A stretch of 64,000 nucleotides of DNA from Saccharothrix sp. S26 (lineage in GTDB: Bacteria; Actinomycetota; Actinomycetes; Mycobacteriales; Pseudonocardiaceae). Each line of letters begins with the position of its first letter. Position 1 is the stretch's first letter. The position numbers and the translations under genes are program-made. Of this stretch, positions 1-64,000 are shown one piece after another. The notes under the pieces are model-generated. The model did not search any database. It saw only the letters and a list, made by a program, of their open reading frames with translations, and was not told where the DNA came from. The stretch covers positions 62,001 through 126,000 of the forward strand of contig NZ_JAJUWT010000024.1 in the NCBI RefSeq assembly GCF_021390395.1. The letters run 5' to 3'.

Positions 1-442
1 GTCGTTCCTGCGGCGGGTGGTCGAGCGCACCGGGGCCGTCGGCGCGGACGGCGAGCTGTCGCCCGCGTTCGTGGCGTCGATGGACGACGACATGGGCACG
101 CCCGGCGCGTTGGCCGCGATCCACAAGCGGTTGCGCGAGGGCAACACGGCCCTGGAGTCCGGTGACGACCCGGGCGCGCGTGCCGCCGCCGAGTCGGTGC
201 GGGCGATGACCGGCGTGCTCGGGTTGGACCCGCTGTCGCCGCAGTGGCACGACGCCTCGGCGGGCGGCGCGGGCAGGCGCGCGTTGGGCGTGCTCGTGGA
301 GCGGCTGCTGGAGGAGCGGTCGCAGGCCCGCAAGGACAGGGACTTCGCGCGCGCGGACGCGCTGCGCGACCACCTGCTGCTGGCCGGTATCGCCGTCGAG
401 GACACCCCCGACGGTCCGTTGTGGACGTTGAAGGACGACTGA
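1..442 (+). CDS. cysS: Cysteinyl-tRNA synthetase, C-terminal part (cut by window edge)
   Basis: The reading frame is open from the first base of the window and ends at a TGA at 440-442, so only the last 146 or so residues are present. They match the helical C-terminal region of class I CysRS: a DALR-type helical bundle, then the characteristic ending with [13 protein letters not shown] and EDTPDGPLW motifs. The catalytic HIGH and KMSKS motifs lie outside the window. CysRS charges tRNA-Cys in the cytoplasm. rlmB starts 4 bp downstream, so the two are probably co-transcribed, as in other actinobacteria. Identification rests on the tail only but is strong. Confidence 0.9.
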
Positions 443-446
443 GCTC

Positions 447-1415
447 GTGGCTGGTAACTCCAAGCGCCGGGGCGCCATGCGCAACCCCGGCTCCAAGAAG
501 GGCGCGGTCGTCGGTTCCGGCGGGCAGAAGTCCAAGGGCCTGCAGGGCAAGGGCCCCACGCCGAAGGCGACCGAACGACCGAACCACCCCGCTTACAAGC
601 GCGCGAACGCCGCCGCGAAGGCCGAGCAGGTCCGCTCCCAGCGGCGCAAGGCCGCCGAGAACGGCCCCGAGACCGTGGCCGGGCGCAACCCGGTGGTCGA
701 GTGCCTGCGGGCCGGCATCCCGGCGACCGCGCTGTACGTGGCGCTGGGCATCGACGCCGACGACCGGGTCGCCGAGGCGGTGCAACTGGCGGCCACGCGC
801 GGCATCTCCGTGCTGGAGGTGCAGCGCGGCGAGCTGGACCGGATCACCGGCGGCGCCATGCACCAGGGGCTCGGCTTGCAGGTGCCGCCCTACGAGTACA
901 CCGAGCCGCGCGAACTGCTCAAGATCGCGAACCAGTCCGGCATGCCGCCGTTGTTGGTCGCCCTGGACGGCGTGACCGACCCGCGCAACCTCGGCGCCGT
1001 CGTGCGCTCGGCCGCCGCCTTCGGCGCGCACGGCATCGTGCTGCCGCAGCGCCGGTCCGCCGGGATCACGGCGGTGGCTTGGCGTACCAGTGCGGGCACG
1101 GCCGCTCGGATGCCGATCGCCGTGGCCACGAACCTGACGCGTCAGCTCAAGGAGTGGGCCGAGGCCGGGCTGATGGTCATCGGTCTGGACGCGGACGGTG
1201 ACGTGGACGTGGACGGCCTGGACCTCGCCACCGGCCCGTTGGTGGTCGTGGTGGGCTCGGAGGGACGCGGCCTGTCGCGCCTGGTGAAGGAGACGTGCGA
1301 CCAGACGGTGTCCATCCCGATGGCCGCCGGCGTCGAGTCGCTGAACGCCTCCGTCGCCGCCGGCGTGGTGTTGGCCGAGATCGCTCGTCGGCGTCGGCTC
1401 GAAGTCCGGGGCTGA
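447..1415 (+). CDS. rlmB: 23S rRNA 2'-O-methyltransferase, TrmH/SpoU family (RlmB-like)
   Basis: This 322-residue protein starts at GTG 447, 4 bp after cysS. Residues 1-75 form a Lys/Arg/Gly-rich basic extension typical of actinobacterial members. A SpoU substrate-binding domain follows ([11 protein letters not shown], about residues 76-150). The C-terminal SPOUT trefoil-knot domain carries all three motifs: [28 protein letters not shown] and SIPM...[16 protein letters not shown]. The family methylates a ribose in 23S rRNA, Gm2251 in E. coli; the exact target here is inferred. It could equally be annotated as a generic TrmH-family RNA methyltransferase. Confidence 0.92.
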
Positions 1416-1985
1416 AGAGCAACAGCTGCGAAGATCAAAAACGTCCTCGCAGGGGGCAGATCAGCAGGATGACCCCAACCACCCCTTGACGCTGCGGTTG
1501 CGTCGTGGGTCGGGTTTCGTGTCATCCCACCGACCTCCCTCCGGGCTACATCGCGCCCGCACCGCGCCGGACGGGACCGGACCCCCGGCCCCGCCGGCGA
1601 CCCCGATCCCCTCCACTGGACGTCTTTTGCCTCAAAAGTAGGGCTTCGTGTCATCCCGCCGACCTGGCGCAGCCCTACCGCACGTGTCAAGGGGGGCGCG
1701 GGTTCACCGATGCCCACGGCCTTCACTGCGGGCCGCGCCCCCCTTGATACGTGTGGTAGCCCTTGTGGAGGTCGGTGGGATGACACGAAACCCGGACCAC
1801 CCACCCCACCGCAGCATCCAGGCGCAGTCGGGGTCATCCTGCTGATCTGCCCGTCCGGCGAGGACAGCTTTCAACGCTTCTACGTCCACCTCGACCTCCC
1901 GTGCCCCCGGACCGGGATGTGAGGTCGGCCGGTTTGTGGGTGATCCGGTCCGAAGGCGCGTGAACGGCGGATAAGGTCTGCGGCG
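1416..1985. other. 570-bp intergenic region holding a fold-back repeat
   Basis: No convincing gene lies between rlmB and the MBOAT gene. Open frames here follow the repeat symmetry rather than a coding pattern. Most of the interval (1454-1852) is an inverted-repeat element listed separately. The last 130 bp should carry the promoter of the MBOAT gene, but no clear -35/-10 pair could be picked. Confidence 0.7.
1454..1852. repeat. Nested inverted-repeat (fold-back) intergenic element
   Basis: Three pairs of arms share one centre of symmetry. The outer arms 1454-1476 and 1830-1852 are perfect over 23 bp. The middle arms 1511-1538 and 1767-1794 are perfect over 28 bp. The inner arms 1671-1701 and 1733-1763 match at 28 of 31 bases. 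A further direct copy of the middle-arm core (TTCGTGTCATCCC) lies at about 1648-1666, so the unit TTCGTGTCATCCC[AG]CCGACCT occurs twice direct and once inverted. No transposase is present. It looks like a non-autonomous MITE/REP-like element, or the DNA for a large RNA hairpin. Confidence 0.85.
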
Positions 1986-3407
1986 ATGTCCTTCGCCACC
2001 CCGCTGTTCCTGTGGTTCTTCCTCCCGGTCGTGCTCGCGACCGTCCTCGTCACGCCCAGGAACTGGCGCAACGGCGTGGTCGCCGTGGCGAGCCTGCTGT
2101 TCTACGTCTCGGGAGCGGGCGGGACGACGGTCCTGCTGCTCGTCTGCATGGTCGGCAACTACCTGGCCGGCCGGCGGTTGGAGCCCGGCGCTCCGGGAGA
2201 TCGCAGGCTGGTCCTGGTCGGCGCGATCGCGCTCAACCTGGCCGTGCTGGTGATCTGGAAGTACGCCGGCTTCGCCACGCGGCAGTTGCACGACATCGCC
2301 GCCGTCGTCGGCGCGGACCTGCCGGTGGTGGAGCTCGCGCTGCCCATCGGCATCTCGTTCTACACGTTCCACCACATCTCGTACGTGGTCGACGTGTACC
2401 GGGGCGAACGGCCGGCGCTGCGCGACCCGGTCGCGTTCGTCGCCTACATCGCGATGTTCCCCCAGCTGGTGGCCGGCCCGATCGTGCGCTTCCGCGAGAT
2501 CGCCGACCAGTTGCCGCAGCCGCGCCTGCACCGCTGGGACGACATCGCGGCGGGCTTCCCCCGGTTCGCGCTCGGCCTGTGCAAGAAGGTGATCATCGCC
2601 GACTCGCTCGCGCCGATGGTCGACGCCTGCTTCGCCACGCCCGCCGACCAGATGACCACGTCCATCGCCTGGCTCGGCGCGATCGGCTACACGCTGCAGC
2701 TCTACTTCGACTTCTCCGGCTACTCCGACATGGCCATCGGGCTCGGCCGGATGCTGGGCTTCCGGTTGCCGGAGAACTTCGCCCGCCCGTACTCGTCGGT
2801 CACCATCACCGAGTTCTGGCGTCGCTGGCACATGTCGCTGTCGCGCTGGTTCCGCGACTACGTCTACATCCCGCTGGGCGGCAACCGCGGCGGCGTGTGG
2901 CAGACCTACCGGAACCTGTCGATCGTTTTCGTGCTGACCGGTTTCTGGCACGGGGCCAACTGGACGTTCCTGGTGTGGGGTTTGTTCCACGGCGGGCTGC
3001 TCGTGCTGGAACGCCGATTCGGCTGGGATTCGGCGCCGGTCACCGCGCGTGCCCGAATTGCCCGGCGCGTCGGGACCACGCTGCTCGTCGTAATCGGCTG
3101 GGTGTTCTTCCGGTCCGCCGACCTCGGTACGGCGTTCACCATCATCGGCCACCTGTTGTTGCCGGATTTCAGCGGGTTGACTGAAACGGTGGCGGCGGCG
3201 GCGACCAATCAGCGCATTGTGCTGCTCGTGCTGGCCCTGGTGATTGTCGTGCTGCCGAACCACCCGGTGAGCGGTCCTTACCTGGAGGCTTCCCGGGACA
3301 AGGTCGCGACCGCGGCCAGGATCTCGTTGATGACCGTCGGCGTCGGCTACGCGGCGATCCTCGTGGCGAGCGGCACCTTCAGCCCGTTCCTCTACTACCA
3401 GTTCTGA
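1986..3407 (+). CDS. MBOAT-family membrane O-acyltransferase (AlgI/DltB-like)
   Basis: This is a 473-residue polytopic membrane protein with about ten hydrophobic segments. It carries the MBOAT signatures: SFYTFHHISYVVDVY, FPQLVAGPIVRF, the FWRRWHMSLSRWFRDYVYIP block, and FWHGANWTFLVWG, in which H322 is the invariant catalytic histidine. Proteins of this subgroup move acyl (often acetyl) groups from a cytoplasmic donor across the membrane to polysaccharides or other envelope substrates, usually with a partner extracellular SGNH/AlgJ-like protein. No partner gene is adjacent, so the substrate is unknown. The ATG at 1986 is used; no strong Shine-Dalgarno precedes it. Confidence 0.88.
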   Translation: MSFATPLFLWFFLPVVLATVLVTPRNWRNGVVAVASLLFYVSGAGGTTVLLLVCMVGNYLAGRRLEPGAPGDRRLVLVGAIALNLAVLVIWKYAGFATRQLHDIAAVVGADLPVVELALPIGISFYTFHHISYVVDVYRGERPALRDPVAFVAYIAMFPQLVAGPIVRFREIADQLPQPRLHRWDDIAAGFPRFALGLCKKVIIADSLAPMVDACFATPADQMTTSIAWLGAIGYTLQLYFDFSGYSDMAIGLGRMLGFRLPENFARPYSSVTITEFWRRWHMSLSRWFRDYVYIPLGGNRGGVWQTYRNLSIVFVLTGFWHGANWTFLVWGLFHGGLLVLERRFGWDSAPVTARARIARRVGTTLLVVIGWVFFRSADLGTAFTIIGHLLLPDFSGLTETVAAAATNQRIVLLVLALVIVVLPNHPVSGPYLEASRDKVATAARISLMTVGVGYAAILVASGTFSPFLYYQF

Positions 3408-3769
3408 AGATCGACACTCGGGTCTCGTTCAACAATTGACCGTTCAACCGCCGTGACACCGCCTCGGCGACCGCAGGAACGCGCTGGCCCGGTCGGACCA
3501 GCCCGGCCGTACCCAATGGAGGCCAAGGTCGACGTAGGGTAGGCGAGGATTGCTCACGCCGTGTCACCTACAGTCAACTGTGAAGAATAAGTGGGCGGTT
3601 TTTCGCCGTTGTAACTACTTTATGTAACCGACCTGCTCCGTTCGGGTACACAGTGTGGTAGGACAGAGATTGCACATCCGGCAGCTTCTACCGTGCTAAC
3701 CGAGGGAATTGTTACTTCGGGTGGGGGTAACGTGACTCACTCATCGGGGCCGACCAACCTGGGGGAGTT
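3408..3769. other. 362-bp intergenic region, locally AT-richer, no gene seen
   Basis: Between the MBOAT and MFS genes there is no coding frame with actinobacterial codon bias. The part 3570-3720 is clearly less GC-rich than its surroundings and contains a small GGCG-TTTTT-CGCC fold and runs such as GTAACTACTTTATGTAACC. It is probably the promoter and leader of the MFS gene. I could not fit a known riboswitch class. Confidence 0.5.
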
Positions 3770-4993
3770 GTGACTTCCGGGGGGACCGTCCGCGCGCTCG
3801 TGGGCAACCGCGAGTTCCGCGGCATGTGGATCGGCTCGACGGTGTCCACCGTGGGCGACCAGCTCGCGGCGGTGGCGCTCTCGCTGCTGGTGTTCGAGCG
3901 CACCCAGTCCGCCGCGTGGACCGCCCTGACGTGGTCCTTGACGCTGTTCCCGCCGCTGGTCTCCGGCCCGCTGCTGGGCTGGCTCGCGGACCGGTTCCCC
4001 CGCCGCACGGTGATGGTCTGGTGCGCGTGGCTGCAAGCCGGCCTGGTGGGCCTGATGGCCATCCCCGGCGCGCCGCTGTGGCTGATGATCGTGCTGCTGG
4101 TCGTCGTGCTGATGATCTCGTCGCCGTTCCTGGCGGCCCAGGAGGCCAGCCTGCCGCACGTGCTGCCGGACAAGCGCTACGACGACGGCGTGGCCCTGTT
4201 CGGCACGTCGGTGGACGTCGCCCAGATGGCCGGCCTCGCCGCCGCGGGCTTCCTCGTCACCGGCACGAGCGCCAACGTCGCGCTCGCCATCGACGCGGCC
4301 ACGTTCGTGTGGGTGGCGGTCCTGGTGCAGCTGTCGGTCAAGCACCGGCCCGCGGCCGACCCGCGCGGCACGAAACGGGATCCCGAAGGTCCCAAGGGCG
4401 CGTTCACGCTCCTGGTCACCGAACCCCGGCTGCGCAGCCTCATGGGCATGCGCCTGCTGGCGGGCCTCGCCATGGTCCCGGAGGGACTCGCCGTGCCCCT
4501 GGCGGCGAGTCTGGACGCGGTGTGGGCCGTCGGCCTGATCCTGGCCATCGAGCCCGCCGCCAACGTCCTCGGCGTGGCCGTGCTGTTCCGGGTGGTGCGC
4601 GATCCCGCGAAACGCGAGCGGCTGATCGGCCCGCTCGCCATACTGTCCTTGGCCCCTCTGGTCATGTTCGCGTTGAACCCGAACCTGACCTGGACCATCG
4701 CACTGCTGGTGATCGCCGGGATGGCCGGTGCGTACCACACGCCCGCACGCTCGGCGTGGATGCGCATCCTGCCGGACGCCTACCGCGGTCGGGCGTACGG
4801 CATCGGCCGGGCCGCGCTGCGCTCGTCGCAGGGCGGCGGGATGGCGCTGGCCGGTGTCGTGGCCCACTCGATCGGCTCGGTGACCGCGACCATCGCGGGT
4901 GCAGGCGGCATCGGACTACTGCTCGCCACCCAGGCGACCGTAGCCTGGCGACGGGCCCGCACCCGGAACGATCCGAAGGCGGTGGCGATCTGA
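3770..4993 (+). CDS. MFS transporter (EntS/MFS_3-like exporter)
   Basis: This 407-residue protein has 12 predicted transmembrane helices. The N-terminal half has the MFS features FRGMWIGSTVSTVGDQLAAVALSLLVFERT and the loop 2-3 motif GWLADRFPRRTVM. The shape is that of the MFS_3 group, which includes the enterobactin exporter EntS and macrolide exporters. Its substrate cannot be read from sequence. GTG 3770 is chosen because a GGGGGAG stretch precedes it, although the spacing is short (2 bp). The gene appears monocistronic, with a 362-bp upstream gap and about 110 bp downstream. Confidence 0.85.
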   Translation: MTSGGTVRALVGNREFRGMWIGSTVSTVGDQLAAVALSLLVFERTQSAAWTALTWSLTLFPPLVSGPLLGWLADRFPRRTVMVWCAWLQAGLVGLMAIPGAPLWLMIVLLVVVLMISSPFLAAQEASLPHVLPDKRYDDGVALFGTSVDVAQMAGLAAAGFLVTGTSANVALAIDAATFVWVAVLVQLSVKHRPAADPRGTKRDPEGPKGAFTLLVTEPRLRSLMGMRLLAGLAMVPEGLAVPLAASLDAVWAVGLILAIEPAANVLGVAVLFRVVRDPAKRERLIGPLAILSLAPLVMFALNPNLTWTIALLVIAGMAGAYHTPARSAWMRILPDAYRGRAYGIGRAALRSSQGGGMALAGVVAHSIGSVTATIAGAGGIGLLLATQATVAWRRARTRNDPKAVAI

Positions 4994-5107
4994 AACGGAC
5001 TCATCACATATCGCGATTGTCAAACATGAAGAACCCCTCGGCTGCGGCCCGCTAGCCCGCGGGCACGTACGGTGAACATTCGGTCCGGGATGGAGGGAGC
5101 GGCTCAC

Positions 5108-5221
5108 ATGTCGCGGTTGCGCATGGCGAACACCTCCTCAGTGCGCATCTCGGGCACGGACGTGCCGCTGCGAACGGCGTTCGCCACGCGGCGCCGGGCA
5201 GAGGGTAGGGGGTCGTGGTGA
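5108..5221 (+). CDS. Small ORF (37 codons) coupled to the diguanylate cyclase gene
   Basis: ATG 5108 is preceded by GGAGGG at 5092-5097 with 10-nt spacing. The frame runs 37 codons with GC in most third positions, as expected of real genes here. It encodes a basic peptide beginning MSRLRMANTSSVR and ending RRAEGRGSW. Its TGA (5219-5221) overlaps the second possible GTG start of the GGDEF gene in a GTGA junction. The ribosome-binding site, codon use and overlap all favour translation. The role may be a leader or coupling peptide, or a small partner of the cyclase. No family is recognised. Confidence 0.55.
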   Translation: MSRLRMANTSSVRISGTDVPLRTAFATRRRAEGRGSW

Positions 5222-6705
5222 AGAACAGTTTGACTGACCAGAAGGCATCTGGGGCAGTCGGCCGGCCCTCGATTCGCAACTGGGATCTGTGGGCGTTGCG
5301 ACCGGCCGCGCTGGTGTACTTCTTCTTCATCGAATCGGCGGTAGCCGCTGCCGCCATTTGGCTGCTCACCGGGCTCGGTTCGGTCTCGAACGCCGACTGG
5401 CTGCGATTCGGCGCGGTGATGTTCGCCATCACCGTCCACCTGATGATCGTCCGGCGCGCCGAGGAGTCGCGGCGCAACGAGTCCGCCGGCCCGCACATCG
5501 ACCTGACGTCGGTGTGGACGTTCGCCGCCGCCATCGCCCTGCCGGGCGCCCTGGCCGTGCTGGCCACGGTGTGGATGCGGATCCTGATCCAGCCGATCGC
5601 GCGCCGCCAGCCGTACCGGTTCGTGTTCAGCTCCGCCAGCATCCTCGGCGGCACCATGCTCGCCTGGGCCGTGGTGCACCTGTCCGGGCTGTCGCTGCTG
5701 GCCACCGGCCGCATCCCGACCGACCTGGGCCTGGTGCTCGTGCTCATCGTGGCCGGGGTGGTCAACTGGGGCGCGCAGGGCATGAACATCGCGATCGCCT
5801 TGAAGATCGTCACCCCGCACACCCGAATCCAGGAGTTCCTGGGCTCGCGGGCGGACAACATGCTGGAGCTGAGCACGCTCGGCGCGGGCGCCATGCTCGG
5901 CATGCTGATGACCACGCACTGGGTGGGCCCGCTGCTGCTGGTGTTCCCGGTGATCCTGGTCAACGCGCTGCTCTACCACGCCGCGCAACGACGGGCGCAC
6001 CTCGAGCGCCTGCTGCGCGAGCAGGAGCAGTTGCAGGCGCGGCTGGCCGAGGACGCGCACACCGACTACCGGACCGGGCTGCTCAACACCAACGGCCTGG
6101 CCGAGTACGCGGGCAGGCTCACCGACCGGTGCCGGCTGGACAACCAGCCGGTGACCGTGCTGGCCATCGACCTGGACCACTTCAAGCGGATCAACGACAC
6201 CTGGGGCCACCCGGCGGGCAACGCCGTGCTTGCCGAGGTGGGTCGGATCCTGCGGGAGAAGCTGCGGCCGGGCGACGTGGCCGGGCGCGACGGCGGCGAG
6301 GAGTTCGTCGTGGTGCTCGCCGACACGGGCCTGGCCCAGGGCACCGCGATCGCCGAACGGGTGCGCGAGGCGATCGGCCAGATGTCCGTGGTGACCACCG
6401 ACAAGCACCGCAACACCGTCACCCTGCGCGGGCGGAACCTGCCGTTGACCTCGGACGGGCCGGACGTGCGGGCCATCTCGGCGTCCATCGGCGTGGCCGT
6501 GCTGCCGGACAACGGCGAATGCCTCCAGGACGCGCAGCACTGCGCGGACGCGGCGCTCTACGCGGCCAAGGAGAACGGGCGCAACCAGGTGCGCGTCGCC
6601 GCCGGCGAGATCCGGCTGCTGCCCGCGCCCCGGGCCGACCAGCACCAGCCCGTGGTCGAGGCCACGGAGCCGCAGGAAGCCGCCGGAGCAACCCGGACCG
6701 CGTAG
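5215..6705 (+). CDS. Membrane-bound diguanylate cyclase (GGDEF domain)
   Basis: This 496-residue protein has an N-terminal block of hydrophobic helices (about residues 20-255), then a short helical linker rich in Glu/Gln/Arg, then a complete GGDEF domain (about 285-455). The active site is GGEEF at 360-364. An RxxD inhibitory I-site (R351-D354) sits exactly five residues upstream, so product inhibition is expected. DLDHFKRINDTWGH is the Mg/GTP-binding part. It should make cyclic-di-GMP from two GTP in response to a membrane signal. No EAL domain is present. Starts GTG 5215 and GTG 5218 are both possible; the latter overlaps the stop of the small ORF at 5108. Confidence 0.92.
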   Translation: MVKNSLTDQKASGAVGRPSIRNWDLWALRPAALVYFFFIESAVAAAAIWLLTGLGSVSNADWLRFGAVMFAITVHLMIVRRAEESRRNESAGPHIDLTSVWTFAAAIALPGALAVLATVWMRILIQPIARRQPYRFVFSSASILGGTMLAWAVVHLSGLSLLATGRIPTDLGLVLVLIVAGVVNWGAQGMNIAIALKIVTPHTRIQEFLGSRADNMLELSTLGAGAMLGMLMTTHWVGPLLLVFPVILVNALLYHAAQRRAHLERLLREQEQLQARLAEDAHTDYRTGLLNTNGLAEYAGRLTDRCRLDNQPVTVLAIDLDHFKRINDTWGHPAGNAVLAEVGRILREKLRPGDVAGRDGGEEFVVVLADTGLAQGTAIAERVREAIGQMSVVTTDKHRNTVTLRGRNLPLTSDGPDVRAISASIGVAVLPDNGECLQDAQHCADAALYAAKENGRNQVRVAAGEIRLLPAPRADQHQPVVEATEPQEAAGATRTA

Positions 6706-6926
6706 TAAGACCCCGTCGTCTCCACCACGCCCTTGGCGGCCCGCTGGGGCACGCGCACGGCGGCGCAGGGCACGACGTGACGCCCCACCGCGACCGCGGT
6801 GGTTGGCCGATGTGGTCGTCGTGCGACGCATGGCACCCGTCTCCGCGCGCGACCCGCGTCTCGCCACCGGGCCTCTTGGTGCCCCCTTGACACCGGCATA
6901 CCCACTCTGGGCCGGTCCCAAACGTG
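6706..6926. other. Intergenic region between convergent GGDEF and metal-transport genes
   Basis: No gene is seen in these 221 bp. A 7-bp perfect hairpin (CCACCGC at 6785-6791, GCGGTGG at 6796-6802) could act as a transcription terminator, but no T-run follows on either strand. Confidence 0.4.
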
Positions 6927-7757
6927 CTACTGCACTCTTTCCCGCTTGCCGCCGAGCAGGCGGCAGACCAGGTAGATCAGGAACGACACGGCCGTCACGA
7001 ACGCGCTCACCGGCATGCCCGGCGCGAGCGACAGCACCATCCCGCCGAGCACGGACACCTCGGCGAACACCACGGCCAGCACGGTCGCCCGCAGCGGGCT
7101 CGCGGTGACCCTGGTCGCCGCCGCCGCGGGCGTGATCATCAGCGACAGCACGAGCAGCGCGCCGACCAGCTGCACGCTCAACGCCGTCGCCACGCCCACG
7201 AGCACCGCGAACACCACCGACAACGTCCGCACCGGCACGCCCCGCGCCGTGGCCACGGCCGCGTCCACGCTGGCGAAGTGCAGCGGCCGGTAGATGAACG
7301 CCAGCACCGCCAGCACCGCGACCGACGAGCCGATCAGCAGCCACAGGTCGGTCGACCCGACGCTCACCACCTGCCCGGTGAGCAGGCCGAACTTGTTCGC
7401 CGCACGCCCCTTGTAGAGCGCCAGGAACAGCACCCCGAGCCCCAGGCCGAACGCCAGGATCGCGCCGATCACCGAGTCCCGGTCCGCGTCACGCCTGCTC
7501 AGCAGCCCCAGCAGCAGCGCGGCGATGACCGAGCCGGCCAGCGCGCCGTACCCGACGCCGACGCCGACCAGCAGGGCCGCGGCGCCGCCGGTGAACGCCA
7601 GCTCGCTCGTGCCGTGCACGGCGAACGCCATCTTCCGGGTCACCACGAGCGGTCCGAGCAGCCCCGCCACGAGCCCGAGCACCGCGCCCGCGATGAGCAT
7701 CGGCTGCACGTACCGCAACAGGTCGATCGTCTGCCCGACGTCGAAGAAGTTCTCCAT
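6927..7757 (-). CDS. znuB: Metal (zinc/manganese) ABC transporter permease, ABC-3 family
   Basis: This 276-residue protein with 8 or so hydrophobic helices matches the ABC-3 family of ZnuB/MntB/TroC permeases: PLVVTRKMAFAVHGTSELAFTGGAAALL near the N-terminus and LVGALLVLSLMITPAAAA in the second half. Its ATG (7757-7755) overlaps the TGA of the ATPase gene in a TGATG junction, so the two are translationally coupled. With the lipoprotein and ATPase upstream it forms a complete metal importer. Zinc is favoured because of the His-rich loop in the binding protein; manganese cannot be excluded. Confidence 0.9.
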   Translation of the reverse strand: MENFFDVGQTIDLLRYVQPMLIAGAVLGLVAGLLGPLVVTRKMAFAVHGTSELAFTGGAAALLVGVGVGYGALAGSVIAALLLGLLSRRDADRDSVIGAILAFGLGLGVLFLALYKGRAANKFGLLTGQVVSVGSTDLWLLIGSSVAVLAVLAFIYRPLHFASVDAAVATARGVPVRTLSVVFAVLVGVATALSVQLVGALLVLSLMITPAAAATRVTASPLRATVLAVVFAEVSVLGGMVLSLAPGMPVSAFVTAVSFLIYLVCRLLGGKRERVQ

Positions 7758-8590
7758 CAGCCCTCATCCGCCACGTGGTGCGGCTCGTCCTCGCACACGT
7801 GCTGCGCGCCGACCACGTGGATCTGGTCGCGCACGCGGACCACCTCGACGTTCGTGCGGTACAGCTCGGTCAACGTCCGCGAGGTCATCACCTCGGCGGG
7901 CGGGCCGATCCGGAACCGGCCGTCGACCAGGTACAGCACCCGGTCGACCAGCGGCAGGATCGGGTTGATCTCGTGGGTCACGAACAGCACGGCCGTGCCC
8001 GCGGCCCGGCGGCGGGCGTCGATCAGGTCGCTGACCACGCGCTGGTGGTGCAGGTCGAGCGAGAGCAGCGGCTCGTCGCACAACAGCACCTCGGGGTCGC
8101 CGACCAGGGCCTGCGCCACCCGCAGCCGCTGCTGCTCGCCGCCGGAGAGCAGGCCGACGGGCTCGTCGGCGTACCTGGTCGCGCCGACCGCCTCCAGCGC
8201 CACGTCCACCTTGGCCCGGCGTTCGCGCCGGTTGCGCCAGCCGACGCCCCAGCCGTGCCCGTCCAGGCCGAACCCGACCAGGTCACGGCCGCGCAGCGCG
8301 AGCGTGGAGTCGATCGCCCGCTGCTGCGGGATGTAGCCGATGCGCCGGTTGCCGCCCGCGACGCGCACCGTGCCGCCGGACAGCGGTTGCAGGCCCAGCA
8401 GCACCCGGATGAGGCTGGTCTTGCCCGAGCCGTTGGGCCCGAGCACGGCCACGAACTCGCCCGGGGCCACGTCCAGGTCCAGCCCGTCCCACAGCACCCG
8501 GTCGCCGTAGGACAGCCGGGCGCCGCGCAACGCGACGGCCGCGCGCGTCGAGGGTTCCGCCGCCTCGGCGGTCCGGCTGGGAAGCGTCAT
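7757..8590 (-). CDS. znuC: Metal ABC transporter ATP-binding protein
   Basis: This 277-residue ATPase starts at ATG 8590, which overlaps the znuA stop in an ATGA junction. Longer upstream starts would run into znuA. Walker A is GPNGSGKT, the signature is LSGGEQQR, Walker B is VLLCDEPLLSLD and the switch histidine is in FVTHEIN. The Q-loop reads YIPQQR. It powers import by the neighbouring permease. An RGRDLVGFGLDGHGWGVGWR insertion after the Q-loop is typical of the actinobacterial metal importers. The gene order on the minus strand is binding protein, ATPase, permease. Confidence 0.9.
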   Translation of the reverse strand: MTLPSRTAEAAEPSTRAAVALRGARLSYGDRVLWDGLDLDVAPGEFVAVLGPNGSGKTSLIRVLLGLQPLSGGTVRVAGGNRRIGYIPQQRAIDSTLALRGRDLVGFGLDGHGWGVGWRNRRERRAKVDVALEAVGATRYADEPVGLLSGGEQQRLRVAQALVGDPEVLLCDEPLLSLDLHHQRVVSDLIDARRRAAGTAVLFVTHEINPILPLVDRVLYLVDGRFRIGPPAEVMTSRTLTELYRTNVEVVRVRDQIHVVGAQHVCEDEPHHVADEG

Positions 8591-9534
8591 GCGCCGAGCG
8601 CTCCCACCAGCGAGTCCACCTGCTTCGTCATCCAATCAAGGTAACCCGTGACGCCTTCCGGCAGCGTCTCGGTCACCTCGGCGACCGGCACGCCCGTCGC
8701 CCTGGCCTGCTCGACCACCTGCTTCGTGCCCGCGTTCTCCGTCTGGGCGTTGTTGACCAGGGCGGTGACCTGCTTCTGCTCGATCAGGCGGGTGACGTCG
8801 GCGAGCGCGGCGGCGGGGATGTCGGTCTCGTTCTCGACGGCGTCGGCGAACGACTCGGGCGTGACGTCCTCGACGCCCGCGGTGTCGAGCAGGTAGTGCG
8901 CCACCGGCTCGGTCGCCAGCACCTTCTTGCCCGCGCCCTTGCCCGCGACGCGCTGCTCCAGCCCGGTGAGCCCGGCGGCGAAGTCCTTCGCGTTGGCGTC
9001 GAAGGTCGACTTCTTGTCCGGCGCGATCGCGCCGAGGTCGGCGGCGGCCTGGTCGGCGACCTTGCGGACGGTCTCGAAGTCGTACCAGACGTGCTCGTTG
9101 ACGGCGTGGTCGTGGTGCTCCTCGCCCTCCGGCTCGCCGGACGGCTCGGGCTCCTCGTGCCCGTCGGCCTTGCCCGACAGCGGGAACGCCTCGATCTTCT
9201 TCGCGCCCTCGGTCTCGGGGCCGAGCAGGGTGGCGAAGAAGTCGTCGTAGCCGCCGCCGTTGAACACGACGAGCTTGGCGTCGCGCACCTCGGCCAGGTC
9301 GGACGGCGTGCTCTCGTAGGAGTGCGGGTCGCCGGACGGGTCGTCGATGATCGCGCTGACCTGCACGGCGTCGCCGCCGACGGCCTTGACCACGCTGCCC
9401 CACACGTTGGTGGAGGCCACCACCTTGATCGGGCCGCCGTCGTTCGCGGCGGGGGTGTCCTGCGCGCCGCAGGCGGTCAGGGCGACGGCGGTCGCGGCGG
9501 CCACCGCGCCGAGCAACGCGTTGCGGACGGTCAT
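8587..9534 (-). CDS. znuA: Metal-binding lipoprotein of the ABC importer (ZnuA-like)
   Basis: This 315-residue lipoprotein has a signal peptide ending in the lipobox LTAC (Cys21), followed by a cluster A-I (ZnuA/TroA) binding-protein fold. It keeps the family's metal ligands: the early His in the GDPHSYEST segment, the NEHVWYD His and the conserved acidic residues. Between them is a short His/Asp/Glu-rich loop (EEHHDHAVNEH), the hallmark of zinc-specific ZnuA. Start ATG 9534 has a good Shine-Dalgarno (GAGGAG). A possible Zur operator lies about 35 bp upstream. It captures Zn(II) outside the membrane and hands it to the permease. Confidence 0.9.
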   Translation of the reverse strand: MTVRNALLGAVAAATAVALTACGAQDTPAANDGGPIKVVASTNVWGSVVKAVGGDAVQVSAIIDDPSGDPHSYESTPSDLAEVRDAKLVVFNGGGYDDFFATLLGPETEGAKKIEAFPLSGKADGHEEPEPSGEPEGEEHHDHAVNEHVWYDFETVRKVADQAAADLGAIAPDKKSTFDANAKDFAAGLTGLEQRVAGKGAGKKVLATEPVAHYLLDTAGVEDVTPESFADAVENETDIPAAALADVTRLIEQKQVTALVNNAQTENAGTKQVVEQARATGVPVAEVTETLPEGVTGYLDWMTKQVDSLVGALGA

Positions 9535-9568
9535 CAGAGCACTCCTCGACGGGTGGACGGACAGGCAA

Positions 9569-9583
9569 TGGAAACCGTTGTCG
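9569..9583 (-). promoter_or_regulatory. Possible Zur (zinc uptake regulator) operator
   Basis: The partial dyad TGGAAACCGTTGTCG resembles the TGAAAAc-gTTTTCA type Zur boxes of actinobacteria and lies 35-49 bp upstream of the znuA start. The match is imperfect (GAAAC pairs with GTTGTC), so this is an inference from position and gene function. Confidence 0.35.
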
Positions 9584-9642
9584 AGTTCAGTTTAGAACGG
9601 TCCGCGACCGACACGTCCACCGACCGGGTGTTCCGCACACCA

Positions 9643-9681
9643 CAGGGGCCACCCACCGCGTGGCGCGGGAGGTGGCCCCTG
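9643..9681 (-). terminator. Hairpin terminator after the sugar-ABC ATPase gene
   Basis: An 11-bp perfect stem (CAGGGGCCACC at 9643-9653, GGTGGCCCCTG at 9671-9681) with a 17-nt loop lies 14 bp past the stop of the minus-strand ATPase gene. No T-run follows, as is common in GC-rich actinobacteria. Confidence 0.6.
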
Positions 9682-9694
9682 GGCAGGTCAGCCG

Positions 9695-10795
9695 TCAGTC
9701 GGTGAGGCGGTTGCCCGACTCCGGGTGGAACAGGTGGATCTCGCTCGCGTCGCGCACGGCGATCTTCACCGTCTGCCCGAGGGTGGGCGGCGTGCGGCCG
9801 TCGACGCGGACCACGAACCGCTCCGGGGTGTCGCCGATGCGGATCGAGCCGTGCATGAGCGCGTCCGCGCCCAGCTCCTCGACCAGCTCGACGGTCATGT
9901 CCATGCCCTGCTCGGAGGAGCTGACCAGCGCCAGCGACTCGGGCCGGATGCCGAACGTCACCGTGGACAGGCCCTCGGCGGCCACCTTGTCCATCATGCG
10001 GCGCTCCAGCGGCACCACGAGGCCGTCGAGCTTCGCGCCCTCCGACGTCAGCGGGACCGTCTTGAGGTTCATGGCGGGCGAGCCCATGAAGCCCGCGACG
10101 AACGCGTTGGCCGGCTTGTCGTACAGCGCGCGCGGGGTGTCGCACTGCTGGAGCAGGCCGTCCTTGAGCACGGCGACCCGGTGGCCCATGGTCATGGCCT
10201 CGACCTGGTCGTGCGTGACGTAGATCGTGGTGGTGCCCAGCCGCGCCTGGAGGGCGGCGATGTTCGCGCGGGTCTCCACGCGCAGCTTCGCGTCCAGGTT
10301 GGACAGCGGCTCGTCCATGAGGAAGACGGAGGGCTCGCGGACGATCGCGCGGCCCATCGCGACGCGCTGGCGCTGACCACCCGAGAGGGCCTTCGGCTTG
10401 CGGTCGAGGTACTTCTCCAGGTCGAGCATCCGGGCCGCCTCGGCGACCTTCTCCTTGATCTCGGCCTTGTTGACGCCGCGCAGCTTGAGCGCGAAGCCCA
10501 TGTTCTCCGCGACCGTCATGTGCGGGTACAGCGCGTAGGACTGGAACACCATCGCGATGTCGCGGCCCTTCGGCGGCACGTTGGTGACGTCCTTGCCGCC
10601 GATGTGGATGGCGCCCTCGTCCACGTCCTCCAGACCCGCGAGCATCCGCAGCGCGGTGGACTTGCCGGAGCCGGACGGGCCGACCAGGACCAGGAACTCG
10701 CCGTCGCTGACGTCCAGCGACAGCTCGTCGACCGCGCGGACCGGCGGGTTGCCGGAGAAGATCCGCGAAGCCTTGACGTAGGACACCTCTGCCAT
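9695..10795 (-). CDS. msiK: Sugar ABC transporter ATPase of the MsiK/UgpC/MalK family
   Basis: This 366-residue protein has Walker A GPSGSGKST, signature LSGGQRQRVAMGRAIVR, Walker B FLMDEPLSNLD and H-loop YVTHDQVEAMTMG, followed by a C-terminal TOBE/MalK-type regulatory domain (about residues 240-366). In actinobacteria one such ATPase commonly serves many sugar importers that lack their own, and the MalEFG-type system at 12240-15372 has no ATPase gene. ATG 10795 is preferred over GTG 10804 because GAAAGG sits 8 bp before it. A LacI-type palindrome (10842-10853) lies just upstream. The symbol msiK is by function; ugpC would also be acceptable. Confidence 0.85.
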   Translation of the reverse strand: MAEVSYVKASRIFSGNPPVRAVDELSLDVSDGEFLVLVGPSGSGKSTALRMLAGLEDVDEGAIHIGGKDVTNVPPKGRDIAMVFQSYALYPHMTVAENMGFALKLRGVNKAEIKEKVAEAARMLDLEKYLDRKPKALSGGQRQRVAMGRAIVREPSVFLMDEPLSNLDAKLRVETRANIAALQARLGTTTIYVTHDQVEAMTMGHRVAVLKDGLLQQCDTPRALYDKPANAFVAGFMGSPAMNLKTVPLTSEGAKLDGLVVPLERRMMDKVAAEGLSTVTFGIRPESLALVSSSEQGMDMTVELVEELGADALMHGSIRIGDTPERFVVRVDGRTPPTLGQTVKIAVRDASEIHLFHPESGNRLTD

Positions 10796-10841
10796 GCCAC
10801 GCACCTTTCACTGCCCGAGCTTTGCCGCAACGCTAGGGATT

Positions 10842-10853
10842 GCAAGCGCTTAC
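10842..10853. promoter_or_regulatory. LacI-family operator upstream of the ATPase gene
   Basis: GCAAGCGCTTAC is a near-perfect palindrome with the AAGCGCTT core typical of LacI-family operators. It lies 47-58 bp upstream of the ATPase ATG. It has the same GCAA...TTGC frame as the two operators at 15419 and 15539. Confidence 0.6.
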
Positions 10854-10910
10854 GGGAACGGGTGAATTGGTCTAGTTCCGCATCGGTTCAGCCCCTGGTA
10901 CTGCTGGTGC

Positions 10911-11477
10911 ATGACCGCGACCCTGGTGCTCGTCCGCCACGCGAACTCCGTCGTCCCGACACCGGACGGCCCGGACGAGCTGACCCGGCCGTTGCGGGAC
11001 TCGGGCCTGGTCCAGGCCCGCGACCTGGTGGAAGAGCTGACGGCGCTGCGCCCGACGGCGGTGCTGTCGAGCCCGTACCTGCGGGCCGTGCAGACGGTCC
11101 AGCCGACCGCCGACGCCCTGGGGCTGCCCGTCGAGACCCGGTGGGACCTGCGGGAGTGGACCTCCGGGATCGAGCCGACGCCGGACTATGCGCGTCACTT
11201 CGCGCACAGCTGGGAGCACCCGGAGCTCGCGCGGCCGGGCGGGGAGAGCCTGTCCGCGTTCAGCGACCGGGTGCGGCGGGCGTTGACGGCGGTCACGGCA
11301 GAGCACCCGGGCGGTGTGGTGCTGGTCGGAACGCACGGCACGTTCGCCGCACGCGCCCTGCTCGCGGCGGGGCACGATGTCGGGTGGGGGTTCCTCAAGA
11401 CCATGCCGATGCCCGCCGTCTACCGGCTCCAGTGGGGCGGCGATCACCCGATCGAGGCGTCCGGACCAGGGCTTTGA
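10911..11477 (+). CDS. Histidine phosphatase family protein (phosphoglycerate-mutase-like)
   Basis: This 188-residue protein has an N-terminal LVLVRHANS motif, an RHA variant of the catalytic RHG, SSPYLRAVQTVQPTADALG and the second catalytic histidine in GTHGTF. These are the branch 1 histidine phosphatase residues. Members range from phosphoglycerate mutases to phosphatases of nucleotides and sugars; the short length and divergent RHA favour a phosphatase. It is divergently oriented to the sugar-ABC ATPase gene, with 115 bp between the two. No substrate can be assigned. Confidence 0.82.
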   Translation: MTATLVLVRHANSVVPTPDGPDELTRPLRDSGLVQARDLVEELTALRPTAVLSSPYLRAVQTVQPTADALGLPVETRWDLREWTSGIEPTPDYARHFAHSWEHPELARPGGESLSAFSDRVRRALTAVTAEHPGGVVLVGTHGTFAARALLAAGHDVGWGFLKTMPMPAVYRLQWGGDHPIEASGPGL

Positions 11478-11529
11478 CCAGCGGTATTGCCGCTGGCGCG
11501 CTTCGCGCGGGCTCCCTAACCTCCCCGCA

Positions 11530-11808
11530 ATGAAGGTCATCAGCGAACAAGATTTCTACGACAACCCCCACGAGGTGCTCGAAGCCGTCGAGGCGGGCGA
11601 GACCTACCAGATCACCCAGGACGGCGAGCAGATCCTCGAACTGAGCCCGCCGACGCAGAGGCGAGGGTTGGTCACAGCGGAGGTCATCGAACGGCTCAAG
11701 CACTTGCCACGGGTCGACTACGCACAGATGCGCCGGGAAGTGGACGAGTTCTTCGGGAACGAGGACCGGCTCGGTGACGACGACCCGTGGGAGCGCGGCC
11801 GTGGGTGA
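11530..11808 (+). CDS. Antitoxin of a VapBC-like pair (Phd/YefM-type)
   Basis: This 92-residue protein opens with MKVISEQDFYDNPHEVLEAV, followed by GETYQITQDGEQILELSP, the compact beta-alpha DNA-binding fold of Phd/YefM antitoxins. Its acidic C-terminal tail (FFGNEDRLGDDDPWERG) is the likely toxin-neutralising segment. Its TGA lies 8 bp inside the downstream PIN toxin gene, which starts at GTG 11801, the standard antitoxin-first coupled layout. It probably represses its own promoter; no clear operator was located in the 50 bp upstream. Confidence 0.85.
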   Translation: MKVISEQDFYDNPHEVLEAVEAGETYQITQDGEQILELSPPTQRRGLVTAEVIERLKHLPRVDYAQMRREVDEFFGNEDRLGDDDPWERGRG

Positions 11809-12202
11809 TCACCACGTCGGTGTCCTGGACACTTCGACGTACATCGACCTCGACTTCCTGGACCACGAGGCCCTGCCGGAAATCTTCGAGCTGACCACCA
11901 TCACGTTCGCCGAATTGCACCACGGCGTGGCGGTGGCCATGGACGCTGCGGCCCACGACGTGCGGACCAAACGGCTGGGTGCCGCGATGGTGGACTACGA
12001 CCCGCTGCCCTTCGACCGCAGGGCGTCCACCCGGTACGGCAGCCTCATCAGGCTGACGATCGAGGCCGGCCGCGATCCGCGCTCGCGCAGGTTGGACCTG
12101 ATGATCGCGGCCATCGCCTCGTCCAACCACCTGCCGCTCTACACCCGCAACCCCAAGGATTTCGTCGGCCTCGAATCGCTGGTCGAGGTCGTCGAGGTGT
12201 GA
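11801..12202 (+). CDS. vapC: PIN-domain ribonuclease toxin (VapC-like)
   Basis: This 133-residue protein carries the four acidic or polar PIN positions: the Asp in VLDTSTYID, the Glu in TFAELHHG, the Asp in RRLDLMIAAIA, and LYTRNPKDF at the end. PIN toxins cleave specific RNAs, often tRNA or 23S rRNA, when the antitoxin is lost. GTG 11801 overlaps the antitoxin stop by 8 bp and has GGGAG upstream. A longer start at 11774 would overlap the antitoxin more and is less likely. Confidence 0.87.
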   Translation: MGDHHVGVLDTSTYIDLDFLDHEALPEIFELTTITFAELHHGVAVAMDAAAHDVRTKRLGAAMVDYDPLPFDRRASTRYGSLIRLTIEAGRDPRSRRLDLMIAAIASSNHLPLYTRNPKDFVGLESLVEVVEV

Positions 12203-12204
12203 CC

Positions 12205-12232
12205 GGGGCCTCCGCGACGAGGCGGAGGCCCC
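12205..12232. terminator. Bidirectional hairpin between convergent vapC and malG-like genes
   Basis: The 11-bp perfect stem GGGGCCTCCGC (12205-12215) / GCGGAGGCCCC (12222-12232) with a 6-nt loop sits exactly between two convergent stop codons. Confidence 0.7.
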
Positions 12233-12239
12233 ACCGCCC

Positions 12240-13133
12240 TCAGCCCTTGACCGCGCCCGACGACAGACCGGTCACCAGGAACCGCTGCACCAGGTAGAAC
12301 ACGACGATCGCGGGGATCGCGACCAGGATCGAGGCCGCCGCCAGGTGGCCCCACTCGGTCCGGTTCTGCTGCACGAACACCTGCAACCCCACGGCCAGCG
12401 TCTTCGACTCGTCCGCCGCCGACAGGAACGCCGACGCGAACGCCACCTCGCCCCACGCCGTCAGGAACGCGTAGAACGCCGTCACGGCCAGGCCCGGCCG
12501 GGCCAGGGGCAGCACCAGCCGCCAGAACACGCCGAACGGCGACAGGCCGTCGACCCGGCCGGCCTCGTCGATGTCGGTCGGGATGGTGTCGAAGTAGCCC
12601 TTGAGCATGTACGTGCAGAACGGCACCGCGGTCGTGCAGTACACCAGCACCAGGCCGAGCGAGGTGCCCTGCAACCCCAGGGCGAGCAGGATGTTGTACA
12701 GCGGCACGATCAGCACCGCGAACGGGAACATCTGCACGACCAGGAACGACAGCATCAGCGACCGCTTGCCCGGGAACCGGAACCGCGACGCCGCGTACCC
12801 CGTGGTCGCCGACAGGAACACCGCCAGCACCGTGGTCATCAGCGCGATCAGCACCGAGTTGCCGAACCACGCCAGGAAGTCGCCCTTCTCCCCGGCCAGG
12901 ATCCGCCCGTAGTTGTCCAAGCTGGAGTCGTTGAGCAGCTTCGGCGTGGTCTCCACGGCCTTGGCGTCCGGCTTGAACGACGTCACCAGCACCCAGAACA
13001 CCGGGAACACCGCGATCAGCGACGCCACGACCAGCGCGGCGTGCAGCCCGACGCTGGCCCCGACCGACCGCTGCGAGCGCTTGGGCCCGCGCGCCGGCTG
13101 GACCGCCTTCAACGACGCGGCTTCGACCGTCAT
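12240..13133 (-). CDS. Sugar ABC transporter permease, MalG-like
   Basis: This 297-residue membrane protein begins with a 30-residue cytoplasmic lead, then six hydrophobic helices. The EAA loop appears as DIDEAGRVDGLSPFGVFWRLVLPLARPG, the site that contacts the ATPase. ATG 13133 overlaps the TGA of the upstream permease gene in a TGATG junction. The protein pairs with that permease and the lipoprotein at 14116 to import an oligosaccharide, most likely a maltodextrin or trehalose-type glucoside, using the shared ATPase. Substrate identity is inferred from similarity to MalEFG/AglEFG only. Confidence 0.88.
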   Translation of the reverse strand: MTVEAASLKAVQPARGPKRSQRSVGASVGLHAALVVASLIAVFPVFWVLVTSFKPDAKAVETTPKLLNDSSLDNYGRILAGEKGDFLAWFGNSVLIALMTTVLAVFLSATTGYAASRFRFPGKRSLMLSFLVVQMFPFAVLIVPLYNILLALGLQGTSLGLVLVYCTTAVPFCTYMLKGYFDTIPTDIDEAGRVDGLSPFGVFWRLVLPLARPGLAVTAFYAFLTAWGEVAFASAFLSAADESKTLAVGLQVFVQQNRTEWGHLAAASILVAIPAIVVFYLVQRFLVTGLSSGAVKG

Positions 13134-14050
13134 CACCACACCTCGCCTTGCTTGCGCAGCGCACGCCGGTACACGCCCGCGAACACGAGCAGCACGGACA
13201 GGATCAGCACGCCGTAGGTGGACGCGACCGCGAAGTCGCGGGACGCGCCGGAGAAGAACCGCTCGAACGCGTAGGTCACCAGGATCCGGGTGTTCGGGTT
13301 GGGCCCGGTGACCAGGTAGATGATCGCGAACATGTTGAACGTCCAGATGATGCCCAGCAGCACCACCGTGCTGGACACCGACCGCAGGCCGGGCAGCGTC
13401 ACGTTGCGGAACCGCTGCCACGGCGTCGCGCCGTCCACCTCGGCCGCCTCGTAGAGGTCACCGGGGATGGACTGGAGCCCGCCCAGCAGCGCCACCATCA
13501 TGAACGGCACGCCGAGCCAGATGTTGACGATCATCACCGCGACCAGCGCCCAGTCCGACTGGCCGAGCCACACCGGGTCGGGCAGGCCGACGAAGCGCAG
13601 GGCCTGGTTGATGATCCCGTACTGCGCGTTGAACATGTACTTCCAGGCGAACGCGCTGATGAACGCGGGCACGGCCCACGGCAGGATCAGCAGCACCCGG
13701 TACACCGCCCGGCCGCGCACCTCGCGGTTGAGCAGCAGCGCGAGGGCCAGGCCGATCGTGTAGTGGAAGAACACGCAGCCGAACGTCCAGATCAGCGTGC
13801 GGACGAGCGTGCCCCAGAACGCGCCGTAGCTCGCGTCACCGGACAGGACGTTCAGGTAGTTGTCCAGGCCAACGGAGACGTAGGTCGCCGGCCGGTCGAG
13901 GATCGGGTTGGCGATGTTGCCCTCGTTGATGTTGGTGAAGGTGAAGAACACGCCCTGGGCGAGCGGGAACAGCACCAACACCGCGATGACCACCACGACC
14001 GGCAGCACCATCGCGTACGCGTACCAGTGCCGGTCCAGGAACCTGCGCAC
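13133..14050 (-). CDS. Sugar ABC transporter permease, MalF-like
   Basis: This 305-residue membrane protein starts at GTG 14050, with GGGAG 6 bp before it. It has six helices and a long extracytoplasmic loop (FTNINEGNIANPILDRPATYVGLDNYLN region). The EAA motif is DLYEAAEVDGATPWQRFRNVTLPGLR. FAWKYMFNAQYGIINQAL and GVPFMMVALLGGLQSIP are typical of MalF/UgpA-type permeases. It lies 65 bp downstream of the binding-protein gene and is coupled to the MalG-like gene. Confidence 0.88.
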   Translation of the reverse strand: MRRFLDRHWYAYAMVLPVVVVIAVLVLFPLAQGVFFTFTNINEGNIANPILDRPATYVSVGLDNYLNVLSGDASYGAFWGTLVRTLIWTFGCVFFHYTIGLALALLLNREVRGRAVYRVLLILPWAVPAFISAFAWKYMFNAQYGIINQALRFVGLPDPVWLGQSDWALVAVMIVNIWLGVPFMMVALLGGLQSIPGDLYEAAEVDGATPWQRFRNVTLPGLRSVSSTVVLLGIIWTFNMFAIIYLVTGPNPNTRILVTYAFERFFSGASRDFAVASTYGVLILSVLLVFAGVYRRALRKQGEVW

Positions 14051-14115
14051 CGAAGTCTCCCTTCGCCGCCCCGGCGCGCCCGGCCCACGTGCGTGCCGGG
14101 CGCGGCGGGGGATGG

Positions 14116-15372
14116 TCAGCCGACGGTGTACTCGGGGACGACGGTGTCCTTGTACGCCTTGGCCACGTCGTCCAGCGCGGTCTTGGCGTCCTTCTTGCCC
14201 GCCAGCACGTCGGCGTAGGCGATCTTCAGCGGGTCGAACAGCTGGCCGCCCTCGGGGATCCACGCGCGCGGGTGGGCGGAGGTGACGACCGGCTCGAACG
14301 CGGACACGACCGCGTGCGCCTTCACGTCGGCGTTGTCGTAGGCCGACTTGCGGGTGGGCAGCAGGCCCAGCTCCTCGGCGATCCGCACCTGCGACTCGGT
14401 GCTGCTCATGCAGGCGATGAACTTGACCGACGAGTCCTTGGCCTTGGTGCCCTGCCGGATCACGTAGTCGTGCCCGCCGACGGGCGCGGAGCCCTTGCCC
14501 GCGGTGGCGCCGGGGACGGGCGCGATGCCCAGGTTGGCGGCGTCGGTGAAGGCCGCGCCCTTGAGGTAGTCGGCGACCGACCACGGGCCGTTGACGACCA
14601 TGGCGACCTCGCCGGAGGTGAACGCGGCCTGCATGTTGTTGTAGGAGTTCGCCGGGTCGAGCGCGGTGGACGCGGCCTTGGCGTCGAGCAGGCCCTTGGC
14701 GGTCTCCAGCGCCTTCACGTTGTCCGCGGAGTTGACCACGATCTTCTTCGCGTCGGCGTCGACGAGGTCGCCGCCCTCGCCGTAGATGAACGGCAGCGCG
14801 TAGTACGCGTCGTTGTTGATGAAGATCGTCTTCTCGCCGCCCAGCTTCGCGGCGGCGGCCTTCACGTCGTCCCACGTCTTCGGCGGCTCCACGCCGGCGT
14901 CGGCCAGCAGCTTCTTGTTGTAGAACAGCGCCAGCGAGTCGGTGACCTGGGGGACGCCGTAGGACTTGCCGTCGTACTTGGTGGAGCCCAGCGGGGTCTC
15001 CAGGAAGTCGGACGTGTCGCTCGCGAGCTCCGTGCCGGTCAGGTCGACGACGTAGCCGAGCTTGGCCAGCTGCGACACCCACGCGACCTCGGCGCGGAAG
15101 ACGTCCGGGCCCTGCCCGCCCTGCGCGGCGGTCCGGTAGTTGTTGAGCGCCTGGTCGAACGCGACCGTCTCGGTCTTGACCCGGTAGCCGCCCTTGGTCG
15201 CGCACTCCTGCGCGATCGCGGTGAACACCGGGCTCTCGTTGGGGCCGCTGGTGTCCCAGAAGGTGATCTCGCCGGAGTCGCCGGACGCCGATCCGCCGCC
15301 GCCACCACCGCACGCGGTGAGGACGAGGGCGGAGGCGGCCGCCACTGCGGTCACGAGGGTGGTACGTCGCAT
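14116..15372 (-). CDS. Sugar ABC transporter substrate-binding lipoprotein (MalE-like)
   Basis: This 418-residue lipoprotein has signal peptide MRRTTLVTAVAAASALVLTAC with a clear lipobox (LTAC), then a Gly-rich linker and a family 1 solute-binding fold: ITFWDTSGPNESP, GPDVFRAEVAWVSQLAK, VPQVTDSLALFYNKKLL, GEVAMVVNGPWSVADYL and GGHDYVIRQGTKAKD. ATG 15372 is chosen because it opens the signal peptide; GGAGGG lies 12 bp upstream. A LacI-type operator (15419-15430) is 47-58 bp upstream, and the divergent gene encodes a LacI regulator. The sugar bound is probably an alpha-glucoside, which is inference. Confidence 0.9.
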   Translation of the reverse strand: MRRTTLVTAVAAASALVLTACGGGGGGSASGDSGEITFWDTSGPNESPVFTAIAQECATKGGYRVKTETVAFDQALNNYRTAAQGGQGPDVFRAEVAWVSQLAKLGYVVDLTGTELASDTSDFLETPLGSTKYDGKSYGVPQVTDSLALFYNKKLLADAGVEPPKTWDDVKAAAAKLGGEKTIFINNDAYYALPFIYGEGGDLVDADAKKIVVNSADNVKALETAKGLLDAKAASTALDPANSYNNMQAAFTSGEVAMVVNGPWSVADYLKGAAFTDAANLGIAPVPGATAGKGSAPVGGHDYVIRQGTKAKDSSVKFIACMSSTESQVRIAEELGLLPTRKSAYDNADVKAHAVVSAFEPVVTSAHPRAWIPEGGQLFDPLKIAYADVLAGKKDAKTALDDVAKAYKDTVVPEYTVG

Positions 15373-15418
15373 CGTTGCTGTCGTCCCTCCTGCGGCCTCC
15401 ACCGTGATGAAGGCTCTT

Positions 15419-15430
15419 GCAAGAACTTGC
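15419..15430. promoter_or_regulatory. LacI-type operator in front of the sugar-import operon
   Basis: GCAAGAACTTGC (arms GCAAG/CTTGC, centre AA) lies 47 bp from the binding-protein start. It has the same architecture as the site at 15539-15550 near the regulator gene, which suggests one repressor binds both. Confidence 0.65.
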
Positions 15431-15538
15431 GAAATTGTTGCCGCGGATTTCATCCCGCCGACCAGGGCCGGGTCAAGGGGCTTGACGTAACCAAGCCGTA
15501 ACGGCCCCGTGCGGCCGGAGGAAACCAAGGTGGGCGTT

Positions 15539-15550
15539 GCAAAAATTTGC
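15539..15550. promoter_or_regulatory. LacI-type operator in front of the regulator gene
   Basis: GCAAAAATTTGC (arms GCAAA/TTTGC, centre AA) lies 48 bp before the LacI start and 109 bp from the operator serving the divergent operon. Position and symmetry suggest autoregulation. Confidence 0.65.
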
Positions 15551-15597
15551 CACTGACGGCAGGCTGCACGTCACCAGCGAGTCAGCGAGGAGGCAGG

Positions 15598-16647
15598 GTG
15601 TCCGGTCTGTCCGAGATCGCCAGGGCAGCCGGGGTGAGCATCTCCACGGTCAGCCGGGTGCTCAACCGCCGGGCGGGCGTGAACGACGAGACGCGCCAGC
15701 GCGTGCTCGCGGTGCTTGCGGAAATGCCTTACACGCCGCGCGGGCTCGGCGCGCTCCAGCGGACCGGCGTGATCGGGCTGCTGGTGCCGGAGCTGTCCAA
15801 CCCGGTGTTCCCGGCGTTCGCCGAGGCGCTGGAGGTGCGCGCCGCGCGGCTGGGCTACTCGTCGCTGCTGTGCAACACGCGGGCCACCGGCGCGGGCGCG
15901 ATGGGCGAGGAGGAGTACGTGCGGATGCTCCTCGCGCGCGGCGTCGAGGGCATGGTGTTCGTGTCGCCGGAGATCACCAACGTGGAGGTGCCGCTGGGGC
16001 AGGCGCCGCGGCCGTCGTACTACGCGAAGCTGCTGGCCGACGGCGTGCACATGGTGTTCCTCAACGGGGCCACGCCGTCGCTGGACGTGCCGGACGTGAC
16101 GGTGGACGAGCAGCACGCCGGGTACGCGGCGACCAGGCACCTGGTGGAACTGGGGCACAAGCGGATCGGGTTCGTGTCGGGTCCGGCGCGGTCGCTGCCG
16201 TCGCGGCTGAAGCGGGCCGGGTGGGCGGCGGCGCTGGAGGAGGACGGGCTGCCGGCGACGTCGGACTTCGTGGCGCACGCGCCGTTCGGGCCCGAGGGCG
16301 GCGCGGCGGCCGTGTCGACGTTGCTGGACACGGTGCGGCCGACGGCGGTGATCTGCTCGTCGGACCACATGGCGATCGGCGTGCTGCGGGAGGCGCACCG
16401 GCGCGGGCTCGTGGTGCCGCGTGACCTGTCCGTGGTGGGGTTCGACGACATCCCGCTGGCGTCGTACTGCTCGCCGTCGTTGACCACGCTCGCCCAGCCT
16501 ATCGAGGAGATGGCCGCGGCGGCGGTGGACGAGTTGGTGCACCGGCTCGACCCGGATCGGCGACGGCGTCCGGCGGGGAATTACACGCGTGTTTTCCGAC
16601 CCCGGTTGGTGGTGCGCGAGTCGTCCGCCGAGGCCCCATTGGTTTAG
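15598..16647 (+). CDS. LacI-family transcriptional regulator of the sugar ABC operon
   Basis: This 349-residue protein starts at GTG 15598, with GAGGAGG just upstream. The N-terminal helix-turn-helix is LSEIARAAGVSISTVSRVLN, followed by a hinge helix region and a periplasmic-binding-protein-like effector domain (GVIGLLVPELSNPVFPAF, DVPDVTVDEQHAGYAATRH, VVGFDDIPLASYCSP). It is divergent from the MalEFG-type operon, with matched operators on both sides, so it is the likely local repressor released by the imported sugar or a metabolite. It resembles MalR/AglR-type regulators. Confidence 0.9.
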   Translation: MSGLSEIARAAGVSISTVSRVLNRRAGVNDETRQRVLAVLAEMPYTPRGLGALQRTGVIGLLVPELSNPVFPAFAEALEVRAARLGYSSLLCNTRATGAGAMGEEEYVRMLLARGVEGMVFVSPEITNVEVPLGQAPRPSYYAKLLADGVHMVFLNGATPSLDVPDVTVDEQHAGYAATRHLVELGHKRIGFVSGPARSLPSRLKRAGWAAALEEDGLPATSDFVAHAPFGPEGGAAAVSTLLDTVRPTAVICSSDHMAIGVLREAHRRGLVVPRDLSVVGFDDIPLASYCSPSLTTLAQPIEEMAAAAVDELVHRLDPDRRRRPAGNYTRVFRPRLVVRESSAEAPLV

Positions 16648-16729
16648 ACCATTGTACCCTGAGGTAACCGGCCCTCATCTGCACTGATGACTATTTGGAG
16701 GGACGCCGGTCACCCCCACTTCTGTAATT

Positions 16730-16748
16730 GGTTCTGAACCGTTACGGT
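16730..16748. promoter_or_regulatory. Two overlapping palindromes upstream of the second LacI gene
   Basis: GGTTCTGAACC (16730-16740) and ACCGTTACGGT (16738-16748) are each perfect dyads around a short centre and overlap by 3 bp. They end 6 bp before the ATG at 16755, an ideal place for autorepression. Confidence 0.5.
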
Positions 16749-16754
16749 CACTTC

Positions 16755-17858
16755 ATGGCGCGGTCGATGCATGTGCGACGCCCCGCGACGCTCGCCTCAC
16801 TGGCGGCGGAGCTGGGTGTTTCCCGGACAACGGTGTCCAACGCGTACAACCGTCCCGACCAGCTCTCGCCGGAGCTGCGACGCCGGGTGTTGGAGACAGC
16901 TAGACGACTCGGGTACCCGGGGCCCGACCCGGTGGCCCGTTCCCTGCGGACCAGGAAAGCGGGTGCGGTGGGCCTGCTGCTCACCGAGAACCTCTCCTAC
17001 GCGTTCCGCGACCCGGCGGCGATCGGGTTCCTGGAAGGGCTGGCGCTGGCCTGCGAGGACGCCGGGACCGGGCTGCTGCTCGTGCCGGCGAACCCCGAGC
17101 GCGAGGACGTGGCGGCCGTGCACCGGGCAGGTGTGGACGGCTTCGTCGTGTACTCGGTGCCCGACGACGACCCGCACCTGGCGGCGGTGCTGGAGCGGCC
17201 CGTGCCGACCGTCGTGTGCGACCAGCCCGACCTGGGCAACGTCGACCGCGTCGGCATCGACGACCAGGCGGCCATGCACGCGCTGGCGCAGCACCTGATC
17301 TCGTTGGGGCACCGGCGGGTCGGCGTGGTGTGCATGCGGCTGGCGCGGGACCGCAACGACGACTTCGTGACGCCGGAGCGGCAGCAGGCGGCGCACTTCC
17401 ACGTGCAGCGGTCCCGGTTGGCGGGCTTGGCGCAGGCGTTCGCGTCGGTCGGCGTGGACTGGGCGACCGTGCCGGTGGCGGAGCGGTTCGACCACACCAT
17501 GGCGTCGGGCGCGTCGGCGGCCGCGCAGGTGCTGGAGCGCGACCCGCACATCACCGCCTTGATCTGCACGTCGGACATACTGGCCCTCGGTGCGATGGCG
17601 GAGCTCCAGCGGCGCGGCCTGCGCGTGCCCGCGGACATCACCGTCACCGGCTTCGACGGCATCCGGGAAGCCGAGCAGGCCGGCCTGACCACGGTGCGCC
17701 AACCTGTCCTGGAGAAGGGCCGCGCGGCGGGCAAGCTGCTGCTCGACTCGGCCGAGCGCACCCGACCCCGTGCGGTCACCCTGTCCACCGAGCTGGTCGA
17801 GGGCACCACCGCCGCCCCACCGCGCGGCACGGCGGAGGAACGCTGGTTCGGCCCGTGA
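16755..17858 (+). CDS. LacI-family transcriptional regulator
   Basis: This 367-residue protein has the helix-turn-helix TLASLAAELGVSRTTVSNAYN (about residues 14-34) and a LacI/PurR effector domain (GAVGLLLTENLSYAFRDPAAIGFLEG, GIDDQAAMHALAQHLISLGHRRVGVV, VTGFDGIREAEQAGLTTVRQP). ATG 16755 is chosen; ATG 16767 is a possible alternative. No transporter or enzyme gene is clearly paired with it. The downstream oxidoreductase is separated by a strong terminator, so this may be a stand-alone regulator controlling genes elsewhere and itself. Confidence 0.87.
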   Translation: MARSMHVRRPATLASLAAELGVSRTTVSNAYNRPDQLSPELRRRVLETARRLGYPGPDPVARSLRTRKAGAVGLLLTENLSYAFRDPAAIGFLEGLALACEDAGTGLLLVPANPEREDVAAVHRAGVDGFVVYSVPDDDPHLAAVLERPVPTVVCDQPDLGNVDRVGIDDQAAMHALAQHLISLGHRRVGVVCMRLARDRNDDFVTPERQQAAHFHVQRSRLAGLAQAFASVGVDWATVPVAERFDHTMASGASAAAQVLERDPHITALICTSDILALGAMAELQRRGLRVPADITVTGFDGIREAEQAGLTTVRQPVLEKGRAAGKLLLDSAERTRPRAVTLSTELVEGTTAAPPRGTAEERWFGP

Positions 17859-17906
17859 CCCCCACCCCGGCCTGACCACCACCAGCCGGCAGCCGTTGAA
17901 CGCTCC

Positions 17907-17944
17907 GCAGGGGTCCCCGCCCAGGGGACCCCTGCTTTTATTTT
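17907..17944 (+). terminator. Rho-independent terminator after the second LacI gene
   Basis: A perfect 12-bp stem (GCAGGGGTCCCC at 17907-17918, GGGGACCCCTGC at 17924-17935), a 5-nt loop and then TTTTATTTT at 17936-17944. This is the most canonical terminator in the window. Confidence 0.93.
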
Positions 17945-18035
17945 GCCGGCGGGCACCGACAATTCCGGGCGGTCCGCTGCCCGCCACCGCGTTCCACCAG
18001 GTGGACCGGCCGCGCCGGAGGGCGACAATCGAGGG

Positions 18036-19070
18036 GTGCCGCCACCTTCCGAGCCGTTGCGCAAGCTGGGTTTCCTGACCATCGGCCTGTTCGACGAGGC
18101 CGACCCCGCCCGCGGGCACGAGTCGACGTTGCGGGTGATCGAGCTCGGCGAGCGGCTGGGGTTCGACAGCGCCTGGGTGCGCCACCGCCACCTCCAGTTC
18201 GGCATCTCCTCGCCGGTCGCCGTGCTGGCCGCCGCGACCCAGCGGACCAGCCGCATCGAGCTGGGCACCGCCGTCATCCCGCTGGGCTGGGAGAACCCGC
18301 TGCGCCTGGCCGAGGACCTGGCCACGGTCGACGTGCTGTCCGGCGGGCGGCTCAACCCCGGGGTCAGCGCCGGGCCGCCGATGGGCTTCGACCGGGTCCG
18401 GGAGGCCCTCTACCCGGACACCGCGGACGCCGAGGACTTCGGCCACCGGCGCGTGGCACGGCTGCTCGCCCACGTGCGCGGCGAGCCCGTGACCGACTTC
18501 CGCGGCACGGAGGGCATCGAGGTCTTCTCCGACCGCGTCCAGCCGCACTCCCCCGGCCTGGCCGACCGCCTCTGGTACGGCGCGGGCAGCCTGGCCTCGG
18601 CCCGCTGGGCGGGCGAGCACGGGATGAACCTGCTCGTCAGCAGCGTCGTGAAGGCCGAGGGCCGCACGGGTTTCGCCGACATCCAGCGCGAGCACATCAG
18701 GGCGTTCCGCGCCGCCCACCCCGACGGCGTGCGCGCCCGCGTCTCCCAGGGCCTCGTCGTCATCCCGACCGACTCGGCCACCGCCGGGCAGCGCGCGAAG
18801 TACCACGACTACGCGGCCGCGCGCCTGCCCCGCACCGCCGAGCCGCAGGGCCCGGCCGGGCTGCTGTTCTCCCCCGACTTCGTCGGCACCTCCGGGCAGA
18901 TCGCCGAGCGCCTGCACGACCACGCCGCCTTCCGCGAGGTCGACGAGGTGGCGTTCGCGCTGCCGTTCACCTTCGAGCACGACGACTACGTGCAGATCCT
19001 CACCGACATCGCCACCGCGCTGGGTCCCGCGCTCGGGTGGCGGGCCCAAGCGCCGGTGGGCCTCACGTGA
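18036..19070 (+). CDS. LLM-class flavin-dependent oxidoreductase (luciferase-like)
   Basis: This 344-residue protein has the bacterial luciferase-like TIM-barrel pattern: LGFLTIGLFDEAD at the start, TLRVIELGERLGFDSAWVRHRHL, SPVAVLAAATQRTSRIELGTAVIPL, EDLATVDVLSGGRLNPGVSAG, and VGTSGQIAERLHDH near the end. Members use FMN or F420. GTG 18036 is used; GGAGGG is 13 bp upstream. The stop lies 8 bp inside the end of the convergent membrane-protein gene. Substrate is unknown. Confidence 0.83.
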   Translation: MPPPSEPLRKLGFLTIGLFDEADPARGHESTLRVIELGERLGFDSAWVRHRHLQFGISSPVAVLAAATQRTSRIELGTAVIPLGWENPLRLAEDLATVDVLSGGRLNPGVSAGPPMGFDRVREALYPDTADAEDFGHRRVARLLAHVRGEPVTDFRGTEGIEVFSDRVQPHSPGLADRLWYGAGSLASARWAGEHGMNLLVSSVVKAEGRTGFADIQREHIRAFRAAHPDGVRARVSQGLVVIPTDSATAGQRAKYHDYAAARLPRTAEPQGPAGLLFSPDFVGTSGQIAERLHDHAAFREVDEVAFALPFTFEHDDYVQILTDIATALGPALGWRAQAPVGLT

Positions 19071-19722
19071 CGCGGAAGATCACCGGGTTGCTCGCCTTGC
19101 CCGCCACGACCGCGGTGAGCAGGTAGTCGCCCGCGCCCAGCCGGGAGTGCTTGCGGCAGCCCGGTTCGGACGTGCTGCCCGCCCACTGCAGGCTGTAGGT
19201 GAACCGCTCGCCCGGCCGCATCACGCGCACCTCGGAGCCCTCGGTGGCGAAGCAGTCGTTGCTCGACCACAGCCGGGTGGCGCCGTCCGCGCTCGTCACG
19301 ACCAGCTCGCGCACGTGCCGCCCGATCTCCTTCGCGCACGGCAGCGGCCCGGTGTTGGACACGGCGATGGTGAAGCGGACGGGCTGGCCGGCGGGCGTCG
19401 ACGGCTCGCCCACCTCCGCCGCCACGGCCACCTGGGCGTCCTCGCACGGCGGCGGCGGACCCGGCGGCAGGGTCGGCGACGGCGTCACGACGGGGCTGGG
19501 CGCCGGGGGCGGCGTGGTCACCGACGACGGGGCGACCACCGGCGTGGCGGCCGGCTCCGGCGGGCTGGACGGCCGCACGACCACCGGCGCCGGGTCGCCG
19601 CGGCCGATCAGCGCGCCCACCGCCCACACCACACCGACCAGCGCGACCAGCGACCCGGCGACGGCGAGCGCGCGGCGCCGCCAGTACACCGACCGCATGT
19701 GCGGACCTGTGTGCTCGGTCAC
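19063..19722 (-). CDS. Membrane-anchored secreted protein of unknown function
   Basis: This 219-residue protein has a short basic N-terminus, one hydrophobic segment (ALAVAGSLVALVGVVWAVGALIG), a Pro/Thr/Ser-rich linker of about 60 residues, and an extracellular beta-rich domain with four cysteines (CEDAQVAV, LPCAKE, NDCFAT, GCRKH) likely forming disulfides. The gene sits beside canB, where M. tuberculosis also has a conserved membrane protein gene (Rv3587c, from memory), so it is probably an orthologue. GTG 19722 is favoured; ATG 19698 is possible. Function unknown. Confidence 0.75.
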   Translation of the reverse strand: MTEHTGPHMRSVYWRRRALAVAGSLVALVGVVWAVGALIGRGDPAPVVVRPSSPPEPAATPVVAPSSVTTPPPAPSPVVTPSPTLPPGPPPPCEDAQVAVAAEVGEPSTPAGQPVRFTIAVSNTGPLPCAKEIGRHVRELVVTSADGATRLWSSNDCFATEGSEVRVMRPGERFTYSLQWAGSTSEPGCRKHSRLGAGDYLLTAVVAGKASNPVIFRVT

Positions 19723-19866
19723 GCGGTCGAAAGTAGCCGGGTCGCGTGGAATTGCCGGGTAAGGCATCGGTCACCCGATGTGGTGAACGTGAGGTTGGCC
19801 CGATCCGCTTGCCCGCCATGCGGGACGCGGGTTCCAATCCGGGAGACACCGACGAGAGGGTGTGCG

Positions 19867-20358
19867 ATGACCGCGATCGACGAGCTGCTCCGCCGCAACG
19901 CCGAGCTGGGCGACATCGTCCCCGGCGACCGGTCCACGCCGAAGCCCTCGATGCAGGTGACCATCCTGACGTGCATGGACTCCCGGATCCGGGTGTTCGA
20001 GATCTTCGGCCTCAAGCAGGGCGAGGCGCACGTGCTGCGCAACGCGGGCGGCGTGGTCACCGACGACATGATCCGCTCGCTGGCGCTGAGCCAGCGCAAG
20101 CTCGGCACCCGCGAGGTGCTGCTGGTGCACCACACGGACTGCGGCCTCCAGCTGGTCACCGAGGACGACTTCAAGGACGAGCTGGAACGCGACTCCGGCC
20201 TGCGCCCGACGTGGTCGGTGGAGGCGTTCCGCGAGGTGAAGGACAGCGTGCGCGGGTCGGTGAACCGGGTCCGGCGCAGCGCCTTCCTGCCGCACCGCGA
20301 CACCGTGCGCGGCTTCGTCTACGACGTGCGCACGGGCGTGCTGACCGAGGTCGTCTGA
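19867..20358 (+). CDS. canB: Beta-class carbonic anhydrase
   Basis: This 163-residue protein starts at ATG 19867, with GAGAGGG just upstream. It carries the beta-carbonic anhydrase zinc site: C36-x-D38-x-R40 in CMDSR, then H89-x2-C92 in HHTDCG, plus LRNAGG. It interconverts CO2 and bicarbonate in the cytoplasm. The length fits the short type II beta-CAs of actinobacteria (CanA/Rv1284-like), although the position next to mutY matches CanB (Rv3588c), so the symbol is tentative. Confidence 0.88.
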   Translation: MTAIDELLRRNAELGDIVPGDRSTPKPSMQVTILTCMDSRIRVFEIFGLKQGEAHVLRNAGGVVTDDMIRSLALSQRKLGTREVLLVHHTDCGLQLVTEDDFKDELERDSGLRPTWSVEAFREVKDSVRGSVNRVRRSAFLPHRDTVRGFVYDVRTGVLTEVV

Positions 20359-20396
20359 CCGGTCGGCGGACCGGCCGTGGGAGACTGTGCGGCGCT

Positions 20397-21266
20397 ATGA
20401 GCCTGGACGCCGAGCTCCTCCTCGACTGGTTCGCCGACACCGCCCGCGACCTGCCCTGGCGACGGCCGGAGTGCACGGCCTGGGGCGTGCTGGTCAGCGA
20501 GATCATGCTGCAACAGACCCCGGTGGCCCGGGTCGAACCGATCTGGCACGAGTGGCTGGCCCGCTGGCCCACGCCGTCGGCGATGGCCAAGGCGAGCCAG
20601 GGCGAGGTGCTGCGGGCCTGGGGCAAGCTCGGCTACCCGCGCCGCGCGCTGCGCCTGCACGCCGCCGCGCAGGCCATCGCCGAGCACCACGGCGACGTCG
20701 TCCCGAGCGACGTGGACACCCTGCTCGCGCTGCCCGGCATCGGCGCGTACACCGCGCGGGCGGTGGCGGCGTTCGCCTACGGGCGGAAGTGCCCGGTGGT
20801 CGACACGAACGTGCGCCGGGTCGTGGCACGGGCCGTGCACGGCGCGGGTGACGCGGGCCCGCCGTCCACCACCAAGGACCTCAAGGACGTCGAAGCGCTG
20901 CTGCCCGACGAGCACGCCGCCGTCTACTCGGCCGCGCTGATGGAGCTGGGCGCCCTGGTCTGCACGGCCCGCGCGCCCAAGTGCGCCGACTGCCCGGTGT
21001 TCGACGCGTGCGCGTGGCAGCGGGCGGGCCGCCCGGCCTACGACGGCCCGGCCAAGGCGGTGCAGAAGTTCGCGGGCACCGACCGGCAGGTGCGCGGCCT
21101 GCTGCTGGACGTGCTGCGCGGCACCAGCGAGCCGGTGGCGAAGGCCCGGCTGGACGTGGTCTGGTCGGACGCGGGCCAGCGGGACCGCTGCCTGCACTCG
21201 CTGCTGGTCGACGGCCTGGTCGAGCAGACCGACGCGGGCCTGTTCGCGCTGCCCGGGGAGCACTGA
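20397..21266 (+). CDS. mutY: A/G-specific adenine DNA glycosylase
   Basis: This 289-residue protein removes adenine mispaired with 8-oxoguanine. It has E35 in SEIMLQQTPVARV, the helix-hairpin-helix LPGIGAYTARAV (112-123), catalytic D136 in VVDTNVRRV, and a 4Fe-4S cluster set C189-x6-C196-x2-C199-x5-C205. The NUDIX-like C-terminal domain that reads 8-oxoG in E. coli MutY is missing or very reduced, as in other actinobacterial MutY. It starts 38 bp after canB and ends 2 bp before the 2H phosphoesterase gene. Confidence 0.92.
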   Translation: MSLDAELLLDWFADTARDLPWRRPECTAWGVLVSEIMLQQTPVARVEPIWHEWLARWPTPSAMAKASQGEVLRAWGKLGYPRRALRLHAAAQAIAEHHGDVVPSDVDTLLALPGIGAYTARAVAAFAYGRKCPVVDTNVRRVVARAVHGAGDAGPPSTTKDLKDVEALLPDEHAAVYSAALMELGALVCTARAPKCADCPVFDACAWQRAGRPAYDGPAKAVQKFAGTDRQVRGLLLDVLRGTSEPVAKARLDVVWSDAGQRDRCLHSLLVDGLVEQTDAGLFALPGEH

Positions 21267-21268
21267 CC

Positions 21269-21766
21269 GTGCACGCCCTGGTGGTGTTCTTCGACGCCGA
21301 GGCCGAGCAGGCCGTGCGGTCGCTGTGGCGGCGGATCGGCGCGCGGTCCGAGCTGCCGCCGCACCTGACCTACGCGGCGGCGGGCGCGATCGGGCCGAAG
21401 GTGCGGGCCGAGCTGCGCGACGAGCTGTCCCGGCTGTGGGTGCCCGACGTCTGGCTGCACACGCTCAGCGCCACGGAGAACGCCCTCCAGCTCGGCGCGG
21501 TGGTGGACGCCGAGCTGCTGGCGGTGCACTCGGCCGTGCACGACGTCCTGGCGGGCCGCGTCAAGCACCCCAACGCCCAGCACCTGCCGGGCAACTGGGT
21601 GCCGCACTGCCCGCTGCTCACCGGCGAGGACGCGGAGGTGAAGGCGGCGTTCGCCGAGCTGCACCCGATCACGCCGATCCGCGCCAAGACCCGCGAGATG
21701 GCGATCGTGGACACTCAGACCGGGTCGATCGACCCGCTCAGGAACGCCTCCACCGCGCCCCGGTAG
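21269..21766 (+). CDS. 2H phosphoesterase / 2'-5' RNA ligase family protein
   Basis: This 165-residue protein begins 2 bp after mutY at GTG 21269. The first catalytic tetrapeptide is present (PPHLTY, H32-x-T34). The second position is H113 in WVPHCPLL, where the usual Thr/Ser two residues later is Pro, so the active site is degenerate or uses another residue. 2H enzymes act on 2',3'-cyclic phosphates or 2'-5' bonds in RNA. The 3' end overlaps the convergent hydrolase gene by 52 bp. Confidence 0.75.
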   Translation: MHALVVFFDAEAEQAVRSLWRRIGARSELPPHLTYAAAGAIGPKVRAELRDELSRLWVPDVWLHTLSATENALQLGAVVDAELLAVHSAVHDVLAGRVKHPNAQHLPGNWVPHCPLLTGEDAEVKAAFAELHPITPIRAKTREMAIVDTQTGSIDPLRNASTAPR

Positions 21767-22461
21767 ACCTCCGGCGCCTCGTCGTGCACCACGTGCCCGG
21801 ACTCCGGCACGACCACGTGCGCCGCCCCGGTCCGCCGCGCCACCTCGGCCATCTGCCCGGCGCGCAGCCCGCCCCGCCCGGCCTCGACCACCAGCATCGG
21901 GCACCGGATGGCGTCCACGAAGTCCCAGTACGCCCGCTCGCCCCACTCGGAGGCGATCTCGTACAGGTCGGGCAGGTGCGCGATGAGGTGCCAGCCGTCC
22001 TCGCGCTCCTCGAACATCTCCTCCACCCGCGGCACGTCCACGACCGTCCGCACGTGCGCCAACGACTCGAACGCGGCGGGCCAGGCGTCGAAGTACCACT
22101 TCCACTCCTCGACCGAGCGGCCGCGGTTGTCCGGCACGACGTCCTCGGCGACGACCGCGCGCACCAGGTCGGGCCGGGTCGCGGCGAGCGCCCACGCGTG
22201 CAGCCCGCCCATCGAGTGCCCGATCACCACGGCGGGCGCGAGGTCGTGCCGCTCGATCACCTCCGCCGCGTCGGCCACGAAGTCCTCCGTCCGGAACGGC
22301 CCCCGCACGGGGTTGCGGCCGTGGCCGCGCGCGTCCGGCGCCACCACCCGCCCGTAGGGCTTGAGCCACTGCGCCACCGTCCACCACGTGCTCGCCCGGC
22401 TCATCAGGCCGTGGAGCAGCAGGATGCCCTGCCCCGATCCCCCGAACTCCGCAACGCTCAT
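21715..22461 (-). CDS. Alpha/beta hydrolase
   Basis: This 248-residue protein has the oxyanion motif LLLHGL, APDARGHGRN, the nucleophile elbow GHSMGG (S83), a late acid and the catalytic His in ESGHVVHDE. It is a complete serine hydrolase of the AB-hydrolase_1 type. A hydrolase gene at the same place relative to mutY is known in mycobacteria (Rv3591c, from memory). It is divergent from the M1 peptidase gene with 17 bp between the starts, so promoters must overlap coding sequence or be very compact. Confidence 0.85.
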   Translation of the reverse strand: MSVAEFGGSGQGILLLHGLMSRASTWWTVAQWLKPYGRVVAPDARGHGRNPVRGPFRTEDFVADAAEVIERHDLAPAVVIGHSMGGLHAWALAATRPDLVRAVVAEDVVPDNRGRSVEEWKWYFDAWPAAFESLAHVRTVVDVPRVEEMFEEREDGWHLIAHLPDLYEIASEWGERAYWDFVDAIRCPMLVVEAGRGGLRAGQMAEVARRTGAAHVVVPESGHVVHDEAPEVYRGAVEAFLSGSIDPV

Positions 22462-22478
22462 GCGTGCATCATGTCGGC

Positions 22479-23954
22479 ATGGCCATCAGCCCCAAGGCAC
22501 GCCCGTACCTGATCGTCGTCATCGTGGTGCTGGTGGTGGCCGGGATCGTGGTGGCGAAGCTGCCGCGCGACGAGCCGACGGCCGCCGCGCCGACGTCGAC
22601 CGGCACGACCGCGCCCCCGGTGGTGGACGCCGAGGGCGGCGACGGCGCGGGCGACGCGTACTACCCGCAGGACGGCAACACCGGCTACGACGTCGTCGGC
22701 TACGACGTGTCGGTCACCTACGACCCGGCGACGAAGCGGCTGGACGGGGTCGCGAAGATCACCGCGAAGGCCGCCGCCGACCTGTCCCGGTTCAACCTCG
22801 ACCTGTACTCGCTCAAGGTCGACGGGGTGGACGTGGGTGACCAGGGGGCTCAGTTCCGCCAGGAGGGCGACCACGAGCTGGTGATCACGCCCGCGCGTCC
22901 CCTGACCGCCGGCGAGGAGTTCACCGCCACCGTCCGGTACGGCGGGGAGCCGACCCTGTTCACCGACCGCGCGTTGGGCCGCAGCGGTTGGCAGACCTCC
23001 TCCAGCGGCGGCGCGTTCGCGGCCGGCGAGCCGCACTCGGCGACCACCTGGTTCCCGGCCAACGACACCCCGCGCGACAAGGCGTCGTTCGCGTTGACCG
23101 CCCGCGTGCCGGAAGGCTGGTCGGTGATCTCCAACGGCGTCGAGGCGGGTTCCACCACCGACGGCGGCTGGACCTCGTTCCGCTGGGTCGCCGAGCAGCC
23201 GATGGCCACCTACCTGACCACGATCGCGATCGACCGGTGGACCGTGGAGCGGTCCGCGCTGCCCGACGGCACGCCGGTCGTGGACGCCTACGCGCCCGGC
23301 GCGGAGAACGCCAGGCAGCACCAGCGGCGGCTGCCGGAGGTGCTCGGGTTCCTGGCGGAGAAGTTCGGGCCCTACCCGTTCTCCTCGGCGGGCGGGATCT
23401 TCCTGGCCGACAACATCGGCTTCTCGCTGGAGACCCAGACCCGCCCGATCTACGCCGGGTGGGCCGACCTCGACACCGTCGTGCACGAGAACGCCCACCA
23501 GTGGTTCGGCGACTCGGTGAGCCTGGAGAACTGGGCCGACATCTGCCTCAACGAGTGCTTCGCCTCCTACGCGCAGTGGCTGTGGGCCGAGGCCGAGGAG
23601 GGCGTGGACCTCGACGACCGGTACCGCGCGGAGGTGGAGCGCGTGGGCGACCGCGAGACGTACTGGGGCCGCAAGCTCTACGACATGGGCCGGGGCAACG
23701 AGTTCCGCGGCGTCTACGACAAGGGCCAGCTCGCGCTGCACGCGTTGCGCCGCCAGGTCGGCGACCCCGCGTTCGACCGGGTGCTCAAGGAGTGGGTGGC
23801 CGAGCACCGGGGCGGCAACGCGTCGTGGCCGGAGTTCGAGGCGCACGTGGAGCGGGTGTCGGGGCTGGACCTGGGCGGTTTCTTCGCCGCGTGGTTCCGG
23901 GGCGACGAGGTGCCCGCCGACGAGTTCCTCTACCCCGGCCCGCTGCGTCGGTAA
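22479..23954 (+). CDS. M1-family zinc metallopeptidase, membrane-anchored
   Basis: This 491-residue protein has one N-terminal transmembrane helix (about residues 9-28), a Thr/Pro/Ala-rich linker, the beta-sandwich domain of M1 peptidases, and a thermolysin-like domain. The zinc site is H336-E337-x2-H340 (HENAHQW) with E359 in LNECFAS, 19 residues on as expected. It lacks the large C-terminal ARM-repeat domain of full-length aminopeptidase N. It likely trims peptides outside the membrane. ATG 22479 is preferred over GTG 22464. Confidence 0.88.
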   Translation: MAISPKARPYLIVVIVVLVVAGIVVAKLPRDEPTAAAPTSTGTTAPPVVDAEGGDGAGDAYYPQDGNTGYDVVGYDVSVTYDPATKRLDGVAKITAKAAADLSRFNLDLYSLKVDGVDVGDQGAQFRQEGDHELVITPARPLTAGEEFTATVRYGGEPTLFTDRALGRSGWQTSSSGGAFAAGEPHSATTWFPANDTPRDKASFALTARVPEGWSVISNGVEAGSTTDGGWTSFRWVAEQPMATYLTTIAIDRWTVERSALPDGTPVVDAYAPGAENARQHQRRLPEVLGFLAEKFGPYPFSSAGGIFLADNIGFSLETQTRPIYAGWADLDTVVHENAHQWFGDSVSLENWADICLNECFASYAQWLWAEAEEGVDLDDRYRAEVERVGDRETYWGRKLYDMGRGNEFRGVYDKGQLALHALRRQVGDPAFDRVLKEWVAEHRGGNASWPEFEAHVERVSGLDLGGFFAAWFRGDEVPADEFLYPGPLRR

Positions 23955-23971
23955 CTGGCTACAGTGGTTAC
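23951..23971. promoter_or_regulatory. Repeat-type operator before the ABATE/CGNR gene
   Basis: ACTGGCTAC and AGTGGTTAC are two 9-bp direct repeats in a row, and the outer bases GTAAC/GTTAC also form an inverted pair. The block ends right at the GTG start at 23972. It is likely an autoregulatory site; this is inference from position and symmetry. Confidence 0.45.
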
Positions 23972-24583
23972 GTGGCCACGTGGACGAGGACGCTGACCCG
24001 CCCGGACGGGCAGAGCTTCCGCTTCGACCCCGGCAGCTTCGCGATGGAACTGCTGGTCAGCGGCGGTCCGGGCGAGCTGGGCGTGTTCGAGCAGCTGCAC
24101 GCGCCGCACGACCTGGCGGCGTGGCTGGCCGACTCCCGCCTGGCCGCGACCGCGCCGTTCACCGCGGCCGACGTGCGCGTCACCGAAGCCGAGCTGGACG
24201 CGGTGAAACGGCTGCGTGACGCGTTCTGGCGGGTCGCGCGGGCCATGGCGCGCGGCGCCGACCTGCCGGCCGCCGACCTCGACGTGCTCAACGCGGCCAC
24301 CGCCGAGACGCCGCGGCCGGTCGTCGACCCGCGGACGCGCACGTTGACCTGGGCCAAGCCCATCACCGGCGGGCAGGTGCTGGGCGCGGCGGCCCGTGAC
24401 GCGGTCGAGCTGGTGGCCGGCGGCGGCGTGCGCGAGTGCTCCGGGTCGAACTGCCAACTGCTGTTCGTGGACGCCTCCCGGTCGGGCAACCGCCGCTGGT
24501 GCTCGATGGAGCGCTGCGGCAACCGCCACAAGGTCCGCGCCCACCGGGCCCGCCACGAGACGCGAACCGGCGAAGCGCAGTAA
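23972..24583 (+). CDS. ABATE/CGNR zinc-finger transcription regulator
   Basis: This 203-residue protein has an N-terminal ABATE-type helical domain (binds a small-molecule effector) and a C-terminal CGNR zinc finger: CSGSNCQLLFVD, then RRWCSMERCGNRHKVRAHR. The four cysteines and the CGNR signature are intact. Such proteins are predicted stress-linked transcription factors in actinobacteria. The GTG start overlaps the end of a repeat-type operator (23951-23971). It lies 17 bp after the M1 peptidase gene. Confidence 0.85.
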   Translation: MATWTRTLTRPDGQSFRFDPGSFAMELLVSGGPGELGVFEQLHAPHDLAAWLADSRLAATAPFTAADVRVTEAELDAVKRLRDAFWRVARAMARGADLPAADLDVLNAATAETPRPVVDPRTRTLTWAKPITGGQVLGAAARDAVELVAGGGVRECSGSNCQLLFVDASRSGNRRWCSMERCGNRHKVRAHRARHETRTGEAQ

Positions 24584-24592
24584 CGTCGGGGC

Positions 24593-24901
24593 ATGGCGGT
24601 TGTGAAGATCAATGCGATCCACGTGCCCGACGGCTCGGGCCCGGAGCTGGAGAAGCGGTTCGCCGCGCGGCTCGGCGCGGTCGACTCCGAACCCGGTTTC
24701 CTCGGCTTCCAGCTCCTGCGGCCGGTCAAGGGCGACGACCGGTACTTCGTGGTGACGCAGTGGGAGTCCGAGGAGGACTTCCAGAACTGGATGGGCGGCC
24801 GGGCCAAGGAAGCGCACTCGGGCGAGCGGGCCAAGCCCGTCGGCACCGGGTCGGACCTGCTGGAGTTCGAGGTCGTGCTCAGCTCCGAGCCGAAGAAGTG
24901 A
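24593..24901 (+). CDS. mhuD: MhuD-like heme-degrading monooxygenase
   Basis: This 102-residue dimeric ferredoxin-like (ABM) protein has an N-terminus VVKINAI...PELEKRFAAR and segments PGFLGFQLLRPVKG and FVVTQWES that closely follow M. tuberculosis MhuD as I recall it. The residues known for MhuD are at identical positions: N7, W66 and the heme ligand H75. MhuD opens the heme ring to mycobilin and releases iron without CO. The gene lies 9 bp after the ABATE regulator gene and 5.6 kb from an iron-box-controlled locus. No iron box was seen directly in front of it. Confidence 0.87.
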   Translation: MAVVKINAIHVPDGSGPELEKRFAARLGAVDSEPGFLGFQLLRPVKGDDRYFVVTQWESEEDFQNWMGGRAKEAHSGERAKPVGTGSDLLEFEVVLSSEPKK

Positions 24902-24911
24902 CCCGGCGGGG

Positions 24912-25709
24912 GTGAACGAGGCGCTCGACCGCGCGGCGGAGCTGATCTCCTCCGCCGACGCGGTACTGGTGTGCGCGGGCGCCGGGATGGGCGTGGACTC
25001 GGGCCTGCCCGACTTCCGCGGCGCCACCGGCTTCTGGCAGGCCTACCCGCCCTACGAACGGCTCGGCCTGCGGTTCGAGGAGCTCGCCGACCCGGTGCAC
25101 TTCGTGGAGGACCCCACCCTCGCGTGGGGCTTCTACGGGCACCGGCTCGACCTGTACCGGCGCACGACGCCGCACGACGGGTTCCGCGTGCTGCGGGAGT
25201 GGGGCGCGCGGGTGTTCACCTCGAACGTGGACGGCCAGTTCCAGCGGGCCGGGTTCGCCGACGTGGCCGAGGTGCACGGGTCGATCCACCACCTCCAGTG
25301 CGTGGAGCCGTGCACGGACGACGTGTGGCCCGCCGACGACGTCGCGGTGGACGTCGACCCGGAGACGATGCGCGCGACCGGTCCGCTGCCGTCGTGCCGC
25401 AACTGCGGTGGGCTGGCGCGGCCGAACATCCTCATGTTCGGCGACTGGTCGTGGATCGGCGGGCCGTCGCAGAAGGCGTTGGACGCGCTCGCGCAGTGGC
25501 GGCGAGGGCGGCGCGACCTGGTCGTGCTCGAGGTCGGGGCCGGTGTCGCGGTGCCGACCGTGCGGCGTCAAGCGGAGCTGGCCAGCGCCGCGTCCGGGGC
25601 GTTGATCAGGATCAACCCGCGTGAGCCGCAGGTGCGGCACGGTCGCGGGGTGTCGCTGCCGCTGGGCGCGCTGGAGGCGCTCACGGAGCTGGCACGACGA
25701 ATCGGCTGA
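24912..25709 (+). CDS. Sir2-family NAD-dependent protein deacylase
   Basis: This 265-residue protein has the sirtuin motifs GAGMGVDSGLPDFRG (22-37), TSNVDGQF (103-110, with N105 and D107) and the catalytic His in EVHGS (H122). The zinc tetrad is C130-x3-C134 and C161-x2-C164, with a 26-residue spacer. A GDWSW segment replaces the more common GE.P sequence, placing it among the unusual bacterial sirtuins. It starts 10 bp after mhuD and its end overlaps the convergent nuclease gene by 29 bp. Substrate unknown. Confidence 0.85.
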   Translation: MNEALDRAAELISSADAVLVCAGAGMGVDSGLPDFRGATGFWQAYPPYERLGLRFEELADPVHFVEDPTLAWGFYGHRLDLYRRTTPHDGFRVLREWGARVFTSNVDGQFQRAGFADVAEVHGSIHHLQCVEPCTDDVWPADDVAVDVDPETMRATGPLPSCRNCGGLARPNILMFGDWSWIGGPSQKALDALAQWRRGRRDLVVLEVGAGVAVPTVRRQAELASAASGALIRINPREPQVRHGRGVSLPLGALEALTELARRIG

Positions 25710-26655
25710 CCACGGCCCGGTGGTCCGAGCCGGGCACGTCGACGACGGTGAACGCCTCCACCGGGCACCGGTCGTCCACGAGCACGTGGTCGATCGCCAC
25801 GGGCGGCGGCCACAGCGCGCCGCCCGACGGCCAGGTCGGGTGCAGGCCCGCGCCGGTCTCGTCGGCGGCGTCCACGTAGCCCGTGGCGAGCAGCCGGCGC
25901 AGGCCGACGTGGTCGAGGGTGGCGTTGAAGTCGCCCGCGAGCACGCGCACCGGGCCGTCCAGCTCCCGTTCCGGCAGGCCGGCCAGGTCGCGCTGCCACG
26001 TCCGCGGCCCCGCGTCCACCACGGGCGGCAGCGGGTGCACCGACAGCACCTCCAGGTCTCGGCCCGGCAGGTCGACCAGCGCACCCGCCTGGCGCAACGT
26101 GCTCGGCGGGGTGAGCGTGCGGGGCGACACCCGGTAGCGGGACGCGATGCCCGACCCCGAGCCGCCCGGCTCGTCCAGGAAGTGCCGGTGGGGCAGCACC
26201 TCGTCCAGGCCCGCGCGCTCGAGGTCGCGCACCATCGCGGGGGTCAGCTCCTGCATGGCCAGCACGTCCACGCGGTGCGCCTTCACCGCGGCCACCACCG
26301 CTTCCGCCTCGGCCTTGCCGACCAGCAGGTTCGCCGCCATCACGGTCACCTCGCGGCCCACGCCGACCGGCCGCGGGTCCGGGAACGCCCGCGGCGCGAC
26401 GGCCGCCACCAGCACCACGGCGACCAGCAGCGTGACCGTGCCGACCGCCCAGCGCCGCAGCAGCAGCGCCAGCACGCCCAGCACGACCCCGGCGGCGGTG
26501 AAGTAGGGCGTGAGGGCCGTCGTGGCGACCATGTGCCGGGTGCCGTCGATGCCCAGCAGCCGGGTGAACGCGGCGAGCAGGACCGCGACGGCCGCCACCA
26601 CCAGCAGGAACGTCGTGCTCTTGCGCCTGGTGCGGCGTTCCCCGGTGTCGACCAC
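25681..26655 (-). CDS. Endonuclease/exonuclease/phosphatase family membrane protein
   Basis: This 324-residue protein has three hydrophobic segments in the first 110 residues, then an EEP fold: MAANLLVG, AMQELTP (catalytic Glu), LSVHPLPPV, AGDFNAT, IDHVLV and PGSDHRAVVSRF. All the metal and catalytic residues of the DNase I/phosphatase superfamily are present. Membrane-bound EEP proteins in actinobacteria may be lipid phosphatases or secreted nucleases. GTG 26655 is the likely start, 18 bp from the divergent pcp gene. Confidence 0.83.
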   Translation of the reverse strand: MVDTGERRTRRKSTTFLLVVAAVAVLLAAFTRLLGIDGTRHMVATTALTPYFTAAGVVLGVLALLLRRWAVGTVTLLVAVVLVAAVAPRAFPDPRPVGVGREVTVMAANLLVGKAEAEAVVAAVKAHRVDVLAMQELTPAMVRDLERAGLDEVLPHRHFLDEPGGSGSGIASRYRVSPRTLTPPSTLRQAGALVDLPGRDLEVLSVHPLPPVVDAGPRTWQRDLAGLPERELDGPVRVLAGDFNATLDHVGLRRLLATGYVDAADETGAGLHPTWPSGGALWPPPVAIDHVLVDDRCPVEAFTVVDVPGSDHRAVVSRFVVPAP

Positions 26656-26673
26656 ACGATCTAGTCTGCCCGA

Positions 26674-27306
26674 GTGGACGTTTTGCTGACGGGCTTCGAA
26701 CCGTTCGGCGGCGAGGTGACCAACCCGTCGTGGGACGCGGTCGACGCGGTGCGACCGGACGGTTACCGGCTGACGAAGCTGCGGCTGCCGTGCGTGTTCG
26801 GGGACTCGATCGCCGCGCTGCGCGCCGCCCTGGCCGCCCGCGCCTACGACCTGGTGGTGTGCGCGGGGCAGGCGGGCGGCCGGGTCGGGATCACGCCGGA
26901 ACGCGTCGCGGTGAACCTGGACGACGCCCGGATCCCGGACAACGCGGGCGCGCGGCCGATCGACGAGCCGGTCGTGCCGGGCGGTCCGGCGGCGTACTTC
27001 ACCGGGCTGCCGGTGAAGGCGTGCGTGGCCGCGTTGCGGGCCGAGGGGATCCCCGCCTCGGTGTCGCACTCGGCGGGCACGTTCGTGTGCAACCACGTGT
27101 TCTACGGCCTCATGCACCTCATCGCGACCGAGCACCCGGACGTGCGCGGCGGGTTCGTGCACGTGCCGTTCTCGCCGGAGCAGGCCGAGGCGGGCGGCCA
27201 CCCCAGCCTGCCCGTCACCACCACGGCCCGGGCGTTGGAGCTGGTCATCCGCACGGCGCTGACCACGTCCACCGACCTGCGCACCACCGCGGGCGTCCTG
27301 CACTGA
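26674..27306 (+). CDS. pcp: Pyroglutamyl-peptidase I
   Basis: This 210-residue cysteine peptidase (family C15) removes N-terminal pyroglutamate from peptides. It has LLTGFEPFGGE.NPSW at the start, E77 in TPERVAVN, C139 in HSAGTFVCNHVFYG and H163 in VHVPFSP, the full Glu-Cys-His set at the usual positions. GTG 26674 is used. It is followed by a strong hairpin shared with clpC. Confidence 0.93.
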   Translation: MDVLLTGFEPFGGEVTNPSWDAVDAVRPDGYRLTKLRLPCVFGDSIAALRAALAARAYDLVVCAGQAGGRVGITPERVAVNLDDARIPDNAGARPIDEPVVPGGPAAYFTGLPVKACVAALRAEGIPASVSHSAGTFVCNHVFYGLMHLIATEHPDVRGGFVHVPFSPEQAEAGGHPSLPVTTTARALELVIRTALTTSTDLRTTAGVLH

Positions 27307-27320
27307 CCCCCTGAGCACGC

Positions 27321-27354
27321 GAAACGCCCCCCGGGCGAACCCGGGGGGCGTTTC
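27321..27354. terminator. Bidirectional terminator between pcp and clpC
   Basis: A perfect 15-bp stem (GAAACGCCCCCCGGG at 27321-27335, complement at 27340-27354) with a CGAA tetraloop. It sits between two convergent genes and would end transcription from both. Confidence 0.9.
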
Positions 27355-27366
27355 GTCGGCCGTGCG

Positions 27367-29925
<2,559 letters not shown>

Positions 29926-30099
29926 TCGCACTCCCTGACTGCTGCGCCGGCGGTCCTCGGGCTCACCCCTGGCCGACCGTCTGGCTGACCGTGGAGAGCG
30001 CGGCACCGTGGGACCACTGTAGTCGTCAGCCCCGACACTCTCAGTTCCCGATCGCAGGCAGCCGTCTTCGGGGATCTCTGACATCGGTACCAACGCGTG

Positions 30100-30114
30100 A
30101 TCTGCCAGGCAGAT
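30100..30114. promoter_or_regulatory. Short perfect dyad upstream of clpC
   Basis: ATCTGCCAGGCAGAT has 7-bp arms around one base. It is operator-like in size, 175 bp from the clpC start. The binding protein is unknown. Confidence 0.35.
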
Positions 30115-30130
30115 TCCACGGAACGGGTGT

Positions 30131-30148
30131 TGTCCGCTGAGCGCGAAC
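30131..30148 (-). promoter_or_regulatory. ClgR-like operator upstream of clpC
   Basis: TGTCCGCTGAGCGCGAAC fits 16 of 18 positions of the ClgR consensus I recall from Corynebacterium, WNNWCGCYNANRGCGWWS. ClgR activates clp genes in actinobacteria, so the location supports the call. Confidence 0.5.
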
Positions 30149-30216
30149 ATTCAACCGTTCGGCGACACCGGGGGTGACCGGGGTCACCGCCGCGGTGCGA
30201 GTTAGGGGAACCTCGG

Positions 30217-30235
30217 TAAGGTTAGGCAAGCCTCA
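30217..30235 (+). promoter_or_regulatory. IdeR/DmdR iron box upstream of the FhuF-like gene
   Basis: TAAGGTTAGGCAAGCCTCA matches the 19-bp IdeR consensus TTAGGTTAGGCTAACCTAA at 15 positions and lies 46 bp from the ATG. A weaker partial copy (TTAGGGGAACCT) precedes it at about 30202. It predicts repression by Fe(II)-loaded IdeR/DmdR. Confidence 0.78.
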
Positions 30236-30281
30236 ACCCCACGCTCCCCTGCCAACTGGAACCGACGAGGACCTTCTGGAC

Positions 30282-31082
30282 ATGACCGTACCGGTGAGGA
30301 CGACCGCGTGCGACGTGATGACGCCCGTCGCGCGGTCCTTGGGGCGGCTGTCGCTGTACGAGGGGTTCGAGCTGCGGTTCGGGTTGCCGGCGCAGCGCGG
30401 GGACTGGGTGCTGTGCTCGGATCTCACCGGCGAGCCGGAGCGGTTCGACGCGTGGCGCAAGGCGCTGGCCGAGTGGCTGCGCGAGCAGTACGGCGAGGCG
30501 CCCGACCGCACCACCGCCGGGTACGTCATGAGCTGGTACCTCAACGTCGTCGGCGTCCTGGGCGGCCTGCTGTTCCACACGGCGCGGCGCGTGCCGTCGC
30601 TGCGGCCCGAGGACGTGGCGATCAAGGTGGCGGCGGAGGGCCGGCCGCACGTGGTCGGCCTGGCGCTGCTCAGCGACGACTTCGCGTGCCTGCCCGACGA
30701 CCCCGAGGGCGACCACCCGGCGGCGACCGTGGTGGCCGACGAGACGGCGCTGGCGGCGCTGATGCGGGCCCGGTTCGCCGCGCACAGCGCCCGGTTCGTG
30801 GCCGCGTTCGGGCCGACCGTGCGGCTGGGGCGGCGGATGCTGTGGGCCGCGGCGACCGACGCCCTGGACACCGCGGCGTGGACGGCGGGTCAGCTGTGCG
30901 GCGACGAGACGGGCGGCGTGATGGACTCGGCGCTGCTGCTGCCGGCCAAGCTGGACCCGTTCACCTCGGCGTCGACCCTGAAGGCCACCGAGACCGGCTG
31001 GACCCGCCGCCGCGAGAGCTGCTGCTTCCACTACGTCCTGCCGAACGCCGAAGCCTGCTCCACCTGCCCCCGCGTCTGCTGA
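30282..31082 (+). CDS. FhuF-like siderophore-iron reductase (2Fe-2S)
   Basis: This 266-residue protein ends in the FhuF-type 2Fe-2S signature: C247-C248-x10-C259-x2-C262, plus a final C266. The N-terminal part is helical with YVMSWYLNVVGVLGGLLFHTARRVP, typical of the IucA/FhuF-like reductase fold. It should reduce ferric siderophores brought in by the convergent ABC transporter, releasing Fe(II) in the cytoplasm. ATG 30282 is downstream of an iron box. Its stop is followed by a palindromic repeat element shared with the end of the ATPase gene. Confidence 0.86.
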   Translation: MTVPVRTTACDVMTPVARSLGRLSLYEGFELRFGLPAQRGDWVLCSDLTGEPERFDAWRKALAEWLREQYGEAPDRTTAGYVMSWYLNVVGVLGGLLFHTARRVPSLRPEDVAIKVAAEGRPHVVGLALLSDDFACLPDDPEGDHPAATVVADETALAALMRARFAAHSARFVAAFGPTVRLGRRMLWAAATDALDTAAWTAGQLCGDETGGVMDSALLLPAKLDPFTSASTLKATETGWTRRRESCCFHYVLPNAEACSTCPRVC

Positions 31083-31089
31083 GCACCCC

Positions 31090-31209
31090 GAGCGTTCAAC
31101 TCGCCCGTCCCGAACGCAGGACACTCGCGTTCCGAACGTAGGACTCGCGCGAGAGTCCTACGTCCAGGTCGCGTGTGTCCTACGTTCGGAACACCCGGGT
31201 TCAACGCTC
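31090..31209. repeat. Palindromic intergenic repeat, copy 1 (GAACGTAGGACTC family)
   Basis: The element is bounded by 11-bp terminal inverted repeats with one mismatch (GAGCGTTCAAC at 31090-31100, GTTCAACGCTC at 31199-31209). Inside are two alternative hairpins: ACGTAGGACTC (31136-31146) with GAGTCCTACGT (31153-31163), or GTTCCGAACGTAGGA (31129-31143) with TCCTACGTTCGGAAC (31178-31192). Its right end supplies the stop codon of the minus-strand ATPase gene. A clear relative lies at 56246-56361. It could work as a bidirectional terminator. Confidence 0.85.
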
Positions 31210-32007
31210 AGGTGTGCGGTGGAGGTGGCCGATCGGGACGACCAGCGGGGTGCCCGTGACCGGGTCGGGGACGACGCGGGCGGCCAGGCCGAAGACCTCC
31301 AGCAGGTTCTCCTCGGTCAGCACCGCGGACGGTGCGCCGGCCACCACGATCCGGCCGTCCTTCATCGCGACCAGGCGGTCGGCGTAGCGGGCGGCCAGGT
31401 TCAGGTCGTGCAGCACCATCACCACGGTCCGGCCGAACTCCCGGTGCAGCCGCTGCACCAGGTCGAGCACGTCGATCTGGTGCGCCAGGTCCAGGTAGGT
31501 CGTCGGCTCGTCCAGCAGCAGCAGGTCGGTGCCCTGAGCCAGGGCCATCGAGAGCCACGCCCGCTGCCGCTGCCCGCCCGAGAGCTCGTCCACGGTCCGC
31601 TCGGCCAGCTCCGCCATGCCCGTCATCTCCAGGGCCGACGCCACCGCCGCCTCGTCCTGCGGCGACCACTGCCGGTACCACGCCTGGTGCGGGTGCCGCC
31701 CGCGCGCGACCAGCTCGGCCACGGTCAACCCCTCGGGTGCCTGCGGCGACTGCGGCAGCATCGCCAGCACCTTCGCCACCTCACGGGTCGGCGTGCGGTC
31801 GATGCGCTTGCCGTCCAGCACCACGGCACCGGCCCGCGCCGGCAGCAACCGCCCCAACGCCCGCAGCAACGTCGACTTGCCGCACCCGTTCGGGCCGATC
31901 ACCGCCGTCACCGAACCGGACAGCACGTCCAGGTCCAGCTCCGACACCACCAGCCTCTCCCCGTACCCGACGGACAGCGACTGCGCCTGAAGCCGAACAG
32001 CGGTCAT
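31201..32007 (-). CDS. Ferric-siderophore ABC transporter ATP-binding protein (FecE/FepC-like)
   Basis: This 268-residue ATPase has Walker A GPNGCGKST, signature LSGGQRQRAWLSMALAQG, Walker B LLLDEPTTYLD and H-loop VLHDLNLAARYAD. The YLDLAHQIDVL stretch is typical of iron-siderophore/vitamin B12 ATPases. ATG 32007 overlaps the stop of the permease gene in an ATGA junction, so translation is coupled. The last codons lie inside a palindromic repeat. Confidence 0.9.
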   Translation of the reverse strand: MTAVRLQAQSLSVGYGERLVVSELDLDVLSGSVTAVIGPNGCGKSTLLRALGRLLPARAGAVVLDGKRIDRTPTREVAKVLAMLPQSPQAPEGLTVAELVARGRHPHQAWYRQWSPQDEAAVASALEMTGMAELAERTVDELSGGQRQRAWLSMALAQGTDLLLLDEPTTYLDLAHQIDVLDLVQRLHREFGRTVVMVLHDLNLAARYADRLVAMKDGRIVVAGAPSAVLTEENLLEVFGLAARVVPDPVTGTPLVVPIGHLHRTPER

Positions 32008-33053
32008 ACCCGTGCCTCCCGGCGACTGCGGACGAGCAGGTACATCAGGTACGGCGCGCCGAGCACCGCGGTCACCACGCCGACCGGCAGCTCGAACCCG
32101 CCGAACGCCAGCCGCGCGACCAGGTCCGACACCACCACGAGCAGCCCGCCGACCACGGCGGAGCCCAGCAGCGGCGGCGTGGCGGTCCCGGCCAGCCGCA
32201 GCGCGATCTGCGGTGACGCCAGCGCCACGAACGCCACCGGCCCGGCCGAAGCGGTGGCCACCGCCGCCAGCACGACCGCCAGCAGCAGCATCACGCCGCG
32301 CGCACCGTCGAGCCGCACGCCCAGCCCGCGCACGGTGTCGTCGTCGAACCGCAGCGCGCCCAGCAGCCTCGACCCGACCAGGGCCGCCGGGATCAGCACC
32401 GCCAGCGCCGCCCCGACCGGCACGACGTGCTCCCACCCGCGCCCGTTGAGGCTGCCGGTGATCCACACCATCACCCGCGCCGCGTCGGTCACGTCGCCGA
32501 CGGTCAGCAGGTAGTGGGTGAAGTTGCCGGTCACGGCCGAGATGCCGATGCCGACGAGCACCAGCCGGAACCCCTCGATCCCGCGCCGCCACGCCAGGCC
32601 GTAGACGAGCAGCCCGGCCAGCAGCCCGCCGCCCAGCGCCGCCAGCGGCACGCCGACCGCCGCCGTGGTCCCGCCGACCGCGCCCATCGACCCGGCGAAC
32701 GTGATCACGGTGACCGCACCCGCACCGGCACCCCACGTAACGCCGAGGATGTCCGGGCTGGCCAGCGCGTTGCGCGCGATCGACTGGAAGATCGCGCCCG
32801 CCACCCCGAGCGCCGCGCCCACGAACACCCCGGTCAACGCCCGCGGCAACCGCAGGTCCAGCACGATGAACCGCTGGCCCCGCTGCCCGCCGCCCAGCAG
32901 CACGTCGAACACCTGCCCCAACGGGATCGGGAAGTCGCCGCGCGCCACGCTCACCGCACCCGCCAGCACGACCAGCCCCAGCCCCACGACCACCAGGGCG
33001 AACGGCCGCCACCGCAGCGGACCGGACACGGGCCCGACCCGGAAGCCCTTCAC
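32004..33053 (-). CDS. Ferric-siderophore ABC transporter permease (FecCD family, FepG-like)
   Basis: This 349-residue membrane protein of the BtuCD/FecCD type has VLDLRLPRALTGVFVGAALGVAGAIFQSIARNALASPDILGV near the N-terminus and FVALASPQIALRLAGTATPPLL later, with about ten helices. GTG 33053 overlaps the preceding permease stop (GTGA). It forms a heterodimer with that permease. Confidence 0.9.
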   Translation of the reverse strand: MKGFRVGPVSGPLRWRPFALVVVGLGLVVLAGAVSVARGDFPIPLGQVFDVLLGGGQRGQRFIVLDLRLPRALTGVFVGAALGVAGAIFQSIARNALASPDILGVTWGAGAGAVTVITFAGSMGAVGGTTAAVGVPLAALGGGLLAGLLVYGLAWRRGIEGFRLVLVGIGISAVTGNFTHYLLTVGDVTDAARVMVWITGSLNGRGWEHVVPVGAALAVLIPAALVGSRLLGALRFDDDTVRGLGVRLDGARGVMLLLAVVLAAVATASAGPVAFVALASPQIALRLAGTATPPLLGSAVVGGLLVVVSDLVARLAFGGFELPVGVVTAVLGAPYLMYLLVRSRREARV

Positions 33054-34039
33054 AGCTTCACCAGCTTCCGCCGCCGCACCAGGGCGATGAAGAACGGCGC
33101 GCCGACCAGGGCCATCACGACCCCGACCTCCAGTTCACCCGGCCGGGTGACGACCCGCCCGAGGACGTCCGCCACCAGCAGCACGATCGCCCCGATCACC
33201 CCGGCGAACGGCAGCAGCCACCGGTAGTCCGGCCCGGTCAGGGCGCGCGCCGCGTGCGGCACGACCAGCCCGAGGAACCCGATCGGCCCGCACACCGCCA
33301 CCGCACCGCCCACCAGCAACGTCGTGGCGACCACCCCGACGACCCGGGTCGCCACCACCCGCTGCCCCAGCGACCTGGCCACGTCGTCACCGAGCGCCAG
33401 CGCGTTCAGCCCGGCCGCGTTCGCGCCCGCCAGCACCAGCCCGAGCACCAGGAACGGCAGCACCTGCCACAGCAGCTCGACGTCGCGCCCGCCGATGCCG
33501 CCGACCTGCCAGAACCGGAACGCGTCGAGGCTCTGCCGGTCCAGCAGCACCAGCGCCGACACCAGGCCGTGCATGAGCGCGCTGACCGCCGCGCCGGCCA
33601 GCGCCAGCGTGACCGGGGTCGGCCCGCTGCGCCCGGAGCCGAGCAGGAACACCACGACGCTGGCCGCCAACGCGCCGCCGAACGCGAACCACACGTACCC
33701 GTAGAGGCTGGTCACGCCCAACGTGAAGATCGACAGCACGACGGCGAACGCCGCGCCCTGCGTGACGCCGAGGATGCCGGGGTCGGCCAGCGGGTTGCGG
33801 GTGTGGCCCTGCATCAGCGCGCCGCCGACGCCCAGCGCCACCCCGACCGCGATGCCGATCACCGTGCGCGGCACCCGCAGCTCGCGCACGACCAGGTCGT
33901 TCTCCAGCCCGGTGGGCGCGGTCAGCGCGTGCCAGACGTCGGCGAGCGGGATGTCCTTCGCGCCGATGGCGACGCTGGCCAGCGCGACCAGGACCAGGAG
34001 GCCGACGAGCAGGGCCAGGCGGGTGCTGCGGAGGGCCAA
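33050..34039 (-). CDS. Ferric-siderophore ABC transporter permease (FecCD family, FepD-like)
   Basis: This FecCD-type permease of about 329 residues has RELRVPRTVIGIAVGVALGVGGALMQGHTRNPLADPGILGVTQGAA and GFLGLVVPHAARALTGPDYRW. TTG 34039 is chosen as the start because GGAGGAG lies 9 bp in front. GTG 34057 (six codons longer) is possible but lacks a ribosome-binding site. An iron box lies 36-54 bp upstream of the TTG. No siderophore-binding lipoprotein gene is present in this locus, so the binding protein must be encoded elsewhere. Confidence 0.88.
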   Translation of the reverse strand: MALRSTRLALLVGLLVLVALASVAIGAKDIPLADVWHALTAPTGLENDLVVRELRVPRTVIGIAVGVALGVGGALMQGHTRNPLADPGILGVTQGAAFAVVLSIFTLGVTSLYGYVWFAFGGALAASVVVFLLGSGRSGPTPVTLALAGAAVSALMHGLVSALVLLDRQSLDAFRFWQVGGIGGRDVELLWQVLPFLVLGLVLAGANAAGLNALALGDDVARSLGQRVVATRVVGVVATTLLVGGAVAVCGPIGFLGLVVPHAARALTGPDYRWLLPFAGVIGAIVLLVADVLGRVVTRPGELEVGVVMALVGAPFFIALVRRRKLVKL

Positions 34040-34074
34040 CGCGCTCGCTCCTCCCACCGCGACCCGACCTTCGG

Positions 34075-34093
34075 TGAGGTGAGCCTAACCGAA
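34075..34093 (-). promoter_or_regulatory. IdeR/DmdR iron box upstream of the siderophore transporter
   Basis: Read on the minus strand, TTCGGTTAGGCTCACCTCA matches 16 of 19 bases of the IdeR consensus. It lies directly upstream of the first permease gene and, with the box at 30217, brackets the whole iron locus. Confidence 0.82.
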
Positions 34094-34232
34094 CACGCAC
34101 CGGTCACCGCCGGGCACGCTGAGTGCCGCCGAACGGGCGAGTCGAAGATCACCTGGGTGCACGGTCGCCTGATCCGCTCATCGCCGGACGCGGAATGGAT
34201 CTTCAAACACCGCGGCCGACCCGGAAAAACAA

Positions 34233-34266
34233 CGAAGGGGCACCGGAAGAATCCGGTGCCCCTTCG
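34233..34266 (-). terminator. Rho-independent terminator of lsr2
   Basis: A perfect 15-bp stem (CGAAGGGGCACCGGA at 34233-34247, complement at 34252-34266) with a 4-nt loop. Read on the minus strand it is followed by TTGTTTTT, so it is oriented to end lsr2 transcripts. It lies 47 bp past the lsr2 stop. Confidence 0.9.
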
Positions 34267-34313
34267 TCGATTGACGTAATTGCCGTGGCCTGGGCCACGT
34301 CCCGCACGTCGCG

Positions 34314-34661
34314 TCAGCCCTGCTGGTGGTAAGCCTCCAGCACCTCGGCCGGGATGCGACCGCGATCGGACACCTTCATGCCCTGCTTGCGGGCCCACTC
34401 CCGAATCGCCTGGTTCTGCTCGCGATCCGCCGAAGCCGGACGAGCCGCCTTCACACCGGCCGGACGACCCGGGCCGCGCTTGCGGCCACCCGCCTTGCGG
34501 GCACTGGCGACGAAGTCGGCGAGAGCGTCGCGGAGCCTGGACGCATTGTCCGCAGAAAGGTCGATCTCGTAGGACACACCGTCCAATCCGAAGCCGACCG
34601 TCTCCTCGGCCTTCCCACCGTCCAGGTCATCGACCAGGGTCACGGTGACCTTCTGCGCCAT
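34314..34661 (-). CDS. lsr2: Lsr2, nucleoid-associated protein and xenogeneic silencer
   Basis: This 115-residue protein matches Lsr2 throughout: [15 protein letters not shown] at the start (oligomerisation domain), [18 protein letters not shown], a basic linker, and the C-terminal DNA-binding domain with the minor-groove RGR motif in [15 protein letters not shown]. It coats AT-rich DNA and silences horizontally acquired genes. AGGAGG lies 7 bp before ATG 34661. It sits between lysS and the iron locus and has its own terminator (34233-34266). Confidence 0.97.
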
Positions 34662-34775
34662 GCGTATCCTCCTGGACTCGAATGCGCGGTGTTCCCCGAC
34701 CGCGACCTAAAGCATTGGCGAGTGCAGGTTAGCGCACAAGTGCGGGAATGCGCCGCCCGGAGTCCGAGAAGTTAC

Positions 34776-36287
34776 TCATTCCGGGCGCACGAGGGGGAAC
34801 AGGATCGTCTCCCGGATACCGAGACCGGTGAGCGCCATCAGCAGCCGGTCGATGCCCATTCCCACACCACCGCTCGGTGGCATTCCGTACTCCAGTGATC
34901 GCAGAAAGTCTTCGTCGACCGGCATGGCCTCGACGTCGCCGGTGGCGCCGAGGCGGGCCTGGGCTTCCAGCCGCTCCCGCTCCACCACGGGGTCCACCAG
35001 TTCCGAGTATCCCGTGGCCAACTCGAATCCGCGCACGTAGAGGTCCCACTTTTCGGCCACGCCCGGCCGGCTGCGGTGCTGGCGGGTGAGCGGCGAGGTC
35101 TCCACCGGGAAATCACGCACAAACGTGGGCGCGTGCAGGGTGTCACCGACCAGGTGCTCCCACAGCTCCTCGACCAGCTTGCCGTGGCCGAGCTTCGGGT
35201 CGGTCTCCAAGCCGTGCTTGTCGGCGAGCTCTCGCAGCCGCTCCGAAGAAGTTTCGGGCGTGACTTCTTCGCCGGCCGCCTCGGACAACGAGTCGTACAT
35301 GCTCAACGTCGTCCACTCGCCGCCGAGGTCGTACTCGGAACCGTCGGCCAGCGTCACCACGTGCGAACCGGCCACCGCCATCGCGGCTTCCTGGATCAGC
35401 TCGCGGGTCAGCACCGCGTTCGTGTCGTACGTGGCGTACGCCTCGTAGTACTCCAGCATCGAGAACTCGGGCGAATGGGACGAGTCCATGCCCTCGTTGC
35501 GGAAGTTGCGGTTGATCTCGAAGACCTTCTCGATACCGCCGACCACGCACCGCTTCAGGTACAGCTCCGGCGCGATCCGCAGGAACAGGTCGATGTCCAG
35601 CGCGTTGGACCGGGTCACGAACGGCCGGGCGCTCGCGCCACCCTGCAACGTCTGCAACATCGGGGTCTCGACTTCGACGAAACCGCGCCGGTGGAACGAC
35701 TCCCGCAACGACCGCACCACCGCGGCCCGGTTGCGCACCGTGTTGCGGGCCTGCTCGCGCAGGATGAGATCCACGTACCGCTGGCGAATGCGGGTTTCCT
35801 CGGCGAGTTCCTTGTGCGCGACCGGCAACGGGCGCAACGCCTTCGCCGTCATCGACCAGCGGTCCGCCATCACCGACAGTTCGCCGCGGCGGGACGTGAT
35901 GACCTCGCCGTGCACGAATACGTGGTCGCCCAAGTCGACGTCGGACTTCCATTCGGCCAGCGCCTGCTCGCCGACGCCGTTCAGGCTCAGCATGGCCTGC
36001 AGTTCGGTGCCGTCGCCCTCGCGCAGCGTCGCGAAGCACAACTTGCCGGTGTTGCGGATGAACATGACCCGGCCCGTCACGCCGACCACGTCACCGGTCG
36101 ACGTGTCCGGTTCCAGGCCCTGATGCGCTTCGCGCACCTCGCGCAACGTGTGCGTGCGTGGTACTTCGACCGGATACGGGTCGACACCGCGTTCCAGCAG
36201 TCGCGCCCGCTTCTCCCGGCGCACCCTGAGCTGCTCGGGGAGATCGTCGTCGCTGGTCGCGGAACCGGTCGCTGGCTGCTCACTCAC
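34776..36287 (-). CDS. lysS: Lysyl-tRNA synthetase, class II
   Basis: This 503-residue class II LysRS has an N-terminal OB-fold anticodon-binding domain ([21 protein letters not shown]), motif 1 region [15 protein letters not shown], motif 2 [13 protein letters not shown] and motif 3 [18 protein letters not shown] 36287 is used. It does not carry the N-terminal membrane domain of LysX. It charges tRNA-Lys in the cytoplasm and is the upstream neighbour of lsr2, a conserved actinobacterial arrangement. Confidence 0.96.
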
Positions 36288-36346
36288 ACGACGAAGAGTA
36301 CGGAAAGACCGCTCGGGAAATCGAACCGGATCTCACTAGGCTCTGG

Positions 36347-37105
36347 GTGGTGACCGGAGACGACTTGCGGGCCCGGCGGGCGAACTCCTTCGGAGCGCGC
36401 GCCGCGGCGTACGCGGAACACCGACCGGACTACCCCGCCGAAGCCATCCGCTGGATCCTGGAACCGCTGGGCCGCGGGCCGCACCAGGTGCTCGACCTGG
36501 CCGCCGGCACGGGCAAGCTGACCGGCGGCCTGCTCGCCGAGGGGCACCACGTGACGGCGGTGGAGCCGGACGAGGCGATGCTGTCCGAACTCGTGCGCCA
36601 CCACGGCGCGGCGCGCGCGTTGCCCGGCACCGCGGAGCGCATCCCGTTGCCGGACGGCACGGTCGACGCCGTGGTCGTCGGCCAGGCGTTCCACTGGTTC
36701 GACCCGCGACGCGCGATGCCCGAGATCGCGCGGGTGCTGCGGCCGGGCGGCGTGCTGGCCGCGCTGTGGAACGACTACGACGACTCCGTGCCGTGGGTCG
36801 GCGAGTTCGTCCGGGTCGCGCAGTCCAGCGTGAGCGCGCAGGACGACCTGGAGTTCGACCCGGTGACGGAGCACGAGCTGTTCACCGACCCGGTCCGGCG
36901 GGACTTCGGGCACGTGGACCGCCGCACCGCCGAGTCGCTGGTGGCGATGGTCAACACGCACTCGCACGCGCTGGTGATCGCGGAGCCGGAGCGGGCCGAG
37001 CTGAACGCGCGGATGCTCGCGTTCCTCAAGTCCCGCCCCGAAACCGCCGAGGGCGAGTTCGACCTGCCCCTGACCGTCTACGTGAAGCGGCTGCGCCGGG
37101 TGTGA
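36347..37105 (+). CDS. Class I SAM-dependent methyltransferase
   Basis: This 252-residue protein has a SAM-binding motif VLDLAAGTGKLTGGL, an acidic end of beta-2 (VTAVEPDEAML), and post-motif VVVGQAFHWFDPRRAMPEIARVLRPGGVLAALWN, a Methyltransf_11-type small-molecule enzyme. The gene lies on the opposite strand between coaX and lysS, which are otherwise neighbours in many actinobacteria, so it may be an insertion. GTG 36347 or 36350 is the start. Substrate unknown. Confidence 0.85.
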   Translation: MVTGDDLRARRANSFGARAAAYAEHRPDYPAEAIRWILEPLGRGPHQVLDLAAGTGKLTGGLLAEGHHVTAVEPDEAMLSELVRHHGAARALPGTAERIPLPDGTVDAVVVGQAFHWFDPRRAMPEIARVLRPGGVLAALWNDYDDSVPWVGEFVRVAQSSVSAQDDLEFDPVTEHELFTDPVRRDFGHVDRRTAESLVAMVNTHSHALVIAEPERAELNARMLAFLKSRPETAEGEFDLPLTVYVKRLRRV

Positions 37106-37129
37106 CCGCCGCCCGCGCGGCAGCGGCGA

Positions 37130-37915
37130 TCAGGCGCGGTTGCGCTCGAACACCAACCGCAGGCCCAGCAGGGTCAGGTCCGGCACGTGCGAGTGGATGG
37201 TGGCCGACTCGGACACCACCAGGGGCGCGAGGCCGCCGGTCGCGATGACCGCGACCGGACCGGGTTCGCTGAGCTGCAGCTCGTCCACGATCCGGCGCAC
37301 CAGGCCGTCGACCTGGCCGACGAACCCGTAGACGATGCCGGACTGCAGGCACTCCACGGTGTTCTTGCCGATCACCGACCGGGGGCGCACCAGCTCGACC
37401 TTGCGCAGCTGGGCGGCACGGGCCGCCAGCGCGTCCACGGAGATCTCGATGCCCGGCGCGAGCGCGCCGCCGAGGAACTCGCCCTTGGCCGAGATCACGT
37501 CGAGGTTCGTGGACGTGCCGAAGTCGACCACCACGCACGCGGTGCTGTGCAGGTGGTGCGCGGCCAACGTGTTGATCACCCGGTCGGAGCCGACCTCCTT
37601 GGGGTTGTCCACCAACAGCGGCACACCGGTCCGCACGCCCGGCTCCACGAGCACCTTCGGCACGCCGGAGTAGTACCGGCCGAGCATCACGCGCAGCTCG
37701 CGCAGCACCGCGGGCACGGTGGACAGCGCCGAGATGCCGGTGATCTTGTCGGCGTACTCGCCGAGCAGGCCGCGCATGGTCAGCGCCAGCTCGTCGGCGG
37801 TCATCCGGGCGTCGGTGCGCATCCGCCAGTCCCGGACGAGCGCGGCCGAGTCACCCGTGCCGTCGTACAGGCCCAGCACGATGTTGGTGTTGCCGACGTC
37901 GATGGCGAGCAGCAC
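37130..37915 (-). CDS. coaX: Type III pantothenate kinase
   Basis: This 261-residue protein is of the ASKHA kinase fold: MLLAIDVGNTNIVLGLYDG (phosphate loop), VDFGTSTNLDVI and ATGGLAPLV. CoaX phosphorylates pantothenate, the first step of CoA synthesis, and is insensitive to CoA feedback. It follows panC and panD in the same direction, so the window holds the route from beta-alanine and pantoate to phosphopantothenate. Start GTG 37915. Confidence 0.94.
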   Translation of the reverse strand: MLLAIDVGNTNIVLGLYDGTGDSAALVRDWRMRTDARMTADELALTMRGLLGEYADKITGISALSTVPAVLRELRVMLGRYYSGVPKVLVEPGVRTGVPLLVDNPKEVGSDRVINTLAAHHLHSTACVVVDFGTSTNLDVISAKGEFLGGALAPGIEISVDALAARAAQLRKVELVRPRSVIGKNTVECLQSGIVYGFVGQVDGLVRRIVDELQLSEPGPVAVIATGGLAPLVVSESATIHSHVPDLTLLGLRLVFERNRA

Positions 37916-37942
37916 TGCGGGTCTCCCCTGTTTCTCGGCCTA

Positions 37943-38437
37943 CTAGTCCTCGGCCTGGATCAACGCGTCCAGCGCCGCCGCGTCCTCGGTCTCCGCCGCC
38001 ACCGGCTCGGGCTGCGCCGGGACCCGGGCCGACGTCGACCCGTTCACCAGCCCGGAACCCTCCGGCGCGTGCGCCGGGTCCGCGCCGAGCTCGACCACCT
38101 TGTTGTCGGCGTCGACGAAGACCACCTTCGGTTCGTACACCCGCGCCTCGGCGTCGTCCATCTGCCCGTAGGCGATGAGGATCACCAGGTCGCCCGGCTT
38201 GACCAGGTGCGCCGCCGCGCCGTTGATGCCGATCACGCCGCTGCCGCGCGCGCCGGGGATGACGTAGGTCTCCAGGCGCGCGCCGTTGGTCACGTCCACG
38301 ATCGCGACCTGCTCGCCCGCCAGCAGGTCGGCGGCCTCCATCAGGTCCTCGTCCACCGTGACCGAGCCGACGTAGTGCAGGTCGGCCTGGGTGACGGTGG
38401 CCCGGTGGATCTTCGACTTGAGCATGGTGCGGAACAT
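37943..38437 (-). CDS. panD: Aspartate 1-decarboxylase, pyruvoyl-dependent
   Basis: This 164-residue proenzyme begins at ATG 38437 ([20 protein letters not shown]). G24-S25 in HYVGSVTVD is the self-cleavage site that makes the pyruvoyl group. It yields beta-alanine from aspartate for pantothenate. The length is about 38 residues more than E. coli PanD because of an Ala/Pro/Glu-rich C-terminal tail, common in actinobacteria, where the tail is linked to ClpC-type turnover in M. tuberculosis. It lies 10 bp after panC. Confidence 0.94.
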
Positions 38438-38447
38438 GGCGGTCCCC

Positions 38448-39338
38448 TTACTCGTCACCGGTGCCGAGCAGCACGGCGGCGTTGTCGATCAGTCGGGTCG
38501 AGCCGACGCGGGCGGCCACCAGGAGGCGGGCGTCGCCGTTCTCCGGCGCGGGGCCGAGGTCGGGCGCGCGCAGCTCCAGGTAGTCGAGGTCGACGCCGGG
38601 CGCCGCGGCGAGGGTGTCGCGCGCGGCCCGCAGCACGGCGTCCGCGCCCCGGCCGCTGACGTGCGCGCCCGCCACCAGGGCGGCGGACAGCGCGGTCGCG
38701 GCGGAGCGCTCCTGGTCGGACAGGTAGCGGTTGCGGGAGGACAGCGCCAGGCCGTCGGGCTCGCGCACGGTCGGCACGCCGACCACGTCGAGCGGGAAGT
38801 TCAGGTCGCGCGCCATCCGGTGGATCAGCGTGAGCTGCTGGTAGTCCTTCTCGCCGAACACCGCGTAGGTCGGCTGCACGATGTGGAACAGCTTGGCGAC
38901 CACGGTGAGCACGCCGGTGAAGTGGCCGGGCCGGGTCCGGCCCTCCAGCTCGTCGCCGAGCGGCCCCGGGTCGACGGTGACCGTGCTGCCCGGCGGGTAC
39001 ATGTCGTCCACCGACGGCGCGAACACCAGGCCCACGCGCTCCTCGCGGCAGATGTCCACATCGGAGTCGAAGCTGCGCGGGTAGCGGTCGAAGTCCTCGT
39101 TCGGGCCGAACTGGGTCGGGTTCACGAAGATGGAGACGACGACCACGGTGTTCTGCAGGACCTGGGCTTCGCGGATCAGCTTGCGGTGGCCCTCGTGCAG
39201 CGCGCCCATGGTCGGCACCAGCGCGATGTTGCGACCGGCCGCCTTCAACGCCCTGGTGACGCGGCGCAGGCGTTCGGGGTCGCGGTGCACCGTCACGTCG
39301 CCGGGCGTGTAGTCGTCCTTGGTGAGCGGCTTGGTCAT
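38448..39338 (-). CDS. panC: Pantoate-beta-alanine ligase (pantothenate synthetase)
   Basis: This 296-residue enzyme joins pantoate and beta-alanine with ATP. Seen motifs: [14 protein letters not shown] (HIGH-like), [32 protein letters not shown] and LALSSRN (KMSKS-like). ATG 39338 overlaps the stop of the DUF2520 gene (ATGA), so the two are translationally coupled. The downstream panD and coaX make a pantothenate/CoA operon. Confidence 0.95.
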
Positions 39339-40225
39339 GCCTGTCCCTCGAGGGTGGTGCGGACGTCGGCCGCGAGCTCGGGCTTGAGCAGCCCGGCGGC
39401 CTGGGCGCGCGCCGCGGTGCGGAGCGCGAGGATTCGGTACGCGGGCAGCGCTTCGGTGTCCGCGAGCACCGCGAGGTGCTTGGCCACGGTGCCCGCGTCG
39501 CCGCGCGCGACCGGGCCGGTGAGGGCGCGGTCGCCGTGGCGCAGGGCGTTGTCCAGCGCGGCGGACAGCAGCGGGCCGAGCATCCGCTCGGCGTCGGCGA
39601 TGCCCGCGTCGCGCAGCAGGTCGGCGCAGTCGGCGACCAGCGTGATCAGGTGGTTGGCGCCGTGGGCGAGGGCGGCGTGGTAGAGCGGGCGGGCCGCTTC
39701 GGGCACGCGCACGGGTTCGGCGGACATCTCCACCACCAGCGCCTCGCCGACGTGCCAGGCGACGTCGTCGCCGTCGGCCGCGGTGACGCCGACGGAGCAG
39801 GCGTTCATCCGCTGCACGTCCTCGACCCGGCCGGTGAACGTCATCACGGGGTGCAGCGCCACGCACAGCGCGCCCAGCTCGGCGGCGGGCCGCAGCACCC
39901 GCACGCCCTGCGCGCCGCTGGTGTGCACGACGATCTGCCCGGCGCGCAGCGAGCCGGTGGCCACCAGGCCGCGCACCAGCCCGGCCAGCTCGTCGTCGGG
40001 CACGGCGAGCAGCACGAGGTCGGCGGAGGCGGCGACGTCCGGCGCGGGCCGCACGGGCACGTCGGGCAGCAGTTCCTCGGCGCGGCGCAGCGAGTCGCGG
40101 GACACGGCGGAGACGGCGCTCACGACGTGGCCCGCACGGGCCAGCGCGGCACCCAGCACCGAACCCACTCGGCCGGCCGAGATGACTCCCACGGCCAACC
40201 GCGCGGGGCGGGGGGTCGCGTCCAT
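39335..40225 (-). CDS. DUF2520 Rossmann-fold protein in the pantothenate operon
   Basis: This 296-residue protein has an N-terminal NAD(P)-binding fold ([37 protein letters not shown]) and a C-terminal helical DUF2520 domain (HPVMTFTG, then [20 protein letters not shown]), the layout of 6-phosphogluconate/ketopantoate-reductase-like enzymes. It is first in the coupled run DUF2520-panC-panD-coaX, as in mycobacteria (Rv3603c region, from memory). It is a good candidate for an oxidoreductase in the same pathway, but this is unproven. AAGGAG is well placed before ATG 40225. Confidence 0.86.
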
Positions 40226-40316
40226 GCGACGTACTCCTTCAGGGCGGCGTTCCAGTCCCGATGCTCGGGTACCGGACGACGGCCGCGAGCGTAATCCGGT
40301 GCGGTGCGGGCAACCG

Positions 40317-41489
40317 TCAACTGCGACGAACGCCACCCGCGGCCTTCAGCGCACCCGGCGCGTCGACGGCGGCCTGACGTGCGGCGACGAGGGCGGCGAG
40401 CAGCTGGGCGTGACGTGCGTCGGCGTCGTGGCCCGCCGTGCCGTTGGCCATCCGGTGCCGCAGGAACGCCAGTTCCGTGGCGGCCACCTGGTAGCCCGCG
40501 ACGGCCTTGGCCGCCTCGTCGCCGACCTTGCGCTTCACGGTGCGCCGCCACCGGCTGCGGCCCTGCAGGCTCGCCAGCAGGGTCACCTCGCTGGAGGCGA
40601 TCCACTTGTTGGCGGCCATGGCGGGCAGCTGGCCCGCGACGATGCGCTGCTCGCGGCGGCGCTGCCAGACGACCATGAGCACCATGCCGGCGAAGATCGG
40701 CACCATGATCAGGAAGTACAGGTTGATGAACGTGGAGCCGGTGCCGACGGTGGTGGAGAAGTTCCACAGCGAGTGCAGGCCGGCCGCGCCGAGGTAGCCC
40801 AGGACCGGCGCGACGACGCGGACCCCGCGGCTCGCGGTCATGGCCGCGATGCCGATGCCGATGCCGGTCATCGACGTGAACAGCGGGTGCGCGAACGGGG
40901 AGAGCACGCCGCGCAGGATGAACAGGGCGATCACGCCGCTGCCCAGGTCGCCGAACCCGCTGTCGGAGAAGACGCGGGCGAAGTACCAGATGTTCTCGGT
41001 GAACGCGAAGCCGGCGGCCGTGACGCCCGCGTAGACCACGCCGTCCACCACGCCGTCGAACTCCTGGCGGCGGCGCAGGAACAGCACCACGATGAACGCG
41101 GCCTTCGCGGCCTCCTCGGTGATCGGCGCGCCCACCACGGCGGCGAACGTGCTGCCGTCACCGCCGTCGATGAGCTGGCCGAGCACGTGCGCGGTCTGGT
41201 TGAACACCAGGGAGGTGATCGTCGCGCCGCACGCGCCCCAGAAGAACGCCAGCAGCAGGATCTTCGCGGGTTCGGGTTCCCAGCGGTCGACCCACAGGTA
41301 GGCGCCGATGACGGCGAGCACGGGCAGCAGCGCGGCCACCGCGCCGACCAGGATCGGCAGCAGGCCGGTCCGGGAGGTGCCGAGGCCGAGCAGGACCAGC
41401 CCGGACACGCCCAGCGCGATCAGGCCCAGGACCGGGAGCAGGACCGTCCAGCGCTGCTGGTCGACGCGCTTGCGGGCGGGAGTGGTCAC
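40317..41489 (-). CDS. PrsW-family intramembrane metalloprotease
   Basis: This 390-residue protein has about eight transmembrane helices and the PrsW motifs: GAPITEEAAKAAF (EExxK), GVTAAGFAFTENIWYF (FxxxEN) and LSPFAHPLFTSMTG (H-rich). It ends with a long cytoplasmic basic tail. PrsW proteases cleave membrane proteins, for example the anti-sigma factor RsiW in Bacillus. No sigma/anti-sigma pair lies nearby. GTG 41489 gives a 30-bp divergent gap to the MidA-type methyltransferase gene. Confidence 0.87.
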   Translation of the reverse strand: MTTPARKRVDQQRWTVLLPVLGLIALGVSGLVLLGLGTSRTGLLPILVGAVAALLPVLAVIGAYLWVDRWEPEPAKILLLAFFWGACGATITSLVFNQTAHVLGQLIDGGDGSTFAAVVGAPITEEAAKAAFIVVLFLRRRQEFDGVVDGVVYAGVTAAGFAFTENIWYFARVFSDSGFGDLGSGVIALFILRGVLSPFAHPLFTSMTGIGIGIAAMTASRGVRVVAPVLGYLGAAGLHSLWNFSTTVGTGSTFINLYFLIMVPIFAGMVLMVVWQRRREQRIVAGQLPAMAANKWIASSEVTLLASLQGRSRWRRTVKRKVGDEAAKAVAGYQVAATELAFLRHRMANGTAGHDADARHAQLLAALVAARQAAVDAPGALKAAGGVRRS

Positions 41490-41519
41490 GAGGGGAAACC
41501 TTAAAGGGACACTTGACCG

Positions 41520-42431
41520 ATGGTGGACTCGGAAGCCCTCTGGCGGGAGGCGCTGTACGGGCCGTCGGGGTTCTTCACCCGCGGCGAGGTCCCGGCCGAC
41601 CACTTCCGCACCGCCCCGCTGGTGGGTCCTGAGCTGGCCGAAGCGCTGCTCGTGCTCCTCGAACGGGTGGACTTCGCGCTGGGTCGGCCGGCCCGGCTGG
41701 ACTTCGTGGACGTGGGCGCGGGCGGCGGCGAGCTGGCGGGCGCGGTGCGCGCCCTGGCCTCGGGCTCGCTGGCGGCGCGGCTGGTGGTGACGGCGGTGGA
41801 CCTGGGGCCGGCGCGGTCGGTGCCGGGCGTGCGGTGGCGGTCGACGCTGCCGTCATCGGTGCGCGGGTTGCTGGTCGGGCACGAGTGGTTGGACGCGGTG
41901 CCGTGCCCGTTGGTCACCGGACCGGCGTCGCACCCGTGGCTGGACCGGTGGTGGCCGGTGCGCGACGGCGAACGCGCGGAGCTCGGGCAGCCGAGGGACG
42001 AGGCGTGGGCGGACGCCGTGTCCCGGGTCGAGCGCGGCGCGGCCCTGGCGGTGGACTACGGGCACGTGCGCGCGGATCGGGTGGCGGGCCGGTACGCGGC
42101 CGGCACGTTCGCCGCGTACCGGGGCGGCCGGCGGGTGGAGCCGGTGTTCGACGGCACGTGCGACCTGACCGCGCACGTGGCGCTGGACGCGTGCGCCGAG
42201 GCGGCCGGCGGCGAGTGGGTGCTGGTGTCGCAGCGGGACGCGCTGGCCGCGCTGGGGTTCGTCGGGGCGGTGTCGCCGGGCGAGCCCGACTGGCTGGCCG
42301 CGGCCGAGCGGGCGTCCCGGATCGCCGAGCTGCGGGCCGAGGGCGGCCTGGGCTCGTTCGGGTGGTTGCTGCACGCGGTCGGCGTGCCCCTGTCCGCCCT
42401 GCTCCCGCCGCTGCCCCCGTGGCGGCCCTGA
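41520..42431 (+). CDS. MidA/NDUFAF7-family SAM-dependent methyltransferase
   Basis: This 303-residue protein has the PF02636 signature at the N-terminus (LYGPSGFFTRGEVPADHFRTAPLVG), a SAM motif FVDVGAGGGELAGAVRAL, VGHEWLDAVPCP, ALAVDYGH and GTFAAYRGGRRVEPVFDGTCDLTAHV. The eukaryotic member NDUFAF7 symmetrically dimethylates an arginine of complex I subunit NDUFS2. Two genes downstream, at 42988, is a NuoD/NDUFS2 homologue keeping that arginine. The function as an arginine methyltransferase is therefore a strong inference from family and neighbour, not proven. Confidence 0.85.
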   Translation: MVDSEALWREALYGPSGFFTRGEVPADHFRTAPLVGPELAEALLVLLERVDFALGRPARLDFVDVGAGGGELAGAVRALASGSLAARLVVTAVDLGPARSVPGVRWRSTLPSSVRGLLVGHEWLDAVPCPLVTGPASHPWLDRWWPVRDGERAELGQPRDEAWADAVSRVERGAALAVDYGHVRADRVAGRYAAGTFAAYRGGRRVEPVFDGTCDLTAHVALDACAEAAGGEWVLVSQRDALAALGFVGAVSPGEPDWLAAAERASRIAELRAEGGLGSFGWLLHAVGVPLSALLPPLPPWRP

Positions 42432-42498
42432 CCGGTCCGCGGGCTCGACGGCCGAAGACCGCCGGCGACCGTGACCGGGCGCGGCGAAGGTCGGGTGC

Positions 42499-42945
42499 AT
42501 GAGGATCCACGCACTGCCGGACGACGTGCTCGACCGGGCGCGCGAGCTCGCCGGCACCGACGAGCACCACGAGTGGCACGCCGAGTCGCCGGGCGCGCCG
42601 CTGCGCTGCTGCCTGCGCAAGGCCGGGCCGGGCGAGCCGCTGGTCCTGTTCCGCCACACGCCGGGCGCCGGCACCGGGCCGTACGAGGAGCTGGGCCCGG
42701 TCTTCGCGCACGCCGAGCCGTGCGACGGGCCGGCGACCACGGCGCGGTTCCCCGAGGCGTTGCGCCACTCGTCGCGCACCCTGCGCGCCTACACCGCCGA
42801 CGGCCGGATCCACGGCGGCGAGGTCGTGGAGCCCGACCGCCTCGACGACCGCGTGGCCGCCCTGCTCGACGACCCGGAGGTCGCCGAGGTCCAGGTCCGC
42901 AGCGTGTCCCACGGCTGCTTCCTGTTCGCCATCACCCGCGGTTAG
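42499..42945 (+). CDS. DUF1203-type protein of unknown function
   Basis: This 148-residue protein has features of DUF1203: PLRCCLRKAGPGEPLVLFRHTP near the middle, PYEELGPVFAHAEPC, RTLRAYTADGRIHGG and a final EVAEVQVRSVSHGCFLFAITR. The gene sits between the MidA-type methyltransferase gene and the nuoD-like gene on the same strand, with gaps of 67 and 42 bp, so co-transcription is plausible. No biochemical role is known to me. Confidence 0.8.
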   Translation: MRIHALPDDVLDRARELAGTDEHHEWHAESPGAPLRCCLRKAGPGEPLVLFRHTPGAGTGPYEELGPVFAHAEPCDGPATTARFPEALRHSSRTLRAYTADGRIHGGEVVEPDRLDDRVAALLDDPEVAEVQVRSVSHGCFLFAITRG

Positions 42946-42987
42946 GGCTCGCCCGGCGCGACGGCGCGGCCGTGCGACCATGACCCG

Positions 42988-44052
42988 GTGGAGATCACCG
43001 TTGGCGTGGGCGCCGGCGCGCGCCACCTGGGCGTGGACCGGGTGGTCGACCTCGGTCCCCTGCACCCGTCGGCGCACGGCGCGTACCGGCTGCAGCTGAC
43101 CGTCCGCGACGACGAGGTCATCACGGCCGCCGCCCCGCTGGTCGGGCACCTGCACCGGGGCGCGGAGAAGCTGTTCGAGGTCCGCGACTACCGGCAGGTG
43201 CTGACCCTGGCCAACCGGCACGACTGGCTCGCCGCCTTCTGCAACGAGCTGGCCGTCGCCCTGGCCGTCGAGCGCATGACCGGCATGGACGTCCCGCCGC
43301 GTGCCCAGGCGTTGCGGGTCGTGCTGTGCGAGCTGAACCGGGTCATGGCCCACCTGGTGTTCCTCGCGCCGCTCACCGGCACGCGGGACCGCGACGCGGT
43401 GCAGGCCGTGCTGGAGGAGGCGTCCGGCGGCCGGATCCACTTCATGGCCAACCGGATCGGCGGCCTGCGCGAGGACGTGCCCGCCGGCTGGACCGACCGG
43501 GTCCGCGAGGTGCTGTCCACTGTGGACCCCGGCGAGCCGCCGGAGGGGTTGGCGGGCCTCGGGGTGCTCGACCGCGACGCCGCGCTCGCGTACGGCGTCA
43601 CCGGCCCGATCGGCCGGGCGTCCGGAGTGGACTTCGACCTGCGCCGCGACGACCCGCTGCCCGGCTACCGCGACCTCGGCGTGCGCCCCGTCGTGCGCGC
43701 CGAGGGCGACGCGCTGGCCCGCGTGCGCTGCCTGGTCGACGAGGTCCACCACTCGGTCGCGCTCGTCCGCCAGTGCCTGGACCACCTGCCGGCCGGTCCG
43801 GTCAACCTGCGCCTGCCCAAGGCGGTCAAGGCGCCCGAGGGCTCGGTCTACACCTGGGTCGAGGCGCCCCTGGGCACCTCCGGCGTGCACCTCGCGTCAC
43901 GCGGCGAGAAGACGCCGTGGCGGCTGAAGCTGCGCACGCCGTCGTTCAACAACGTCCAGGCGCTGTCCGCGCTGCTGCCCGGCACGAAGGTGTCGGACCT
44001 GCCCGCGGTGCTCGGGTCGTTCGCCGTGGTGGTCGGCGACATCGACAAGTGA
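42988..44052 (+). CDS. Solitary NuoD/NDUFS2-like protein (complex I 49-kDa subunit homologue)
   Basis: This 354-residue protein aligns with the NuoD core: DLGPLHPSAHGAYRLQ (H26, H30), PLVGHLHRGAEKLFE (R57), NELAVALAVERMTG, LNRVMAHLVFL, RIGGLREDVPAGW, GPIGRASGVDFDLR, PEGSVYTWVEAPLG and RLKLRTPSFNNVQAL, ending in VVVGDIDK. It is slightly short and no other nuo gene is near. The quinone-site tyrosine of NuoD (in DRLDY) is W80 here (NRHDWL). R57 equals the arginine dimethylated by NDUFAF7 in mammals. It may be a paralogue with its own partner complex. Confidence 0.88.
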   Translation: MEITVGVGAGARHLGVDRVVDLGPLHPSAHGAYRLQLTVRDDEVITAAAPLVGHLHRGAEKLFEVRDYRQVLTLANRHDWLAAFCNELAVALAVERMTGMDVPPRAQALRVVLCELNRVMAHLVFLAPLTGTRDRDAVQAVLEEASGGRIHFMANRIGGLREDVPAGWTDRVREVLSTVDPGEPPEGLAGLGVLDRDAALAYGVTGPIGRASGVDFDLRRDDPLPGYRDLGVRPVVRAEGDALARVRCLVDEVHHSVALVRQCLDHLPAGPVNLRLPKAVKAPEGSVYTWVEAPLGTSGVHLASRGEKTPWRLKLRTPSFNNVQALSALLPGTKVSDLPAVLGSFAVVVGDIDK

Positions 44053-44055
44053 GCC

Positions 44056-45729
44056 CTAGTCCTCGCGGCGACGGCGGCGGCGCGGCGAGTCGGCCCCGCC
44101 GAACGCGGCCAGCAGCTCGCTGACCGACTTGCCGTCCGCGTGGGCCCCGGCGGGCTCGACCGGCTCCGGCGCGCTGCGCCTGCCGGACGGCTTCGGGGCG
44201 TCCTCCCACGAGTCCCAGTGCTCTTCGGCCCGACGGCGGCCACCCGACTCGGGTTCGGCCGCCCGGCGCCGGCCCTCGGGCGTCACGGCGGCCGACGCGG
44301 CATCGGCCGAACGCCCGCCGACCACCTCCGGCTCGGCCGGGCGGCGGCGACGCGACTCGTCCTCCGCCGGGCTCCGGGGCGCGGGTTCGGCCACCGGCAC
44401 GTGCTCGCCGGTCAGCTCGGCGCGCGCCGCGGGCCCGCGGGCCTGCTCGACCGGGTCGGGGCGACCGACGGGCCGGTGCTCACCGGTCGGCTCGGGCCGT
44501 CGACCGGGCTCGGCGGCCGGTTCCGACCGCACGACCCGGCGCACGGGCTCACCCGCCGCGGGCCGACGAGCGGCCTCGACGACCGGATCGGGACGGACCT
44601 CCGTCGGCCGCTCGGCCGCCGGGTCCGGCCGGCGCACGGGGTCGACCGGCCGGTGCTCGCCGGTCAGGTCGGCCCGGGGCCGGCGCGCCTGCACCGGGCG
44701 GTGCTCGCCCGTCAGCTCCGCCCGCGCCGTCGACGCCCGGCGCACGTCCGCCGGCGTGGCGCGCTGCTCGCCCGCCGACTCGCCCGCCCGCCGCACGGGG
44801 GCGTCCGCCAACGCCTCCCGGCTGATCATCTCGGTCCGCTCGGCCACCCGGCTGCGCCGCTGCACGGTGTGCTCGGTCTTGGACGGCTCGGCCGGCCGGG
44901 CCGGTGCCGCGGGGGCCGACAGCCGCGCCGCCACCTCCCGGTTCACGCGCTCGGTCGGCTCCGCCTTCGCCGGCTCCCGCCGCACGACCACCGGCGTCGC
45001 CGGGCGCGGCTGGGCCGCCGCACGGGCGGGCTCACGCCGCGCGGGCTGCGCCTGCTCGCGCCGCGCGGGCTCCGGGCGCGTCGGTTCGGGACGCCGCACC
45101 TGGTCCTTGCGCGAGGTGTCCGCGCCGATCCGCTCGATCAGCTCGGTCCGGTCGGGCTGCGGCTTGTCCGCGGCCTTCTTCGTCACCGGCACGGCGGGCC
45201 CGGCGTTGATGATCCGCTGGTCGCCCACCGCCATCAGCCGCGACTGGTCGGACAGGGCGCGCATCCGGGTCGACTCGGCGCGCAGCGCCACCCGCTCGAC
45301 GAGCACCTCGCCGCCGAGCAGGGCCTCCAGGTTCTCCCGCAGGGCGCGCAGCTCGCCGCGCAGCGCCTCCAGGTCGTCCTTGGCCTCCTCCCGCACGCGC
45401 TTGCGGGTCTCGGCCTCGACCTCCAGCTCGTACTCGCGCCGGGCCGCGATCTCGCGCTCCAGCTCGAGCTCGTAGACCGACTGCAGGTCGGCCACCTCGT
45501 CCTCGCGCTCGGCGACCTGCTTGCGGTAGCGGGCCGCGAGGAACGCGCCGACCAGCGCCGCCCACAGCGCGGCCACCACGGCCAACCGCAGCCAACGGGC
45601 GTTGTCGCTCAGCACCAGCACCGCCGCGGCACCGAGTGCGAGCGCCAATGCCGCTACCAGCAGTAGTCGCCCGGAGCCACGACCGCGATCCTGCTGCTCG
45701 TCATCGTCCGACGCGCCTCGCCCGGTCAT
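44056..45729 (-). CDS. DUF6779-type membrane/coiled-coil protein
   Basis: This 557-residue protein has two adjacent hydrophobic helices (about residues 21-66), a Glu/Arg-rich coiled coil (about 68-145, ending near ALLGGEVLVERVALRAESTRM), a conserved RALSDQSRLMAVGDQRIINAG patch, and a long disordered Arg/Pro/Ala-rich C-terminal half. That half contains four degenerate TGEHRPV-type heptads. It occupies the place of M. tuberculosis Rv3604c (from memory). A scaffold in the envelope or division region is possible; no function is known. Confidence 0.8.
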   Translation of the reverse strand: MTGRGASDDDEQQDRGRGSGRLLLVAALALALGAAAVLVLSDNARWLRLAVVAALWAALVGAFLAARYRKQVAEREDEVADLQSVYELELEREIAARREYELEVEAETRKRVREEAKDDLEALRGELRALRENLEALLGGEVLVERVALRAESTRMRALSDQSRLMAVGDQRIINAGPAVPVTKKAADKPQPDRTELIERIGADTSRKDQVRRPEPTRPEPARREQAQPARREPARAAAQPRPATPVVVRREPAKAEPTERVNREVAARLSAPAAPARPAEPSKTEHTVQRRSRVAERTEMISREALADAPVRRAGESAGEQRATPADVRRASTARAELTGEHRPVQARRPRADLTGEHRPVDPVRRPDPAAERPTEVRPDPVVEAARRPAAGEPVRRVVRSEPAAEPGRRPEPTGEHRPVGRPDPVEQARGPAARAELTGEHVPVAEPAPRSPAEDESRRRRPAEPEVVGGRSADAASAAVTPEGRRRAAEPESGGRRRAEEHWDSWEDAPKPSGRRSAPEPVEPAGAHADGKSVSELLAAFGGADSPRRRRRRED

Positions 45730-45779
45730 GGCGTCTACCGTACCGGTCAGTTACCCGATTGAGACCTCCGCGTCCGTAT

Positions 45780-46232
45780 CTACTGATCCAGGTGCGGGTC
45801 GTCGGGCGTCTTGCAGCACCGTTCCAGCCACAACGCGGCGGCGATGAGCACGGCCGAGCACACGACGCCGACGATCGCGCTCACCACGTCGTGACCGGCC
45901 GCCTCGAACTCGCCGCGCGCCGGCAGCACGTGCACCAGCACCCCCGCCCAGGCGCCGAGCATGATCGCACCGAGTAGCGACGACGCCTTGGCGAACGCCA
46001 CCGCCCGCGCCGCGGTCAGCGGCTCGACGGGCCGTGCGCCGGGCTTGCGCAGGATGCGGGCGCGCAGCGAGAACGCCAGCCACACGTTGACGATCGCGAT
46101 CACCAGCAGGGTGAAACCGGCGAACGTCGGCAGCGGCGGCAGCGTGTCGTAGGCGAGCCTGGTCAGCAGGTGCGCGACCAGGCCCGCGACGAGTCCGGCG
46201 GCGAGCAGGTCACGGGGCTTGGTGAACCTCAC
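45780..46232 (-). CDS. DUF3180 membrane protein
   Basis: This 150-residue protein has four hydrophobic helices and begins VRFTKPRDLLAAGLVAGLVAHLLTRLAY, as DUF3180 proteins do. ARAVAFAKASSLLGAIMLGAWAGVLVHVL is its most conserved part. It lies downstream of the folate genes, as in mycobacteria (Rv3605c, from memory). GTG 46232 is the start. Function unknown. Confidence 0.85.
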   Translation of the reverse strand: MRFTKPRDLLAAGLVAGLVAHLLTRLAYDTLPPLPTFAGFTLLVIAIVNVWLAFSLRARILRKPGARPVEPLTAARAVAFAKASSLLGAIMLGAWAGVLVHVLPARGEFEAAGHDVVSAIVGVVCSAVLIAAALWLERCCKTPDDPHLDQ

Positions 46233-46249
46233 GCCACCATCGTCCCCGA

Positions 46250-46906
46250 CTACTCGACCAACGCGGTCTCGCGCCTGCCGAACAGCGACAGCACGGGCAG
46301 CCACGGCCCGGGATCGGTGTCCCAGTCCAGGGTGCGCACCTGCTCGTCGTTGCGCCGACCGCCCAGCACCCGCAGCAGCTCGAACGACGACGTCCGCAGC
46401 CCGCCCGCGGGCTCGCCCTCGCCCACCACCCGGTCGCCGTGCTCCAGCGTGACCCTCAGCGCGGGCAGGTGCTGTTCCCGAAGCCGCTTGTCCAATTCCT
46501 GCAACGGTCGCGTCAGCGCCGCCCGCACGGCCACGTTGTCCCGCTCGCCGGGCCGTCCCAGCGCGGTGCGGATGTCGTGCTCGTGCGAGATGATCTCCGC
46601 GATCAGCACCGCGCCCATCGGCGAGTCGAACAGCCCTTCGGCGACCTGGAAGTTGCGCTCCCACTCGACCAGCAGCTCACCCATGCTCCGGCCGCGCCGC
46701 TCGGTGACGTGCCGCTCGCCCCAGGAGCCGTCCGCGACGCCCTCGAACCGCTGCTCGGCGAAGTCGCCCAACCCGACGGCCAGGTGCGCCACCACGTCCC
46801 GGACCGTCCACCCCGGACAGGCGGCGACGGGGGCTTCGGGGTCGCCGCCGGTGGCCAGGCTGATGATCCGCCGCCGGGCGGCGTCGTAAGTGACCGCGTT
46901 GCTCAT
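46250..46906 (-). CDS. Maleylpyruvate-isomerase-type (DinB-like, mycothiol-related) protein
   Basis: This 218-residue protein is of the four-helix DinB/MDMPI fold: CPGWTVRDVVAHLAVGLGDF (first His), then IISHEHDIRTALG (two His), giving the three-histidine metal site. Many actinobacterial members use mycothiol as thiol cofactor. It sits between folK and the DUF3180 gene on the same strand, an insertion in an otherwise conserved order. Substrate unknown. Confidence 0.82.
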   Translation of the reverse strand: MSNAVTYDAARRRIISLATGGDPEAPVAACPGWTVRDVVAHLAVGLGDFAEQRFEGVADGSWGERHVTERRGRSMGELLVEWERNFQVAEGLFDSPMGAVLIAEIISHEHDIRTALGRPGERDNVAVRAALTRPLQELDKRLREQHLPALRVTLEHGDRVVGEGEPAGGLRTSSFELLRVLGGRRNDEQVRTLDWDTDPGPWLPVLSLFGRRETALVE

Positions 46907-46959
46907 CGCGCCACCTCCGCGCCCACGCTAACCCCGCCGCACGCGCACCGCAGCGCCGT

Positions 46960-47442
46960 TCACGTCAGGCGCAGGTCATCCCTGCGGGTGACCCCGTCCA
47001 GCCCCAGGCGGGCCAGCAGGTCGCGCGCGGGACCGTGCCCCGGCACGACGGCGTCCGGCTCCACGTCCAGCCACGGGGCGAGCACGGACGCGCGTTCGTG
47101 CGTGCCGGGGTGCGGCAGCAGCAGTTCCGGGTCGGACGAGCGCACGCCGTCCACCGTGACGACGTCCACGTCCAGCGTGCGCGGGCCCCACCGCCGCTCC
47201 CGGACCCGCCCGGCCGCCCGCTCCAGCTCCTGGCCGCGCCGCAGCCAACCCCACTCGTCCACGTCGCCGGACACGATCAGCACCGCGTTGAGGAAGTCGT
47301 CCTGGTCCGTCACGCCCCACGGCGCGGTCTCGTACACCGGCGACGCCGCCACCAGCACGTCGGCGAACCCGGCCACCGCGAGCCGCAGGTGGCCCAGCCG
47401 GTCGCCCAGGTTCGACCCGAGCGACAGCACCGCCCTAGTCAC
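46960..47442 (-). CDS. folK: 2-amino-4-hydroxy-6-hydroxymethyldihydropteridine pyrophosphokinase
   Basis: This 160-residue HPPK transfers pyrophosphate from ATP to the pterin in folate synthesis. Motifs: SLGSNLGDR at the start, [32 protein letters not shown] (catalytic region with two Asp) and [20 protein letters not shown] 47442 overlaps the folB stop by 8 bp, so it is the last coupled gene of the ftsH-folE-folP-folB-folK run. Confidence 0.94.
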
Positions 47443-47815
47443 GCGTGCGCCTGATCGTCACCGAGACGTCCTCGAACGCCAGCGGGATCGGCGCGGACGG
47501 CTTGTGCACGGTCACCTCGGTCGCCCGCACCCGCAGGTCGGTCATCACCTCGTCGGCGATCTTGCCCGCGACCGTCTCGATCAGGTCGTACGGCCCGCCC
47601 GCCACGATGGCCGCCGCGCGCTCGGCCAGCTCGCCGTAGTGCAGCGTCTCGCGCAGGTCGTCCGTGGCCGCCGCGCGCGACAGGTCCAGCCACGCGGTGA
47701 CGTCGACCAGGAAGTCCTGCCCGTCGCGCTTCTCGTGCTCGAACACGCCGTGGAACCCGCGCACCCGCAGGCCCCGCAACGAGATCCGGTCGGAAACCTC
47801 CGCTGGGACGCTCAC
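47435..47815 (-). CDS. folB: Dihydroneopterin aldolase
   Basis: This 126-residue enzyme converts dihydroneopterin to hydroxymethyldihydropterin. Motifs: [47 protein letters not shown] and [16 protein letters not shown], with catalytic Glu and Lys in place. GTG 47815 lies within 1 bp of the folP stop (47817-47819). Confidence 0.93.
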
Positions 47816-47816
47816 G

Positions 47817-48638
47817 TCAGTGGGCACCTCCGCTCCTCCAGGCCCGAGCCACCGCGACCGCGTCCAACGACCGGTCGACGTCGTGCACCCGCACGCCCCA
47901 CGCGCCCGCGAACGCCGCCAACGCCGACACCGCCGCGGTCGCGTCCTCCCGGCCGTCCGGGGCGCGACCGCCCAGCAGCGCGCCGAGGAACCGCTTGCGC
48001 GACGCGCCGACCAGCACCGGGAAACCCAGCTCCAGCAACGCGTCGAGGCCGTGCAGCAACTGCCAGTTGTGCGTGGCGTCCTTGGCGAACCCCAGGCCGG
48101 GGTCGAGGATGATGGCGTCGGACGCGACACCGGCGGCCAGGGCGGCGTCCACCCGGCGGCACAGCTCGTCGCGCACGTCGCGCACCACGTCGTCGTACAC
48201 GGCCAGCCGGTCCATCCGGTCGCTGTGCCCGCGCCAGTGCATCAGCACGTACGGCACGCCCGCCGACGCCACCAGCGGCGCCATCGCCGGGTCGGCCAGC
48301 CCGCCGGACACGTCGTTGACGATCGACGCGCCCGCGTCCAGCGCGGCCCGCGCCACCTCCGCCCGCGTGGTGTCCACGCTGACCGGCACGCCCTCGGCGA
48401 CCAGCGCCCGGATCACCGGGGCGACCCGGGCGGCCTCCACGTCCGGCGACACCCGGCCCGCGCCGGGGCGCGTCGACTCGCCGCCGACGTCCACCAGGTC
48501 CGCGCCGCGCCGGAACATGGCCACGCCGTGCGCCACGGCGTCGTCCAGGTCGAGGTACCGGCCGCCGTCGGAGAACGAGTCCGGGGTGACGTTGAGCACG
48601 CCCATCACCACGCAGTGCCCCGGCCTGGGCACGCTCAC
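47817..48638 (-). CDS. folP: Dihydropteroate synthase
   Basis: This 273-residue TIM-barrel enzyme joins the pterin with p-aminobenzoate and is the sulfonamide target. It has [15 protein letters not shown] (loop 1), [14 protein letters not shown] (loop 2), [19 protein letters not shown]-type ([11 protein letters not shown]), [11 protein letters not shown] and [12 protein letters not shown]. All loops are intact. GTG 48638 overlaps the folE stop (GTGA). Confidence 0.95.
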
Positions 48639-49279
48639 CGGGTACGTCCCTTGATCAGCTCGATCGCCTCCGAGCGCGACGACGCCGAGGTGCGCAGCAG
48701 CCCGCGCACCGCCGACGTGGTGGTCCGCGAGCCCGGCTTGCGCACGCCGCGCATGGCCATGCACAGGTGCTCGGCCTCGACCACCACGATCACCCCGCGC
48801 GGTTCGAGCCGGCGCATCAGCGCGTCCGCGACCTGCGACGTCAGCCGCTCCTGCACCTGGGGCCGCTTGGCGTACAGGTCGACCAGCCGGGCCAACTTCG
48901 ACAGCCCGGTGACCCGGCCGTGCTCGTTCGGGATGTACCCGACGTGCGCGACGCCGTGGAACGGCAGCAGGTGATGCTCGCAGAACGAGAACATCGGGAT
49001 GTCGGTGACCAGCACCAGCTCCTCGTGGCTCTCGTCGAACGTCCTGGCCAGCACGCCGTCCGGGTCGGTGTGCAGCCCGGCGAACAGCTCCCGGTACGCC
49101 CGCGCCACCCGGGCGGGCGTGTCGCGCAGCCCCTCGCGCTCCGGGTCCTCACCGCACGCGAGCAGCAGCTCGCGCACCGCCGCCTCGGCCCGCCGCTGGT
49201 CGAAGGGCCGGCGCGCGAGACCGGCCCCCCCGTTCGCGGAGGGGCCGGTCTGGTCGATCGCGGTGCCGTGCTCGGTCAC
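48635..49279 (-). CDS. folE: GTP cyclohydrolase I
   Basis: This 214-residue enzyme makes dihydroneopterin triphosphate from GTP, the first step of folate synthesis. Zinc ligands and active-site motifs: [41 protein letters not shown] and [16 protein letters not shown]. It starts at GTG 49279, overlapping the ftsH stop, so ftsH and the folate genes are coupled. Confidence 0.95.
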
Positions 49280-51543
49280 GTGCGGTTGTCCGGGTCGGTG
49301 TCGAAGGACCGCTTGCCCGCTTCCGCGTCCGTCGGCTCCGGCTGCCACTGCGGCGGCTGCGCGCCGTGCGAGTGGGCACCGCCGCCGGGCACCGTCGCGG
49401 GCGTCCACCCGGGCGGCGCGCCGTAGTTCGGCGGGCCGGACGACGGGTGCTGCGGCTGCGGCGGGTAGGGCTGCTGCTGCGGCTGCGGCTGCTGGTAGGG
49501 CTGCGGCTGGTACGGCTGCGGCTGGGCGCCGTGGTGGCCGTTCGGCGGCGCGGGCACCGGGTCCGGGATCCGCGGGTCCGCGTCGAGGGTGTCCTCGATC
49601 GCGGGCGGCCACGGCTCGCCGCGCTCCTTGGCCAGTTCCGCCGGGGTCTTGACCGGCGGCTTGTCCGACGGGGTGCGGTGCCCGAAGTCGTTGAACTTGG
49701 TGATCCGCGGGCGCTTCTCGACCTTGGCGAAGATCCGCTCCAGGTCCTTCTGGTGCAGCGTCTCCTTCTCGATCAGCTCCAGCGTCAGCGCGTCGAGCAC
49801 GTCGCGGTAGGTGTTGAGCACCTCGTACGCCTCGGTGTGCGCGGCCTCGATCAGCTCGCGGACTTCCTCGTCGATCTCGTGCGCGACCTCGAGCGAGTAG
49901 TCGGCCTGCCGGCCCGCGGTGCGGCCGAGGAACGGCTCGCCCTGCTCCTGGCCGTACTTGACCGCGCCGAGCCGGGCGGACATGCCGTACTCGGTGACCA
50001 TCGCGCGGGCGATCTTGGTCGCCTGCTCGATGTCGTTGGACGCGCCCGTGGTCGGCTCGTGGAAGACCAGCTCCTCGGCGGAGCGGCCGCCCAGCGCGAA
50101 CACCAGCCGGGCGATCATCTCGGACCTGGTCATCAGGTCCTTGTCCTCCTCGGGCACGGACAGGGTGTGACCGCCCGTCCGGCCGCGGGCCAGGATCGTG
50201 ACCTTGTAGACCGGGTCGATGTCCGGCATCGCCCACGCGGCCAGGGCGTGCCCGGCCTCGTGGTAGGCGGTGATCTTCTTCTCCTTCTCGGAGATGATCC
50301 GGCTCTTGCGGGCCGGGCCGCCGATGACGCGGTCCACCGACTCCTCCAGCGCGGCGCCGGTGATGACCGTGCCGTTCTGGCGCGCGGTGAGCAGCGCGGC
50401 CTCGTTGATCACGTTGGCCAGGTCGGCGCCGGAGAAGCCGACGGTGCGCTTGGCCAGGCCGTCCAGGTCCGTCTCGGGGGCCAACGGCTTGCCCTTGGCG
50501 TGCACGCGCAGGATCTGCTTGCGGCCCTTCAGGTCCGGCGCGGACACCGGGATCTGCCGGTCGAACCGGCCGGGGCGCAGCAGCGCGGGGTCGAGGATGT
50601 CGGGCCGGTTGGTCGCCGCGATCAGGATGATCCCGCCGCGCGAGTCGAAGCCGTCCATCTCCACCAGCAGCTGGTTGAGCGTCTGCTCGCGCTCGTCGTG
50701 GCCACCGCCGAGGCCCGCGCCGCGGTGGCGGCCGACCGCGTCGATCTCGTCGACGAAGATGATGCACGGCGCGTTCTGCTTGGCCTGCTCGAACAGGTCG
50801 CGCACCCGGGAGGCGCCGACACCGACGAACATCTCCACGAAGTCCGAGCCGGAGATCGAGTAGAACGGCACCCCGGCCTCGCCGGCCACGGCGCGCGCGA
50901 GCAGCGTCTTGCCGGTGCCGGGCGGGCCGTACAGCAGCACGCCCTTGGGGATCTTCGCGCCCAGGGCCTGGTAGCGGCCCGGGTTCTGCAGGAAGTCCTT
51001 GATCTCGTAGAGCTCTTCGACGGCCTCTTCGGCGCCCGCGACGTCGCCGAACGTCGTCTTGGGCATGTCCTTGGACAGCTGCTTGGCCTTGGACTTGCCG
51101 AAGTTCAGGACGCGGTTGCCCCCGCCCTGGGCGTTGTTCATCATCCACATCAGCAGGAGCAGCAGCAGGCCGAGCGGGACCAGGTACAGCAGCATCTGCA
51201 TCAGGAACGAGTCCTGGGTGACCTTGGTCTCGACGACCGGCTTGTTGCTCGCCTGGTCGAGGATGGTGAAGACCTCGTCCGTCGAGCTCGCCGGGAACTG
51301 GGCGCGCACGCGGTTGCTGCCCTCGACGGTCACCCCGTCGTTGAGGGTGAGCTTGAGGAGCTGCTCCTTGTCCTCGATCGTGGCTTCCTTGACCTGGCCG
51401 TCCCTGATCTGTTGCAGTGCCTGGGACGTCTTGATCGGGGTGTAGCCCCGGTTGTCGTCGAAGAGCACGTTGAAGGCGTAAAAGAGCAGCAACACCGCCA
51501 CGATCCACAGCAGCGGGTTGCGAAGCAGGCGCTTGCGGTCCAT
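49276..51543 (-). CDS. ftsH: ATP-dependent membrane zinc metalloprotease FtsH
   Basis: This 755-residue protein has two transmembrane segments (about residues 9-27 and 112-132) around an extracytoplasmic domain. The AAA+ domain follows, with Walker A GPPGTGKT, Walker B IIFVDEID and the second region of homology [19 protein letters not shown], then the M41 protease domain with HEAGH. The last 120 residues are Pro/Gln/Tyr-rich and disordered, longer than in E. coli but usual in actinobacteria. It degrades membrane and regulatory proteins. Confidence 0.96.
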
Positions 51544-51963
51544 GCACTTACGGCCGGCGGGCGGCCTCGACCCTCCCTGACTTGTCGACGGGCGCAGACG
51601 GGCACACCCGTCCGACCAGACTACCGCCCATGGCTCGGGCGAAGCGCTCCGCGTGCGGGCCCTGTCGCGTCTTGCCGGACCAACGGGCGAGGACGGCCCC
51701 GGGTTCCCGTGGTGACCGTGAACACGCGCCGCAGGTCAGCGAGGTTCAACCGGTCGGGGGAATCGATCATGAACCGGGCGGGGGCCGTGCCCGTAACACT
51801 CACCAAGGGTGACTCGCTACCAGCAGGTAGCGACCACGTGAGCGACACTCGCGTGACGTAGAACACGAGAGTTTGTCATGTGAGTGAGCCGTGTCATCCT
51901 CGGCAACCACCGAGTGTTCTTCGCGCACCCGAAAGGGTGAACACCGACCGAAGGTACGAAGCC
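51544..51963. other. 420-bp divergent intergenic region between ftsH and the VWA gene
   Basis: No gene is seen. Promoters for both divergent genes must be here. A perfect hairpin TCGCTACC (51814-51821) / GGTAGCGA (51826-51833) with an AGCA loop stands out, followed by a stretch rich in GTGA/TCAC/GTCAT words. Confidence 0.5.
51814..51833. promoter_or_regulatory. Hairpin/dyad in the ftsH - VWA intergenic region
   Basis: TCGCTACC-AGCA-GGTAGCGA has perfect 8-bp arms. It is about 130 bp before the VWA gene and could be an operator or a leader hairpin. No T-run follows. Confidence 0.4.
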
Positions 51964-53664
51964 ATGGCAGCTCGCAACCCGGACGGCCCCGGCCGCCTCC
52001 GCCGCGTCCTCCTGCCCGTCGGCGCCCTGATCGGCGTCATCGCCGCGGCGGGCGTCACGGTGGTGGCGCTGCGAGCCACCAGCGGGCCCGAGTGCAGGGG
52101 CACCCTACCCCTCAAGATCGCGGTCACGCCCGCGATCGAGGAGGTCGTGCGCGGCGCGGCCGACGACTACCAGGCCACCCAGCCCGTGGTGGACGGCAGG
52201 TGCGTCCAGGTGCAGGTCGAGGCGCGCGGCGCGGCCGACGTGGCCAACGAGCTGCCCACCGCCCAGATCAACCCGCCCGCGCTGTGGGTGCCGGACTCGT
52301 CGATGTGGGCCGCGGAGGCCCAGCGGCACGCGGGCGACGAGGGCGAGGAAGCACCGCGGCTGGACATCGGCGACCCGCTGGCCAGCTCGCCGCTGGTGAT
52401 CGCGGGCTCGGAGCCCGCGATGACCGCGCTCGGCTGGCCGATCACGCCCGTGAGCTGGGCCAAGGTCGTCGACCCCAAGGTGCCGGTGACGTTGAGCGAC
52501 CCGACCACGTCCACCGAGGGCCTGGCCACGCTCGCGGTCATCCGCGCGCAGCTCGGCAACCCGGACGGCACGCCGAAGCCGGAGCTGATCGGCGCGCTGC
52601 TGCGGGTCGGCCGCAACGCGCTGCCGTCGGTGCGCGACGCGTTCGGCAAGGTCGCGCAGGGCGAGGAGAACGCGCCGGTGTTCACCGCTTCGGAGCAGTC
52701 GGTGCTGGCGGCCAACCGCGCGGCCGCGTCGCGCCGGGTCGTCGCCTCCTACCCCAAGGAGGGCACGGTCGCGTTCGACTACCCGCTGGTGCGGGTGAAC
52801 CGCGTGAGCGAGCAGGCGGGCACCGCGCAGGCCGCGGAGGGCTTCGCCAAGGCGTTGCGCGCCGGCCGAACCGCCCAGCGGTTCGCCGAGGCCGGGTTCC
52901 GCACGCCCGACGGCAAGGCCCCCGGCGGCTGGACCAACGAGGAGGACGGCGTGCGCGGCGACGACGTGGCCGTGCTCAAGACGCCCGACCCCGACCAGGT
53001 CTCCGAGCTGCTGCGCACGTGGGGCGCGGTGAACCTGGACACCCGGCTGCTGGCCGTGCTGGACGTGTCCGGCTCGATGGCCGAGAAGATGAGCAACGGC
53101 CAGACCCGGGTCGAGGCGGCCCGCGAGGCGGCGCTGACCGCGTTGGGGATGCTGCCGGACACCTCGGAGATCGGCTTGTGGGCGTTCTCCACGAACAAGA
53201 AGCCGCCGAACGACTGGATCGAGCTGGTCCCGATGGGTCCGCTGGGCGAGCCGATCGGCGGCGCGCCCCGGCGGGTGCAGCTGCAGAAGGGCGCGGGCAA
53301 CCTGCCCGGCCTGGTCGGCGGCGGCACGTCGCTGCACGAGACGGCGCTGGCCGCGTTCCGGCACGTGCAGCAGACCTACGACCCGTCGAAGATCAATTCC
53401 GTCACGCTGATCACCGACGGCAGCAACGACGACATCTCCAGCATCGACCTGCCCACCCTGGTGGCGACGCTCAAGCGCGAGGTCGACCCGGCCCGACCGG
53501 TGCCGATGATCATGGTGGGGCTGGGCGCGGACGCGGACATGAACGCGTTGCGGCAGATCGCCGAGGCCACCGGCGGCAAGGCGTACCAGGCGATGGAGCC
53601 CGAGGACATCCGCGGCGTGCTGCTGGACGGCATCTCGCAGCGGCGTTGCCGGCCCAACTGCTGA
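51964..53664 (+). CDS. Membrane-anchored solute-binding-like plus VWA domain protein
   Basis: This 566-residue protein has an N-terminal transmembrane/signal segment (about residues 14-40), then a bacterial extracellular solute-binding-type domain (LPLKIAVTPAIEEVVRGAADDYQ, PALWVPDSSMWA), and a C-terminal von Willebrand factor A domain (about 355-566) with a complete MIDAS: DVSGS at about residue 367, TSLHETALAAF, and ITDGSND. Such fusions are typical of actinobacteria and are thought to bind ligands or metals outside the cell. ATG 51964 is chosen; upstream starts lack codon bias. Confidence 0.85.
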   Translation: MAARNPDGPGRLRRVLLPVGALIGVIAAAGVTVVALRATSGPECRGTLPLKIAVTPAIEEVVRGAADDYQATQPVVDGRCVQVQVEARGAADVANELPTAQINPPALWVPDSSMWAAEAQRHAGDEGEEAPRLDIGDPLASSPLVIAGSEPAMTALGWPITPVSWAKVVDPKVPVTLSDPTTSTEGLATLAVIRAQLGNPDGTPKPELIGALLRVGRNALPSVRDAFGKVAQGEENAPVFTASEQSVLAANRAAASRRVVASYPKEGTVAFDYPLVRVNRVSEQAGTAQAAEGFAKALRAGRTAQRFAEAGFRTPDGKAPGGWTNEEDGVRGDDVAVLKTPDPDQVSELLRTWGAVNLDTRLLAVLDVSGSMAEKMSNGQTRVEAAREAALTALGMLPDTSEIGLWAFSTNKKPPNDWIELVPMGPLGEPIGGAPRRVQLQKGAGNLPGLVGGGTSLHETALAAFRHVQQTYDPSKINSVTLITDGSNDDISSIDLPTLVATLKREVDPARPVPMIMVGLGADADMNALRQIAEATGGKAYQAMEPEDIRGVLLDGISQRRCRPNC

Positions 53665-53675
53665 GCCACCCGTGA

Positions 53676-53710
53676 TCGGGGGGCGGTCCCTGCACGAGGC
53701 CGCCCCCCGA
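53676..53710. terminator. Bidirectional terminator between the VWA gene and hpt
   Basis: TCGGGGGGCGG (53676-53686) pairs with CCGCCCCCCGA (53700-53710), an 11-bp perfect stem with a 13-nt loop between two convergent genes. Confidence 0.85.
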
Positions 53711-53718
53711 CCACGTCG

Positions 53719-54291
53719 TCAGCTCGAGTAGACCTTCGGGTCCAAGGTGCCGATGTAGGGCAGGTCGCGGTAGCGCTCGGCGTAGTCCAGGCCGTAGCCC
53801 ACCACGAACTCGTTCGGGATCTCGAAGCCGACGTACTTCACCGGCACCTCGACCTTGACCGCGTCGGGCTTGCGCAGCAGCGTGCAGACCTCCAGCGACC
53901 GGGGCTTGCGCGAGGCCAGGTTCTTGAGCAGCCACGACAGCGTGAGGCCGGAGTCGATGATGTCCTCGACGATGATCACGTCGCGGTCCGCGATGTCTCG
54001 GTCGAGGTCCTTGAGGATGCGCACCACGCCGGAGGACGAGGTCGACGAGCCGTAGGAGCTCACCGCCATGAACTCCAGCTGCACCGGCACCGGCAACGCC
54101 CTGGCCAGGTCGGTCATGAACATCACCGCGCCCTTGAGCACGGTGATCAGCACCAGGTCGTTCCCGCCGTCGGCCGGGTAGTCAGCCGCGACCTTGTTGG
54201 CCAGCTCGGAGACCTTGTCGCTGATCTCCTGCTCGCTGATGAGCACGGAACTGATGTCGCCGTCGTACACGGACGGTTCCCCTTTTGTCAT
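53719..54291 (-). CDS. hpt: Hypoxanthine phosphoribosyltransferase
   Basis: This 190-residue enzyme salvages hypoxanthine/guanine to IMP/GMP. The PRPP motif [18 protein letters not shown] is intact, with [28 protein letters not shown] and [20 protein letters not shown] 54291 overlaps the tilS stop (ATGA). The tilS-hpt pair upstream of ftsH is widely conserved in Gram-positives; here a VWA gene is convergent between hpt and ftsH. Confidence 0.95.
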
Positions 54292-55199
54292 GACTGCACT
54301 GGTTCCACTCGCAGCCTGCCATGCGCACGCCGCGCCACAAAGCCGCCGGGCAGCCACACACCGCCCTGCCCGCGCCACTCGCTCACCAGCGCGTCCACCC
54401 GGCGCAGGTGCGAGTCGGACAACTCGGGCACCTTCTCCTCCAGCAGCCACCGCCGCAGCACGCGCCGCCGCAGCGCCGTCGGCAGCCGCTCGACCTCGGC
54501 CACCGAGCAGCGGTCGCCGTCGAACGCCTCGGCCAGCTCGTCCAGGGCGTCGCAGTCCTCGCGCAGGTGCGCCGCCGTGCGGGCCAGGGCGTCGGCCACC
54601 CCGCCCTGGAGCACCTCCTCCAGCAGCGGCAGGACCTCGCGGCGCAGGCGGACCCGCGTGTAGCGGGGGTCTTCGTTGTGCGGGTCGTCCCACGGCGCCA
54701 GGCCCAGCTCGGCGCAGGCGGCCCTGGTCGTGGCGCGGGACACGCGCAGCAGCGGACGGCCCCACGGCGGGTCGTGCGGGCGCATCCCGGCGATGCTGCG
54801 CGGCCCGGAGCCGCGGCCCAGGCCCAGCAGGACGGTCTCGGCCTGGTCGTCCCGGGTGTGGCCGAGCAGGACCAGGCCGCGCTGCGGTCTCAGCGCCGCG
54901 TACCTGGCCTTGCGGGCAGCCGCCTCAGGTCCACCCGATCCGGTGACGTGCACGCGACGCACCTCGGCGGTGAGGCCGAGCTCGCGGCACGTGCCCGCGG
55001 CCCGTGCGGCGACCTGCGCGGAGTCGGCTTGCAGGCCGTGGTCCACGACGACGGCGGACGCCTCGGTGAGGCCGGCCGTGACGGCGGCCAGGGCGAGCGA
55101 GTCCGCGCCGCCGCTGACGGCCACCGCGACCCGCTCGGGCCGGTGTTCGGCGAGGAAGCGCTTGACCGCGGTGCGCACCTCGGCGAGCGGTCCGTTCAC
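54288..55199 (-). CDS. tilS: tRNA(Ile)-lysidine synthase
   Basis: This 303-residue N-type ATP pyrophosphatase has the PP-loop [12 protein letters not shown] (about residues 27-38), then [10 protein letters not shown] and [21 protein letters not shown]. It modifies cytidine 34 of tRNA-Ile(CAU) to lysidine. The actinobacterial form ends soon after the catalytic core, lacking most of the long C-terminal domains of E. coli TilS. GTG 55199 overlaps the metalloprotease stop. Confidence 0.93.
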
Positions 55200-56209
55200 G
55201 GTTGGACGCGACGCAGCCAGCCCGCCGGGTCAGCGATCTCGGCGCGCGTCGGGAGCGTGTCGGGGCTGGTCCAGACGGTGTTGAAGCGGTCCATGCCGAC
55301 CGCGTCGACCACGTGCCCGGTGAACGCCGCGCCCTCGGCGTACTGGCGGACCTTCGCCTCCACGCCCAGCAGGGTGCGCAGTACGCGGTCGAGCACGCCG
55401 CCGCCCTGGCGGCGGGCGGTGAAGCGCTCGCGGATGGTGCGCACCGACGGCACGACGTCCGGGCCGACGGCATCCATCACGTGGTCCGCGTGGCCCTCCA
55501 GCAGCGTCGACAGGGCGATGAGCCGGTCCAGCACCTCGCGCTGGCCGGGGCTCTGGAGCAGCTCCACCAGCCCACCCGCCTCGCGCAGCCGCTTGGGCAG
55601 GTCGCGCAGGCGTGGCCCGGAGCTGTCGTCCATGCTGCCGAGCAGGGTGGCGACCAGGCCCGCGAAGTGCTCGGCGAGCCACGGCACGGCGGTGAACTGG
55701 AGGCGGTGCGTGCCCTCGTGCAGGCAGACCCACATGCTGAAGTCCTCGCCGGAGACGTCCAGCGCCCGCTGCGCGCCGACGATGTTCGGCGCGACCAGCA
55801 GCAGCCTGCCGCCGCCGGAGAACGGGTCGTACTGGCCGAGCACCCGGCCGCTGAGGAACGCCACCACGACGCCCGCCTGGACGCCCGCCGTGCCCGCGAG
55901 GACGCCGCTGAGCGCGCCGGACTGCTTGGGCAGGGCGCCGTCGGTGAGGGCGGCGAGGCCCTGCACGGCGGCGCGGACCCAGCCGGGCCGGTCGACCACC
56001 TCGCCCTGCCGCAGCGGCAGGCCGTGGCCGAGGCCGGTGAGCTCGCGCACGTGCACCTCGGCGTCGACGGCGAGCTCGCGCAGGCGGTGCACGGCCACGT
56101 CGGCCTCGGCTCTGGGCACGATCGGGCCGGGGCGGACGAGCCTGGTCGCCGTGGTGACGGCCAGGGCCCAATCGACCGGGGCACTGCGGTCCTGCGTCGC
56201 CGGGTTCAC
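55196..56209 (-). CDS. Zinc-dependent metalloprotease of the DUF2342 family
   Basis: This 337-residue protein has the zinc motif WVCLHEGTHRLQF with a downstream LLEGHADHVMDAVG, the signature of DUF2342 (TIGR03624-type) proteins found in actinobacteria, some of which are linked to F420 biosynthesis. The gene lies between dacB and tilS as in M. tuberculosis (Rv3626c, from memory). GTG 56209 is the likely start, although its AGGAG is very close (1 bp). Substrate unknown. Confidence 0.85.
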   Translation of the reverse strand: MNPATQDRSAPVDWALAVTTATRLVRPGPIVPRAEADVAVHRLRELAVDAEVHVRELTGLGHGLPLRQGEVVDRPGWVRAAVQGLAALTDGALPKQSGALSGVLAGTAGVQAGVVVAFLSGRVLGQYDPFSGGGRLLLVAPNIVGAQRALDVSGEDFSMWVCLHEGTHRLQFTAVPWLAEHFAGLVATLLGSMDDSSGPRLRDLPKRLREAGGLVELLQSPGQREVLDRLIALSTLLEGHADHVMDAVGPDVVPSVRTIRERFTARRQGGGVLDRVLRTLLGVEAKVRQYAEGAAFTGHVVDAVGMDRFNTVWTSPDTLPTRAEIADPAGWLRRVQP

Positions 56210-56245
56210 GCTCCTGACGCTACCTGCGCGAGCCGCCCGAACGTA

Positions 56246-56361
56246 GAACTCACCGGTCCCGAAGGTTCGACACACGCAACCCGAACGTAGGACTCGCGCG
56301 CGAGTCCTACGTTCGGAACGCGAGAGTCCTACGTTCGCGACCGGTGAGTTCAACGCTCAGG
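56246..56361. repeat. Palindromic intergenic repeat, copy 2 (GAACGTAGGACTC family)
   Basis: Outer inverted repeats GAACTCACCGGTC (56246-56258) and GACCGGTGAGTTC (56339-56351) are perfect over 13 bp. In the middle is a perfect 36-bp palindrome (56281-56316; each half is 18 bp beginning CCGAACGTAGGACTC). A further AGTCCTACGTTCG copy follows at 56324-56336. The right end TTCAACGCTCAG is identical to copy 1 at 31200-31211. It lies between the dacB stop and the start of the metalloprotease gene. Confidence 0.87.
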
Positions 56362-56366
56362 ACGGC

Positions 56367-57983
56367 TCAGCAGCCGCAGCTGCGCAGTGCGGCGGCCATC
56401 TCGTCCAACGCCCCGCGCACCTCGGCGGTGCTGCCGGCGTTGCCCGACATGAACGCGAACACCAGCAGCCGCCCGTCGGTGTCCACCACGACGCCCGCCA
56501 GCGTGTTCACGGCGGTCAGCGTGCCCGTCTTGGCCCGCACCCAGCCGCGCCCGCCCGCGCCCCACTGCTCGTAACGGCTCGCCAGCGTGCCGCTGCCGCC
56601 GGCCACCGGCAGGGCCGTCAACAACGGCCGCAGCTTCGCCGTCTTCGGGTCCGACGCGTCCGGCTTCGCCGCCGCCACGAGGACGTCCGCGAGCAGCTTC
56701 GCGGGCACCTTGTCGTTCGGCGACAACCCGCTGCCGTCCACGATCGTGGACGTCGACAGGTCGAACCCGTGCTCGGTCAGCACGTCCCGCACCGCCTGCG
56801 CCGCCCCCGCGAACGACGGCTCCAGCCCGCGCGCCTTGGCCACCTCCCGAGCCATCACCTCGGCCAGCACGTTGTCCGAGATCTGCATCAGGTTCTCGAC
56901 CAGCTGGTCCACCGGCACGGACTTCACCTCGCCGAGCACCTGCGCGCCCGGTGCCGCCGCACCCGCCGCCACCGCCGTCACGCCCAGCCGCTGCGCGAGC
57001 GCCTGCGCGGCCGCCGCGGCGGGGGTCGACGTGCGCCGCACCTCGTCCTTCGTCGGGTCCTCACGCCCGCCGTCCAGCATCACGGGCTCGATCGGCGCGA
57101 CGTACCCGCCCGGCACGTCGTCGGGGTGCCAGCCGGGCGCGGTGCCGGGGCCGACGTAGCGCGACACGTCGTACTGCACCTGCGTCACCTGGCCGGCGGA
57201 CGCGCGCACCTGCGCGGCCAGGTCGTCGATCGTGGCCGCGCCGGGGTACACGGTCGGCTGCCCGGCGGGCAGGGACGACAACGTCGGGTCGCCGCCACCG
57301 ACGAGCACCACCGTCCCCGGCTGCGCGCCCCGCACGACCTTGGTCGACAGCTGGGACGTGTGGTCGAGGGTCAGCAGCGCCGCCGCCGCGGTGAGGATCT
57401 TGATGGTGGACGCGGGCGTCTGCGCCGCCGTCTCGCCCTGGTTCCACAGCGCGGTGCCGGTGGCCGGGTCCACCACGACGCCCGTCAACGGCGCCAGCAG
57501 CCCGTTGCCCGCCGGACCGGCCAGCACCGCCCGCACGCCGGCGGGCGTGGGCGGGGTGCCGTCCGCGCCGACGCCCTTCATCGCCAACGACACCGGCGCG
57601 GGCGGCAGCGGCGCGGCCGTCGTCGCGGCGGGCGTGGCGTCGAACCAGCCCCGCTGCGTGCCGACCACCGCCGCGCCGGCGAGCGCGATCACCAGCAGCA
57701 CCGCCGCGGCCACCACGAACGGACGCTTGCGTCGCCGGGCCGGCGGCGGCGGTTCTTCACGTTGCGTGATCGGTTCAGGGACCGGTTCAGGTTCCGACTT
57801 GATCTCTTTCGGCGGCGGCCCGGCGGGGGTCGGGGAGGGCTTCGGCGGCACCGGCGCGGGTGTGGCGGGCACCGGCGCGGCGATCCTCATGGTGGGCGGG
57901 TCAGGCCGCCTGACCTGCACCGTCGGCGGCTCGCGGTCGACCTCGTCGCCGTCAACGGTCGGCCACGATGGCTCGTCGGGCAC
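56367..57983 (-). CDS. dacB: D-alanyl-D-alanine carboxypeptidase/endopeptidase (S13, PBP4-like)
   Basis: This 538-residue penicillin-binding protein has a cytoplasmic Pro-rich lead of about 85 residues, a transmembrane helix (about 88-110), and an S13 domain: TPASTIKILTAAAALL (SxxK), MQISDNVLAEVMAREVA (SxN), and VRAKTGTLTAVNTLAG (KTG). It trims peptidoglycan stem peptides outside the membrane. The long Pro-rich cytoplasmic stretch could bind other envelope proteins. It is divergent from ppa, with 114 bp between. Confidence 0.93.
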   Translation of the reverse strand: MPDEPSWPTVDGDEVDREPPTVQVRRPDPPTMRIAAPVPATPAPVPPKPSPTPAGPPPKEIKSEPEPVPEPITQREEPPPPARRRKRPFVVAAAVLLVIALAGAAVVGTQRGWFDATPAATTAAPLPPAPVSLAMKGVGADGTPPTPAGVRAVLAGPAGNGLLAPLTGVVVDPATGTALWNQGETAAQTPASTIKILTAAAALLTLDHTSQLSTKVVRGAQPGTVVLVGGGDPTLSSLPAGQPTVYPGAATIDDLAAQVRASAGQVTQVQYDVSRYVGPGTAPGWHPDDVPGGYVAPIEPVMLDGGREDPTKDEVRRTSTPAAAAAQALAQRLGVTAVAAGAAAPGAQVLGEVKSVPVDQLVENLMQISDNVLAEVMAREVAKARGLEPSFAGAAQAVRDVLTEHGFDLSTSTIVDGSGLSPNDKVPAKLLADVLVAAAKPDASDPKTAKLRPLLTALPVAGGSGTLASRYEQWGAGGRGWVRAKTGTLTAVNTLAGVVVDTDGRLLVFAFMSGNAGSTAEVRGALDEMAAALRSCGC

Positions 57984-58097
57984 GCAGTCCTCCGCGGTCG
58001 AGTACGGGCAACGTCACACCCTCGGCAAGGGGTTGACGAGACGTCGTAGTCCACACTAGTGGCGTAACGAACGGCGAAGACGAGCGAGGACCGCGCA

Positions 58098-58604
58098 GTG
58101 GAGTTCGACGTCACCATCGAGATCCCCAAGGGGGTCCGCAACAAGTACGAGATGGACCACAAGACGGGGCGCATCCGGCTGGACCGGACCCTGTTCACGG
58201 CCACTCAGTACCCGGCGGACTACGGGTTCGTCGACGACACCCTGGGTGAGGACGGCGACCCGCTCGACGCCCTCGTGCTCGTCCAGGAGCCGACGTTCCC
58301 GGGCTGCCTGATCAAGGCGCGCGCGATCGGCATGTTCCGGATGACCGACGAGAAGGGCGGCGACGACAAGCTGCTCTGCGTCCCGGCGGAGGACCCGCGC
58401 TCGGAGCACCTGCGCGACATCCACCACCTCAACGAGTTCTACCGGCTGGAGATCCAGCACTTCTTCGAGGTCTACAAGGACCTGGAGCCGGGCAAGAGCG
58501 TCGAGGGCGCCACGTGGGTCGGCCGCACCGAGGCCGAGGCCGAGATCGTCCGCTCGTACCAGCGCCTGAAGGACGCCGTGGCGCGCGGCGAAGAGCACCA
58601 CTGA
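58098..58604 (+). CDS. ppa: Inorganic pyrophosphatase
   Basis: This 168-residue family I pyrophosphatase has [48 protein letters not shown] (the DxDxxD metal cluster) and a C-terminal helix. It hydrolyses pyrophosphate and drives biosynthetic reactions. The length and C-terminal His/Glu-rich end are usual for actinobacteria. GTG 58098 has AGGA upstream. The dacB-ppa divergent pair is conserved in mycobacteria. Confidence 0.95.
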
Positions 58605-58632
58605 CGGCACGGTTCGCCGAACTGACGTGCGA

Positions 58633-58664
58633 GAGGCCCGCTCCCCGATCGGGGAGCGGGCCTC
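58633..58664. terminator. Bidirectional terminator between ppa and the MFS gene
   Basis: A perfect 14-bp stem (GAGGCCCGCTCCCC at 58633-58646, complement at 58651-58664) with a GATC loop, followed by TCTTCGTC. It separates two convergent genes. Confidence 0.88.
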
Positions 58665-58679
58665 TTCGTCGTCGACGGG

Positions 58680-60344
58680 TCAGTGCATCGCGACGGGCGC
58701 GGCCTCCGCCTTCTCGTCCTGCACCCGCTCCAGCCCGGAGCGGTTGGACAGCGGCACCTCGCGCAGGAACCAGATCACCGCGAACCCGACCAGCGTGACC
58801 ATGCTGCCGACCAGGAACACCAGGTCGATCGAGCCGGAGAAGCCGTCCAGGAACGGCCGGGCCAGCACCGGGTCGAGCTTGGTCAGGAACTCGGTGTTGT
58901 CCAGGTCGAAGCCGGAGCCGGTCTGCATGCCGACGGCGAACTCGCGGTTCTCCGGCCGGGCCAACGCCGCCTGGAAGTCGGGCGTGGCCGCCGCCGTGCG
59001 CAGCGCGTCGCCGATCTTGTCGCCGACCGTGCTGAACAGGATCGACAGGAACACCGCGGTGCCGACCGTGCCGCCGATCTGGCGGAAGAACGTGGCCGAC
59101 GAGGTCGCCACGCCCATGTCGCGCGGCTCGGCGTCGTTCTGGATGGCCACCAGCAGGGTCTGCATGCACAGACCCAGGCCGGCGCCCAGGAAGAACATCA
59201 GCACCAGCGGCTGGAACAGCGGCGTGTCCGTGCCGACCGTGCTGAACAGGAACAGCGCGATCGTCATGATGCCGAACCCGACGACCGGGAACACCTTGTA
59301 GCGGCCGGTCTTGGCGGTGATGTTGCCGCTCGTGCCCGCCGCCATCATGATGCCGAACGTGAGCGGCAGCATCATCAGGCCGGACTGGGTGGCCGTGTAG
59401 CCCTTCACGATCTGCAGGTACAGCGGCAGCGACACCATGCCGCCGAACATGCCGACGCCCAGGATGAAGTTGATCGTGTTGCCGAGCGAGAACGTCTGCC
59501 GCTTGAACAGCCGCAGCGGCAGCAGCCCCTCGTCGCCCATGCGCTTCTCTACGAGCACGAAACCGGCCAGGCCCAGCACGCCGATGACGTACATGGCGAT
59601 CGCGGTGCCGGACGCCCAGCCCCACTCGCGGCCCTGCTCGGCCACGATCAGCAGCGGCACCAGGCCGACGGTCAGCAGGCCCGCGCCGACGAAGTCGATG
59701 CGGTGGTTCACCCGCTTGTGCGGGATGTTGAGCACCTTGGCCACCACGACCAGCGCGACCAGCGCGATCGGCACGTTGATCAGGAACACCCAGCGCCAGC
59801 CGGCCGTGCCCAGGAACGTGTCCATGCCCGCGAACAGGCCGCCGACGACCGGGCCCGCGACGCTGGAGATGCCGAACACCGCCATGAAGTAGCCCGTGTA
59901 ACGGCTGCGCTCACGCGGCGAGGTGATGTCCGCCAGGATCGCCATGGCCAGCGACATGAGGCCACCCGCGCCCAGGCCCTGCACCGCGCGGAACGCGGCC
60001 AGCTCGTACATCGAGTTCGCGATGCCGGACAGCAGCGAGCCCGCGAGGAACAGCGAGATCGCGGTCAGGTACATCGGCTTGCGGCCGTAGATGTCGGACA
60101 GCTTGCCGTACAGCGGCGTGGAGATCGTCGCGGTGATCAGGTACGCGGTGGTCGCCCACGCCTGGAGCGTCTGGCCGTGCAGCTCGTCCGCGATGGTCTT
60201 CATGGCCGTGGCCACGATCATCTGGTCGAGCGCGGCCAGGAACAGCCCGAGCAGCAGGCCCGACAGGATCGTCAGGATCTGCCGGTGGGTGAGCAGGGCG
60301 GCGCCGGGTGGCGGCGCGTCCGCTCGGGTTGTCGTTTCCGACAT
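58680..60344 (-). CDS. MFS multidrug exporter, DHA2 family (14 TM)
   Basis: This 554-residue protein has 14 hydrophobic helices. Motif A appears as YGKLSDIYGRKPMYL, motif B/C of drug/H+ antiporters as AVQGLGAGGLMSLAMAILADITSPRERSRYTG and GISSVAGPVVGGLF. It begins at ATG 60344, overlapping the marR stop (ATGA), so regulator and pump form a coupled operon. It should extrude a toxic compound sensed by the MarR protein. The drug is unknown. Confidence 0.92.
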   Translation of the reverse strand: MSETTTRADAPPPGAALLTHRQILTILSGLLLGLFLAALDQMIVATAMKTIADELHGQTLQAWATTAYLITATISTPLYGKLSDIYGRKPMYLTAISLFLAGSLLSGIANSMYELAAFRAVQGLGAGGLMSLAMAILADITSPRERSRYTGYFMAVFGISSVAGPVVGGLFAGMDTFLGTAGWRWVFLINVPIALVALVVVAKVLNIPHKRVNHRIDFVGAGLLTVGLVPLLIVAEQGREWGWASGTAIAMYVIGVLGLAGFVLVEKRMGDEGLLPLRLFKRQTFSLGNTINFILGVGMFGGMVSLPLYLQIVKGYTATQSGLMMLPLTFGIMMAAGTSGNITAKTGRYKVFPVVGFGIMTIALFLFSTVGTDTPLFQPLVLMFFLGAGLGLCMQTLLVAIQNDAEPRDMGVATSSATFFRQIGGTVGTAVFLSILFSTVGDKIGDALRTAAATPDFQAALARPENREFAVGMQTGSGFDLDNTEFLTKLDPVLARPFLDGFSGSIDLVFLVGSMVTLVGFAVIWFLREVPLSNRSGLERVQDEKAEAAPVAMH

Positions 60345-60859
60345 CACTTCTCCCCTTCTGAGCGCGGCCCCAGTCCGCTCTCAGCGATGAAATCCGGTAG
60401 CGCCTTCTCGTAGTCCCCCACGAAGCGCTCGAAGTACTCGATGAACTCGGTCCACTCCTGCGGGGACCAGTCCGTGAACAGGCGGGCCAGCGCGAGGTTG
60501 CGCTGCGCGCGGCGCTCGGCGAGCAGGCGTTCGCCGGCCTCGGTCACCGCCAGCACGCTCGCCCGGCCGTCCTCCGGGTCGGCCCGGCGCTCCACCAGGC
60601 CGTCCTTGACCAGCGTCGCCACCTGGCGGCTGACCGTGGACGGGTCGGAGAACACCGCCTCGGCCAGTGCGCTGGAGCGGGACGGCCCCAGGTTGGCGAG
60701 GTTGGCCAGCAGCACGAAGGACGCCTTGTCCAGGCCCGACTTGCTCATGTGCGCGGCGACGCAGGCGTGCATCTTGTTCATGCGCACCAGGGCCATGCCG
60801 AGTCGGTCGGCCAGGGCGAGCTCGTCGGCTCGCACCTCGTCACTCAGCGGGGTCGCCAT
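60344..60859 (-). CDS. MarR-family transcriptional regulator
   Basis: This 171-residue winged-helix protein has LDKASFVLLANLANLGPSRSSALAEAVFSDPSTVSRQVATLVKDGLVERRADPEDGRASVLAVTEAGERLL, a full MarR DNA-binding domain (wing DPEDGRA). It precedes and overlaps its drug-exporter gene. A 36-bp palindrome upstream (60873-60908) is the obvious operator, so repression relieved by ligand binding is likely. Confidence 0.92.
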   Translation of the reverse strand: MATPLSDEVRADELALADRLGMALVRMNKMHACVAAHMSKSGLDKASFVLLANLANLGPSRSSALAEAVFSDPSTVSRQVATLVKDGLVERRADPEDGRASVLAVTEAGERLLAERRAQRNLALARLFTDWSPQEWTEFIEYFERFVGDYEKALPDFIAESGLGPRSEGEK

Positions 60860-60872
60860 CGCACACTCCGTT

Positions 60873-60908
60873 TGCTTGCATCAACCAACTAGTTGCTGAA
60901 TACAAGCA
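60873..60908. promoter_or_regulatory. 36-bp palindromic operator of the marR - MFS operon
   Basis: Left half TGCTTGCATCAACCAACT and right half AGTTGCTGAATACAAGCA are near-complementary: arms TGCTTG-AT and the core CAACT/AGTTG are exact, with mismatches only in between. It starts 14 bp before the marR ATG, suited for autorepression. It may also influence the divergent thioesterase gene 79 bp away. Confidence 0.8.
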
Positions 60909-60986
60909 TGCGCTCAAACGGGTGACTTGGCAAACCGGATTCCCGTGACGCCCGTCTCCTTGTTACCGACGGGTAGCATCGCGGCC

Positions 60987-61439
60987 ATGAGCGCTGACTA
61001 CTCGTTCGTCGCCGACGCGATGAAGCAGGCCGTGCCGTGGGTCAAGACCGTGGGCGTGGAGTTCCCCGAGGTCGCCGCCGACCGGGTGGTCGCCGAACTG
61101 CCCGACCGCGAGGAACTGCGCAACCACGTCGGCGGACCGCACGCCGCGATGATGTTCGGCGTCGCCGAGACCGCCTCGGGCGCGGTGGTGATGGCCGCCT
61201 TCGCACCGCACCTGACCAAGGCCACCCCGCTGGTGGCGCGGTCCGAGATCGCCTACAAGAAGCTGGCGCTGGGCACGCTGCGCGCCGAAGCCGTCCTGGG
61301 CCGACCGGCGGCCGAGGTCGTGGCCGAGCTGGAGTCGGGCACGCGGCCGGAGTTCCCCGTCGCCGTCACGATCACCGACGCGCAAGGCGTGACGACCGGC
61401 GAGATGACCGTCGTGTGGACCCTGCGCCCCAACCGCTGA
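60987..61439 (+). CDS. Hotdog-fold thioesterase-like protein (DUF4442/PaaI type)
   Basis: This 150-residue single-domain protein has DREELRNHVGGPHAAMMFGVAETASGAVVM, the hotdog central helix with an N/H/G pattern, and VARSEIAYKKLALGTLRAEAVLG. It resembles PaaI/YiiD/DUF4442 thioesterases that act on acyl-CoA or acyl-carrier thioesters. ATG 60987 is preferred over 60927 because the upstream part is the promoter region. Substrate unknown. Confidence 0.78.
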   Translation: MSADYSFVADAMKQAVPWVKTVGVEFPEVAADRVVAELPDREELRNHVGGPHAAMMFGVAETASGAVVMAAFAPHLTKATPLVARSEIAYKKLALGTLRAEAVLGRPAAEVVAELESGTRPEFPVAVTITDAQGVTTGEMTVVWTLRPNR

Positions 61440-61511
61440 CCTACAGTGATCAACCGACCGTGCCAAGTGACGTGGGTAACACCCGGTCGCGGCACGGACG
61501 ATGAGGCGGGC

Positions 61512-62282
61512 ATGGCAGGTAGACCCGCAGGCCCGGCGGATTCGGGGCCGTTAGCTTCCTGGCGCAGGCTCCCCCGCAAGCGCCGCGTCCTCATCACCGT
61601 CGGTGTCGTGCTGTTGTTCTTGTTCATCATCGGCATCACCAATCAAGAGCCGGAGAACGGCACCCCGCGTGCGCTCACCGCGGCGACGGGAACCACGACC
61701 ACCACGACCACCACGTCGACGACCACTTCTCCCACCACCACGACAACACCTCCCGTGACAGTGGCGGAAGTGGTCGACGGGCGCACGATCACCGTGTCCG
61801 GCGGGGCACGGGTGCAGTTGGCCGGCCTGGCGCAGCCGGGCGAGTGCTGGGCCGCCGCCGCGGTGGACTTCCTGAAGACCACGTTGGCGGGCAAGGAGTT
61901 GAGGGTCGTCGACGGCACGGTGCTGCTGCCCGGCGGCGTCGACCTGGCCGTGCACGTGGTGGGCAAGGGCCTGGCCCGTGCCGAGGGGGCCGCGTCCACC
62001 GCCGTCATCTCGGCCCAGGACGCGGCGAAGGCCGCCGGTCTCGGGTTGTGGGGCGCGCCCTGCGGTGGCGCCGACACGATCGCACCGCCGCCACCTCCCC
62101 CGCCCGCGCCCAAGCCGACCTACGACCCGCCTCCTCCCCCTCCCGCGCCCGAGCCGCAGGCGAACGCGTACTACGCCAACTGCGACGCCGTCCGCGCCGC
62201 GGGCAAGGCACCGCTCTACGCCAACCAGCCCGGCTACCGGGCCGCCCTGGACCGGGACAAGGACGGCGTGGCCTGCGAGTAG
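61512..62282 (+). CDS. Secreted SNase-like and Excalibur calcium-binding protein
   Basis: This 256-residue protein has a transmembrane segment (about residues 29-46), a Thr-rich linker, a thermonuclease-like domain (VAEVVDGRTITVSGGARVQLAGLAQPGECW), a Pro-rich stretch, and a C-terminal Excalibur domain (YYANCDAVRAAGKAP, ending in DRDKDGVACE) that binds calcium via DxDxDG. The SNase-like part seems to have lost typical catalytic Arg/Glu residues, so nuclease activity is uncertain. The same domain pair is seen in other actinobacterial secreted proteins. Confidence 0.8.
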   Translation: MAGRPAGPADSGPLASWRRLPRKRRVLITVGVVLLFLFIIGITNQEPENGTPRALTAATGTTTTTTTTSTTTSPTTTTTPPVTVAEVVDGRTITVSGGARVQLAGLAQPGECWAAAAVDFLKTTLAGKELRVVDGTVLLPGGVDLAVHVVGKGLARAEGAASTAVISAQDAAKAAGLGLWGAPCGGADTIAPPPPPPPAPKPTYDPPPPPPAPEPQANAYYANCDAVRAAGKAPLYANQPGYRAALDRDKDGVACE

Positions 62283-62292
62283 GTTCCGCGGC

Positions 62293-63243
62293 GTGAAGGT
62301 GGACCGGCTGGAGATCGAGTACGACCCGCGGACCGTGCTGGACGCGGCACGGTCCGCGCGGGACCAGGGCTGTGACGGGTTCTGGCTCGCCGAGACCCGG
62401 CACGACCCGTTCCTGGCGCTGGGCCGCGTGGCCGGGCGGGTGGACGGCGTCGAGCTGGGCACGGCGATCGCGGTGGCGTTCGCGCGCAACCCGATGAGCA
62501 CCGCGGTGCAGGCCAACGACCTGCAGTTGCTGTCGGGCGGCCGGTTCAACCTCGGCCTGGGCTCGCAGGTGCAGGCGCACGTCACCAAGCGGTTCGGGAT
62601 GCCCTGGTCACGGCCCGCCGCGCGGATGCGCGAGTTCGTGCTGGCGCTGCGGGCCATCTGGCACGCGTGGGCCACCGGCGAGCGGCTGAGGTTCCGCGGC
62701 GAGTTCTACACGCACACGCTGATGACGCCGTTCTTCGACCCCGGCCCGAACCCGCACGGTCCGCCGAAGGTGTGGCTGGCGGGCGTGGGCGAGCTGATGA
62801 CCGAGGTCGCGGGCGAGGTGGCGGACGGGTTCCTGTGCCACAACTTCACCACCGAGCGGTACCTGCGGGAGGTGACGCTGCCGGCGTTGGCGCGGGGTCG
62901 GGCCAAGGCCGGGAAACCGCTCGCGGGGCTGGAGGTCAGCGGGCCGTCGCTGGTGGCGTGCGACGAGCGCGGCGTGGCCGAGGCGCGGCGGCAGATCGCG
63001 TTCTACGGCTCCACGCCCGCCTACCGCAAGGTGCTGGACCTGCACGGTTGGGGCGACCTGCACGAGGAGCTGCACCGGATGTCACGGCGGCAGCTGTGGG
63101 ACGACATGGCGGCCGCGATCACCGACGACGTCCTGGCCGCCTTCGCGGTCGTGGGCACGCCAGCGCAGGTGAAGGCCGAGGTGGACCGCCGTTACGGTGA
63201 CGTCGTCACCCGGATCGCCGCACCGGTGGTCAGGACCGGATGA
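62293..63243 (+). CDS. LLM-class F420-dependent oxidoreductase (TIGR03617-like)
   Basis: This 316-residue luciferase-like TIM barrel has ARDQGCDGFWLAETRHDPFLALG, LGTAIAVAFARNPMSTAVQANDLQLLSGGRFNLGLGSQVQAHVTKRFGMPW and PPKVWLAGVGELMTEVAGEVADGFLCHNF. The GLGSQVQAHVTKRFGMPWSRP stretch is characteristic of the TIGR03617 group of F420-dependent enzymes. GTG 62293 is the start, 10 bp after the Excalibur gene. Substrate unknown. Confidence 0.85.
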   Translation: MKVDRLEIEYDPRTVLDAARSARDQGCDGFWLAETRHDPFLALGRVAGRVDGVELGTAIAVAFARNPMSTAVQANDLQLLSGGRFNLGLGSQVQAHVTKRFGMPWSRPAARMREFVLALRAIWHAWATGERLRFRGEFYTHTLMTPFFDPGPNPHGPPKVWLAGVGELMTEVAGEVADGFLCHNFTTERYLREVTLPALARGRAKAGKPLAGLEVSGPSLVACDERGVAEARRQIAFYGSTPAYRKVLDLHGWGDLHEELHRMSRRQLWDDMAAAITDDVLAAFAVVGTPAQVKAEVDRRYGDVVTRIAAPVVRTG

Positions 63244-63403
63244 GGTAACGGCCGCTGGGCTCGTCGCGCGACATCCAGTGCCGGAACAGCTCGGCCCGGA
63301 AGCGCGCCGCGGTCCTCCGCCGCACCCAGCGCCGACGGCCGACGCGCGCCGCCAGCACGGCCAGCGGCAGGGCCAGCACCGTCAGCACGACCATCGTGAC
63401 CAT
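63230..63403 (-). CDS. Small membrane protein, hypothetical
   Basis: A frame of 57 codons from ATG 63403 encodes one hydrophobic helix (MVTMVVLTVLALPLAVLAAR) then a very basic segment and a C-terminal WMSRDEPSGRYLIRS. GGAGG lies 8 bp before this ATG; ATG 63409 is also possible. Its stop overlaps the end of the oxidoreductase gene by 14 bp. The ribosome-binding site and membrane pattern make it plausible, but no family is recognised. Confidence 0.5.
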   Translation of the reverse strand: MVTMVVLTVLALPLAVLAARVGRRRWVRRRTAARFRAELFRHWMSRDEPSGRYLIRS

Positions 63404-63520
63404 CGCCATCACCTCCACGGTGGCAACGACACCGTCGCCCACACCTGACGCCAATGGTGAAAAGGTCACCCCGATGGAGCAGCATCGCCGATTCGGGCAG
63501 TAGTCGGCAAGGTGCCACGC

Positions 63521-64000
63521 CTAGAGGCAGAACGTCACCAACGCCCCTCTGACGTCGCTTTGCGCGATCGCCTCCCGCAGCCGGGTCAACTGCCTGACCT
63601 GACCCGCGAGCCCGGCCTCGGCCGCGGACCGCAGGGTGGCGCCCACGAGCCGCTTCGCCACCGCGACGTCACCCTCCAGGGCCGCCAGGTGCGCGAGGTT
63701 CTTGGTGAACGAGATCTTGGCGATCAACGTGCGGCGGGGTCCGATGGCGGCGAACGACCGCACGAACTCGTAGTGCAGGTTCCGGGCGGCGGCGTGGTGG
63801 CCGTGGTTGGTCAGGAACTCCATCACCCGTTTGACGCTGCGGTAGTAGTCCAGGGGGCGCTGCTCCTTGTACTGCGCGGCCTGCACCAGCAACGCCAGGT
63901 GGCCCCGCAGCTCCTGCCGGGCCATCACCTGCTGCCTGACCACCGGGATGTAGTCGGCCGGTTCGGCCCGCCGCGCGATCCACTTGTCCGCGAGACCTTC
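63521..64000 (-). CDS. C-terminal part of a helical protein (continues beyond the window)
   Basis: The frame is open to the right edge, and only its last 159 codons are present. The translated part is almost entirely helical, with LLVQAAQYKEQRPLDYYRSVKRV, FLTNHGHHAAARNLHYEFVR and AKRLVGATLRSAAEAGLAGQ, resembling TPR-like repeats of regulators or scaffold proteins. It ends VTFCL. No family can be named from this fragment. Confidence 0.65.
   Translation of the reverse strand, partial: EGLADKWIARRAEPADYIPVVRQQVMARQELRGHLALLVQAAQYKEQRPLDYYRSVKRVMEFLTNHGHHAAARNLHYEFVRSFAAIGPRRTLIAKISFTKNLAHLAALEGDVAVAKRLVGATLRSAAEAGLAGQVRQLTRLREAIAQSDVRGALVTFCL

Follow-up and report, generated by a model that had tools for sequence, protein, structure and literature searches.

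A solitary paralogue of NuoD/NDUFS2 in Saccharothrix, here NuoD2, probably supplies the D subunit to a second enzyme that derives from complex I and whose genes are dispersed. MT28, encoded near it, is probably dedicated to NuoD2, both as arginine methyltransferase and as assembly factor. Both genes lie in the window, the whole 64-kb stretch of DNA analysed (Table 1), while B2, C2 and I2, the proposed partner subunits, are encoded elsewhere in the genome. In Saccharothrix and its kin, the most likely product of these genes is a soluble B2C2D2I2 iron-sulphur module, which would form one complex and be matured by methylation of an arginine, R57 of NuoD2, beside cluster N2.

MT28, NuoD2 and their locus

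The initial annotation had described PF02636-family and NuoD-like reading frames at the positions of Table 1, with a DUF1203 gene between them and R57 of the NuoD-like protein in the motif HLHRGAEKL. Pfam scores and the sequence bear this out: 51.3 bits for PF02636 (cut-off 23.3), 136.5 for DUF1203 (cut-off 27) and 188.8 for Complex1_49kDa (cut-off 24). NuoD2 nevertheless falls short of the NuoD equivalog cut-offs (TIGR01962, 282 vs 459 bits; NF004739, 290 vs 360). MT28 is the single PF02636 match in its own genome, and its PDB relatives are 4f3n and 1zkd. Aligned with these two and 13 homologues, it carries SAM motif I and the E.(L)DA.P, DY.H and D.T.HV motifs; D64, G68, G70, E71 and L72 are invariant in an alignment of 14 sequences. 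NDUFAF7 is a member of the same family.

Table 1. Features of the MT28-NuoD2 locus, in window coordinates.
Feature	Position	Strand	Basis
MT28, PF02636 (MidA/NDUFAF7-type) SAM-dependent methyltransferase, 303 aa	41520..42431	+	Pfam, PDB relatives, alignment
SAM-binding motif I of MT28, D64-V-G-A-G-G-G-E-L72	41709..41735	+	alignment
Family signature of MT28, E122-W-L-D-A-V-P128	41883..41903	+	aligns with NEVLDAMP of 4f3n
DUF1203 protein, bystander between MT28 and NuoD2	42499..42945	+	Pfam, tblastn over loci
NuoD2, 354 aa, solitary paralogue of NuoD/NDUFS2, putative D subunit of B2-C2-D2-I2 module	42988..44052	+	Pfam, co-occurrence
His26 to His30 of NuoD2, GPLHPSAHG loop, both histidines retained	43063..43077	+	sequence comparison
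Arg57 of NuoD2, corresponding to Arg85 of NDUFS2, putative site of methylation next to cluster N2	43156..43158	+	motif HLHRGAEKL
Trp80 of NuoD2 in NRHDW, Tyr in canonical NuoD	43225..43227	+	sequence comparison

The target position is occupied by Arg in 110/110 NuoD2 loci and by Thr in 41/41 canonical NuoD read in the order. Within the order, canonical NuoD was therefore rejected as substrate of MT28 and, since the canonical protein of the same genomes has Thr, Arg57 of NuoD2 is the likely target here, as the initial annotation had proposed. The two histidines of the HPxxHG loop of NuoD are present as H26 and H30. A second difference concerns the NRHDW motif of the 110 NuoD2 loci, which reads TRMDY or TRADY in all 41 canonical proteins: the Tyr at this position, a quinone ligand (bovine Tyr108), is absent from NuoD2 and replaced by Trp80.

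The gene for the DUF1203 protein does separate the pair in the window, as first noted, but this arrangement is not constant. By tblastn, DUF1203 was detected in 25 of 80 loci, once as a weak fragment, and these loci are titled Saccharothrix, Lentzea and Umezawaea, plus one Nocardia sp. (L119). With so few genera concerned, DUF1203 was rejected as a member of the module and is a lineage-specific insertion. MT28 and NuoD2 are spaced by at most 20 bp or overlap in 10 of the 80 loci; MT28 was not found in three of the 80, each with at least 6 kb of upstream sequence (L131, L148 and L162). The absence of other complex I genes nearby was confirmed for the window, where a tblastn search with the nuo subunits of the genome (E 1e-3) matched NuoD2 alone.

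Joint occurrence of MT28, NuoD2 and a second NuoI

Among 150 genomes of the order, NuoD2 (called at 53% identity or more) was found in 53, MT28 in 52 and a second NuoI, I2 (E <=1e-35), in 52. All three are present in 50 of the 54 genomes having any of them, and the association of MT28 with NuoD2 is strong (Fisher p ~7e-40, uncorrected for relatedness). In a class-wide sample of 148 genomes, some of them shared with the order sample, NuoD2 (E <=1e-60) and MT28 were each found in 64 and both in 59; in two of the five genomes with NuoD2 only, MT28 or a fragment of it lies near NuoD2. The lack of co-occurrence that the initial annotation had named as a refutation was thus not obtained within order and class, and its proposal that methyltransferase and NuoD2 belong together is upheld by co-occurrence as well as neighbourhood.

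NuoD2 and I2 occur together in 51 of the 54 order genomes having either. The idea that NuoD2 stands alone, apart from any set resembling complex I, was rejected, as NuoD2 tracks B2, C2 and I2 elsewhere in the genome. The joint occurrence with I2 also speaks against the broad reading of the initial annotation, in which methyltransferase, DUF1203 and NuoD form a self-contained module without link to complex I. The local gene order in Saccharothrix and the absence of further nuo genes from the window had pointed to such a module; given also the patchy distribution of DUF1203 and the full second nuo cluster of other families described below, this reading is largely refuted and hardly credible.

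A further alternative is that MT28 acts on some other protein, its link to NuoD2 being nothing but an ancestral neighbourhood in the fol-pan region. We consider this unlikely, as the co-occurrence persists where the genes are far apart (~46 kb in G357, ~40 kb in G343), on different contigs (G391, G405 and G317) or convergent (G023 and G246). MT28 also follows the changes of NuoD2 on the tree, although contrasts are few. NuoD2 presence changes eight times on the best canonical-NuoD tree of 41 genomes, four of these changes being forced by starred branches; of four independent contrasts, too few for significance, MT28 changed in the same direction in 3.5 on average and in the opposite one in none.

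Some genomes nevertheless fit an alternative substrate. A few have MT28 without detected NuoD2 or Arg-type NuoD, and five class genomes (G447, G455, G493, G499 and G523, 72-94% complete) carry MT28 without NuoD2. Conversely, MT28 was not found, at the locus or by PF02636, in the class genomes G530 (99% complete) and G504 (70%), while their NuoD2 retains the target Arg (HRS in G530); a rule by which loss of MT28 leads to loss of the Arg was rejected on these two cases. Outside the class, in a hand-picked sample of 29 of 77 MT28-positive and 23 of 193 MT28-negative genomes, Arg-type NuoD was present in 27/29 and 12/23, respectively. The MT28-negative genomes with Arg-type NuoD again favour another substrate, and two MT28-positive genomes, G092 and G208, show Thr-type NuoD alone. 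The link is thus one-sided outside the class, and the pairing of MT28 with Arg-type NuoD is upheld only partly there.

Full and reduced forms of the second nuo gene set

At least two NuoB-family matches were obtained in 19 of 20 NuoD2-positive genomes. Several families have a second nuo cluster, A-B-C-H-I-J-K-L-M-N, that NuoD2 matches and that has no D gene (the ‘nuo2’ of Streptomyces); therefore NuoD2 is most likely a complex I subunit in these families. In Saccharothrix and its kin, the second cluster is reduced to B2-C2-I2, located in the window's genome at L196, apart from NuoD2 and with no E, F or G gene beside it. Reduced and full clusters share the gene order B-C-(H)-I-(JKLMN)-HtpX. The non-complex-I use of the NuoD fold suggested initially is therefore compatible with the set of Saccharothrix and its kin, devoid of membrane subunits, but not with the full complex-I-like cluster of the other families.

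No membrane-arm gene was found within the B2-C2-I2 cluster of the window's genome. A genome-wide search for NuoH and NuoL/M/N detected no second copy: NuoH has a single, canonical gene, and the NuoL/M/N type is represented by the three genes of the canonical operon. Among searched genomes with a cluster read directly, NuoH is single in 7/7 of the reduced type and doubled in 8/8 of the full type. Among the matches listed, B2 retains the four N2 cysteines, whereas its PRQAD loop is absent in 8/8 reduced rows and present in 8/8 full ones. Similarly, the N-terminal segment of I2 is absent in 9/9 reduced loci, even when the open frame is followed upstream, and present in 6/6 full loci.

Some I2 matches contain one or two internal stops, and the match overruns the gene end in four compared loci (L202, L205, L210 and L275).

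In a quick tree, the reduced-type NuoD2 form one clade nested within the full type (SH-aLRT 89) and covering families f1, f78 and f79. The labels used in this tree were partly read and partly inferred. The clusters of G000, G369, G397, G342, G303, G326, G314 and G300 were read directly as ‘reduced’, as was I2-HtpX in G302; for G315, G334 and G355 this label follows from family and NuoH. ‘Full’ was read, in whole or part, for G204, G357, G306, G313, G301, G351, G320 and G335, and deduced from a second NuoH for G304, G318, G345, G343 and G317.

Loss of the membrane subunits and of the PRQAD loop, together with the shortened NuoD2 of Saccharothrix, could indicate a decaying relic on its way to loss. 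This is very unlikely, as reading frames are intact, R57, W80 and the N2 cysteines are retained, and the reduced clade spans three families. Moreover, the module genes are under purifying selection, with dN/dS of 0.11-0.49 compared to 0.37-0.71 for panC and folP (this set leaves out the NuoB_canon row, which matched the B2 of relatives and not canonical NuoB).

Alternatively, the Saccharothrix B2, C2, D2 and I2 may constitute a second peripheral arm mounted on the canonical membrane arm, with ferredoxin replacing NADH as electron source. The single NuoH, NuoL, M and N of the window's genome could be shared in this way, B2-C2-I2 stands one gene behind the canonical nuo operon in three f79 genomes (G342, G303 and G326), and passages of PMC9239103 suggest a nuo/nuo2 hybrid for Streptomyces. 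However, the reduced type is missing two parts that we would expect to contact that arm, in B2 the PRQAD loop and in I2 the N-terminal segment, and module and nuo operon are on different contigs in G000. Such a hybrid keeps a small probability.

To a more detailed version of the soluble module we give an even chance: a four-subunit complex I remnant (NuoB2-C2-D2-I2) that has dispensed with the membrane subunits and the NuoB quinone loop while keeping N2, the arginine next to it and an NDUFAF7-like methyltransferase of its own, and that would work as a Q-module electron-transfer enzyme neither pumping protons nor reducing membrane quinone.

Predicted role of the arginine and relation to known systems

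The preferred scheme, in which MT28 matures NuoD2, is modelled on mitochondria, where, according to passages of PMC3829151, NDUFAF7 methylates Arg85 of NDUFS2. MT28 would likewise dimethylate Arg57. B2 would hold the N2 [4Fe-4S] cluster, with Arg57 in its second shell, and the modified arginine may let D2 and B2 close around the cluster. The main complex I would skip this step, because Thr occupies the target position of its own NuoD. The second enzyme of several families would be a nuoABC(D)HIJKLMN set devoid of the NADH module; with the membrane subunits lost, the Saccharothrix clade would be left with B2, C2, D2 and I2 as a presumably soluble module. A ferredoxin-like protein may donate electrons, which would travel via the two I2 clusters to N2 and on to an acceptor, probably other than quinone.

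In favour of this role, published passages describe Arg65 of Paracoccus NuoD as dimethylated (PMC3750175) and Yarrowia mutants of the Arg as losing cluster N2 (PMC8042128). E. coli NuoCD retains an unmethylated Arg (PMC3750175), which counts against our explanation. How the dimethylated arginine acts, in assembly or in catalysis, is called unconfirmed in PMC8042128. Arginine and methyltransferase remain in Saccharothrix although membrane arm and PRQAD loop have disappeared, suggesting that the modification serves cluster N2 and the B-D interface. If the soluble-remnant reading is true, N2 maturation is here naturally separated from quinone chemistry.

As far as titles, abstract openings and passages of the papers listed from the open-access literature go, we recognised no description of a MidA-NuoD link or of the reduced module in actinobacteria; one of these papers, PMC12142623, contains the word NuoBCDI. 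MT28 shares its enzyme family with NDUFAF7/MidA. The action of NDUFAF7/MidA on NDUFS2 Arg85 is described in passages of PMC3829151 and PMC3750175; the target proposed in NuoD2 has the same position, in an HRG motif beside N2. Here, in contrast, the enzyme is paired with a NuoD paralogue, the main complex I having Thr, and in Saccharothrix the predicted substrate belongs to a set without membrane arm. A single cell thus lets one compare a main complex I whose NuoD has Thr with a second set that combines Arg with a methyltransferase for itself.

The full-type relative of our NuoD2 is found in Streptomyces, where passages of PMC3765725, PMC8388888 and PMC9239103 describe nuo2, a second complex I set without NADH module, and a nuoD2 elsewhere on the chromosome. 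These passages name no methyltransferase and give no nuoC2, whereas the full-type clusters examined here have a NuoC-like gene; Saccharothrix retains B2, C2, I2 and D2 alone. MT28 is also a candidate for maturing the product of the separate streptomycete nuoD2, and what nuo2 does, which a passage of PMC9239103 calls unclear, becomes testable in laboratory strains. Passages of PMC11238625 describe 11-subunit complex I-like enzymes (Desulfitobacterium) that combine Q-module and membrane arm without NuoEFG, with ferredoxin or a similar protein as proposed donor; the Saccharothrix form differs by having no membrane arm. The large subunits of [NiFe]-hydrogenases are distant relatives of NuoD and bind their metal through N- and C-terminal CxxC ligands; NuoD2 has no such pairs and scores 16.7 bits with PF00374, under the cut-off of 25.8.

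NuoD2 and its putative target residue

The PF02636 methyltransferase MT28 belongs to the same family as human NDUFAF7. Two PDB entries, 4f3n (E 1.6e-7) and 1zkd (E 6.8e-6), are sequence relatives of it; a further match is at chance level (E 0.29). An alignment of 14 sequences shows D64-G68-G70-E71-L72, E122-W-L-D125..P128, D179-Y.H182 and D215.T.H-V220 in common. No other PF02636 match was found in the 9.08-Mb genome containing the window (G000). NuoD2 does not reach the curated equivalog thresholds of NuoD and was therefore treated as a paralogue; its closest named loci (up to 95% identity) are from Saccharothrix. The one other PF00346 gene of G000 lies on contig C7, in an operon with the layout of a 14-gene nuo operon (genes named by order, with Pfam matches backing B, D, H and L/M/N). 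As the initial annotation had stated, no other complex I gene is near: a search of the 64-kb window found no nuo gene besides NuoD2.

Genes and putative target codon in the window
Feature	Position	Strand	Evidence
PrsW-type intramembrane protease	40317-41603	-	
MT28, 303 residues	41520-42431	+	PF02636, 51.3 bits (cut-off 23.3)
DUF1203 protein	42499-42945	+	Pfam match
NuoD2, 354 residues	42988-44052	+	NuoD family, 188.8 bits (cut-off 24)
Arg57 codon, within HLHRGAEKL of NuoD2	43156-43158	+	sequence reading
DUF6779 protein	44056-45729	-	

The protease gene, divergent from MT28, adjoins it in most Pseudonocardiaceae loci examined. A DUF1203 gene is placed between MT28 and NuoD2 in 25/80 loci (Saccharothrix, Lentzea, Umezawaea and one titled Nocardia), and the DUF6779 protein has a long Arg/Pro/Glu-rich tail with repeated TGEHRPV-like motifs.

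According to published reports, NDUFAF7 dimethylates NDUFS2 Arg85 in the course of complex I assembly (PMC3829151), the equivalent Arg65 of Paracoccus NuoD is dimethylated, E. coli NuoCD has the arginine without the modification (PMC3750175), and Thermus carries Thr at this position (PMC3829151, PMC3750175, PMC8042128). MT28 and NuoD2 would share this target position, Arg57 matching Arg85. Canonical NuoD, the D subunit of the main complex I, has Thr there in 41/41 genomes of the order in which it was read (the window's own, and 20 each possessing and lacking NuoD2), whereas NuoD2 has Arg in 110/110 loci; one additional Thr in the locus scan comes from a canonical-type NuoD in L174. NuoD2 also carries Trp where canonical NuoD has Tyr. 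Judging from these residues, the main complex I is not likely to be the substrate of MT28.

Co-occurrence of MT28 and NuoD2

The co-occurrence check proposed in the initial annotation was run in the order and the class, and the pair does co-occur (52/53 and 59/64 NuoD2-positive genomes, respectively). Of 150 order genomes, 53 have NuoD2 and 52 have PF02636, each of these 52 also having NuoD2; the sole exception, G302, is a 460-contig draft with NuoD2 on a 3.3 kb contig. The class sample (148 genomes) gave 64 with NuoD2, 64 with PF02636 and 59 with both. Among the five NuoD2-only class genomes, G539 carries a divergent MT28, G452 a fragment of it where a contig ends, and G448 and G504 are assemblies 78% and 70% complete; in G530 (99% complete) the locus was examined and no MT28 was found there. 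The five MT28-only genomes are 72-94% complete.

In 67 of 80 named loci, MT28 and NuoD2 are within about 5 kb of each other; 2 loci have a partial MT28, and in 11 none was found. Eight of these 11 have less than 6 kb of sequence upstream of NuoD2; L131, L148 and L162 have ample upstream sequence, in which tblastn gave no MT28. The two genes overlap or are at most 20 bp apart in 10/80. Both are also kept when separated: divergent in G369 (MT28 being inverted relative to NuoD2), convergent in G023 and G246, about 46 kb apart in G357, and on different contigs in G391, G405 and G317. NuoD2 gain and loss were traced on a quick tree of canonical NuoD proteins (n=41), which gave 8 changes in NuoD2 presence, starred branches forcing 4 of them. 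MT28 moved with NuoD2 in an average of 3.5 of 4 independent contrasts, and in none the opposite way (median p 0.25); these contrasts are too few for significance. We conclude that MT28 and NuoD2 belong together.

Full and reduced second nuo clusters

PF01058 (NuoB) matched at least twice in 19/20 NuoD2-positive genomes, the other being G316 with one match, and just once in 9/14 NuoD2-negative genomes; the extra match of NuoD2-negative G319 (L214) has distant nuo-like genes around it, one of them NuoD-like (24% identity). The second NuoB-, NuoC- and NuoI-type subunits (B2, C2 and I2) are encoded away from NuoD2, in two types of cluster. The full type, nuoA-B-C2-H-I2-J-K-L-M-N without D, E, F and G, was read in G306, G313, G351, G335, G320 and G204, and as the A-B-C2-H part only in G357 and G301, single genes of some clusters being not called or outside the stretch read; HtpX follows in three (L204, L211, L273). 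The reduced type, B2-C2-I2-HtpX, was found in G000 (B2 81.5 bits, C2 82.3 bits, I2 ferredoxin domains matched by Pfam), G369, G397, G314, G342, G303, G326 and G300, a draft in which B2-C2-I2 (L269) was found and NuoD2 was not. I2 is present in 52/150 order genomes, and NuoD2, MT28 and I2 are all present in 50 of the 54 having any; the four exceptions, G302, G382, G316 and G300, are draft assemblies of 90-460 contigs with a completeness of 82-96%. Within the order sample, ten families have NuoD2; the cluster type, read or inferred, is full in f3, f75, f77, f80, f81 and f82 and reduced in f1, f78 and f79, which covers all of them but f83.

HtpX (an M48 protease), often with YajQ and a sugar nucleotidyltransferase, flanks B2-C2-I2 (L196 6820-9037, L197, L198, L202, L205, L206, L210, L269, L272), and was also seen in the stretch read from G308, a genome without NuoD2. 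The second cluster is split in G357, with I2 about 115 kb from A-B-C2-H (L200, L199 and L273 show break-up), and in G204 B is parted from C2-H by other genes. In L179 (G021, distant family), a C2-like gene immediately precedes the NuoD-like gene beside MT28, possibly the ancestral C-D arrangement.

A second nuo set of Streptomyces (nuo2) with nuoD2 at a separate place has already been described (PMC3765725, PMC8388888); likewise, NuoD2 lies apart from B2-C2-I2 here, the Saccharothrix cluster being without membrane subunits. The accessible portions of these descriptions list no nuoC, whereas the full-type clusters read here carry a NuoC-like gene, seen near B and H in L201, L204, L207, L211 and L213. 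The function of nuo2 has been called unclear, with a hybrid machinery suggested, in PMC9239103. In the open-access literature, as far as its accessible text goes, our search found neither an account linking a PF02636 enzyme to nuoD2 nor a description of a B2C2D2I2 set lacking the membrane arm.

The genome-wide search for membrane subunits covered NuoH and NuoL/M/N. NuoH is single in 7/7 genomes whose reduced cluster was read and which were searched; 8/8 genomes with a full cluster read have two or more. Three further f79 genomes comprise two with one NuoH and G334 with one plus a weak 123-bit match; of five controls lacking NuoD2, three gave a single NuoH, and G309 and G348 gave additional weak matches (140-145 bits). 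Only three NuoL/M/N-type genes, all from the canonical operon, were found in each of G000, G369, G314, G303 and G342, and five each in G397 and G326.

The cluster N2 ligands of B2 (CC, C, C) are kept in 8/8 reduced rows; its PRQAD loop is absent from these 8/8 and kept in 8/8 full rows. I2 retains eight cysteines in the alignment rows seen, and its N-terminal segment (GL.KGLAVTL-like) is present in 6/6 full loci and absent in 9/9 reduced loci, open frame read upstream included. The ten NuoD2 sequences with a reduced label fall into a single clade within the full ones (SH-aLRT 89, not enough for a star, with several long branches), for which a single loss of the membrane arm would be the simplest reading. 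Against G369 and G397, dN/dS by NG86, crude at the G+C of these genomes, was 0.11-0.49 for NuoD2, MT28, B2, C2 and I2, compared with 0.37-0.71 for panC and folP, 0.34-0.36 for canonical NuoD and 0.54 for DUF1203. Purifying selection acts on the module genes.

Possible role of Arg57 and the arginine outside the class

In Yarrowia, mutating the equivalent arginine abolishes cluster N2 and leaves the remaining enzyme intact (PMC8042128). We infer that MT28 methylates Arg57 and that the methylated residue would thereby secure N2 at the B2-D2 interface. Because the arginine and MT28 persist where the membrane arm and the PRQAD loop have been lost, the modification may serve N2 and assembly, not quinone binding or pumping. 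The electron donor would probably be a ferredoxin, via I2.

A hand-picked set outside the class (29 MT28-positive and 23 MT28-negative genomes) argues against a strict rule. Arg-type NuoD was found in 27/29 MT28-positive genomes and in 12/23 MT28-negative ones too; the arginine thus does not need MT28 everywhere, as in E. coli. The remaining MT28-negative genomes had Thr only (three), no NuoD match (three) or no motif read (five). In MT28-positive G092 and G208 the NuoD found is Thr-type only. Canonical NuoD of this set has Thr in 30/30 loci; Arg was seen in a further high-scoring NuoD of G043 (L361) and in the sole NuoD of G002. Within the class, G530 and G504 retain the arginine with no MT28 detected. 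NuoD2 of G530 (L257 7720-8838) is strongly diverged (39% identity), with HRS replacing HRG at the target.
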